From: Candidatus Magasanikiibacteriota bacterium
GTDB lineage: Bacteria > Patescibacteriota > Patescibacteriia > Magasanikbacterales > UBA922
Direction of reading: 5' to 3'
Length of the DNA stretch: 38,451 bases
Assembly (NCBI GenBank): GCA_018650085.1
Contig: JABIGQ010000019.1
Span: 1 to 38,451, forward strand
Below, one piece after another: positions 1-38,451 of this stretch (the first letter of the stretch is position 1; every line of letters starts with the position of its first letter). Below the pieces are notes generated by a model, which saw only the letters and a program-made list of their open reading frames with translations, searched no databases and had not been told where the DNA came from. A program made the position numbers and the translations under genes.

Positions 1-9
1 AAAAGGAAG

Positions 10-124
10 TTGTGGTGGCAAGTTTGTGCAAACTTGCCAATCACCGAGTTTAGTGTGTTCTTGGTTTCTCCCTACCTGCATACCACACCTAAGTGTGGGT
101 TGCCATACAGAAGTTACCTAGTCA
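10..124 (-). repeat. ~115-nt structured direct repeat, copy R1
   Basis: Nearly identical to R2 at 1597-1703 in the same orientation; the copies differ mainly by a short variable patch (agtgtgttcttgg versus cttag on the plus strand). Each holds a strong hairpin (ggcaagtttg/caaacttgcc, 2-nt loop) and a second one (ccacac/gtgtgg, loop ctaa on the plus strand). The outer stem of the second hairpin shows a compensatory change: GCA/TGC here, GCG/CGC in R2 (minus strand). R1 lies downstream of the ATPase gene and R2 downstream of the 95-aa gene, so each GC-rich minus-strand gene is followed by one copy. Function unknown; it could be a structured RNA 3' element or a recombination site. Confidence 0.8.
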
Positions 125-247
125 ATTCCTTTCCTGATTATACGCGTGCGAGACGGACAATGAGGACTTTTAGATGTAGGAAACATCTATTACTGGTCCA
201 GCGTTACAGTAAATCGCTACCCATTTTGGCGCCCAGGGTGGGGCTAG

Positions 248-283
248 CTGGAGAACAGGTTTTTACACCCGTGTGTTCTCCAG
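248..283 (-). terminator. hairpin spanning the stop codon of the ATPase gene
   Basis: A perfect 10-bp inverted repeat (CTGGAGAACA / TGTTCTCCAG) brackets the TAA stop codon of the AAA ATPase, which falls in the 16-nt loop. No U-run follows, so it is not a textbook intrinsic terminator. It may act as an mRNA 3' stabiliser or as part of the cassette-like repeat architecture. A further small hairpin (agatgt/acatct, 172-188) lies between it and R1. Confidence 0.5.
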
Positions 284-1387
284 CGCCATGCGCTGAGCCT
301 CTACCGCCTTGGCAGCTGCGGAATCCCGCAACTGCTTCCGGCGGCGGCTGAGCCCGTCGGTGACCTTGAGGCGCGAGGCCTCATCACCGAAAGACTGAAG
401 GTGGCGAGCCACCTTCAGGAGACGGAGAGGGCTCTTTGCCCGCTCCGCATCCTTCAGCTCTTCGAGCAGGGCGGCGAGCTTACGCTCAGCCGCTACTACT
501 CGAGACTCTGCGGCCGCACGCTCGGCGGCCTTGTCGAGCTCCTCTTTGAGGGAATCGGCGAGGCCTTCCAGCCCATCGACAAACCTCAGGTCGAGGAGAT
601 CGACCTTTTCCACCTGCTGCGAATCACGCAGCTCGGCGGCGGCTTTCACCGCGCCGAGAGCGTGAATGGCAGTTCTGGGAGAAATCGCGTCCCCCTGCTC
701 GGCCATCTTGCTGATAAGCTCTGCGAGGATTCGACCCATCCCATTAAGGGACGGGCCACCCAAGCGGGGCTCAACTTTTTCGAACAACTCAACGTAATCA
801 GTCGACTCGTACGACGACCAATCCACTTTGAGTTGCAAAGGAAAGCGCTCGACAAGAGCGCTCGCTGCGGGTCCGAGGTCCTTAATCTCGGACGGATCTT
901 TGTTTGTAAGTGCTACGATTGTACGGGTCGACTTCTTAAAGCGCTGAGCGCCTTTTCGAAGCCAACCCGACGTGAGAGTGTCCTTCAAAGCGAGAAGGAC
1001 ACTAGCAGGAGCATCAAAGAGCTCCTCAAAGACAGCATATTCCTTCGCAAGGAAGGAAGATTCCGGATGATACCGGAGAACCTTCTCTTCCTCGAGGGCG
1101 CGGAAGTCAAGCCCACCCCAAAGGGTAGCCTCATCCATGCCCTCTCCGAACGAGAGTACATGGACCTCATTAAGGAAGTCCTCAACGACCTCGGCCATTA
1201 CAGCCTCGACCATCTCAGACTTCCCGTGCCCTCCAGGTCCCCAGAGAAGCACGTTTTTACCCGATTGAAGAGCAAGAGCTAGGACCCGGGCAAGGTCCTG
1301 ACTCTTGATGAAGTCCCGCTCCAGGCGGGACAGGATCCGACTGTACAGGCTTTCCTGCACTGGTCGCATCTCTACTACGTTCTTCAC
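263..1387 (-). CDS. MoxR-like AAA+ ATPase, GC-rich
   Basis: An AAA+ ATPase of the MoxR/dynein-related type (~374 aa). Visible are Walker A GPGGHGKS near residue 50, a Walker-B-like segment AVFEELFDAP in which the usual DE reads EE, sensor-1-like ALTNKDP, and an ALVERFP arginine-finger region. The C-terminal third is an Ala/Glu/Arg-rich predicted coiled coil. MoxR ATPases typically remodel or load partners with VWA-domain proteins; no VWA gene is adjacent. The ORF track starts at GTG 1399, but GGAGG sits 5 nt before an in-frame GTG at 1387, which I prefer; ATG 1369 is also possible. The gene is far more GC-rich than most of the window and has a clear Shine-Dalgarno, suggesting acquisition from outside. 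Family call fairly sure; function unknown. Confidence 0.8.
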   Translation of the reverse strand: MKNVVEMRPVQESLYSRILSRLERDFIKSQDLARVLALALQSGKNVLLWGPGGHGKSEMVEAVMAEVVEDFLNEVHVLSFGEGMDEATLWGGLDFRALEEEKVLRYHPESSFLAKEYAVFEELFDAPASVLLALKDTLTSGWLRKGAQRFKKSTRTIVALTNKDPSEIKDLGPAASALVERFPLQLKVDWSSYESTDYVELFEKVEPRLGGPSLNGMGRILAELISKMAEQGDAISPRTAIHALGAVKAAAELRDSQQVEKVDLLDLRFVDGLEGLADSLKEELDKAAERAAAESRVVAAERKLAALLEELKDAERAKSPLRLLKVARHLQSFGDEASRLKVTDGLSRRRKQLRDSAAAKAVEAQRMALENTRV

Positions 1388-1399
1388 ACAAACCTCCAC

Positions 1400-1596
1400 A
1401 CCCCGATTGTTGGGATGTTAGATTAGGCTTGCCCCGGGGAGGGGCGAAGCTTATTTTTAAACTTTCTCCCCTCACCTTAGTGCAAGCCAAAGTTTGGGTC
1501 CCCTGCAGGAGTAACCCAAAACTTTTTATATGTGTAAATAAACCACTCATCTATTTCTTTTAAAAAACTCTCTTATGCTTTTAAAAAAAATAGAAA
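1400..1596 (-). promoter_or_regulatory. hairpin-rich leader upstream of the AAA ATPase
   Basis: On the minus strand the leader carries two strong stem-loops before the start codon. One has arms aaagtttgggt/acccaaaacttt (about 1489-1525). The other is GC-rich with arms GCTT(c)GCCCC/GGGGCAAGC (about 1431-1454). No known riboswitch consensus was recognised. An AT-rich stretch with two copies of cttttaaaaaa (about 1557-1590) lies further upstream and may hold the promoter, but no clear -35/-10 pair was seen. Confidence 0.4.
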
Positions 1597-1703
1597 TTGT
1601 GGTGGCAAGTTTGTGCAAACTTGCCAATCACCGAGTTTCTTAGTTTCTCCCTACCTGCGTACCACACCTAAGTGTGGGTCGCCATACAGAAGTTACCAAG
1701 TCA
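1597..1703 (-). repeat. ~107-nt structured direct repeat, copy R2
   Basis: Second copy of the repeat at 10-124, same orientation. It contains the same two hairpins, with the GCG/CGC version of the covarying stem. On the minus strand the large hairpin is followed about 8 nt later by a T-rich run, giving a weak terminator-like end. It lies between the stop of the 95-aa gene and the leader of the ATPase gene. Confidence 0.8.
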
Positions 1704-1726
1704 GTAAAGATTGACCACCATCTTTT

Positions 1727-1780
1727 AAAGGAGTGTTCTTGATTATTTTTTCAGGGAGAACACAGAAACTCCCTGGATAA
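1727..1780. other. overlapping hairpins downstream of the 95-aa gene
   Basis: Inverted repeats cagggag/ctccctg (loop aacacagaaa) and gtgttct/agaacac overlap here, flanked on both sides by A/T runs. They occupy the position that the stop-codon hairpin occupies behind the ATPase gene, so both GC-rich genes share the order gene - hairpin - long repeat. They could end the transcript, but no proper U-tract follows on the minus strand. Confidence 0.4.
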
Positions 1781-1789
1781 AAAATGCTC

Positions 1790-2077
1790 TTACAATGATG
1801 CCTGTACGAGCTGATCGAATTCGACCAGACTCATTTCAGGCACGTCATCGTAAGTCTGGGACATCTTAAGGGGTCGAAACCCCTCTGCGATCCCCAGAGC
1901 GTTCTTCATCTCATCCCACTGAACATTCCGCCGGGTCGGATGCTCTTGGTCTGTTTCGAGATACCTCTCGAACATCCCAAGAGCACCGACCTGCCAGGTC
2001 TTTCCATCCGTAGATCTAAAATCTACAGAATGGAAAGTTGTCAGGATGATGAAATTTTGGATATCAGACAATGACAT
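1790..2077 (-). CDS. hypothetical protein, 95 aa, GC-rich
   Basis: I do not recognise the family. The ORF track begins at 2155, but the start at 2077 (MSLSDIQNF) is preceded by GGAG about 9 nt upstream, while the 26 extra residues look like translated leader. The product is acidic and soluble, with no signal peptide, membrane span or repeats. The sequence is richer in G+C than the genes from 3.3 kb on and, like the ATPase next to it, has a Shine-Dalgarno. A weak promoter-like pair (TTTACA, 17 nt, TGTATC) lies on the minus strand near 2150-2180. The two genes and two long repeats may form one acquired unit. Confidence 0.6.
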   Translation of the reverse strand: MSLSDIQNFIILTTFHSVDFRSTDGKTWQVGALGMFERYLETDQEHPTRRNVQWDEMKNALGIAEGFRPLKMSQTYDDVPEMSLVEFDQLVQASL

Positions 2078-2484
2078 TGTCTTTTTCTCCAAAAAATGAT
2101 ATCTACAGTATGTAAATACCTCACTACTACATACCAGAAAATCTGATACACACAAGTGAAATTAAATTGTAAAGAACTATTCTCCATATGACATCTACAC
2201 TCACACCTTGAAACAAGTTACAAGATATAAGATACACATTACAAGTCAGTGATAATACCGACTGTCCCTGCTTCCATCTCCACTCTAGGAGCTTAGATGA
2301 AAACGGGACGCACTCGGTACTATAGACATCTCACAACATCTATAGGAGCATCACGAGCGGGATGACTCAATCTTCCGATCAAGCCAATTCCACTAACTCT
2401 ATACTCACTCTAACAATGTCAGAGCTTAGATCTTCGCGAGTCTGACCGTGCTTACCCACATATCTTCAATGAAGATGGGGCTTG

Positions 2485-2510
2485 CCCGGCGCAGCTTTAG
2501 CGAAGACAGG
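2485..2510 (+). repeat. palindromic element copy A
   Basis: Sequence of the form CCGGCGCAGCTTTAGC followed by GAAGACAGG, a short-loop member of the family seen at 2591, 2846 and 7941. It matches the copy inside rpsA at 22 of 25 positions, including a 16-nt exact match. Confidence 0.5.
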
Positions 2511-2590
2511 TGAGAGTGATGTACTCATATTGCCAGAAGAAGTCTCTCTCTTCTTCCCTTTCTCGGGCAATAGGAGTAAGCATCGGATTT

Positions 2591-2629
2591 ACCCGGCGCA
2601 ACATGCCGATAGGACATGTGGAGACGGGT
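2591..2629 (+). repeat. palindromic element copy B
   Basis: Hairpin ACCCG - gcgca - ACATG - ccgatagga - CATGT - ggaga - CGGGT. It shares internal-loop and terminal-loop sequence with copy C, while both stems differ in compensating ways. That pattern points to conserved secondary structure rather than conserved primary sequence. Confidence 0.65.
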
Positions 2630-2845
2630 TGATACAAGTGTACATAACACAAACGTGTTGTGTGTCGATCATTTACTATGAAGTTCGGCATCTCACGTTT
2701 ATCTCCCAACAAGCATGGAGACAAACAGATACCAGAACCAAGCTGATGTCGACAGCACTATCTACATATATATAGACAACGCTATCAATATCATTATTAG
2801 AGCTTTTTTAGTACAACATGCCGATGAATACAGTTACGAAACTTG

Positions 2846-2882
2846 TTCGGCGTAGCTTGCCGATAGGACAAGCGAAGACGAA
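2846..2882 (+). repeat. palindromic element copy C
   Basis: Hairpin TTCG - gcgta - GCTTG - ccgatagga - CAAGC - gaaga - CGAA, with the same architecture and identical 9-nt loop as copy B but different, still complementary, stems. Confidence 0.65.
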
Positions 2883-3105
2883 AAAAACACTCTTTGGCAA
2901 AGAGCGTTACATATCTATATAATGTATACACGAACATATAGCTCTTGTATAACATTACTTGATATCGCTCTCTACTTCGATTTCAGGTTTATATTGTAAA
3001 GATGTTTGTTATCTGCCTTTTTTCTTCGCTTCTCTAACATAACGGCGTATTATAGCACTTCTGTACGGATATGTCAAGGGTTGTGTATAAACTACGTTTT
3101 TAAAA

Positions 3106-3143
3106 AATTAAATTTAGCTTATTTTAGCCAAATTTAATTTATA
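3106..3143 (-). terminator. AT-rich inverted repeat upstream of the trmB-like promoter
   Basis: Arms AAATTAAATTT and AAATTTAATTT (11 bp perfect) enclose GCT/AGC. On the minus strand the hairpin runs into a T-tract, so it could stop minus-strand transcription. It also lies about 20 bp before a consensus promoter and could instead be an operator for the TrmB-like regulator. Confidence 0.4.
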
Positions 3144-3163
3144 TCTATATGTAAAGCAATTAC

Positions 3164-3192
3164 TTGACAGATTAGAAGCAGTGTGCTATAAT
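3164..3192 (+). promoter_or_regulatory. consensus sigma70 promoter of the trmB-like gene
   Basis: TTGACA, 17-nt spacer, TATAAT: a perfect consensus pair. Transcription would start near 3199, leaving a leader of about 105 nt before the ATG at 3306. Confidence 0.85.
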
Positions 3193-3305
3193 TACCCTAA
3201 GATAAGCAAAAAAACAAGTACTTTATCCCTGAACTTCTCAATGAGAAAAAGCATTTCTTTGCTAAGGTAAGCGAAGAATGATGATTTTTATATAACCCAA
3301 CCCCT

Positions 3306-4169
3306 ATGTCTACCCTCCTAAATTCAATCAAAGAAGCAGGAATGGAAGCTATTTCTGCAGAAATATACCTTATTTTAATAAATAATGGAGAACTCACCCC
3401 AAAAAAAATCATGGAACACACAGACCTATCCCGCGCCAGTATCCATGAAGCCCTAAATGATTTATTTGTAAAAGACTTTATTACGTATAGAAAAGAAGGA
3501 AGAAATGCCTACTACACCCCAGTACACCCAAATAAACTCCAAACACTAGTAGAAGAAAAAAAACGAGAAACTAAAATTTTTGAACATAACATCATCGATA
3601 CCATTCACAGCTTATCTGGGGCATTTAACCTCACACAAAATAAGCCTGGAGTAAGATTTTTTGAGGGGGTAGATGGAATAAAAGAAGTTCTAAAAGACAC
3701 ATTTGTGCATAATACCAGCAAACAAATTTATGCCTTTACCGATTTAGCTGGCTATGCTGAAACATTGGGTGAGTGGAATACAAAATATTATGCAAAAAAA
3801 AGAAAAGATCTAGGAATAAACCTAAAAGCTCTTGTCCCAGACAATGAAAAAGCATTGGAATTTTTAAAAGGATACGTAGCTACAGAACTCACAGATATTT
3901 TATTTATTGATCACACAAAATTTCCATTTTCTACAGAAATAAATATTTATAATGGACGTGTCTCATTTGTTTCTTTTGCAAAAGAAAAATCAACAGGTAT
4001 CTTAATTGAAAATGAAGCATATTATCAGACCATGAAATCTATCTTTGAATTCGCATGGAAAACAGGACACGTTTATAATGATCTAAAACAACCCGACTGG
4101 AAAAATGAAGGAATAAAAAAAGACACCCGCTCTGCCGCAGAAAAAATGGAAGAAGACTTAGATAAATAA
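3306..4169 (+). CDS. TrmB-like HTH transcriptional regulator
   Basis: A 287-aa protein with an N-terminal winged HTH (about residues 1-85; the ELTPKKIMEHTDLSRASIHEAL segment is the helix-turn-helix). A linker helix follows, then a second domain (about 110-250) resembling the phospholipase-D-like effector domain of TrmB regulators. TrmB proteins are often sugar-responsive in archaea; the ligand here is unknown. It is monocistronic behind a perfect-consensus promoter and faces the large unknown gene tail to tail. No Shine-Dalgarno precedes the ATG at 3306 (upstream reads aacccaacccct). The AT-rich palindrome before the promoter is a possible autoregulatory site (inference). Confidence 0.75.
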   Translation: MSTLLNSIKEAGMEAISAEIYLILINNGELTPKKIMEHTDLSRASIHEALNDLFVKDFITYRKEGRNAYYTPVHPNKLQTLVEEKKRETKIFEHNIIDTIHSLSGAFNLTQNKPGVRFFEGVDGIKEVLKDTFVHNTSKQIYAFTDLAGYAETLGEWNTKYYAKKRKDLGINLKALVPDNEKALEFLKGYVATELTDILFIDHTKFPFSTEINIYNGRVSFVSFAKEKSTGILIENEAYYQTMKSIFEFAWKTGHVYNDLKQPDWKNEGIKKDTRSAAEKMEEDLDK

Positions 4170-4221
4170 TAAATTAAACTACTCTCATACTAAGTAATAA
4201 CAAAATTACATATCAAATAAA

Positions 4222-4325
4222 AGTGTAGGGTATTCTTATGTAATTTTGAGCTGCTACCGCCCTAGGCCGAACGAGCTGAATAGCTACGTGAGTTTATGAG
4301 AAATTACATAAGAATACTCTACACT
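4222..4325. mobile_element. 104-bp MITE-like element with 25-bp terminal inverted repeats
   Basis: The left arm (agtgtagggtattcttatg...) and right arm are complementary over 25 bp with one mismatch. The interior carries ccctaggccgaacgag. A 50-nt stretch of it (4230-4279) recurs at 38323-38372 with seven differences, all transitions. It lies in the gap between two convergent genes and can fold into one long hairpin. No target-site duplication is evident. Confidence 0.65.
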
Positions 4326-4346
4326 GACCATAAACAAAAACTTTCA

Positions 4347-7300
4347 CTATAGATTCACCACCATATACTTCTGTAAAAAATCCAATATATCTTTCATACT
4401 CTTCACCTCATGCAATAATTCCACCAATTCCTCCCTACTCTTTCCCACAGAAGAAAAATAACTTTCTGGAGCGCTTTGTAATACATGAAAAAACTCCTTA
4501 CACATAGGCACCAAAACATTTTTTGCGTATATCTCTTGCGCCACAGGATTAAATGCTAATAATTTTCCACCAATCACTCCTTCCTTTGAAGCCACCACCT
4601 GATCTGCACCCAGAAATACGGGGTCATCACTACCAAAAAAATATGTACTATACTGCTCCCTAAATTTCATAATCTCTCGCACGCCTGCCTTTGGGTGTAC
4701 TGCCCACCCAAAACTTTTTGCGCCTACATCTGGAATAACAATGTCAAATGATATTTGTTCGCCAGACTCCTTTTTTTCTCGTGCCTTTTGTTTCTTTTCT
4801 GCACGTGACATTTTTACCCGTGGCATTCTAGGCTCTTTAATTGTTTTCAATGACTGAGCAAATAAATCAAAATAGGCCAATCGAGCAAATTGCTGACTTT
4901 TTTTTGCTTCCGTTTTCTTATTATTTATAAAATCACGAACATCCCCTATCGTCTCACTGACTATATTTGCAATATATTTATGCTGTTCTGATATATCTGC
5001 CCCACGCACATCTATAGGGAGAGAAAGCAAATCAACTAAAGTAAATCCACCTTTTTTCAATTGCACTTCCAAATTCTGTATCACAGTAGCTATTACATCA
5101 TAGCGAGACTCTTTTTCGTGGCTGACCTTTTTTTCATTTTTTGCTAGAATAAAAGCCACTTCATCTATACTATATGCAGCCCCCACTCCCTCTGCAGAAG
5201 TAGATTGTGCTGCCCCTAAAAATCCCTGCTTCCACATAGGATGATCTGCCAATTGGCTACAAATAGTATAATAATAATCAAAACGCTCTTGTTCTGTTTC
5301 TGATTCCTCTAAAACACCACCACCCTTTACCTCATCATAATGCTTTACTGTAATATTTAACAATCCAAATGTATCTATAATCTGCTGATACTGCGCTATT
5401 TCTGCATCTCCAATTTCTAAAGCAGCAGTCCGCGCACTATCTTCATCCAATCCATATAATTGTGTATAATTAGACACTTGTACCGTATCTGCAACTACTA
5501 ATTCCACAGCTTTCCCCTGATTTTCTAACCAAAATAAATATCCATACACATCTATAGGCTTCATAGCCTTCTTTTTTCCTTCAAATACTTCACGCCACTG
5601 TGGAAGATCCCGAGAAATTCCCACAGGTAAATACAATGGCTTTTCTGATGAGACTTTTTCTGTATCTGAATATTCTTCTCTACCAATATCTTGAAAAAGA
5701 TTCCCTATTTCTCTAAAATTTGGCCTATATATAATCGTCTCAACTGCTTTTCTCACCTTATCCTGGAATAATTGAAATCTTGAATTTCCTTCTTCAGGAA
5801 TATCTTGAAAAACACCTAACAACTCCTCCATTGTTTCTCTTCTCGTCACAACCAATCGCTCTGTTTCTGTTACCACTGCCGTAGTAATATTTCTTTTTTC
5901 TTCCACACTCTCTGTTTCTTTTAATTGTTTTTCTATATCAGATAATAATCCAGTTGCACGCCCAAGTAAGGCTCTTTTTATATATTGAAGTGACATATCA
6001 TCTCCTAACACTTCAGATACCGTATCATAAATATGTTCCGCGTCTGCATCTATAGAATCTGCGTATCTTGCAAATGCATCCATAATTCTACTCCCAGCAT
6101 CTGGGAGCTCTTCTGTTTCCTTGAATAAAGAAAGAATTGTTTCCCCCTTTATAGAAGTCATCTCCAATGCCTGAAATACTTTTACACCAGACAATCCATA
6201 CTGCTCTTTTATCTTTATTACTTCTTCCCAATCTTTTTCATCTGCCCCCTGCCAAAATTGATACATCCACACCTGTTCTTTTAGAGTTAAATCACTTAGG
6301 TGCATACCGCCTATCTCCCCAAATGTTTCCTCATAAAATTTTGTATACCCAGAAAGAAACTGCTGTCGAATTTCATCTGGAGTATCTATACTAGAAAATA
6401 ACATCTCACGCGTAATTTCTAGCAATTCTGCTTGTTTTTCTTTTTCTCCACCCAAACTCCCTAATTCAATATACCCAGATAGCACACCCGCACTATCAAA
6501 TATACCCATCTGTCCATTAAAAGAAATCCTTCTAGCAAAAGCAGCATTATCTTTTTCCACTCCAGATAAAATAAACCTTTTTTCAAAATAATCAATCACC
6601 CCATTATCTATATTCATTTTCCCAAACTCGACCCTATGCCAAAGTGCATCTATATTTTCTAATAAATATACGGCTTTACCCTCTTCTATTTCACCATTAG
6701 TTTTACGCTCTAAAATATTTCTTCTTTTTTCAAAAAGCCCTTCCATAGCCAGACCAGCACCAATTTTACTACATGCAGATGCTATATCTGGAGCAAAATA
6801 CATACTCGTGGTCTCAAAAAAATCCAGCAACTCTGTCACCGCTTCTTTATTTAAAGAACCAATCCGCCCAATAGCATTAATTGATTGCTTTATTCGATGA
6901 GATAAAACATTATCATATTGCATTCCACCATCAAATCGTAATCCCGCATACTGCCTATTTCCTTCCAGCATTTTGTCATCATATATTTCTCCAGCTACTC
7001 CATATTGTATCTCTTTATTCAATTGCTCTACTAAAGAAAAAAGAATAGCTTCTGCTTCTTTTTTAGCCTCCAGATCACCCTGCGCAAGACGTTCTACCGT
7101 TTGTATCATGAAAAATAAAAAATTATCCTCATCGAATCCACTACTTTTTTGTCCTTCCTTATATAGTAAGCTCTTTTCGGTATCTGAAGCTTCTGCAATT
7201 ACAGATGATAAAATTTCATTTTTTAAAACATCTTGAACAGGAGGATTACCCAGAATTCCTCCCATATAAGATTGCCTCCCATCATCTTTATCTAAGAAGT

Positions 7301-7664
7301 GGGCCTCTGTAATAGTTTTCAAGCTCTTTAGCATTTCTACTGCGCCACCTTTTTTTTCTATTAACATATTTTCCACCTCTTCACTACATCCACCCCAAAT
7401 ACTAGTAAATATAAGTAATAAAAAAGCTTTCTCATCTATTTCACCTAATTCTCTTTCAATTTCTTCTTTTTTTTCTGGCCTATTTTCAAAAAAACTCTCC
7501 AATCCTGAAACTCTTATATATTTATCTGAAAAGTTTCCCTCTCCAGTATATCTTTCCAGAAAACGATCATACGCTTCTTGTGTTTTTTCATCTTCAAACA
7601 ATGGTGATCTTTCTACATCTATAGGGCCTTCCTTTAATTTAATTCCTCCAGGTTCTGAAAACAT
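4347..7664 (-). CDS. very large hypothetical protein, 1105 aa
   Basis: I do not recognise this protein. It is long, acidic and almost entirely predicted helical, with no signal peptide or obvious membrane span, so it is probably cytosolic. It opens MFSEPGGIKLKEGPIDVE. Near the C-terminal end there is a basic patch (SRAEKKQKAREKK) followed by a more globular tail of about 140 residues (FDIVIPDVGAKSFGWAVHP...). No nucleotide-binding or catalytic motif stands out. Base composition matches the AT-rich housekeeping genes, so it looks native. It is transcribed alone, away from rpsA, which ends in its own terminator. No Shine-Dalgarno precedes the ATG. Candidate lineage-specific structural or scaffold protein (inference). 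Confidence 0.7.
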   Translation of the reverse strand: MFSEPGGIKLKEGPIDVERSPLFEDEKTQEAYDRFLERYTGEGNFSDKYIRVSGLESFFENRPEKKEEIERELGEIDEKAFLLLIFTSIWGGCSEEVENMLIEKKGGAVEMLKSLKTITEAHFLDKDDGRQSYMGGILGNPPVQDVLKNEILSSVIAEASDTEKSLLYKEGQKSSGFDEDNFLFFMIQTVERLAQGDLEAKKEAEAILFSLVEQLNKEIQYGVAGEIYDDKMLEGNRQYAGLRFDGGMQYDNVLSHRIKQSINAIGRIGSLNKEAVTELLDFFETTSMYFAPDIASACSKIGAGLAMEGLFEKRRNILERKTNGEIEEGKAVYLLENIDALWHRVEFGKMNIDNGVIDYFEKRFILSGVEKDNAAFARRISFNGQMGIFDSAGVLSGYIELGSLGGEKEKQAELLEITREMLFSSIDTPDEIRQQFLSGYTKFYEETFGEIGGMHLSDLTLKEQVWMYQFWQGADEKDWEEVIKIKEQYGLSGVKVFQALEMTSIKGETILSLFKETEELPDAGSRIMDAFARYADSIDADAEHIYDTVSEVLGDDMSLQYIKRALLGRATGLLSDIEKQLKETESVEEKRNITTAVVTETERLVVTRRETMEELLGVFQDIPEEGNSRFQLFQDKVRKAVETIIYRPNFREIGNLFQDIGREEYSDTEKVSSEKPLYLPVGISRDLPQWREVFEGKKKAMKPIDVYGYLFWLENQGKAVELVVADTVQVSNYTQLYGLDEDSARTAALEIGDAEIAQYQQIIDTFGLLNITVKHYDEVKGGGVLEESETEQERFDYYYTICSQLADHPMWKQGFLGAAQSTSAEGVGAAYSIDEVAFILAKNEKKVSHEKESRYDVIATVIQNLEVQLKKGGFTLVDLLSLPIDVRGADISEQHKYIANIVSETIGDVRDFINNKKTEAKKSQQFARLAYFDLFAQSLKTIKEPRMPRVKMSRAEKKQKAREKKESGEQISFDIVIPDVGAKSFGWAVHPKAGVREIMKFREQYSTYFFGSDDPVFLGADQVVASKEGVIGGKLLAFNPVAQEIYAKNVLVPMCKEFFHVLQSAPESYFSSVGKSREELVELLHEVKSMKDILDFLQKYMVVNL

Positions 7665-7789
7665 ATAATAAATTACTAGTAACTATATAAAAACTACACT
7701 ATTACAAAATTATTATACCCTACCAAACATATTATGCCAACTTTTTACAAATTATTTCATCACCATTCCAACACTATTTTATATAAAAA

Positions 7790-7814
7790 AAAGACGCAGC
7801 AATGCTGCGTCTTT
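7790..7814 (-). terminator. intrinsic terminator of rpsA
   Basis: Stem AAAGACGCAGC / GCTGCGTCTTT followed on the minus strand by eight T residues. The core palindrome ACGCAGCA/TGCTGCGT recurs in the ileS leader region (20061-20077). Confidence 0.9.
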
Positions 7815-7839
7815 AAATTCCACACTATTAGTACATAAA

Positions 7840-9084
7840 CTATGCACTTTTCTCTTCTGTCTTTTCAACTTTCTCTTCTACAACCTCTTCTACTTTCTCT
7901 TCTTTTTTATCGGACACAACTTCATCAGAAACTGTTTTATCCGGCGCAGCTTTAGCAGAGACGGGCTTATCCTCTTTTTTCTCTTCTCTCTTTGGTTTTA
8001 CCCCAGCCAAGCGAAGACCTAGACGATGTTCTGCAGGTTCTATATTGATAATTTCAAAATCTTTTGACTCACCAATAGTAAAGATAGTACGAAGTTCAGT
8101 CACATTACTAATTTGTTTATTAGACAACTCAGAAATATGCGCAAGTCCGTGGATATGATTATCCAATTTTACCATTAATCCAAACGGTTCAATCTTATGT
8201 ACTTCACCAGAGACAATTTGCCCTACCTTATACATGTCTTTTACCTTTTTCCATGGATCATCTACTAAACGCTTCATTGATAAGTAGATCTTTGACTTAT
8301 TTAAATCAATAATTTGTGCTTCTACCTTATCTCCTACCTTTAATATATCCTTTGGATGGTCAATACGTTGCCACACAATCTCTGAGATATGGATAAGTCC
8401 TTCTAGACCTTCTCCAAATTTCATAAATGCCCCAAATGAAGTAAGCGCGCTCACCTCACCTGAAACAAGATCTCCGATCTTATATGATTCAAGTACAGCT
8501 TTTTGGTCATCTTCCCAAACTGCTTTTTCAGATAAAATTAATTTTTCTTCTTTTTGGTTTGCATCTAATACCTTTACCTTTAAAGATATTCCTACCAACT
8601 GTTGTAAATGTTCTAAAATACGATTCTTATCTCCACCCTGTACACGAGGATAATGTTCTGGCGCAAGCTGACTTACTGGCATAAACCCAGTCAATGCATC
8701 CAATTGCACCATAAGTCCACCTTTATTTGCGTGGATGATCTTTGCATCAATTGCAACACCATCTACTACATGCTGTGCCATATTGTCCCAGACACGTTGG
8801 TATCCAGCAATACGGAATGACAATTCCATTTCTCCTGTTTCATTTTCTTGCTCTATAACAGTCGCTTCTACTTCTGTTCCTACTTGAATATTTGAATATT
8901 CACTTGATTCTGCAAATAATTCACGTGATCGGATGATTCCGATTAATAAACCATTTACATCAATTCTCACAGCGCCATTACTTACAGAAATGACTTTTCC
9001 TTTTATTGTTTCTCCTACTTTTGGAAGTTTTGCAAAATAATCTTGCAATAAATCTTCAAAGTTTTCTTGATTTTTTGTGACCAT
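7840..9084 (-). CDS. rpsA: 30S ribosomal protein S1
   Basis: S1 binds mRNA through OB-fold S1 domains and helps the 30S subunit load transcripts. The 414-aa product has four S1 repeats (about residues 20-90, 105-195, 210-280, 295-365); the last two are most canonical (FGAFMKFGEGLEGLIHISE; FGLMVKLDNHIHGLAHISE). A low-complexity Lys/Glu/Val tail ends the protein. The start at 9084 (MVTKNQEN) is preferred over the ORF-track start because the upstream 27 residues do not resemble S1 and lie in the leader. Four domains is fewer than the six of E. coli. The tail contains an in-frame copy of the palindromic element also found at 2485-2882. It has its own promoter and terminator. Confidence 0.93.
   Translation of the reverse strand: MVTKNQENFEDLLQDYFAKLPKVGETIKGKVISVSNGAVRIDVNGLLIGIIRSRELFAESSEYSNIQVGTEVEATVIEQENETGEMELSFRIAGYQRVWDNMAQHVVDGVAIDAKIIHANKGGLMVQLDALTGFMPVSQLAPEHYPRVQGGDKNRILEHLQQLVGISLKVKVLDANQKEEKLILSEKAVWEDDQKAVLESYKIGDLVSGEVSALTSFGAFMKFGEGLEGLIHISEIVWQRIDHPKDILKVGDKVEAQIIDLNKSKIYLSMKRLVDDPWKKVKDMYKVGQIVSGEVHKIEPFGLMVKLDNHIHGLAHISELSNKQISNVTELRTIFTIGESKDFEIINIEPAEHRLGLRLAGVKPKREEKKEDKPVSAKAAPDKTVSDEVVSDKKEEKVEEVVEEKVEKTEEKSA
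7941..7965 (+). repeat. palindromic element copy D inside rpsA
   Basis: CCG - gcgca - GCT tt AGC - agaga - CGG: the short-loop version of the element, lying in frame in the low-complexity C-terminal tail of S1, where it encodes roughly PVSAKAAP on the minus strand. It matches copy A at 22 of 25 positions. It recalls the in-frame palindromic elements known from Rickettsia, though the relationship is only by analogy. Confidence 0.5.
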
Positions 9085-9155
9085 AGTCAAAAAAAGATTA
9101 ACCCGCCATATATGGCAAGCCCACATTATCTGTGGATAATAAATTAAGCTGGTAT

Positions 9156-9184
9156 AGTGTATCACAAGCTCTTGATTTTTGCAA
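9156..9184 (-). promoter_or_regulatory. rpsA promoter and structured leader
   Basis: TTGCAA, 17 nt, TACACT on the minus strand. The ~65-nt leader holds the 12-bp palindrome GCCATATATGGC (about 9103-9114) and an ATTATC/GATAAT hairpin. S1 is autoregulated in other bacteria, so these could be operator structures (inference). Confidence 0.65.
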
Positions 9185-9231
9185 GGGGCAACTGTGGGTA
9201 TATTTCGCTTTAGCTAGGCAAAAATCACATC

Positions 9232-9260
9232 TTGCCAGAAGAGGGAAAATAGCGTATAAT
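9232..9260 (+). promoter_or_regulatory. promoter of the MBL-fold / membrane protein / gyrA operon
   Basis: TTGCCA, 17 nt, TATAAT on the plus strand, divergent from the rpsA promoter. The start site would be near 9267, leaving a leader of about 28 nt. Confidence 0.8.
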
Positions 9261-9294
9261 AGATCCACTGATTATATATTAAGAATACTATGAT

Positions 9295-9909
9295 ATGCAT
9301 ATTTCATGGCTTGGAACGACAGCATTGAAAATCCAAACAAAACCTTTTACAGATGATGTTATTATCGTCATAGACCCATATAAACCAGAAACTGGAGAAT
9401 TTCCTAGAAATCTTACAGCAGACATAGCCTTATACACTCGTACAGATACAGGATCAATTACTATCTCTGGGGCACCATTTGTCGCTAATTCTGCAGGAGA
9501 ATGGGAAGTAAAGGGCGTATTAATTAGAGCAGTCCCAGGACACAACGCCGGAGAGACATTTTTACGCCTCCAAAGTGAACACATGAGCCTGGGGCACCTA
9601 GGAAAAGCAAATAAACCACTCACAGACGAACAACTCTCTGTACTATCTGGTGTAGATATACTCTGTATACCAGTAGGTGGCCTAGACTGCTACGATGCCC
9701 CTACTGCCAGAAAGATTGTTCAACAACTAGAACCACGAGTTGTAATCCCAATGTGCTATACTTCAGACAATGATCCAAAGGCAGAAGCTGTAAGTAAATT
9801 TATAAAAGAAGTGGGAGTACAGCCAGAAGAAGCAGAAAAGAAGATAATTATAAAAAAGAAAGATCTTCCACAAGAAGAAATGCACATGATTATTATCTCA
9901 AAAGAATAG
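9295..9909 (+). CDS. metallo-beta-lactamase-fold protein lacking metal ligands
   Basis: A 204-aa protein with the outline of the UlaG-like/Lactamase_B_3 branch of the metallo-beta-lactamase superfamily. It opens with MHISWLGTTALKI, continues through GEWEVKGVLI and MSLGHLGKAN, and has a late PVGGLD...PRVVIPMCY segment. The superfamily's HxHxDH zinc motif should follow the third strand; the matching position reads LYTRTDTGSI with no histidines. It is therefore probably not a zinc hydrolase, or uses another chemistry. First gene of an operon with a small membrane protein and gyrA. Fold assignment is from motif order and is moderately sure; the activity is unknown. Confidence 0.7.
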   Translation: MHISWLGTTALKIQTKPFTDDVIIVIDPYKPETGEFPRNLTADIALYTRTDTGSITISGAPFVANSAGEWEVKGVLIRAVPGHNAGETFLRLQSEHMSLGHLGKANKPLTDEQLSVLSGVDILCIPVGGLDCYDAPTARKIVQQLEPRVVIPMCYTSDNDPKAEAVSKFIKEVGVQPEEAEKKIIIKKKDLPQEEMHMIIISKE

Positions 9910-9941
9910 ATTTGTCGTATAATAAGTCTAACAACAACAAT

Positions 9942-10493
9942 ATGCCTGAAAAAAAACCAAACAATAAAAAACCTAAAAAACAGGCGCCAAAGAATCCGAA
10001 AAAAAAGAAAGTGGTAAAGAAAGTGGTAAAGAAAAAAACAAATAAAGTAACGAATAAAAAACGAAAAGAAATAAAAAAAGCAGTAGATAATATTCCAGAA
10101 CTTATTGCAGAGCAAATCCGCAAAGGAAAAGAAACAGAAAAAGTGTCAAAAAAGTCTGTAGAAATAAAAAAATTACCTCAGATAAATGAATCCTATATTG
10201 CGGCAGAAAAAGAAAAAAAGCGTTTTCTCTTACTTGGAGTGAGTTTAACCACATTGGCTATCTTTATACTGTGGATCTTTCACATGACCACACTCATAGG
10301 AAATGTCAGCACACTTAAACCTTTTTCGTCAGAAATATTTTCCAATACCACAGATGAACTAAAAGAAGTGATCAACTCGTTTGAAGAAGAAGGAACAAAA
10401 AAAATAGAAACAACTAGCCAAGCAATAAAAGAAGAGGAGATAAAAGATGCACTACGCAGTGTGCTCACCACAAAAAAAGATAAAAATATTTAG
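9942..10493 (+). CDS. small single-span membrane protein with Lys-rich N-terminus
   Basis: Hypothetical, 183 aa. The first ~50 residues are very rich in Lys/Asn/Pro ([15 protein letters not shown], then VVKKVVKKK), a segment likely to bind nucleic acid or membrane. One transmembrane helix lies at about residues 94-115 ([19 protein letters not shown]), followed by a Glu/Lys-rich helical tail. The ORF track begins at TTG 9912, but ATG 9942 is preferred. It lies 32 nt after the MBL-fold gene and 17 nt before gyrA, so the three are probably co-transcribed. The basic tail would face the cytoplasm. No family recognised. Confidence 0.7.
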
Positions 10494-10510
10494 AATCTGT
10501 TTATATTAGT

Positions 10511-12991
10511 ATGCAAAAAAAGAATGAAAAGGAGCTAGCAGAGGTAACACCTGTAAACACAAACGTCGAACCGATCCAACTGGTAGATGAAATGAAGACA
10601 TCATACATTGATTATGCCATGAGTGTCATAGTATCTCGTGCATTACCAGATGTTCGTGATGGGCTAAAGCCTGTTCACAGACGTATTTTATATGCCATGT
10701 GGAAAATTGGATTAAAAAGCACATCAAAATTTAGAAAATCTGCCCACGTAGTTGGTGAAGTGATGGCAAAGTATCATCCGCATGGTGATTCTGCTATCTA
10801 TGATTCACTTGTTCGTATGGCACAGGATTTTTCCATGAGAAATCCACTTATCAATGGTCAAGGAAACTTTGGGTCAATGGATGGTGACTCTGCTGCGGCC
10901 ATGCGTTATACAGAGGCAAAATTACAAAAGATTGCAGAGGAAATGCTTACTGATATTGAAAAAAAGACAGTAAACTTTGTCACAAATTACGATGACTCTA
11001 CCATGGAACCACGAGTACTCCCAAGTAAATTACCAAATTTGCTTTTAAATGGAAGCATGGGAATTGCTGTGGGAATGGCCACAAATATCCCTCCGCATAA
11101 TTTGGCAGAACTTTGTGCAGCGACCATGCATCTTATAGATAACCCAAAGGCGACTCTAGATGAGCTCATGGAACACCTAAAAGGTCCTGACTTCCCTACT
11201 GGTGGAATTATATATAATAAAGAAGACATAAAAACAGCATTTGCTACTGGGCGTGGTGGAATTGTTTTACGCGCAAAAACAAATATTGAAGAAAAGAAAA
11301 ATGGAATGTTCCGCATTATTGTAAACGAAATTCCATATCAAGTAAATAAATCAACACTCCTAGAAAGAATTGCAAGATTAGTCACAGAAAAAAAGATCGA
11401 CGGAATAAAAGACCTGCGTGATGAATCAAATAAAGATGGTGTCCGCGTTGTCGTTGATCTAAAAAAAGATGCTTACCCAAAGAAAGTATTGAACAGACTA
11501 TTTAAACTTACAGATTTACAAACAACCTTTCATGTAAACATGATTGCATTAGTGGATGGAATACAACCACGATTGCTCAATGTAAAAACAGTACTAGAAG
11601 AATTTATAAAACATCGCCAAGAAGTAATCTACAGAAGAACTAAATTTGATTTAGACAAAGCAAAAGAACGTGCGCACATCTTGGAAGGATTACAAAAAGC
11701 ACTAGATAAAATTGACTTAGTGATTAAAACTATTCGCGCCTCAAAGGATAAAGACGAAGCAAAAGTAAATTTAATGAAGCAGTTCAAATTTACAGAAAGA
11801 CAAACTGTAGCAATTTTAGACATGCGATTACAACAATTAGCAAATCTAGAAAGAAAGAAAATAGAAGATGAATTGGCAGAAAAATTAGCACTCATAAAAA
11901 AATTAGAGGCTATTTTAAAAAGTCCTGCAGAAATATTAAACATTATTAAAAAAGAAATCACAGAAATCGTAGAACAATACAAAGAAAAAAGACGTACAAA
12001 AATTATTCCACATGGGGTAGAAGAATTTTCTATGGAAGACTTGGTTCCAAATGAACCTACTATTATCATGGTCACTCATGATGGGTATATAAAACGTATG
12101 CCAGTAGATACATTTAAAACACAGCATAGAGGTGGAAAAGGTGTCATAGGATTGACCACAAAAGAAACAGATGTGGTAGAACAACTTATTTCTACAAATA
12201 CACATGATGATCTACTATTTTTCACCACACGTGGACGTGTCTTCCAACTAAAAGCATACGATATTCCACAAACCAGCAGAACTGCAAAGGGGCAAGCTCT
12301 GGTAAACTTCTTGCAATTAGCACCAAATGAAAAAGTATCATCTATACTTTCTATGGCAGATATGGATAAATTTGAATATCTTGTCATGGTGACAACGAAA
12401 GGTGTTATTAAAAAAACAAAATTATCTGACTTTAGAAAAGTTCGTAATTCTGGACTTATAGCACTGGGACTAAAAGAAGATGACATGCTAGAATGGGTTC
12501 GTCCTTCTACAGGAGCTGACACCATTATGCTTGTTACCTCACTTGGTCAAGCCATCCACTTCAAAGAAACAGGAGTGCGAGCTATGGGAAGAACAGCCGC
12601 AGGAGTTCGTGGAATACGATTGAAATCTCAAGATAAAGTGATCAGCATGGCAATAGCCCAACCTACACTTATCCGAGAAAAACAACTTGAGTTACTCGTT
12701 ATCTCAGAAAATGGTTTAGGAAAAAAGACTAGATTAAACGAATATAAGATTCAAGGACGTGGGGGTAGTGGTATAAAAACCATGAGCGTTACTGCAAAAA
12801 CTGGAAATATTATTAGTGCTCGTGTGATAAATAATACAGAAGAACACGACATTATGATGATTTCTAAAAAAGGACAAGTCGTCCGCACCCCACTAAAAAA
12901 CATCTCTACACTAGGACGTGCAACTCAAGGAGTCCGCGTGATGAGATTTAAAACATCATCTGATACCGTTACGAGTATTGCGATACTCTAA
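10511..12991 (+). CDS. gyrA: DNA gyrase subunit A
   Basis: The 826-aa subunit cuts and passes DNA as a type IIA topoisomerase with GyrB, introducing negative supercoils. Visible are the opening [20 protein letters not shown], the quinolone-determining region [10 protein letters not shown] (Ser and Asp present, as in sensitive enzymes), and the catalytic tyrosine in [10 protein letters not shown] near residue 134. A C-terminal beta-pinwheel begins with the GyrA-box-like QHRGGKG near residue 537, which favours GyrA over ParC. Length is close to the family norm. Last gene of the operon starting at 9295; gyrB is not in the window. Confidence 0.95.
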
Positions 12992-12998
12992 CTCTGTC

Positions 12999-13043
12999 AT
13001 CCTAAGTGTAATGTAGACGAAGTACTACATGAAATCGAAGGAT
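12999..13043. repeat. ATCCT...AGGAT hairpin element
   Basis: Nested stems ATCCT/AGGAT and ATGTAG/CTACAT just after gyrA. The outline (GTCATCCT ... GAAGGATC) resembles short interspersed palindromes common in many bacterial intergenic regions. Only one clear copy was seen in this window. Confidence 0.4.
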
Positions 13044-13060
13044 CCCCCACTTAAACACAA

Positions 13061-13092
13061 AAAAGTACATCATAATTTGATGTACTTTTTTA
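13061..13092. terminator. bidirectional terminator between gyrA and ruvA
   Basis: Arms AAAAGTACATCA / TGATGTACTTTT with T-runs available on both strands, placed between convergent gyrA and ruvA. Confidence 0.9.
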
Positions 13093-13115
13093 TTAAACTT
13101 GTTTCGTAATATTTC

Positions 13116-13691
13116 CTAAAACACACTCAGCGACTTCAACGCTTTTCGCAATACTACTTCAACTACTTCCCCGCCATCCAATCCACTTATAGCTCCACGG
13201 GCATCTTCCTTTGAATATCCCATAGCAATCAAAGCCTCCACAACTTCCCCCAGTGAACCAGATTCTTTTATCTCCATATCTTTTTCTACTGCATGTACTT
13301 TTGATTTCAACTCCACCACAAGACGCTCTGCTGTTTTCTTTCCCATGCCCTGCACTGCAGTTAAATATTTTATATCTCCACGACCAATTGCAGACTGAAC
13401 ATCTTCTATAGAACCAAGTGCTAAAATATTCATTGCCCCCTTTGGCCCAATACCTTTTACAGATAATAATAAAATAAAGAAATCCTTTTCGTCTTTTGAT
13501 TTGAAACCAAATAATTCCAAAGCTGTCTCTCCTACTTTTAAATATGTAGGCATTTCAATATCTTCTCCCACACGCAATTCTAATGCATGTCTAGTAGTTA
13601 CATATACATCATATCCAAGTCCAGCAGAAGTAAGAATAGTAAGTGTATTTTTTGAAACACTGTGAATTGTTCCTGATATGTATGAAATCAT
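13116..13691 (-). CDS. ruvA: Holliday junction DNA helicase subunit RuvA
   Basis: RuvA binds four-way junctions and loads the RuvB motor for branch migration. The 191-aa protein shows the N-terminal OB fold (MISYISGTIHSVSKNTLTIL), the HhH region with IKGIGPKGAMNIL and the second hairpin VQGMGKKTAERLVVELK, and a C-terminal UBA-like domain III (LIAMGYSKEDARGAI). Length and order are normal. It lies 47 nt behind pepA and is likely the last gene of that run. The 47-nt gap holds short direct repeats of the type acaagttataagttacaag. ruvB and ruvC are not in the window. Confidence 0.95.
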   Translation of the reverse strand: MISYISGTIHSVSKNTLTILTSAGLGYDVYVTTRHALELRVGEDIEMPTYLKVGETALELFGFKSKDEKDFFILLLSVKGIGPKGAMNILALGSIEDVQSAIGRGDIKYLTAVQGMGKKTAERLVVELKSKVHAVEKDMEIKESGSLGEVVEALIAMGYSKEDARGAISGLDGGEVVEVVLRKALKSLSVF

Positions 13692-13738
13692 ATTATAAAA
13701 AGATACAAGTTATAAGTTACAAGCTACAAGTTATACGC

Positions 13739-15226
13739 CTATTTCAAATATTCAATAAAACTTTCCACTCCAAATCCATTTGCTCCCCCACGAATATATG
13801 ACTTTCCACTCTCTCCATAATAACAAGAAGATAAATCAATATGCATCCATGGATATGATTTTCCTTTTTTGTCACTTGTAAAAAATTGTAAAAATGCTGC
13901 AGCAGTGGACGCTCCGCCAAAACGTGGATGCCCTACTCCACCAAGATTTTTAATATCTGCCACTTCACATTTCACGGCCTTACTATATTCTTCTCCCACA
14001 GGTAAACGCCACACCTGCTCCCCCACAATTTCTGCACTTTTATTTAATTTTTCCGCCAATTCATCTTCTGGAGTAAACATTCCTGAGCGTTCATTACCAA
14101 GTGCCACCATACACGCACCGGTAAGAGTCGCAAAATCAATTACTTCTTTTGGGTTATACTTATGCGCATAAGACAGTGCATCTGCCAAAACTAATCGTCC
14201 TTCTGCATCTGTATTTTCGATAAGTACTGTCTTCCCATTCATAGCGGTTAAAATATCATCTGGCCGAAAAGAATCTCCACTTGGCATATTTTCACATGCT
14301 GGAATTAATCCTACAATATGTCTTTTTAACTTCAATCCTGCAGCTGCTTTTATAATTCCAAGCACCGTTGCTGCCCCTAACATATCAAACTTCATGTCTT
14401 TCATATATGGATCTGGCTTTAGAGAAAGACCACCAGAATCATAGGTAATTCCTTTCCCTACTAAAACAGTAGGGTTCTTTTCTTTTTTCCCTACATATTC
14501 CACAATAATAAATCTCGGAGGAAGTACTGATCCCCTAGAAACTCCCAGCAAACATCCCATTCCTTCCGCTTCTATCTGTTTTTTACCAAGTGCCTTTACA
14601 CGAATAGTATCAAATGTTTTTTCAAGTTTTTTTGCTTCTTTTGCTAGCATTTCTGGAGTCATTTGTGTCGGTGGAGTATTTCCTAGCATGCGAGTAAACT
14701 CTACTCCCTCTGCAATCGCTTTTCCACTTTTTATTCCTGTATTAAATTCTTTTTTTACCTTTTCATCTTCCAGTATCCACTCCACTTTTTTTACTTCTAC
14801 TACTTTATCTTCTTTATCCTTGAATTCATCAAATGCATACAGCGCATTGGAAAGCGCAACTGTTCCAGTCTTTGCCATTTGAACTACTTCAAGCGAAGAC
14901 AAGACTTTTTTTGATAGTAAAAAACTACATGCAGTAATCTTTTTCTTTTGTGCCACCATAGCTACAGTTCCTACAGCGTGTTTCCATGTACGGATAGTCA
15001 TTTCTTCCTTTTTTCCTAATCCCACAAGAAACAATCTTTTTTCTTCTAGATATAATAATAAAGTTTCTCCATTTTTTCCTTCGAAATCTTTTGATTTAAT
15101 TATTGCTTTCACTGCTTTTTTTTCTGCACTTTCTAAAAGTGATGCATCTGTAAGTGCATCTTCAAATAAAAAGAAGATTTTGCTATCTGTACTATATTTT
15201 TCTACTATTTTTGTTGTAATATTCAT
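13739..15226 (-). CDS. pepA: leucyl aminopeptidase, M17 family
   Basis: A cytosolic two-metal aminopeptidase that removes N-terminal residues; some PepA proteins also bind DNA in Xer recombination. The 495-aa protein carries the family signature NTDAEGRLVLADAL, the metal and lysine segment GKGITYDSGGLSLKP, and a typical C-terminal catalytic domain after a divergent N-terminal domain (about residues 1-160). It begins only 5 nt after the RelE-type toxin gene and 47 nt before ruvA, so it may be co-transcribed with the toxin-antitoxin pair. No Shine-Dalgarno is obvious. Confidence 0.93.
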   Translation of the reverse strand: MNITTKIVEKYSTDSKIFFLFEDALTDASLLESAEKKAVKAIIKSKDFEGKNGETLLLYLEEKRLFLVGLGKKEEMTIRTWKHAVGTVAMVAQKKKITACSFLLSKKVLSSLEVVQMAKTGTVALSNALYAFDEFKDKEDKVVEVKKVEWILEDEKVKKEFNTGIKSGKAIAEGVEFTRMLGNTPPTQMTPEMLAKEAKKLEKTFDTIRVKALGKKQIEAEGMGCLLGVSRGSVLPPRFIIVEYVGKKEKNPTVLVGKGITYDSGGLSLKPDPYMKDMKFDMLGAATVLGIIKAAAGLKLKRHIVGLIPACENMPSGDSFRPDDILTAMNGKTVLIENTDAEGRLVLADALSYAHKYNPKEVIDFATLTGACMVALGNERSGMFTPEDELAEKLNKSAEIVGEQVWRLPVGEEYSKAVKCEVADIKNLGGVGHPRFGGASTAAAFLQFFTSDKKGKSYPWMHIDLSSCYYGESGKSYIRGGANGFGVESFIEYLK

Positions 15227-15231
15227 ACGTA

Positions 15232-15507
15232 CTATTGTTTTTTATATATTTCTTTTCTGTGTTTAATTCGTAAAATGAGAAGGATACTAATCTTACCATT
15301 ATCCTCTACATCAAAAATAGCTCTATAACGACCAATGCGAAAACGATATGCTCCTATATAGTTATTCTTTAATTTTTTTGCATATTGTAGTGGATTATTT
15401 TGTGCAATATAAAATCGTAATTTCTGTGCAATCTGTTTTTGAATAGATTTTTCTAGGCAAGTTAATTCTTTTTTTGCTATTTTAGTTAATTGAAGTCTAT
15501 ACTTCAT
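15232..15507 (-). CDS. RelE/ParE-family toxin
   Basis: A 91-aa basic protein of the RelE fold (opening MKYRLQLTKIAKKELTCL; core YRFRIGRYRAIFDVED; end ILRIKHRKEIYKK). RelE-type toxins cut mRNA in the ribosome; ParE-type members poison gyrase. Sequence alone does not settle which. The start overlaps the antitoxin stop by 4 nt (ATGA), a common translational coupling in toxin-antitoxin pairs. It is followed after 5 nt by pepA, which is an unusual partner. Confidence 0.85.
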   Translation of the reverse strand: MKYRLQLTKIAKKELTCLEKSIQKQIAQKLRFYIAQNNPLQYAKKLKNNYIGAYRFRIGRYRAIFDVEDNGKISILLILRIKHRKEIYKKQ

Positions 15508-15755
15508 AATCCCAGTTCATCACACACCTCTTCAAAATCATAAACATCACCTTTTTTCACATCTTCCCTAGCTTCTTCTATATCTTTCACAAAACTTTCC
15601 AAGAAAACATCGTCACCATTCAAAGGTTCCACCCTAAAAACAGGCTTATTACGATTAAGCACAATAAAATTCCAATTATTTTTTATTGCTTTTTTATACA
15701 GTGTAGAAATATTTTGTCTAAACTCTCTCACACCAATAAGTTTTGTGGTAGTCAT
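15504..15755 (-). CDS. Phd/YefM-type antitoxin
   Basis: An 83-aa antitoxin. The Phd/YefM DNA-binding domain is visible (KLIGVREFRQNISTLYKKA), followed by an acidic C-terminal helix that would wrap the toxin. The ORF track starts at 15848, but the preceding 31 residues are translated leader; MTTTKL at 15755 lies ~31 nt after the predicted transcription start. It is expected to repress its own promoter; a tgtgtaatc...tgtacaca region near the -10 is a possible operator. Confidence 0.85.
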   Translation of the reverse strand: MTTTKLIGVREFRQNISTLYKKAIKNNWNFIVLNRNKPVFRVEPLNGDDVFLESFVKDIEEAREDVKKGDVYDFEEVCDELGL

Positions 15756-15792
15756 AAGATGAATTAATGAATAATGCACAATGTGTAATCTA

Positions 15793-15821
15793 AGTGTACA
15801 CAATATTATTGATTTTGTCAA
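15793..15821 (-). promoter_or_regulatory. promoter of the toxin-antitoxin operon
   Basis: TTGACA, 17 nt, TACACT on the minus strand, just downstream of the terminator of the preceding 328-aa gene. It probably drives antitoxin, toxin and possibly pepA-ruvA. Confidence 0.8.
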
Positions 15822-15831
15822 ATTATGTAAT

Positions 15832-15857
15832 AAAAAAAACGCCAGCAAATGCCAGCG
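15832..15857 (-). terminator. terminator of the 328-aa unknown gene
   Basis: On the minus strand CGCTGGC atttGCTGGCG pairs over 7 bp including two G-U wobbles and is followed by eight T residues. Confidence 0.75.
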
Positions 15858-15902
15858 CCCTGCCCCAAAAAAGTAAGCACCCCTTAGTTCTTTACCTCCT
15901 TT

Positions 15903-16889
15903 TTATTTCGTATTCGGTCTTCCCGGACATGGGAATTTTATCGACAACTCACTCCCAAGCTGTGGCAACGAGATTTTCACAAATTGGAAACAGTATCCTT
16001 CTGGTAAATCTGGAATGTCAACGCCTTCTGGTGCCGTTCTTAACAGATCTCCATACAAAGATCCGATTTTTAAGAAACGTTCAGCATTATTCCTGAAATT
16101 AAAAGGGCCGGGATTATCACAAGCCGCAGCGCTCTCAACCCCCAGGTGTATAGCTTCATCTACAGGTGAACCTCCCACCCTGTGAAAGAAGTCCAACCCA
16201 ACGACGTTTCCTAATCTGCCTTCAGCCACTCTGTGATCTAGAGATGAGGTGGCATAGAGCTGTGGGTCAATAACAAAAAAAATCGTTTGTTCAATAGTGG
16301 GATGATCACATAAAATAGTAAAAAAATCGTCATGACTTTCATGTCCATGAAGATCTTCCCAATCCACATAATTCCTCAAACCAAACGATGTCACACGTTC
16401 AAAAATGGGATCATATGAGCAAGACACAGGAAGCTGAACAGACTTGCGTAAAATCCCATTGGGATCTGTATGAACAGATGTATGCCCAGTACAAGAAAAC
16501 ACAAAAGTATTAAATAGCCACTGCCTAGACATAAAGCCATTGAAGTCTGCCCCCACACGAGAACATTTTTGAACATATGACTCTATCTTTTGAAAAGGAA
16601 TTTTTACAATCCCCTCTAAAGAGTCTAGCTCATACTTTCTCCTTAGGGTCTCTTTTTTCAACAGATACATAGATCCATCTGCCGAAATAAACACAAAATA
16701 CATAACAGATAAACAAACATATGGTACTGTATGCCACAGAACATTTGCACGCTCAATGAGCTTTCGAGCGTGTGTTGTGTGCCCATGGCTTGTTAAAGCT
16801 AGTTGATCTTTAATCAACCTTGCTATTTTTCTCAACCAACGCAAGTGCCCTGCATCTATAACGATACCCATACTTTTCTTTTCCGACAT
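15903..16889 (-). CDS. hypothetical protein, 328 aa
   Basis: No family recognised. It opens MSEKKSMGIVIDAGHLRWL, has a hydrophobic segment near residues 52-68 (VPYVCLSVMYFVFI) that may be a buried strand or a membrane helix, and scattered Cys/His without a clear metal motif. The C-terminal half contains YCFQFVKISLPQL. It has a good Shine-Dalgarno (AGAGG 8 nt before ATG) and a somewhat higher G+C than its neighbours, unlike most native genes here, so it may be acquired. It is monocistronic, with its own promoter and terminator. A 13-bp palindrome (ACATAG c CTATGT) covers its -10. Confidence 0.65.
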   Translation of the reverse strand: MSEKKSMGIVIDAGHLRWLRKIARLIKDQLALTSHGHTTHARKLIERANVLWHTVPYVCLSVMYFVFISADGSMYLLKKETLRRKYELDSLEGIVKIPFQKIESYVQKCSRVGADFNGFMSRQWLFNTFVFSCTGHTSVHTDPNGILRKSVQLPVSCSYDPIFERVTSFGLRNYVDWEDLHGHESHDDFFTILCDHPTIEQTIFFVIDPQLYATSSLDHRVAEGRLGNVVGLDFFHRVGGSPVDEAIHLGVESAAACDNPGPFNFRNNAERFLKIGSLYGDLLRTAPEGVDIPDLPEGYCFQFVKISLPQLGSELSIKFPCPGRPNTK

Positions 16890-16973
16890 TTCTTTATCCT
16901 CTTTTTGTTTATGAGATAATCCACTCGTTTTTTGTAATGTATTCTCCTCATTGTTTTTAAAGAACTCTTACAT

Positions 16974-17002
16974 AGCCTATGTTACTTTATATAATATGTC
17001 AA
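16974..17002 (-). promoter_or_regulatory. promoter and palindrome upstream of the 328-aa gene
   Basis: TTGACA, 17 nt, TAGGCT on the minus strand. The palindrome ACATAG c CTATGT (about 16970-16982) overlaps the -10 and could be an operator. Confidence 0.55.
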
Positions 17003-17024
17003 GAACAGCCCGAAAATAAAAACT

Positions 17025-17062
17025 ATAAAAAAATTTAGACACACCTATCTAAATTTTTTTTT
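17025..17062. terminator. terminator of ileS
   Basis: Arms AAATTTAGA / TCTAAATTT with A/T runs on both sides; on the minus strand it ends ileS. Confidence 0.8.
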
Positions 17063-17083
17063 ATTATAGATAACCTCTAAACA

Positions 17084-19996
17084 CTACACCTTCTCAACTT
17101 TCAAATTCACAACTGCATCACCAATCGTTACTTCTTCCCCACCCTCACCTACTTCCACACTACTGGCAAGTACTGCTTTTTTCAATTCACTTTCAAAATC
17201 TACAAAAACACTTTTCAACAACTCATCATCTGTCTGATATAAAACAGAAACACTATATTCCCTCGTCATCTTTGCTTCTTTCCGCTTTTGATTTATTGCA
17301 CGAACTACTTCACGAAAGAGTCCTTCTTTTTTCAACTCTTCTGTTATTTCTATATTAAGTGCCACTTTCAATTCTTTATCTTCTTTTTTTATCCAATCAG
17401 TAGATGCATCAAAAGTCACAAGCTCTTTTACATTCATTTCTTCTGCAATAATTTGTTTATATCCATCTTCAAGTTCTTTATTCATTGAAAAAGCGAGTAG
17501 TGGTTGTCGTACACGAATGCCTGACTCTTTTCGCAAAGATAAACCAAGCTCTACAAGTTTACGAACAACTTCCATACTTGCAAGTGTTTCTTCACTTTTC
17601 AATTCAGCTTTCACTTCTGGCCACATTTCCAAATGCACAGACTTTTTAGCATTACCTGTCACTCCGCCAAATACATGTTCAGAAATAAATGGTGTAAACG
17701 GTGCCATTACTTTACTCAATGTTAAAAGCACTTCTTTTAATGTTGCCAAAGCAACCATTTTTTCTTCCTCATTTCCAGATTTAAATCTATCACGACTTCT
17801 GCGCACATACCACTGAGATAATTCTGTGACAAAATCAAGTATTGGTCTAGAAGCTTCCGCCAACTTATACTCTTTCATATTCACAGTAACTTCTTCCACC
17901 AAATTATGAAGTTTCGCTAAAATCCACCTATCCAATACATGTTCTGATTTAACTTCTTCAATAGGTGCATCCCCCTCAAACATTTTATAAAAACTCAAAA
18001 CATTTGCAAGTGTATTTATAAGTTTATTATATACTTCTCGAACTCCAGATTCAGAAAAATTCATTTTCTCAGCATGCATCACCGGAGAGTTAAGAAGATA
18101 AAACCGAAGAGCATCAGCCCCAAATTTTTCAAGAACAACATTTGGATCTGGATAATTTTGTAATTTTTTAGCCATCTTTTTCCCATCTTCTGCCAGAACA
18201 ATTCCATTAACTATTACATTTTTAAAAGCTGCATGAGATTTTTCTACTGGAATAGATGGATTATCTCCTTCGGTTAAAGCAGTTGCTAAAACATGCAAAG
18301 TATAAAACCACCCACGAGTTTGATCTTGCCCCTCAGCAATAAACTCTGCCGGAAAACTCGATTCAAATTTTTCTTTATTTTCAAATGGATAATGCATTTG
18401 AGCATATGGCATAGCCCCTGACTCAAACCAACAGTCAAATACTTCTGGCACACGTGTATATGTTTTCCCATCTTTTTCAAAAGTAATTTCATCTACAATA
18501 TGCTTGTGAAGATCTGTAACTTTCCTGCCACTCAATTCTTCTAATTCTTTTACAGATCCCATACAAATAATATCTCCATCTTCACTTTTCCAAATTGGAA
18601 GAGTTGCCCCCCAATAACGATTTCTAGATACTGCCCAATCACGAACACCATCCAGCCATAACCCAAAACGTCCGTCTTTTATATGATCAGGAACCCAATT
18701 AATGTCTTTATTATTTTCTAATAATTTTTCACGCAACTGTGTCACTTTCACAAACCAACTACTCGTTGCATAATTTAAAAGTGGAGTATCACAACGCCAA
18801 CAATGCGGATAACTATGTTCATATTTTTTCTTTGAAAATAATCCATCATGATGCGCCAACCATTTTATCATCTCAATGTCTGTCGCCATGTGATCATCTT
18901 TTTGTTTTACATCTAATCCTACAAAATCTATTACTTCTTCAGTAAATTTTCCATCAATAGTCACATGTTGAACAAAATCTACTTTATGATCAAATCCAAT
19001 TTTATAATCATCCTCACCAAAAGCAGGTGCAATATGAACTATCCCCGTTCCATCAGTAGTCGTCACAAAATCAGCAGAAACAACTTTAAAAGCATTTTTT
19101 GTTTCTGAAAAATACGGGAATACAGGTTCGTAACTAAGCCCAACTAAATCTTTTCCAGTAGAATTACCCACAACTTCAAATTCTTTTCCTTCAAAATTAT
19201 GTAAAAGTAAATCCTTTGCTACTACATAAGCATTCCCCTCAAATTTCACAATACTATATTCTACATCTCCACCTACGGCAAGCAAAACATTCCCCGGCAA
19301 AGTCCATGGAGTGGTTGTCCAAGCAAGAATATATAAATCTTCATCATCTTTTACACCAAATTTTTCTTTTCCGTCTTTTACTTTAAATTTCGCTGTTGCA
19401 GAAATATCCTTTATATCCTTATATCCTTGTGTTACCTCAAAATTAGAAAGTGGAGTCGCACACCTAGGACAAACATGCATTGCTTTTTTCCCCTCATAAA
19501 TATATCCTTTTTTAAATAACTCAGAAAAAACCCACCAAAGACTCTCCATATAAGAAAGATCCATAGTTTTATAATCATTATCCATATCAACCCATCTTCC
19601 GTATCTGTGAATAGTTTTTTTCCATTCTTCTGCATATTTCAATACCGTTGATCTACAACTTTCGTTAAATTTATCAACTCCAAAATCTTCTATTTCCTTT
19701 TTTCCAGGTAATTTCAATTCCTTTTCAACAATATTTTCAATTGGAAGCCCATGACAGTCCCATCCCCATTTTCTCTCTACTCTATATCCATTCATTGTAA
19801 AAAAACGTGGAACCACATCTTTCATAGCTGATCCAACTAAATGCCCATAATGTGGCAGTCCTGTAGCAAAGGGAGGGCCATCATAAAAAACATACGGTTT
19901 ATCCTCCGGACGTTCATTTACTGATTTTTCAAATGTTTTATCTTTTTTCCAAAAATCTAGTATCTTTTTTTCTTGCTCACTTGCATTATATGGCAT
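17084..19996 (-). CDS. ileS: isoleucyl-tRNA synthetase
   Basis: Charges tRNA-Ile; cytosolic class I synthetase, 970 aa. The HIGH motif appears as HYGH in GLPHYGHLVG near residue 47. The context KWGWDCHGLPIE is conserved, the Cys pairs CPRCATPL and CWRCDTPL are present, and KMSKS is represented by KKMAKK near residue 605 (Ser replaced by Ala). The HYGH context and overall layout resemble the IleS2 type of eukaryotes and some bacteria. The start at 19996 (MPYNASEQ) is chosen because the upstream 17 residues are AT-rich leader. There is no Shine-Dalgarno. Regulation by a T-box leader about 110 nt upstream is visible. Confidence 0.95.
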   Translation of the reverse strand: MPYNASEQEKKILDFWKKDKTFEKSVNERPEDKPYVFYDGPPFATGLPHYGHLVGSAMKDVVPRFFTMNGYRVERKWGWDCHGLPIENIVEKELKLPGKKEIEDFGVDKFNESCRSTVLKYAEEWKKTIHRYGRWVDMDNDYKTMDLSYMESLWWVFSELFKKGYIYEGKKAMHVCPRCATPLSNFEVTQGYKDIKDISATAKFKVKDGKEKFGVKDDEDLYILAWTTTPWTLPGNVLLAVGGDVEYSIVKFEGNAYVVAKDLLLHNFEGKEFEVVGNSTGKDLVGLSYEPVFPYFSETKNAFKVVSADFVTTTDGTGIVHIAPAFGEDDYKIGFDHKVDFVQHVTIDGKFTEEVIDFVGLDVKQKDDHMATDIEMIKWLAHHDGLFSKKKYEHSYPHCWRCDTPLLNYATSSWFVKVTQLREKLLENNKDINWVPDHIKDGRFGLWLDGVRDWAVSRNRYWGATLPIWKSEDGDIICMGSVKELEELSGRKVTDLHKHIVDEITFEKDGKTYTRVPEVFDCWFESGAMPYAQMHYPFENKEKFESSFPAEFIAEGQDQTRGWFYTLHVLATALTEGDNPSIPVEKSHAAFKNVIVNGIVLAEDGKKMAKKLQNYPDPNVVLEKFGADALRFYLLNSPVMHAEKMNFSESGVREVYNKLINTLANVLSFYKMFEGDAPIEEVKSEHVLDRWILAKLHNLVEEVTVNMKEYKLAEASRPILDFVTELSQWYVRRSRDRFKSGNEEEKMVALATLKEVLLTLSKVMAPFTPFISEHVFGGVTGNAKKSVHLEMWPEVKAELKSEETLASMEVVRKLVELGLSLRKESGIRVRQPLLAFSMNKELEDGYKQIIAEEMNVKELVTFDASTDWIKKEDKELKVALNIEITEELKKEGLFREVVRAINQKRKEAKMTREYSVSVLYQTDDELLKSVFVDFESELKKAVLASSVEVGEGGEEVTIGDAVVNLKVEKV

Positions 19997-20060
19997 ATAT
20001 TTTAAAATTATAAATGGTAAATGATGAATTATAAATTCACAAAACAAATTTCTTGTAGAA

Positions 20061-20077
20061 ACGCAGCACTGCTGCGT
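20061..20077 (-). other. ACGCAGCA/TGCTGCGT hairpin between T-box and ileS
   Basis: A perfect 8-bp inverted repeat with a 1-nt centre. It uses the same core as the rpsA terminator but lacks a following T-run, so it is not a terminator here. Confidence 0.5.
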
Positions 20078-20102
20078 CTTCTTCTTTTGGTGATATAAAC
20101 AA

Positions 20103-20276
20103 TAAAAAAAACACCTCTATGACACAGGGGCCTTACTCTATTAAGACGGTACCACCCTGTTTTGGTGCTTCATTTCCTGCTATTACGGGCTTACCCGGAA
20201 GATTCTACTCATTGCCATGCAAATTTCTTTCTCCAGCTTGTGGTTGATCGCCACTCAAACGCTTTTGTGATTGTAT
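20103..20276 (-). promoter_or_regulatory. T-box leader of ileS
   Basis: On the minus strand the leader contains AGGGTGGTACCGTC (20145-20158), a close match to the T-box antiterminator consensus. AAGCACC (20164-20170) can pair with GGTGTTT next to a run of eight T, and ACAGGG with CCCTGT inside it, giving a terminator that sequesters the T-box sequence. A short hairpin GTGG-CGATCAA-CCAC (20240-20254) presents ATC, an Ile codon, followed by A, in its 7-nt loop. This resembles the ultrashort stem I of actinobacterial ileS T-boxes. Expected behaviour: uncharged tRNA-Ile binding allows readthrough into ileS. Confidence 0.85.
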
Positions 20277-20280
20277 ATGT

Positions 20281-20309
20281 ATATTATACTAAAGATCGTG
20301 AAAAGTCAA
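20281..20309 (-). promoter_or_regulatory. ileS promoter
   Basis: TTGACT with TATAAT 15 nt away, or TAATAT at 17 nt, on the minus strand. Transcription would begin around 20275, immediately before the T-box leader. Confidence 0.7.
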
Positions 20310-20409
20310 AAAATATACTCCACCCAAACAAAGAGTTCCGAAAGAGGCCCCAAATGGACTGGCAAATCACCCTAATATGCGAAATAGGATAGAACAACAC
20401 AAAAGGAGA

Positions 20410-20440
20410 AGAGACGCTACTAGGAGAAGCGTCTTTTTTA
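20410..20440 (+). terminator. plus-strand terminator-like hairpin before rpiB
   Basis: AGACGCT / AGCGTCT followed by six T on the plus strand. No plus-strand gene precedes it, so it may end an unseen short transcript or act as an attenuator for rpiB. Confidence 0.6.
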
Positions 20441-20515
20441 ATACTTTTTATAAAAGAAATGTCTTTTTTTTATAAAAACAGGTATACTAGATATAGATAC
20501 ATTTAATATAACCGT

Positions 20516-20965
20516 ATGTATAAAGAAAAACTCTACATAGCCTCAGATCATGGTGGATATCAACTAAAAAGACGCCTCATTAGATACGTAATAAATGAAC
20601 TCAAACAAGAAATTACTGACCTAGGGCCAGAATCCTACGATGAAACAGATGATTACCCAGACTACGTTATCCCTCTAGCTAAAAAGGTTGCAGATGAGGG
20701 TGCACGTGGTATTGTTATTTGTAAAAATGGAATAGGAGTATGTATAGCCACAAATAAAGTAAAAGGAATAAAAGCAGGGCTAGGCTACAATATAGATGTA
20801 GCAAAAAGCATGATGGGGCATGATAATACAAATATACTGTGTCTCCCAGCAAAGCTTTTATCTGACGATCACGCTATAACAATACTAAAACAATGGTTGG
20901 ATACTGAATTTTCAGAGGAAAAACGTCATATTCGAAGATTGGATAAAATAAATGAATTAGAATAA
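20516..20965 (+). CDS. rpiB: ribose-5-phosphate isomerase B (RpiB/LacAB family)
   Basis: Interconverts ribose-5-phosphate and ribulose-5-phosphate. The 149-aa protein has the opening YIASDHGGYQLK, the catalytic-loop cysteine in VICKNGIGVCIATNK, and the late GHDNTNILCLPAKLL segment. Sugar-phosphate isomerases of this family vary in substrate (LacA/LacB), but the next gene, 4 nt away, is a ribulose-phosphate epimerase, which supports the pentose-phosphate role. No Shine-Dalgarno; a weak TATACT -10 lies near 20482. Confidence 0.9.
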   Translation: MYKEKLYIASDHGGYQLKRRLIRYVINELKQEITDLGPESYDETDDYPDYVIPLAKKVADEGARGIVICKNGIGVCIATNKVKGIKAGLGYNIDVAKSMMGHDNTNILCLPAKLLSDDHAITILKQWLDTEFSEEKRHIRRLDKINELE

Positions 20966-20969
20966 TAAT

Positions 20970-21614
20970 ATGGACATAATACCATCAATTCTCGTTCAGT
21001 CTGAATCTGAATTTATTACACAATATAATGGACTAGATAGCGCAGTATCTATGATCCAGCTTGATATTGCAGATGGAAAGTTTGTAGAAAACACCACATG
21101 GGCAGATCCAAAAATAATTACAGATATTGTAAGCATAGGTGTAGAGCTTCACTTAATGGTAGAAGATCCACTAGAAGAAATGAAACGATGGGAAAATATT
21201 TCACAAATAAAACGAGTACTTGTCCATTACGAATCTGTAGATGACATTTCAGAAACAATAAAAACACTGAAAATATCTTCATGGGAAATTGGAATTGTTT
21301 TAAATCCAGACACACCAATTTCCGTAATTGAGCCAATAAAAAATGATATAACACTCGTCATGTGCATGGGAGTAGTGCCCGGGAAACAAGGGCAATCATT
21401 TATAAAAAGCACACTTGAAAAAATGAAAAGCATAAAAAAAGAATATCCAAATCTCCTAGTATCTGTAGATGGCGCAGTAAACAAAGAAACGCTCCCAGAA
21501 ATCATGCACTCTGGTGCAGATATTATTTGTCCTGGCAGCGCTATATTTGGAAGCGGAAAACCAAAAGAAAATATAGGAGACATGCAAGAACTTATCAACA
21601 GATTGACCAAATAA
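20970..21614 (+). CDS. rpe: ribulose-phosphate 3-epimerase-like protein
   Basis: A TIM-barrel epimerase (214 aa) of the Rpe family, expected to interconvert ribulose-5-phosphate and xylulose-5-phosphate. Family landmarks are IPSIL at the start, LDIADGKFV, LHLMVEDP, MGVVPGKQGQSF and VDGAVN. The barrel metal site normally uses two His and two Asp. The first His (FDVMD context in E. coli, preceded by H) is Gln here (MIQLDIADG), while the second His and both Asp remain. Metal binding or substrate may therefore differ. Follows rpiB by 4 nt in an operon. Confidence 0.85.
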   Translation: MDIIPSILVQSESEFITQYNGLDSAVSMIQLDIADGKFVENTTWADPKIITDIVSIGVELHLMVEDPLEEMKRWENISQIKRVLVHYESVDDISETIKTLKISSWEIGIVLNPDTPISVIEPIKNDITLVMCMGVVPGKQGQSFIKSTLEKMKSIKKEYPNLLVSVDGAVNKETLPEIMHSGADIICPGSAIFGSGKPKENIGDMQELINRLTK

Positions 21615-21831
21615 GTGGAACCTGTTTAAATTAATACATTATTATTTAAATAGTTAATATACGATACTCCCAAAAATTATATACGAGAGTGCGGTATATT
21701 TATTTTTGAACAGATATGTTTAGTTTAGAAAAAAGATCACCTCAAGAAACAATCATGCAGAGAAAAAATAGATATACTGCGCGAACATTTTTTTAGGGAA
21801 TATTCTAATAATTACTTTTAAACACAATATT
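21615..21831. other. intergenic region before trxB
   Basis: AT-rich, no gene seen. A TATACT at 21773-21778 could be a -10, but the -35 position (CAATCA) is poor. Confidence 0.35.
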
Positions 21832-22785
21832 ATGCATGACTTAGTTATTATAGGTGCCGCAGCCGCTGGATCTTCCGCCGCTATTTACGGAGCAAGACGA
21901 AATTTAGATGTGGTCATTGTCACAAAAGACATTGGTGGAGAGGTTGCACTTTCTGGCTCAGTAGAAAATTGGCCAAGTGTTCCAAGTATCAATGGATTTG
22001 AACTGGCACAACTTTTTCACAAACATGTACAAGAATATAATGTTCCCATAGAACTAGGAGCAGAAGTAATGCGTATTGAACAAAAAAACAATTATCATAT
22101 AGTACACACCACAGACTTAGCAGGAAATGAAAAACAATTTAAAACAAAAGCAGTTATTATTGCCAGTGGTATTCACCCACGAGAATTAGGTGTAAAAGGA
22201 GAAAACACATTAAAAGGACGTGGTATTACCTACTGTACCGTATGTGATGGACCACTATTTAAAGACAAAATAACAGCTACAATAGGTGCTGGAAATGCAG
22301 CAGTAGAATCAGCGCTCATGATGAGTGGCATTGCAAAAAAAGTTTACCTCGTTACAAAATATGGGAAAGATTCAGTAAATAAAGGTTTCCCCAGAGCAGA
22401 AACTATTATGGTAAATAAAGTACTGGAAGCAGAAAATATTGAAATCGTTTATAATGCAAACACAACTGAAATTACAGGCGATACCATAGTTTCTGGACTC
22501 ACATACACAGAGTCAGAAACAAACGAAGAAAAAAAATTAGAAATACAAGGTGTCATGGTACACATTGGGACAGTCCCAAATTCTACTTTTGTAGACTGCC
22601 CAAAGAAATCACCAAGTGGAGAAATTGAGGTAGATAATATTTGTAGAACATCATGCGAAGGAATTTTTGCAGCAGGAGATGTCACAAATATTCCGTATAA
22701 ACAAATATCAATTGCCGTAGGTCATGGTGCCACAGCAGCATTATCTGCAATTGACTATTTAAATAGGTGGGAAGAGCAAAAATAA
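21832..22785 (+). CDS. trxB: thioredoxin reductase
   Basis: NADPH-dependent flavoenzyme that reduces thioredoxin; 317 aa. The N-terminal FAD motif is IIGAAAAGSSAAIYGARR. The redox-active CxxC is in TYCTVCDGPLF near residue 137, within the NADPH domain that continues as TIGAGNAAVESALMMSG. The C-terminal FAD motif is GIFAAGDVTNIPYKQ. The CTVC pair is a minor variant of the common CATC. It stands alone after rpe and ends at a bidirectional terminator facing ppa. The reductant partner (thioredoxin) is not in the window. Confidence 0.9.
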   Translation: MHDLVIIGAAAAGSSAAIYGARRNLDVVIVTKDIGGEVALSGSVENWPSVPSINGFELAQLFHKHVQEYNVPIELGAEVMRIEQKNNYHIVHTTDLAGNEKQFKTKAVIIASGIHPRELGVKGENTLKGRGITYCTVCDGPLFKDKITATIGAGNAAVESALMMSGIAKKVYLVTKYGKDSVNKGFPRAETIMVNKVLEAENIEIVYNANTTEITGDTIVSGLTYTESETNEEKKLEIQGVMVHIGTVPNSTFVDCPKKSPSGEIEVDNICRTSCEGIFAAGDVTNIPYKQISIAVGHGATAALSAIDYLNRWEEQK

Positions 22786-22799
22786 AAAATATAAGATTA

Positions 22800-22828
22800 A
22801 AAAATCCCGATTTATTCGGGATTTTTTT
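22800..22828. terminator. bidirectional terminator between trxB and ppa
   Basis: AAAATCCCGA / TCGGGATTTT with A/T runs on both strands between convergent genes. Confidence 0.9.
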
Positions 22829-22852
22829 GTTATATTTATGTATAATTAATTA

Positions 22853-23296
22853 TTATTTTTTCATATCTATACGACATTTTTCGATCAACTCGACAGCTTC
22901 TTTATATCCCAAAAATCTTCCTACCTCTACTATTTTTTCTGGTATGTAGTCAAAATAATGTGCCCCAAACTCACGTATTGATTCTTTTACCTTTGTATCT
23001 ACTTGAACATCTTCATCGACAAGACGAACTAAAATTTTATGATCTTCTTGCCCATCTTCTATGGACTCTACCATACCAATGGGCTCCACCTCTATTACTT
23101 CACCAGACTTAAGAGATTTATTTGTTATAACATAACAATCTAGATGATCACCATCTCCGCTAATAGTATTCAACAAAAAACCATACGCATATGGATATGG
23201 TTTATAAATTGTTTTTGTTTTTATATATTGTAAAGTCTTTTCATCATACATTGGACGCTCTGCAGTTCCTGCGTCTACTTCTATAAAAGCTTTCAT
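22853..23296 (-). CDS. ppa: inorganic pyrophosphatase, family I
   Basis: Hydrolyses pyrophosphate to phosphate in the cytosol, pulling biosynthetic nucleotidyl transfers forward. The 147-aa protein shows the family pattern YPYAYGFL followed by DGDHLD (usual DGDPLD; Pro replaced by His, metal-binding Asp residues kept) and EDGQEDHKIL for the second acidic cluster. It is somewhat shorter than typical bacterial enzymes (~175 aa). It lies 6 nt behind fic and is almost certainly co-transcribed with it; AMP transfer by Fic releases pyrophosphate, so the pairing may be functional. Confidence 0.85.
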   Translation of the reverse strand: MKAFIEVDAGTAERPMYDEKTLQYIKTKTIYKPYPYAYGFLLNTISGDGDHLDCYVITNKSLKSGEVIEVEPIGMVESIEDGQEDHKILVRLVDEDVQVDTKVKESIREFGAHYFDYIPEKIVEVGRFLGYKEAVELIEKCRIDMKK

Positions 23297-23302
23297 ATTT
23301 TT

Positions 23303-24178
23303 TTATTTATTTGCTATTTTCCAAATATTCTTTTCCAAAAATGCTTCAATAGTTTGACGATGGGCTTTATTTATTAAACTTGAATGTGAAAGCTTTTGTT
23401 TCTTTGCGTAATCAACAAGGTCAATAATTTCTCTACCTTCCAAATAAGCCAATCTTTTATGATAACTGTTTGTCAAAGCTCTCCCTACTATTTTTTCCAT
23501 AATAGAAATTTCTTTTTTGTCATCAAATTCTTTAAACGCATCATAATAAAGCTCCCTTTCTATAAATCTTATATTTATAGGCACAAATCCTTCCCGTATT
23601 AAAAGATAATTATTTAACACACGACCAATGCGACCATTCCCATCTATAAAAGGATGAATATTTTCAAAAGTAAGGTGAAACTTTGCAATACTTTCTATAA
23701 TATTTTTATGACTTGTTGCATGATATTCTGCAAGCATTTTTTCTAAACGCCCAATAACCTCTTCTGGGGGGGGAGCAATATAATTTCCAACACGAACATA
23801 TTCACCATCTTTTCTAAATCTTCCCGCTATATCATCACGTATATTAGAAATTAACATTTTATGAAGTAATAATATCATTTCTAAAGTAAGTTCTTGCTCT
23901 TTTGCTCGTCCATGCACATATGTCATCACTTGTGCTAAATTTTTTGCTTCAAAAATTTCACGCTCTGTAATAAATCTATCAAGATCAATTTGTAAAAGTA
24001 TTTTTTCAGTTTCATCAATCGTAAGAGTACTATTTTCTATAGCATTAGAATTATATACTTGCTCTGCAACTTCTGTTTCTGCAATAATATTAATAAGCGC
24101 ATCTTTTCCCATAGATGCACCATAATACCTCTCCCGAAGAGAATCTATTTTAGCTAACATATTTAATATTCTTGCCAT
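23303..24178 (-). CDS. fic: Fic-family AMP transferase with N-terminal inhibitory motif
   Basis: Fic enzymes usually transfer AMP from ATP to Ser/Thr/Tyr of target proteins. The catalytic motif HPFIDGNGRIGR (consensus HxFxD/EGNGRxxR) is intact near residues 171-182. SNAIEN near residue 40 fits the inhibitory-helix motif S/TxxxE(G/N), so this is a class II, self-inhibited Fic. The C-terminus (LVDYAKKQKLSHSSLINKAHRQTI) looks like a helix-turn-helix. The start at 24178 (MARIL) is preferred to 24184: the predicted transcription start is about 2 nt upstream, implying a leaderless mRNA. Two operator-like palindromes upstream suggest autoregulation. Followed by ppa. Confidence 0.88.
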   Translation of the reverse strand: MARILNMLAKIDSLRERYYGASMGKDALINIIAETEVAEQVYNSNAIENSTLTIDETEKILLQIDLDRFITEREIFEAKNLAQVMTYVHGRAKEQELTLEMILLLHKMLISNIRDDIAGRFRKDGEYVRVGNYIAPPPEEVIGRLEKMLAEYHATSHKNIIESIAKFHLTFENIHPFIDGNGRIGRVLNNYLLIREGFVPINIRFIERELYYDAFKEFDDKKEISIMEKIVGRALTNSYHKRLAYLEGREIIDLVDYAKKQKLSHSSLINKAHRQTIEAFLEKNIWKIANK

Positions 24179-24186
24179 ACACATAC

Positions 24187-24215
24187 ACTATACACCTTTT
24201 TCACGTTTTTGTCAA
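24187..24215 (-). promoter_or_regulatory. fic-ppa promoter
   Basis: TTGACA, 17 nt, TATAGT on the minus strand. The start site would fall at about 24180, next to the ATG at 24178, giving a leaderless transcript. Confidence 0.85.
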
Positions 24216-24279
24216 GATAAACGTGAAAATGATGAAAAAAACATAGTTTTTCACGTTTTTAAGGCTAATAACGTGAAAA
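24198..24279. promoter_or_regulatory. twin operator palindromes of the fic promoter
   Basis: Two copies of TTTTCACGTT - 12 nt - AACGTGAAAA, at 24198-24229 and 24248-24279. Arms are identical in both, spacers are the same length, and their centres are exactly 50 bp apart (about five helical turns). The -35 hexamer lies in the centre of the first copy, so occupation would block transcription. Confidence 0.85.
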
Positions 24280-24292
24280 CAAAAAGAAACAG

Positions 24293-25393
24293 CTATTGAA
24301 TAACCTGGCCCAAAATCAACTCCGCACTACTCTCCGCTTTTTTTACTAGGCTATTTTTCTGGTCTCCCAACACTCTTTCTATATAATATAATAATTCTTC
24401 TGTATTGCCCGCTCTATAGCCAAATCCATTTTCTAAAATATGAAGTGCGTTTGATTCTTCTTGTCCTGGGATTGGTTTAAATGCTACCATTTTTTTATTT
24501 AGTGCCATACATTCACTGGTAGTGCTTCCACCAGGTTTAGATACAATAACATCTGCTATACGCATATATTCATCCATAGCATCTGTCCACCCTATCACAT
24601 CTAAAGTAATATCTTTTACTTTTTTTTGTACTGTTTTTAATTTTTCTTCTAATGCATTATTCTTTCCAACTATAAATATCAAATGACTCCAATGTAGTGG
24701 CGCATGATTAGCAATATCGTGTATTACTTCCTCATTTGCGCCTATCCCCTGTCCTCCAGATAATATCAATATTATTTTTTTATCTTTTGAAACATTATAT
24801 TTCTTTTTTAAAGACTCAATATTTTTTTCTTCTAAAAAAACAGGGCGCACAGGAATTCCTGTTACATACACTGGTGTATCCACATGATGATAAGCCATTT
24901 CCCATTTCATTTTTTCTGTAGCAACAAAATAATTTGTAATATTTTTCAATACCCAATATGAATGCCATCCATAATCAGTAACCACAAGTGAAATTGGTAT
25001 ATTATGATGTTCCTTTTTTTTCGATTGCTGTATAACTTGTGCAGGAAAAGAATGTGTACAAATAACATGATCCGGAGAAAATTCATCTAGTAGCATATAC
25101 AAGCGCTTTGCATTTAATTGATTAACATGTTTCATTAACCTATCCATGTGCTTTAGCCGCTTTTCATTATCTGTTTTTTTATAAATAAATTGCCAAAGAG
25201 ACGGTGCATTTTTTACAATAAATCCATATGCATCTACAATTGCACTTTTTAATGCGGGAGTTACATAATCCATCAGATCAATATGTTTTACTGTATGATC
25301 TGGATATATTACTTTGGCTGTTTGCTCTAGTGCTCTTGCCGCCTGCACATGCCCTGCTCCAGCTGAAACAGAGATGATAAGTATTTTTTTCAT
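24293..25393 (-). CDS. GT28 glycosyltransferase, MGDG synthase/UgtP-like
   Basis: A 366-aa membrane-associated glycosyltransferase resembling processive diacylglycerol glucosyltransferase (UgtP) and MGDG synthase. These add sugars from UDP-sugars to diacylglycerol to make membrane glycolipids. Visible are the opening ILIISVSAGAGHVQAARAL (MGDG-synthase N-domain), THSFPAQVI, VTDYGWHSYWV, the second-domain LILSGGQGIGANEEV, and the nucleotide-sugar site VSKPGGSTTSECMALNKKMVAF. MurG is a relative but lacks this N-terminal pattern. It is transcribed alone, after tRNA-His. The sugar and acceptor cannot be read from sequence. Confidence 0.82.
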   Translation of the reverse strand: MKKILIISVSAGAGHVQAARALEQTAKVIYPDHTVKHIDLMDYVTPALKSAIVDAYGFIVKNAPSLWQFIYKKTDNEKRLKHMDRLMKHVNQLNAKRLYMLLDEFSPDHVICTHSFPAQVIQQSKKKEHHNIPISLVVTDYGWHSYWVLKNITNYFVATEKMKWEMAYHHVDTPVYVTGIPVRPVFLEEKNIESLKKKYNVSKDKKIILILSGGQGIGANEEVIHDIANHAPLHWSHLIFIVGKNNALEEKLKTVQKKVKDITLDVIGWTDAMDEYMRIADVIVSKPGGSTTSECMALNKKMVAFKPIPGQEESNALHILENGFGYRAGNTEELLYYIERVLGDQKNSLVKKAESSAELILGQVIQ

Positions 25394-25446
25394 AACAATC
25401 TAAATTCAAAGCAATATAACTTTACTTAGTATACACTATTTTAAAC

Positions 25447-25470
25447 AATAAAAAAAAGACCCCCACTGGG
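25447..25470 (-). terminator. terminator overlapping the tRNA-His 3' end
   Basis: On the minus strand CCCC AGT GGGG, beginning at the tRNA 3' CCA, is followed by TCTTTTTTTT. The hairpin overlaps the mature 3' end of the tRNA. Confidence 0.6.
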
Positions 25471-25542
25471 GTGGCTAACGGGAATTGAACCCGTATTATC
25501 GGTACCACAAACCGAAGTAATAACCATTATACCATAGCCACC
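25467..25542 (-). tRNA. tRNA-His (GTG)
   Basis: Cloverleaf on the minus strand: acceptor GTGGCTA/TAGCCAC plus an encoded extra G at -1 opposite C73, as expected for tRNA-His. The anticodon loop is TTGTGGT (anticodon GTG), the T-arm CGGGTTCAATTCCCG, and the 3' CCA is encoded. Confidence 0.97.
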
Positions 25543-25606
25543 CCACTAAGGGACTTCTTTAACGATAGGAAGTATAGTAAAAAAAACAACTTTTGTCAAT
25601 ACAAAT

Positions 25607-25646
25607 AAAAAAGGCTGTGTATCTTATGAAAACACAGCCTTTTTTA
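25607..25646. terminator. terminator of the SPFH gene
   Basis: Arms AAAAAGGCTGTGT / ACACAGCCTTTTT with T-tract on the minus strand. Confidence 0.9.
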
Positions 25647-25668
25647 TTATGTAACTAGTAAGACAAAC

Positions 25669-26412
25669 TTATTGCCCCATTTTTTCAAATGCACGCAACA
25701 CTTCCAAAGGAAGTGCAAAAATTACTGTATTTGATTGATCTGAACTTAGATCATTTAATGTATTTAATGTACGCAAATGTAATGCTCCTACTTCTGTGCT
25801 CAATGTCTTTGCTGCCTGTGCTAAATTTGTAGAAGCGATTACTTCACCTTCTGATTTGATAATCACCGCACGTCTTTCACGCTCAGCTTCTGCTTGCTTT
25901 GCAATAACACGTTGCATGTCATCTGGTAAGATAACATCCTTTAGCTCTACACTATCCACACCAATCCCCCATGGATCAGTTGCTTTATCTACAATATCTT
26001 TAATCTTTGTAGCTGCTTGATCACGATTTGCAAGTAATTCATCTAATTCTAGCTCACCTGCCACATTTCTCATAGTTGTTTGCGCAAGTTGGCTTACAGC
26101 AAACCAAAAATTTTCTACTTCCAGAATCGCTTTTGCGGCATCTGTTACTTTATAGTAAATCACTGCATTTATCTTTGCTGATACATTATCACGTGTAATT
26201 GCTTCCTGAAAAGGCACATCTACTGCTTTTACACGCATATCTACCTTTGTCATACTTTGAAATACTGGCAATATAATGCGCCAGCCCGGACTTACTGTTG
26301 TTTTATAACGCCCTAATTGAAATTTCACTCCTCTTTGATATTGATTTACCTGACGAATACTAGAAAGCAATACAAATCCAACGATTATTGCTAAAACAAT
26401 AAAAAGTTCCAT
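25669..26412 (-). CDS. SPFH-domain (stomatin/slipin-like) membrane protein
   Basis: A 247-aa band-7 protein with an N-terminal hydrophobic anchor (MELFIVLAIIVGFVLLSS) followed by the SPFH domain: QYQRGVKFQLGRYKTTVSPGWRIILPVFQ, then MRVKAVDVPFQEAITRDNVSAKI and the helical NRDQAATKIKD...AEAERERRAVIIKSEGE segment. Such proteins oligomerise in membrane microdomains and often work with an NfeD protein or a protease; none is adjacent. Cytoplasmic face expected. It has a clear promoter. Family call sure, role general. Confidence 0.92.
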   Translation of the reverse strand: MELFIVLAIIVGFVLLSSIRQVNQYQRGVKFQLGRYKTTVSPGWRIILPVFQSMTKVDMRVKAVDVPFQEAITRDNVSAKINAVIYYKVTDAAKAILEVENFWFAVSQLAQTTMRNVAGELELDELLANRDQAATKIKDIVDKATDPWGIGVDSVELKDVILPDDMQRVIAKQAEAERERRAVIIKSEGEVIASTNLAQAAKTLSTEVGALHLRTLNTLNDLSSDQSNTVIFALPLEVLRAFEKMGQ

Positions 26413-26441
26413 ATCTCTAAATTATTAAAAATGATACTTAT

Positions 26442-26470
26442 ATCATACATGTTTTTTAGCTCTTTGGCAA
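26442..26470 (-). promoter_or_regulatory. promoter of the SPFH gene
   Basis: TTGCCA, 17 nt, TATGAT on the minus strand, about 30 nt before the start codon. Confidence 0.75.
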
Positions 26471-26784
26471 GAAATAACTCAAACTTTTACCTGAACAAAA
26501 ACATGCTTTTTTTTTATGAAATAATGCTTATTATATTGTACGGCGTTTTTTTTATACTATTTTTAGGTAAAAAATACGATTTATTGCTCTAAACATACTA
26601 ATAAATTCATTTTGCTAACAATAATATTTTTCCCAAATGATTAACTGTCGCCACCCCACCCCCCACGACGTTAACAACCCCATAAACATACTTGGGGATC
26701 TTGCTCAAACAGATCCTTTGTATAAGCACGATTCCATAATATAAAAAGTTATCCACTCCTGTGCATAGACTGTGCACAAAAGCA

Positions 26785-26800
26785 TGTTTCTTGTGAAACA
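26785..26800 (-). promoter_or_regulatory. parS-like site 1
   Basis: On the minus strand TGTTTCACAAGAAACA, which differs from the B. subtilis-type parS (TGTTTCACGTGAAACA) only at two central bases. It is an exact inverted copy of the site at 27242. Confidence 0.6.
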
Positions 26801-26996
26801 CAGTCCTCTCTCTTCTAACAACCCTTCACAATGGGCTTAGGAGCCCTCGCCCACACAACGACTTCTTTCATATTAAAGCTACTAACGTAAACTAACAGGC
26901 CGTTTATACATAACTATATGCATAGATTCTTTATCACAAAAAACTAAAATTAACATATCCACACATTTTCCACAGGGAGACCACTCTTTAAGCCTT

Positions 26997-27026
26997 GTGT
27001 TTGTATACACTAGTGTATACAAACAC
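26997..27026. repeat. perfect 30-bp palindrome
   Basis: Each 15-nt arm is GTGTTTGTATACACT and its complement, with no loop. It lies in the middle of the candidate replication region, between DnaA-box-like sites. Confidence 0.85.
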
Positions 27027-27241
27027 GCAAAACAGGCTAGCCTGTTAGTAAGTTATGCACAAATACATTTTGTCTAATGTAAATCATTGTAATAAAAAAC
27101 ACCCGTCTAGCACACAGGGTAGGGGCTGCTAAAACTTATACTGGGACAATACGTCTAAGTTGTACATACACAACACAGGGGGCCGGGCTGCGCACGCACG
27201 TACAGCTTCCTGACAAACCCAGCCATTACTTACACCAATAT

Positions 27242-27257
27242 TGTTTCACAAGAAACA
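27242..27257 (+). promoter_or_regulatory. parS-like site 2
   Basis: TGTTTCACAAGAAACA, identical to site 1 but in the opposite orientation, about 440 bp away. Identity extends one further base (T). Confidence 0.6.
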
Positions 27258-27365
27258 TCTTCTAAATACCTGAAATGAACAAACAAAAAACAAAGTAATG
27301 TCCTTTAACTACTTTTTTTATTTAGGGTATGGAATTCATCTGTAATATGCACAGAAAAATATGAG

Positions 27366-27437
27366 TGTCCGCACCAGGAATCGAACCTGGATCTAAAACT
27401 TAGGAGGTTTTCGTTTTATCCATTAAACTACGCAGAC
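27366..27437 (-). tRNA. tRNA-Arg (CCT)
   Basis: Minus-strand cloverleaf with acceptor GTCTGCG/TGCGGAC (two G-U pairs), anticodon loop CTCCTAA (anticodon CCT, reading AGG), T-arm CCAGGTTCGATTCCTGG, discriminator A. The CCA is not encoded, unlike tRNA-His in this window. Confidence 0.95.
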
Positions 27438-27549
27438 ATTTGATTAGTTGCATTGTGTTTTTCTTAAAAAGAACCACGCTTTACCTGTTCTACGCATAAC
27501 ACAAGTGTCGTAAAATAACATATACAACTGTTTTTCTTGGGTGACACGC

Positions 27550-27578
27550 TATGACAGCTCTGTTTTTTATGCTATACT
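27550..27578 (+). promoter_or_regulatory. likely rmuC promoter
   Basis: ATGACA, 16 nt, TATACT on the plus strand, ending 4 bp before the inverted-repeat element that separates it from rmuC. Confidence 0.5.
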
Positions 27579-27582
27579 TGGA

Positions 27583-27744
27583 TAGCCCTCTCTGGAAACT
27601 AATTATGTTACGAAATGTATAGATTTTAAGTCATAATTTTTTAAACAATATTTGAAGAATAGCCTTAGCTATTATGATAATATTTTTAGAAAATTTGACC
27701 AAAATATATATATTGCAGTAATAAGTAGTTTCCAGAGAGGGCTA
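27583..27744. mobile_element. 162-bp MITE-like element with 19-bp terminal inverted repeats
   Basis: Ends TAGCCCTCTCTGGAAACTA and its perfect complement; homology continues imperfectly as TTAT. TA at both ends could be a TA target duplication as made by IS630/Tc1-type elements, or simply part of the palindrome. No transposase ORF inside. It lies between the putative promoter and the start of rmuC, so it forms most of that leader. Confidence 0.75.
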
Positions 27745-27766
27745 ATAGATACTCTTGAAAAAATTT

Positions 27767-28885
27767 ATGCAAAATATATTACTCCTTGTGGTGGTTTTAC
27801 TTATTTTAGGCCTAACAACCCTAGTTATTATATTACTACAAAAAATAAAAAATTTACAGAATACGGATAATCAGGATATTTTCCTTCTTCTTCAGCAACA
27901 GATGCAGGACCTAAACAAAACTATGGATCAAAAGATGGGAGAAACTTATAAAAACATGAGCCAAACCCAACAACACATACATAGTACACTCCAAGAACAA
28001 TTTTCTCAAAATACAAGGATGATTCATAGCATTTCAAAGAAAAGTACAGATGTAATAGAGCACATTACCCAAAAGCTTACCAGCTTGGACAAAACAAATC
28101 AACAAGTCATAGGCTTTTCAGAACAACTCCAAAACCTAGAAAAGGTCTTAACCCACCAAAAAAATCGAGGAAACCTTGGAGAAGCAGGATTACAACTGGT
28201 CCTAGAAAACATATTACCACCAACCGCATTTAAAGTACAGTACCAATTCAATGATGGAGACATTGTAGATGCTGCGGTTTTCACAAAAGACGGGATTATT
28301 CCTATTGATTCTAAATTTTCTCTAGACAATTATAACCGAATCTTGGTAGAAAAAGATAAAAGACAAAAAATTATACTTGAAAAAGAGTTTAAAAATGACT
28401 TGAAAAAACGTATTGATGAAACTGCCAAATATATAAAACCAAAAGAGGGGACACTAGAATTTGCCTTTATGTTTATACCAGCAGAGGCTATTTACTATGA
28501 TTTACTCGTCAATGAGGTAGGGGCAGTAAAAGTAAATACCAGAAGCCTTATAGACTATGCATTTCAAGAAAAAAAGGTTATTATAGTTTCACCAACGACC
28601 TTTGCGGCATACTTACAAACAGTATTACAAGGATTGCACGCCCTAAAAATAGAAGAAAACGCAAAAGAAATTCAAAAAAACGTCCAAATGTTGGGCAAAC
28701 ACATCACTGCATATGATGAGTTTATGCAAAAACTAGGAAAAAGCATGGGCACCACGGTAAACCACTATAATAAGGCCTATAAAGAACTTGGAAAAATTGA
28801 TAAAGATGTAGTCAGAATCACAAAAGGGGAGCGTGTTATAGACCCAATTTCTGTGGAAAAACCCATAGATGATTTATTGTCTTGA
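27767..28885 (+). CDS. rmuC: DNA recombination protein RmuC
   Basis: RmuC is a predicted nuclease-fold protein that limits inversions and illegitimate recombination. The 372-aa product has an N-terminal transmembrane segment (LLLVVVLLILGLTTLVIILL), a Gln-rich coiled coil (about residues 30-125), and the RmuC core beginning NRGNLGEAGLQLVLENILPP. IPIDSKFSLDNY, FMFIPAEAIYYDLL and VIIVSPTTFAAYLQTV are typical of the family. ATG 27767 is used; the ORF track offers TTG 27755 in the same frame. Expression must cross the MITE-like element in its leader. Confidence 0.9.
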   Translation: MQNILLLVVVLLILGLTTLVIILLQKIKNLQNTDNQDIFLLLQQQMQDLNKTMDQKMGETYKNMSQTQQHIHSTLQEQFSQNTRMIHSISKKSTDVIEHITQKLTSLDKTNQQVIGFSEQLQNLEKVLTHQKNRGNLGEAGLQLVLENILPPTAFKVQYQFNDGDIVDAAVFTKDGIIPIDSKFSLDNYNRILVEKDKRQKIILEKEFKNDLKKRIDETAKYIKPKEGTLEFAFMFIPAEAIYYDLLVNEVGAVKVNTRSLIDYAFQEKKVIIVSPTTFAAYLQTVLQGLHALKIEENAKEIQKNVQMLGKHITAYDEFMQKLGKSMGTTVNHYNKAYKELGKIDKDVVRITKGERVIDPISVEKPIDDLLS

Positions 28886-28910
28886 CAATAAGAGCATTTT
28901 CCGCTATACT
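28882..28910 (+). promoter_or_regulatory. rpsT promoter
   Basis: TTGACA, 17 nt, TATACT; the -35 overlaps the rmuC stop codon. Confidence 0.85.
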
Positions 28911-28954
28911 GACACCACTCTCACGCAATTATTGTTATATATATAGTATATTTT

Positions 28955-29218
28955 ATGCCAAATAAAAATAGTGCGAAAAAAGCACTCCGCCAATCTATCA
29001 AACGTGCGGCAGCAAACAAAGAAATAAAACTTGCCTATAAACAAGCTGTCAAAGCTGCAAAAAAGGCAATCGACGCAAAAGAAGAAGGTGTCAACACAAA
29101 AATACAATTTGCACAAAAAAAACTTGATAAAGCTGCAAAAAACGGTGTGATAAAGAAAAACACAGCCTCAAGAAAATTATCTCGCCTCATGAAAAAAGCA
29201 GAAAAGGCTACGAAATAA
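28955..29218 (+). CDS. rpsT: 30S ribosomal protein S20
   Basis: An 87-aa, strongly basic, all-helical protein that binds 16S rRNA early in 30S assembly. The opening MPNKNSAKKALRQSIKRAA and the closing GVIKKNTASRKLSRLMKKA are the family signature. Length is normal. It is a single-gene unit with a consensus-like promoter at the end of rmuC and a terminator 18 nt after the stop. There is no Shine-Dalgarno before the ATG (upstream is AT-rich). Confidence 0.96.
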   Translation: MPNKNSAKKALRQSIKRAAANKEIKLAYKQAVKAAKKAIDAKEEGVNTKIQFAQKKLDKAAKNGVIKKNTASRKLSRLMKKAEKATK

Positions 29219-29235
29219 TTTTTACAAAAAAAAAT

Positions 29236-29267
29236 AAAAAACAGACGTTAGTAAACGTCTGTTTTTG
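29236..29267 (+). terminator. rpsT terminator
   Basis: ACAGACGTT / AACGTCTGT followed by TTTTT. Confidence 0.9.
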
Positions 29268-29281
29268 TATATACTAGTCCA

Positions 29282-29442
29282 AGAGCCCGTTTAGAATCTT
29301 TTTTCTAGAGCCATTTTGTTATATTTTGAGCGAAAATGACATAAAAAAGTGAAGAATAACGGTGTTATTTTGAACTTTTTTAGGACATTTGCAACCAAAA
29401 TAGGGAAAAATGGAGTCAGGAAAAAGATTCTAAACGGGCTCT
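29282..29442. mobile_element. 161-bp MITE-like element at the holA 3' end
   Basis: Terminal inverted repeats agagcccgtttagaatcttttt and complement match perfectly over 22 bp and imperfectly to about 36 bp. There is no internal ORF. The right end supplies the last three codons and TAG stop of holA. No clear target-site duplication. Confidence 0.8.
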
Positions 29443-30422
29443 AGACAAACACGCCCTACAAAGGAATCAATGAGCGCCTCTGGAGCTCCGGCACTTTGCT
29501 TAAAAGAAACATCTATATCAAGTAAAGCCTCATAAATATCTTGTAGTGTTTCAGACGTATACATCCGTATCATTGCAAAACTTTTTTTTGCGACAAATGG
29601 ATGGATGCTCATCTTTTTTGCAATATCACCGCTACGCAATCCATCTTCACGCTCATACATGTCGCGAATCTGTAATAAAATACGAAACTGACGAAGTAAC
29701 ATAGCAAATACATAATGAGGATCTTTTCCTATTCTATACTGCTCTTGTATCATAGCAAACACTTGCTTTGGTTTTTTTCCTACAATTGCATCTACCAATG
29801 AAAAAATATTTTCATCAGCACGCTTATCTACAAACAACTGAACATCTGATATGGTAATTTCACGTGGCGCTCCATCTTTTTCTCTTGCATATGCTACACA
29901 CTGCGCTAAAATACCACTCAACGACCATAAATCATTCCCAGCTTGTACACAAACATACTGTAGCGCCTCTCGTGAGATGGTTCCACCCTGTTCTTTTATC
30001 TCTGCTGCCCCCCAGCCCTCTATATGAGCACCTTCCAAAGGCTGAAATTCTTGTGCAAACTTTTCTTTTACCAATCGTTCAAATAATTGTTTCACTATTT
30101 TTTTACGATACTTCTCTCCGCCTGCTATTATTAATACAATAGTGGAAGATGGAATAGTTTTTTCTTCTACATGCGTTAACATTGTTTTTAACAATGCATC
30201 ACTTCCTGCGGTTAGCAAATTTTCTACCACCACAAGACGTTTCTCAGCTAAAAATGGGGAAGCATGAATTTGCTCCCAAAGCATCTCTTCTGCTGTCACA
30301 TTCATATCACAATGCACCACATTATATCCTTGTGGGTCTCTATCTACTTTAAATTTATCTACCATGCGCTGTAATTGGACATGGGAACGAAAGGTGTCTT
30401 TACCGTAAAGAAAAATTATCAT
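29430..30422 (-). CDS. holA: DNA polymerase III delta subunit
   Basis: The delta subunit opens the sliding clamp within the clamp-loader complex. The 330-aa protein has the AAA-like fold without Walker motifs that is typical of HolA: opening MIIFLYGKDTFRSHVQLQRM, LAEKRLVVVENLL, ALQYVCVQAGNDLWSLSGIL, and the C-terminal collar helices KMSIHPFVAKKSFAMIRMYT. The terminal residues LEPV and the stop come mostly from the MITE-like element that abuts the gene, so the natural C-terminus may have been trimmed or replaced by a few residues; the rest is full length. No Shine-Dalgarno. Confidence 0.88.
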   Translation of the reverse strand: MIIFLYGKDTFRSHVQLQRMVDKFKVDRDPQGYNVVHCDMNVTAEEMLWEQIHASPFLAEKRLVVVENLLTAGSDALLKTMLTHVEEKTIPSSTIVLIIAGGEKYRKKIVKQLFERLVKEKFAQEFQPLEGAHIEGWGAAEIKEQGGTISREALQYVCVQAGNDLWSLSGILAQCVAYAREKDGAPREITISDVQLFVDKRADENIFSLVDAIVGKKPKQVFAMIQEQYRIGKDPHYVFAMLLRQFRILLQIRDMYEREDGLRSGDIAKKMSIHPFVAKKSFAMIRMYTSETLQDIYEALLDIDVSFKQSAGAPEALIDSFVGRVCLEPV

Positions 30423-30494
30423 ATGCGCCTATTGTATCATGTTTTCAACAAAAATGTCACCAAATTGAAATTTTGTATATACTACTCTATACAT

Positions 30495-30535
30495 TGTGGA
30501 TAAACCTGTGGATAAGGTGTGCGAACTGGGGATAA
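30495..30535. promoter_or_regulatory. cluster of three DnaA boxes
   Basis: Two exact TGTGGATAA (complement TTATCCACA) at 30495 and 30507 and a one-mismatch TGGGGATAA at 30527, all in one orientation. They are followed by an A/T-rich tract with runs of T (30541-30610). This could be a second origin module or a DnaA-regulated site. Confidence 0.65.
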
Positions 30536-30641
30536 CTACGCTTTTTTTCTATATATTTATTTTTTTGTATAGACAACATTATACATTTTTTCTATACTAT
30601 AACAGATTTTTTAGGCTAATTTTAGCCCAAACTTAGGGGTG

Positions 30642-30670
30642 TTGACAAATTGTTAAAAATATGGTATCAT
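30642..30670 (+). promoter_or_regulatory. promoter of the putative ncRNA
   Basis: TTGACA, 17 nt, TATCAT. It is followed right at the expected start by a hairpin ACAGAATCA / TGATTCTGT. Confidence 0.85.
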
Positions 30671-30676
30671 TAATAC

Positions 30677-31133
30677 AGAATCAAGTATGATTCTGTAGAA
30701 CATTACAATATAAACATCAAGAATGTTCCACATAATATTTGTGTGGAGCATACTCCTTTTTACTTCTCTTTGTATCACCCTTTCCCTTTAGCGTAAACAA
30801 CAAACACACTAAAGACGATCATTATTGACACAAAGAACAGACTTACCTTCACTCCAATACAAAAATAAAAACAAATCTTTAAAAGTTTGCTAATATTAAG
30901 AGGTAAGGATGATACGCTTGGGTAACTCCATATTACATATCATGTGATTATTCCATGATATTTTGGAATGATTCCCGTGAGCGGTAGAAAGGCGCATGTT
31001 TATCCTGATAGGATTTGCGTGTTGGTTTGCCCACATAGATACAAGACTTTTCTTGTCTCCATGCGGGTTCATCAGCCCAAACCTTTCAGTCCAAAGGGGC
31101 TGCCTATGCAAAATGGGGTTTAGCCCCTTTTTT
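30677..31133 (+). ncRNA. putative structured non-coding RNA unit
   Basis: Bounded by a strong promoter and an intrinsic terminator, with no credible ORF. Stems include ACAGAATCA/TGATTCTGT, GAACATT/AATGTTC, CCACA/TGTGTGG, and GGAG cata CTCC + TTTTT (about 30752-30768), which may be an early terminator giving a ~90-nt RNA. Further stems are ATATCATG/CATGATAT, ATCCT/AGGAT inside CGCA/TGCG, and ACAAGA/TCTTGT inside CCCACAT/ATGCGGG. I compared it by eye with RNase P RNA, tmRNA, SRP RNA and 6S RNA and saw no match to their conserved cores. The exact 5' and 3' ends are inferred. Confidence 0.5.
31093..31133 (+). terminator. terminator of the putative ncRNA
   Basis: AAAGGGGCT / AGCCCCTTT followed by TTT, with a ~20-nt loop. 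Confidence 0.8.
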
Positions 31134-31146
31134 AATACAAAAAAAC

Positions 31147-31176
31147 TTGCCCCATTCTATTCATTTCTGATATACT
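31147..31176 (+). promoter_or_regulatory. promoter of the dksA-lspA-comM operon
   Basis: TTGCCC, 18 nt, TATACT. The leader of about 80 nt to ATG 31266 shows GAGGG 19 nt upstream, too far to be a good ribosome binding site. Confidence 0.7.
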
Positions 31177-31265
31177 ATTTATTATATAAACTTGTTCTTC
31201 ATGAAGCACGCATTACGGGACTTACATACCCAGCATGCTCTAAGAGGGAAATTAATGTAAAACAT

Positions 31266-31667
31266 ATGACAGATAAAACAAAACAACCATTTGACCAGAC
31301 ATTTCTTGATGATATCAAAGAAAGACTTATTGAAGAAAAAGCACGGCTTGAAAAAGAATTGCACACATTTACAAAAAAAAATCCAAACATAAAAGATGGG
31401 TCTGACTTTGATGCTACATTTCCAAATTATGGTGATGAAGAAGATGATAGCGTACACGAAGTAGCAGATTATAGTGTAAATAAAACACTTGAGATCACGC
31501 TAGAAAAACAACTACGTGATGTAAACAAAGCACTAGAACGATTAGACGAAGGCACATATGGTATTTGTAAATACACAAATAAACCTATCGATAAAAAGCG
31601 ATTACTTGCAAGACCTACATCTAGCTCATCTATTGAAGCAAAAAAATTGCTTACAAATGAAGCTTAA
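31266..31667 (+). CDS. DksA/TraR-family protein with degenerate zinc finger
   Basis: A 133-aa protein with the coiled-coil and C-terminal finger layout of DksA/TraR regulators, which act through the RNA polymerase secondary channel. The family finger normally has CxxC twice; here it reads YGICKYTNKPIDKKRL...SSSSIEA, keeping only one of four cysteines, so zinc binding is probably lost. The acidic tip DYSVNKTLEITLEKQLRDVNKAL is in the coiled-coil region. The ORF track starts at 30996, inside the ncRNA; MTDKTKQPF at 31266 is the first start after the promoter. It overlaps lspA by 11 nt. Confidence 0.8.
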   Translation: MTDKTKQPFDQTFLDDIKERLIEEKARLEKELHTFTKKNPNIKDGSDFDATFPNYGDEEDDSVHEVADYSVNKTLEITLEKQLRDVNKALERLDEGTYGICKYTNKPIDKKRLLARPTSSSSIEAKKLLTNEA

Positions 31668-32121
31668 TCATACATATAAAAAATTCCACTTGATAATAAC
31701 TATATTTATCAGTGGAATTTTTTTTATACTAGATCAAATAAGTAAATATATAGCGAGAACTTATCCAGATGCCACTTTCTATCTGGTAAAACCATGGATT
31801 GGTTGGGAATATTTTAAAAATGATGGTATTGCATTTGGGATTCCTATCCCGCAAATTTTTCTTCTTCTTGTCACTCCAATTATACTTATCTTTTTTATAC
31901 ACTCACTAAAAAAAAGAAAAAAATCAATCCATTGCCTCTACGGTATGGGCGCAGTAGTAGCAGGCGCCATATCCAATTTTATTGACAGACTTCTATTTCA
32001 TACAACTATTGATTATATTCGTGTAGGGACTTCTATTCTAAATATTGCAGATATTATGATTGTCCTTGGGGCTGGATTACTTATTATCTGTGAATTAAAA
32101 AATACAAAGACAAAAAAATAA
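31657..32121 (+). CDS. lspA: lipoprotein signal peptidase (signal peptidase II)
   Basis: Membrane aspartyl protease that removes signal peptides of prolipoproteins. The 154-aa protein shows four hydrophobic segments, FKNDGIAFGI, the first catalytic Asp in SNFIDRLL (near residue 110) and the second in LNIADIMIV (near residue 131). The start at 31657 overlaps the upstream gene; the ORF-track extension of 33 residues is out-of-frame dksA sequence. The ATG context suggests translational coupling. A lipobox protein that could be a substrate is encoded at 34101. Confidence 0.92.
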   Translation: MKLNHTYKKFHLIITIFISGIFFILDQISKYIARTYPDATFYLVKPWIGWEYFKNDGIAFGIPIPQIFLLLVTPIILIFFIHSLKKRKKSIHCLYGMGAVVAGAISNFIDRLLFHTTIDYIRVGTSILNIADIMIVLGAGLLIICELKNTKTKK

Positions 32122-32154
32122 ACAATCTATAATCATATTATAAGGGGGAAAATT

Positions 32155-33675
32155 ATGTTTACAAAAGTAAATTCAGCAGCAATTGTAGGGCTAAACTGCA
32201 TCCCTATTGTTGCGGAAGTGGATATAGCGGGAAGCTGGCCTGGATACCAAATTGTAGGGCTAGCAGATACGTCTATCCAAGAAGCAAAAGAACGTATACG
32301 AACAGCATGGAAAAACACAGGCATTCCATTTCCTTCTAATAGCCGTGTTATTATTAATTTGGCTCCAGCAAATGTAAGAAAGATAGGCTCTGCATATGAT
32401 CTCCCTATGGCAGTAGGCATGTATATTGCTGCCACAAAAAAAGAAATTGATCTTAGTAATGCACTATTTGTAGGGGAGTTAGCACTAGACGGAAGCGTGC
32501 GTCATACCAATGGCGTATTGCCACTTGCTATTTTTGCAAAAAAACAAGGATATAAAAGATTGTTTGTCCCAGCAGTCAATGCAACAGAGGGAGCGATTAT
32601 CCATGGAGTGACTATCTATCCTGTTACATCATTAAAAGAAATTATTTCTCATATAAATGAGGAAGAATTAATCACCCCCGCAAAGACCACAAATATTTCA
32701 TCTCTTATTACTAAAAATACAAACACCGGAGACATGGCTCACATAAAAGGACAAGCCTTTGCAAAGCGCGCGCTAGAGATTGCTGCAAGTGGGGGACATA
32801 ATATACTTTTATCTGGCCCTCCCGGATCTGGGAAAACACTGCTTGCCAGAACATTTCCGTCTATACTCCCCACGCTCTCTACACAAGAAGCAATAGATAT
32901 TACACAAATATACTCTGTGGCAGGACTGCTCCCAGCAGGGACGCCCCTCATTACCACCAGACCATTTCGTACCCCGCATCACAGTGCTAGTGGTGTAGCA
33001 TTGGTTGGTGGTGGTACATTTCCTAGACCTGGAGAAATTTCTCTGGCACACAGAGGAGTATTATTCTTAGATGAATTTCCAGAATTTTCACGCACTGTAT
33101 TAGAAAATTTACGCCAACCACTAGAAGATGGCATGGTGACTATCTCTCGTGCACAGGGAACACTAGAATTCCCAGCGCGCTTTACCCTGGTAGCCAGCCA
33201 AAATCCTTGCCCTTGCGGATACGCCAGTGATCCAGATAAAACCTGCACATGCAGCACACAGCAAGTTTCTAGGTATAAAAAGAAAGTAAGTGGCCCAATA
33301 CTCGACAGGATAGATCTTCATGTAGAGGTTCCTCGTGTGGATTTTGAAAAATTAACAGATGAAACACTGGGGGAAGCCTCAAAAGATATCCAAGCACGCG
33401 TACAACTAGCACGAGAAAGGCAACTAGCTAGATTTGAGGATATGACTATACAGACAAATAGTGAAATGGGGAATAAAGAAATAAAGACATTCTGTAAATT
33501 AAATGAGGAGTCTACTCAACTTTTTCGCCAAGCAATGACACATATGTATTTATCTGCTCGTAGTTTTCATCGTATTATAAAAATTGCCCGCACTATTGCG
33601 GATTTAGAAAATATAGAGGAGATACAAACACCGCATATAGCAGAGGCCTTGCAATATAGGGTGAAACAATCGTAA
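32155..33675 (+). CDS. comM: ComM/YifB-family Mg-chelatase-like AAA ATPase
   Basis: ComM is a hexameric helicase promoting branch migration during natural transformation in other bacteria. The 506-aa protein has the N-terminal Lon-like domain (opening VNSAAIVGLNCIPIVAEVDIA; IVGLADTSIQEAKERI), Walker A LLSGPPGSGKTLLA near residue 220, Walker B GVLFLDEFPEF, a Cys cluster CPCGYASDPDKTCTC, and the C-terminal lid with LSARSFHRIIKIARTIADL. It has a good Shine-Dalgarno (GGGGG 7 nt before ATG). Last gene of the dksA-lspA-comM run, 33 nt after lspA. DNA uptake fits CPR biology, but no com pilus genes are in view. Confidence 0.93.
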   Translation: MFTKVNSAAIVGLNCIPIVAEVDIAGSWPGYQIVGLADTSIQEAKERIRTAWKNTGIPFPSNSRVIINLAPANVRKIGSAYDLPMAVGMYIAATKKEIDLSNALFVGELALDGSVRHTNGVLPLAIFAKKQGYKRLFVPAVNATEGAIIHGVTIYPVTSLKEIISHINEEELITPAKTTNISSLITKNTNTGDMAHIKGQAFAKRALEIAASGGHNILLSGPPGSGKTLLARTFPSILPTLSTQEAIDITQIYSVAGLLPAGTPLITTRPFRTPHHSASGVALVGGGTFPRPGEISLAHRGVLFLDEFPEFSRTVLENLRQPLEDGMVTISRAQGTLEFPARFTLVASQNPCPCGYASDPDKTCTCSTQQVSRYKKKVSGPILDRIDLHVEVPRVDFEKLTDETLGEASKDIQARVQLARERQLARFEDMTIQTNSEMGNKEIKTFCKLNEESTQLFRQAMTHMYLSARSFHRIIKIARTIADLENIEEIQTPHIAEALQYRVKQS

Positions 33676-33691
33676 AATCTCTAACCAAAAC

Positions 33692-33727
33692 AAAACCCCA
33701 TAAATAAACCCTGTTTGTGGGGTTTTT
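33692..33727 (+). terminator. comM terminator
   Basis: AAAACCCCA / TGGGGTTTT with T-run. Confidence 0.85.
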
Positions 33728-33749
33728 ATTTAAAAACAAGTTTGTGTAG

Positions 33750-33769
33750 GGACAGGTCGCGACCTGTCC
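33750..33769. repeat. perfect 20-bp palindrome
   Basis: GGACAGGTCG and its complement back to back. It resembles short interspersed palindromes seen between genes in many bacteria. A CCTC/GAGG pair follows directly. Confidence 0.6.
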
Positions 33770-33900
33770 GCCTCTGGAGGAATCTGTCCTTACTATTTCA
33801 ACACAGGTGTTTTTGACATATGTATACCATTTATGTTTAAAACCTTATTTTAAAATATTACTGAGCAGCGAACTTTGAGCCCAACGCCAGGGTCCCCCTA

Positions 33901-33929
33901 TTGACAAGATGCTAAAAATAGTGTATAGT
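33901..33929 (+). promoter_or_regulatory. promoter of the small lipoprotein gene
   Basis: TTGACA, 17 nt, TATAGT. The ~165-nt leader contains a long hairpin (GGATATCTCAATAT / ATATTGAGGTATCC, 33982-34030) and AAGAAG/CTTCTT (34031-34047). Confidence 0.85.
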
Positions 33930-34100
33930 GATGAGTTGTTTAAAATAATTTTGTTCTTTTTATACTATATTAAAAACATTTGGATATCTCAATATCTGTA
34001 TTTATTACAAATATAAATATTGAGGTATCCAAGAAGAACGTCTTCTTGTGGAATATCTGGTAACTGAAATGGTTTTAAAACAAAAAAAGGTAAAAAAACC

Positions 34101-34370
34101 ATGCTCAGCCTCCGCACCCTCCTACTCATCTCCCTCTCCCTCACCGCCTGTGGGGCACCGCCCCAGACCTGCCCGACATTTAAAAAAAATTGGGCTATCG
34201 TCGTCTGCGGGAATGGGGGGAAGCCAACCCCCCGACTAACACCGGAGGGGAAGGTGCTCGTTGAGTGCCCCCCATCTCCCCCACCACCCTGCCCACCCGC
34301 CGGTGTGATCGGCGATAGGGCAGGGTGCCCTGCACCGCCGCCCAAACTCGAGAAATTCCCAGATTTCTGA
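34101..34370 (+). CDS. small GC-rich lipoprotein
   Basis: An 89-aa protein with a clear lipoprotein signal: MLSLRTLLLISLSLTAC, ending in an LTAC lipobox with the Cys at residue 17. The mature part is short and rich in Pro, Cys and Gly (CPPSPPPPCPP), with two TxxP patches; no family recognised. AGG lies about 10 nt before the ATG. Its composition is strikingly GC-rich amid AT-rich genes, like the ATPase unit at the left edge. It is followed by hairpins at its stop codon (34370-34399) and at 34416-34445. It may be acquired. It would need lspA for maturation. Confidence 0.7.
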   Translation: MLSLRTLLLISLSLTACGAPPQTCPTFKKNWAIVVCGNGGKPTPRLTPEGKVLVECPPSPPPPCPPAGVIGDRAGCPAPPPKLEKFPDF

Positions 34371-34445
34371 AGTAAAGGGCTCTTACGAGCCCTCTACTTC
34401 ACCCCCGCCCCCCTCGGAGAAACGGACTTGGCACCCCGTTTCTCC
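34370..34445 (+). terminator. two strong hairpins behind the lipoprotein gene
   Basis: AAGTAAAGGGCTC/GAGCCCTCTACTT (12 of 13 paired, overlapping the stop codon) and GGAGAAACGG/CCGTTTCTCC (10 bp perfect, 10-nt loop). Neither is followed by a U-run. The arrangement parallels the stop-codon hairpin of the ATPase gene. Confidence 0.5.
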
Positions 34446-34495
34446 CCCCAATCTTATCTACATCAACTAGTGGTGTGTGTAAAATTTGGGAAAAT

Positions 34496-34528
34496 AAAAA
34501 ACGATCAATAATATTGATCGTTTTTTTT
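34496..34528. terminator. bidirectional terminator before the M23 gene end
   Basis: AACGATCAAT / ATTGATCGTT with A/T runs on both strands. Confidence 0.9.
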
Positions 34529-34544
34529 ATTTCAGATATAAACA

Positions 34545-35921
34545 TTATCTTACATAATGCAATGGATTTTGTCGCTTTCCATTTATTCTTACCTCGTAAT
34601 GAATATGGTTTCCTGTGGAATTTCCTGTCGTCCCCATACCAGCAATATTTTGTCCCTGACTCACATTTTCTCCTACAGAAACATATAATTGTGAAGCATG
34701 CGCATAGAGTGTCTGGACTCCACCACCATGATCTAAAATAATATAACAGCCATATCCACCATTCCACCCACATTGTGACTTGGTGACTGTACCAGCCTTT
34801 GAGGCATAGAGAGGATTCCCAGATGGCCCGCCAATATCTAGACCTGTATGACGCCAACCGTAATATTGTGTAATAATACGAGATTTTGCTGGCCACAAAA
34901 ATCCTGATCCCGCAGGAGCAGACACAGATGGAGCAGGTGCAGAAACACTGGTAAATGAACTTGGTCTAGTAACATATCTTGTTCGTGCGATCTTTTTTAC
35001 TCCACCGGGAATAAATAATTCTTCCCCAACAACAATATCTGATCCATCTTTTTTCAATTTATTAAACGCAACTACAGCAGCAGGATCTGTATCATATGTC
35101 TTTGCAATTTTTGAAACCGTATCTCCACGAGCTACATTATGCACAAGACCATCTTCTGGAAGAATATCTAATTCATCTCCAGGACGAATAAAAGAACGAG
35201 CTGTTAAATTATTTGCCCAAAGAATGGTGTTTACTCCTATACCAAATTGTTCTGCAATCTTTCCTATCACATCACCAGAACGCACTACATATATAGTAGT
35301 ATCTCTTCTGCCAGTAGTGTCTTCTGGTATTTCTGTAGGAATCTCTACCCCTGGTAAAATAGTTGGTTTTGCAATAGCACCACCACCAGAAGTAATAGCA
35401 GAAAGATCTTGTGGTGCTCGTACGATTTCCTTTCCTACAGTACCGGGAGTATCTGCTGTTACAGTACCCTGTGACCACGCAGAAGACTCTACAACGACTC
35501 TTTGATCTAGATGTGCCTCTTCTACTGTAATCTCATCTTGCCCAAAATCCTGATCACCAGGACCAATCATTTTATATAATAATGTCTCTCGCCCTGGGAT
35601 AGACCCAATGTCTTTTGTATACAAGGTGCTATACGGAACCATGAGCGCTACAATTACAGCAAAAAGTCCTATTTGTAATATTCCTCGTTTCCCAAATAAA
35701 TCTGCAAAACGACTGTCTAAAGGAATTTGGTGTTTTTGTAACCACCGTTTCAATAAAAAAATTATTTTATATATTCTAAATCCTAGTGTTTTTGCATATA
35801 CATCATATACAATACAAAATCCACTCCACAACTTTCCCACGACAAAAAACACAAATCGCTTTAGAAAAATAACAATTTGGAGGATAAAATGTAATATTTT
35901 ATTTTTTACATAAGAAGCCAT
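34545..35921 (-). CDS. M23-family peptidase with two LysM domains
   Basis: A peptidoglycan hydrolase-type protein (458 aa) on the cell surface. A hydrophobic N-terminal region (FILQIVIFLKRFVFFVVGKLW) is followed by a clearer membrane span near residues 87-105 (ILQIGLFAVIVALMVPYS). Next come two LysM repeats (YVVRSGDVIGKIAEQFGI; HNVARGDTVSKIAKTYDT) and a C-terminal M23 domain with the zinc residues in RHTGLDIGG, YAHASQL and NHIHYEVR. All metal ligands are present, so it may be an active endopeptidase. ATG 35921 is preferred; 35939 is possible. Transcribed alone. Confidence 0.88.
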   Translation of the reverse strand: MASYVKNKILHFILQIVIFLKRFVFFVVGKLWSGFCIVYDVYAKTLGFRIYKIIFLLKRWLQKHQIPLDSRFADLFGKRGILQIGLFAVIVALMVPYSTLYTKDIGSIPGRETLLYKMIGPGDQDFGQDEITVEEAHLDQRVVVESSAWSQGTVTADTPGTVGKEIVRAPQDLSAITSGGGAIAKPTILPGVEIPTEIPEDTTGRRDTTIYVVRSGDVIGKIAEQFGIGVNTILWANNLTARSFIRPGDELDILPEDGLVHNVARGDTVSKIAKTYDTDPAAVVAFNKLKKDGSDIVVGEELFIPGGVKKIARTRYVTRPSSFTSVSAPAPSVSAPAGSGFLWPAKSRIITQYYGWRHTGLDIGGPSGNPLYASKAGTVTKSQCGWNGGYGCYIILDHGGGVQTLYAHASQLYVSVGENVSQGQNIAGMGTTGNSTGNHIHYEVRINGKRQNPLHYVR

Positions 35922-35987
35922 ATACACTAACCCTAGCATATTTCATACAATTTTAAAAGCCGAAAAGCATAAAAAATGGCTAAAACA

Positions 35988-36016
35988 TTGACTTTTCTTA
36001 CTCTTTGGGCTACAAT
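35988..36016 (+). promoter_or_regulatory. tig promoter
   Basis: TTGACT, 17 nt, TACAAT; leader of about 40 nt. Confidence 0.8.
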
Positions 36017-36064
36017 ACAGCCGTTAAAATAGAGCGTTAATATAATTTTTTAAATAAATCATCT

Positions 36065-37372
36065 ATGGCTACTGTGAAAAGAGAAAATCAAGAAACAAAG
36101 ACAATACTGACTATTACAGTGACACCAAAAGAATATGCTCCAACATTGAAAAAAGCAGCAACTCGTTTATCTAAACGTGTAGCAGTAAAAGGATTTAGAA
36201 AAGGGCATACTCCTTATGATATTATAAAAAAAGAAGTAGGGGAGATGGCAATTTTAGAAGAAGCACTAGAGGCAATTGTCCAAGAACAATACACAAAAGC
36301 AATTATTGATGAAAAGATAGATACCGTAGGTATGCCAGAAATCAATATTGAAAAAATGGCACCAGACAATGATGTCGTTTTCACTGCAGGCGTAGCACTT
36401 CTTCCTACAGTAACACTTCCAGATATTAAAAAAATTAATATTGATAGAAAAGAAGGAAAAGTAGATGAAAAACAAATGGAAGAAACACTAAACTCTATTC
36501 GTGGCATGCACGCAAAAGAAATTATAAAAGACGGTGCAGCAGAAGGAACAGACAAACTTGTCGTAGATATGACAATGACACAAGATAAAGTCATAGTAGA
36601 GGGTGGCCAAACAAAAGATTATCAAGTGTATTTGGGCGAAGATCATTATATCCCAGGATTTAATGAAAAATTAGCTGGAGCAAAAAAAGGAGATACAAAA
36701 TTATTTACACTCTCATTTCCAAAAACACATTATCAAAAACAATTGGCTGGTAAAAAAATAGATTTTGAAGTATTGGTAAAAGAGGTATACACACGCGAAT
36801 TGCCAACCCTCGATGATGAGTTTGCAAAAAAACTCGGGCAAAAAAGTATTGAAGAGTTGAAAAAACTTATCAAAGAAAACATGCTAAACGAGGCAACACA
36901 AAAAGCGACACAACAAGAAGAAATAGAAATACTAGATATATTGATTGAAAAAACAAAATTCAGTGAAATCCCAGAAATTCTTCTTGAATCAGAAAAAAAT
37001 AAAATTTTCCAAGAACTAAAACAAAACCTATCAAAAAATGGCATCACCATTGAACAATATCTTCAAGACATGAAGAAAAAAGAAGAAGAACTAAGAAAAG
37101 ATTTTTCAGACCAAGCACAAAAACGTGCAAAAGCAGCACTAATCTCACGACAAGTAGCACAAGAACAAAACATTATAGTAGCAGATGAAGATCTTGATAA
37201 AGAAGTAGAAATGCTAAAAGACGTATATAAAGATAACAAAGAGGCACAAGAAAATCTAAAACGACAAGATGTACGTGATACCATTGCAATTAGCATGCAA
37301 AACAGACAAGTCATGCAATGGCTAAAAGAACAAATCTTAAAAGATAGTGAACAGAAAAAAACAAAAAAATAA
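36065..37372 (+). CDS. tig: trigger factor chaperone
   Basis: Ribosome-bound chaperone and prolyl isomerase. The 435-aa protein has the ribosome-docking signature VKGFRKGHTPYDI in its N-terminal domain (about residues 1-130), an FKBP-type PPIase domain (about 150-240), and the helical C-terminal arms (250-425; KQNLSKNGITIEQYLQDMKKKEEEL). Order and length are normal. It begins MATVKRENQETK after a sigma70 promoter without a Shine-Dalgarno. The next gene, encoding a DUF167 protein, starts 1 nt after its stop codon, indicating translational coupling. Confidence 0.95.
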   Translation: MATVKRENQETKTILTITVTPKEYAPTLKKAATRLSKRVAVKGFRKGHTPYDIIKKEVGEMAILEEALEAIVQEQYTKAIIDEKIDTVGMPEINIEKMAPDNDVVFTAGVALLPTVTLPDIKKINIDRKEGKVDEKQMEETLNSIRGMHAKEIIKDGAAEGTDKLVVDMTMTQDKVIVEGGQTKDYQVYLGEDHYIPGFNEKLAGAKKGDTKLFTLSFPKTHYQKQLAGKKIDFEVLVKEVYTRELPTLDDEFAKKLGQKSIEELKKLIKENMLNEATQKATQQEEIEILDILIEKTKFSEIPEILLESEKNKIFQELKQNLSKNGITIEQYLQDMKKKEEELRKDFSDQAQKRAKAALISRQVAQEQNIIVADEDLDKEVEMLKDVYKDNKEAQENLKRQDVRDTIAISMQNRQVMQWLKEQILKDSEQKKTKK

Positions 37373-37373
37373 T

Positions 37374-37604
37374 ATGCAAAAACGTATCACTGTTCGTGTT
37401 ATCCCACGTGCAAAAGAAAATAGCATTATAGGGACCATGCACGACAATGATATCCGCGTCCGCCTAACTGCAGCTCCTACAGACGGAGAGGCAAACAAAC
37501 AGCTTATAAAGCTTCTAAACAAACAATGGCGCATACCCAAATCATGCATCACCATTGTAGCTGGAACAAAGAGCAGAACAAAAATAATAGAACTCGAAAT
37601 ATAA
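37374..37604 (+). CDS. DUF167/YggU-family protein
   Basis: A 76-aa small conserved protein of unknown function (YggU/DUF167 family). The signature VRVIPRAKENSI...VRLTAAPTDGEANKQLIKLL is intact, followed by ITIVAGTKSRTKII. The start at 37374 (MQKRITV) lies one base after the tig stop, so the ORF-track extension upstream is out-of-frame tig sequence. Confidence 0.9.
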   Translation: MQKRITVRVIPRAKENSIIGTMHDNDIRVRLTAAPTDGEANKQLIKLLNKQWRIPKSCITIVAGTKSRTKIIELEI

Positions 37605-37636
37605 AAAACATCCCGATTTGATCGGGATGTTTTTTT
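37603..37636. terminator. bidirectional terminator between DUF167 gene and yidD
   Basis: ACATCCCGAT / ATCGGGATGT with A- and T-runs on either side, serving convergent transcripts. Confidence 0.92.
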
Positions 37637-37647
37637 AAGTAAATCTA

Positions 37648-37911
37648 TTATGGTAAATCTATCCCGCCTTTTGTCCATGGATTGCAGCGGAGTATCCGCC
37701 AAGCCGTTTTAGGAATGCCACGTATTAATCCATATTTTTTAATTGCAGTATATCCATAACTACTACACGTTGGGTGGTATGGACAATATCCGTGTGGAAA
37801 TAATGCTTTCCCCATACCATGATCTGGAGAAAGTGTTTTTTTATATACCCAAATAGCCCACAATACAGGATAGCGCGGGGCATGTACTATGTAGGTGAGC
37901 CACTGTTTCAT
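37648..37911 (-). CDS. yidD: membrane protein insertion efficiency factor YidD
   Basis: A short (87-aa) cytosolic-membrane protein that helps YidC/Sec insertion. The signature [10 protein letters not shown]...[19 protein letters not shown]...[13 protein letters not shown] is complete, including the conserved Cys residues. Its ATG overlaps the rnpA stop by 4 nt (ATGA), matching the usual rnpA-yidD order. yidC is not in the window; yidD ends the minus-strand run. Confidence 0.95.
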
Positions 37912-38285
37912 AATAATATTTTTGCTCTACTAAGTGTATCTATCACGTCTGCAGAAATCTCCTCGTATGTAGAACCTATAATACCTGGCTTTGCAAACAC
38001 AACAACCATGCTACCATGACGAATCTTGTTTTTCTGTAATAATAAACGAAGCACTTCTCGTATTTGTCGTTTTATTCTATTTCTATACACTGCTCGTTTT
38101 TCTGCCTTTTTTCCCACAACAACTGCAATACGTAATTGATTTTTTTCATATCCACGCTTTGGAAATTGATCTGGAACTATATGCCATACTTTTATACCCA
38201 CAAGATTACCGTGCACACCTCTCCCGTGCGCAAAGACAATATCAATATCTGTTTTTTTCTTCAATCGGTATTCTTTTGGTAACAT
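37908..38285 (-). CDS. rnpA: ribonuclease P protein component
   Basis: Protein subunit of RNase P, which matures tRNA 5' ends. The 125-aa product shows [17 protein letters not shown] and the RNR motif region [24 protein letters not shown]. The start at 38285 (MLPKEYRL) is preferred to 38321. It is normally preceded by rpmH; here a terminator and a promoter come first, and rpmH (if present) is beyond the window. Standard TGA stop. Confidence 0.93.
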
Positions 38286-38322
38286 ATAATATAAATATGA
38301 AATTAAAGGCAAGAAAATCAAT

Positions 38323-38372
38323 GTATTCTTATATAATTTTAAGCTACTGCCACCCTAGGCCGAGCGAGTTGA
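38323..38372 (-). repeat. partial copy of the 4222-4325 element
   Basis: Fifty nt matching 4230-4279 at 43 positions; all seven differences are transitions. Only the left part of the element is present. It lies in the rnpA leader. Confidence 0.6.
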
Positions 38373-38395
38373 CCCTAAAATAACACGCTAACTCT

Positions 38396-38404
38396 ATTAT
38401 ACCA
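38396..38404 (-). promoter_or_regulatory. extended -10 promoter of rnpA
   Basis: TGGTATAAT on the minus strand matches the extended -10 pattern TGnTATAAT. No good -35; the upstream terminator stem occupies that place. Confidence 0.6.
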
Positions 38405-38426
38405 AAAACCCCGCATAATGCGAGGT
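38404..38426 (-). terminator. terminator of an upstream minus-strand gene
   Basis: CCtCGCAT / ATGCGgGG followed by TTTTT on the minus strand. It ends a transcript from beyond the window. Confidence 0.7.
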
Positions 38427-38451
38427 CTTTTGAAAACAGTATAAGTATTTA

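Follow-up and report, generated by a model that had tools for sequence, protein, structure and literature searches.

A strongly folded gene unit with repeated structured tails at a TrmB-linked site in Patescibacteria: a candidate self-partitioning messenger RNA

We describe a minus-strand gene unit at the left edge of a 38,451-nt stretch of contig JABIGQ010000019.1 (the whole stretch is termed the window) from a Candidatus Magasanikiibacteriota bacterium. About 30 loci across the Patescibacteria (CPR) resemble this unit, and together they show excess folding of the sense strand, a modular order of elements, structured tails behind unrelated genes, hammerheads in the relatives, covarying leaders, and cargo that varies at one chromosomal site. 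Our interpretation, which we regard as plausible but short of probable, is that the unit gives rise to an armoured polycistronic mRNA that would partition itself, the repeat behind each gene serving as the module for 3′ processing or protection; cleavage, stabilization, control by TrmB and purpose are what we infer from these features.

The initial annotation had described two GC-rich minus-strand genes with Shine-Dalgarno sequences, each followed by a hairpin and then by a repeat in the same orientation, and the open reading frames, Shine-Dalgarno sequences and hairpins (1775-1752 and 283-248) bear this out (Table 1). The ~115-nt repeat is present as two minus-strand copies, 89% identical, behind the genes for a 95-aa orphan protein and a MoxR-type ATPase, and the GC content of these genes (0.48 for the 95-aa ORF and 0.58 for MoxR) compares with 0.33-0.38 in most of the contig. 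The MoxR protein matches PF20030 (E 4e-13, 49.3 bits; cut-off 27), AAA_5 (31.2 bits; cut-off 22) and, weakly, RavA, and its start is likely the GTG at 1387 rather than 1399, with a Shine-Dalgarno sequence present. No match to the 95-aa protein was found in Pfam, PHROGs or PADLOC, nor to the 1105-aa protein in Pfam. Near-consensus promoters directed outward occupy the equivalent position in most related loci, and two parts of the long leader (2584-2511 and 2382-2217) are 86% and 77% identical to the leader of L085, a locus from the window's own genus with different cargo. The window starts at the first base of its contig, one of 64 in an assembly of ~1.0 Mb, and the contig end cuts the leftward unit 7 nt past repeat copy 1, so that the sequence beyond MoxR is missing. 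Five other contigs (L092, L097, L099, L105, and L107) stop within a few kb upstream of TrmB, as the window does; folded islands may be an obstacle to assembly or binning. Another contig of the same genome (L108, G000:C39) has a strongly folded stretch in its first ~290 bases (z -7, one scanned window).

Table 1. Elements of the leftward unit and of the adjoining TrmB region, in window coordinates.
Feature	Position	Strand	Evidence
Sigma-70-type promoter of the folded unit, TTGACA-17-TATAAT	3049..3077	-	12/12 consensus matches
Long noncoding structured leader, ~970 nt	2078..3048	-	z -3.4 sense strand, -1.4 opposite strand
95-aa orphan gene, Shine-Dalgarno and ATG, coding region strongly folded	1790..2077	-	z -8.6, -5.8
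Hairpin CAGGGAG/CTCCCTG after the 95-aa gene	1752..1775	-	Read from sequence, also folded
Structured tail repeat, copy 2	1595..1707	-	BLAST, fold z, covariance-model match
Conserved structured MoxR leader	1388..1505	-	Common to L018, L035, L028, L029, L033; double-sided change in 7/27 pairs
MoxR-type AAA+ ATPase gene (GTG start at 1387, 374 aa) with a strongly folded coding region	263..1387	-	PF20030, AAA_5; z -11.0, -10.6
10-bp hairpin CTGGAGAACA/TGTTCTCCAG around the MoxR stop codon	248..283	-	Read from sequence
Post-gene element CCCACCCTGGGCGCCAAAATGGGTAGC	216..242	-	Also present in L025 at 14483, behind another gene
Structured tail repeat, copy 1; contig end 7 nt further	8..128	-	BLAST, fold z, covariance-model match
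Divergent promoter of the TrmB gene	3164..3192	+	12/12 consensus matches
TrmB-family regulator, divergent from the unit	3306..4169	+	PF01978 E 4e-9; homologues beside island in L018, L020, order relatives
1105-aa protein accompanying TrmB	4347..7664	-	Homologues beside TrmB in six order relatives

The folding extends through the coding regions, in which local hairpins abound. When synonymous codons were shuffled with the protein and codon usage kept, the z values were -11.0 for the window MoxR gene and -8.6 for the 95-aa gene but only -0.2 for the neighbouring TrmB gene, and when the dinucleotides were nearly matched as well the values were -10.6, -5.8, and +0.5, respectively; S1, an ordinary gene, is fairly folded at -4.5. 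The MoxR and vWA genes of the close CPR loci (about 20, L024-L044) range from -1.3 to -11.6 and are mostly beyond -4, whereas the values for their homologues in Planctomycetes run from +2.0 to -3.1, and hence the folding tracks the kind of locus and not the protein family. Control genes lie mostly between +1 and -3, the exception being a gene in L026 (-6.7). The genes of L036 are folded (z -4.3 and -11.6) yet are not GC-rich (GC 0.40-0.43), and weakly folded cargo genes also occur, including the DUF3228 gene of L018 (z -1.1) and a 344-aa gene of L085 (-2.5). The folded zone of the window stops at about 3000, at the promoter, and that of L018 begins at the TrmB gene and covers ~9 kb. Across 32 islands the sense strand folds more stably than the antisense strand (Wilcoxon p 7e-16, from 482 scanned windows that are not fully independent), a bias that is not seen in controls (p 0.24) and that points to RNA rather than DNA. 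The MoxR coding region has an average folding energy of -0.44 kcal/mol per nt vs. -0.34 for a 23S rRNA fragment, two sequences that differ in base composition. Strongly folded MoxR-vWA pairs (z -3.8 to -8.6) were also seen in three IMG/VR contigs classed as viral (L054, L055, and L057).

Both copies of the window repeat, with boundaries taken from covariance-model matches, contain an imperfect long hairpin and, after it, one that has a GCAC loop, and their fold z values vs. dinucleotide shuffles are -2.7 and -5.2. The compensatory change between them, GCG/CGC vs. GCA/TGC, to which the initial annotation drew attention, is indeed present, but as a single pair in two sequences that is attained in 233 of 500 shuffles it is not evidence by itself, and the two-copy covariation test was set aside as uninformative. 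Against its own assembly copy 2 matches by BLAST only itself and positions 6-124 (89% identity, E 1.8e-40). BLAST of the other genomes of the order gave nothing beyond two weak partial matches, and the repeat was not found in 380 genomes of the class (by covariance model), in phages and plasmids, in viral contigs (by pattern search), or in the related islands apart from one match at E 0.03; a supposed further copy in L010 proved to be a chance 17-mer that the covariance model does not match. At gathering score the repeat matches no Rfam family, the only matches in the window being tRNAs, and the covariance model for the type III hammerhead (RF00008) has no match within the window. The attC core, GTTRRRY or RYYYAAC, is absent from both strands of both copies, and the repeat thus falls outside the known integron pattern, as had been suspected.

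The arrangement itself recurs, although the window repeat, as far as searched, exists in two copies only, a result that the annotation would have taken as refuting a new kind of element. When the islands were compared with themselves, with distances measured to the nearest long open frame and not to a proven gene, one tail was found to recur behind different genes in about 11 islands including the window, often 7-140 nt past the stop. The tails in the window lie 87 and 139 nt past the stops; L025 has a 181-nt tail (98%) behind both MoxR and vWA (10 and 7 nt past the stops), L029 a 168-nt tail (73%) behind the same two genes, L033 an 89-nt tail (87%; 7 and 7 nt), and L107 a 123-nt tail (93%) behind two different genes (8 and 13 nt). 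Repeated tails are also present in L085 (106 nt), L086 (61 and 37 nt), L091 (83 nt), and L103 (43 nt), L026 and L039 have repeats that follow open frames, and about two thirds of the islands are without a repeated tail. The tail sequences are mostly specific to the genome and almost wholly different between genomes, despite conserved MoxR and vWA. One element, CGCCATTTC[A/T]GG..GAAGGCATGAA, does link genomes: in L018 it follows MoxR and vWA, in L035 MoxR, and in L085 the 344-aa gene. With strict spacing (CGCCATTTC..GAATAG) it has a sole match among 379 genomes, in G001 (the spacing in L018 differs), and none in viral sequences. A GCAC apical loop was considered as a universal signature of the tails and is unconvincing (35 sense vs. 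22 antisense hairpins). The suggestion that genes share a structured RNA tail holds and extends to about 11 islands, and a search for the repeat behind many unrelated genes in CPR genomes, as had been recommended, recovered the pattern but not the window sequence.

In some relatives the tails or intergenic parts contain type III hammerheads. In L019, which is the L029 locus, Hammerhead_3 is matched by the tail of MoxR and by that of vWA, with E values of 1.9e-7 and 5.3e-7. L033 has a match behind MoxR (1.5e-6), and L026 (6.7e-7) and L024 (2.2e-4) have matches elsewhere, all of these being below the gathering score with the core intact; the sole match above that score is in L043 (2.7e-8). A strict search for the hammerhead core gave six, all on the sense strand, and a loose pattern gave four sense and one antisense. 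Mini-ORFs led by a Shine-Dalgarno sequence with RGPP near the start are similarly biased (9 sense, 0 antisense), and RGPP or RGP mini-ORFs are present in seven related islands; the window has no RGPP in such an ORF. RGPP is reported to cause robust ribosome arrest that is refractory to EF-P (PMC12992588). Ultra-short Shine-Dalgarno-led ORFs of the M..RGPP or MIRGP* form were noted in L025 (13098, 15527), L029 (7988, 8546), L032 (12468, 12925), L033 (6265, 6860), L035 (11989), L044 (12456), and L088 (2065, as read outward from the regulator) and are followed by long structured noncoding RNA, with two related ~340-nt modules in L032/L021. As MIRGP* is also found in L088, an island without MoxR, it ties together the islands with and without this gene. 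The leaders covary: that of MoxR (1505-1388) is conserved in five other islands, with double-sided changes in 7 of its 27 predicted pairs, and a second leader family is common to thirteen other islands, with such changes in 16 of 31 pairs.

The islands occupy a recurrent chromosomal site. A TrmB regulator adjoins the island in the window, L018, L020, and L021, and homologues of the 1105-aa protein lie beside TrmB in six relatives from the order, while a seventh (L090) has no adjacent TrmB match. In these order relatives the 1105-aa homologue and TrmB flank a GC-rich folded zone with different genes, and in L087 and L088 the shared neighbours also include S1, an MBL-fold gene, and gyrA. The cargo of L088 includes a PPDK-like enzyme and that of L085 a DHH-motif protein, and beside a more distant TrmB homologue in L103 there is a P-loop/Cas_csx3 fusion (395-aa ORF, PF09620, E 1.5e-15), although to extend the latter to a link with cyclic-oligoadenylate signalling is only a guess. 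Since the cargo varies at one chromosomal site, the content of the island is exchanged. Several TrmB homologues, mostly more distant, have no folded zone, and TrmB alone is thus no marker. The GNAT-bearing protein at the same place in L018 was considered as a counterpart of the 1105-aa protein and has no clear homology to it. A family of ~116-aa proteins starting MKKVLWVSRH was also noted in the cargo (L033 5873-6223, and relatives).

MoxR relatives were not found in the other 85 genomes of the order, and among 379 phylum-wide genomes another six have a match at E ≤ 1e-6, with 56-66% identity in four. A GTDB scan with alignment gave about 20 close loci labelled Kaiserbacteria, Uhrbacteria, Moraniibacteriota, Doudnabacteria, Saccharibacteria, CPR2, and others, a few of which are probably mis-binned. 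In the close loci a vWA gene comes after MoxR, except in L042, which is cut inside MoxR, and in many islands the gap between the two is only some 10-30 nt. A vWA gene was not found in the window's assembly, where the contig ends just past MoxR, as expected if the contig break removed it. Frames of vWA or MoxR broken by a frameshift or stop were seen in L044 (11095-12442, equivalent to L020 from 10646 onward), L022 (7886-9032), and L039 (1206-3662) and may be pseudogenes, assembly errors, or recoding. A conserved ~155-aa protein with a TETxxxPW-like end accompanies MoxR-vWA in 18 loci (among L024-L044), and one such protein had no match in Pfam.

The tails stand just behind genes and are ribozymes in one set of genomes but unrelated structured repeats in another, which suggests 3′ processing and end protection, and the arrest ORFs and folded coding regions fit with protection of the message. 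In the proposed mechanism a long polycistronic mRNA would run leftward from the promoter, with nearly the whole transcript, coding sequence included, under selection to fold. Its modules would follow the order structured leader, Shine-Dalgarno sequence and gene, hairpin, and structured tail, the ~115-nt repeat serving as the tail, whose likeliest job, 3′ processing and end protection, would split the primary transcript into folded messages that are each stable on their own. In those relatives with a hammerhead at the equivalent position the RNA would cut itself, and in the window an undescribed self-cleaving RNA or a cellular RNase would make the cut. At the arrest mini-ORFs of the relatives a parked ribosome could act as a shield or a switch, and the neighbouring TrmB probably controls the unit. 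It is quite possible, though short of probable, that such loci encode an undescribed class of Patescibacteria transcript, namely a globally folded cargo mRNA that is linked to TrmB and partitions itself, its 3′ modules making armoured single-gene messages, possibly for storage or delivery; the modules of this class would be hammerheads in some lineages and new self-cleaving or end-protecting RNAs, including the window repeat, elsewhere.

Other explanations of the same features were weighed. The leaders and tails might instead bind an encoded or cellular protein that coordinates translation, localization, packaging, or export of the folded messages, which would suit leaders that are conserved and covarying, the use of the same tail behind several genes of one unit, and the epibiotic life style of the CPR. 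The folding of the coding regions, which is like that of viral RNAs (GORS; PMC3950689), points the same way, but the tails differ almost completely between genomes in which MoxR and vWA are conserved, the cargo examined includes no capsid or export protein, and we consider this unlikely. Control in cis only, by leaders, tails, and arrest ORFs as attenuator or riboswitch-like devices that govern read-through and translation, would be in keeping with the covarying leaders immediately before the MoxR Shine-Dalgarno sequence and with RGPP and RAPP ORFs as known regulatory arrest devices (PMC12992588); it leaves unexplained both the excess folding inside coding sequences and the presence of one tail behind unrelated genes, and it seems to us rather unlikely. 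An ordinary origin, in which GC-rich genes were acquired horizontally together with a duplicated terminator-like region and the remainder is compositional bias, is improbable, since the folding excess persists under shuffles that keep the protein, codon usage, and nearly all dinucleotides, is also present in genes that are not GC-rich (L036), and is lacking in the Planctomycete homologues, and the leaders covary, even though the genes are GC-rich in low-GC hosts and this repeat sequence has two copies only.

Two readings place the function in DNA. The initial annotation had likened the arrangement to cassettes in which a recombination site lies 3′ of the gene, integron-like or of a new kind, and the order of gene then repeat in the same orientation and the differing cargo at one chromosomal site are what cassettes would show. 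However, the attC core sequences are absent, folding is stronger on the transcribed strand, which points to RNA, as do the covariation and the hammerheads of the relatives, and where island content is exchanged, excision, shuffling, gain, or loss of single gene-tail units was not seen; we therefore hold the cassette reading to be quite improbable. Palindromes acting at the DNA level in single-stranded DNA transfer or replication would account for the many local inverted repeats, but they are disfavoured by the significantly greater stability of the sense strand in islands and not in controls, and have very little probability in our view.

The self-partitioning mRNA that we favour would, if confirmed, represent a new way of organizing messages, and would bring candidate new self-cleaving RNAs together with minimal arrest ORFs. 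The bacteria concerned account for much of uncultured life and are often found living on other cells. We know of no precedent for whole bacterial operons whose coding regions too are folded, and this at one kind of locus throughout a radiation. An earlier description of such a system was not found in the open-access literature, most subscription journals being outside that scope, and the novelty is provisional; the open-access literature likewise yielded no paper on MoxR/vWA or hammerheads in CPR or on DUF3228. Known systems resemble parts of the arrangement. The mRNAs of hok type are folded, long-lived, and 3′-processed, but here there is no toxin, and the unit is multi-gene and folded throughout. 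MoxR-vWA pairs (RavA-ViaA, CoxD-CoxE, and the bpMoxR ternary systems) have their likeness in the PF20030 MoxR and the adjoining vWA of the relatives, but MoxR is here one of several kinds of cargo, and homologues elsewhere are without the folding. Integron cassettes also have a structured repeat after the gene and variable cargo at one site, but have the attC cores that are lacking here. Type III hammerheads (RF00008) are found in L019/L029, L033, L024, L026, and L043, but the window repeat does not match them and their serial use behind successive genes of an operon is unusual. RGPP in short Shine-Dalgarno-led ORFs on the sense strand only recalls the RAPP/RGPP arrest peptides, but the candidates in the relatives are as short as MIRGP*, are followed by structured RNA, and are absent from the window. 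The genome-scale ordered RNA structure of positive-strand RNA viruses (PMC3950689, PMC3695492) is similar in that the folding excess extends across the coding sequence and is not limited to single elements (z -10.6 and -5.8 in the window), but the present loci are operons on bacterial chromosomes that have promoters, leaders, and repeated tails, and those read contain no replicase.

Several further inverted and hairpin-like repeats were noted in the window. Long inverted repeats are located at 29282-29442 (arms of 79 nt), 4222-4325 (25 nt), and 27583-27744 (24 nt). Short GC-rich hairpin-like repeats occur in the long leader at 2594-2626 and 2848-2880, with a relative at 7941-7965, inside the coding part of 7840-9165, and these are perhaps dispersed palindromic repeats.
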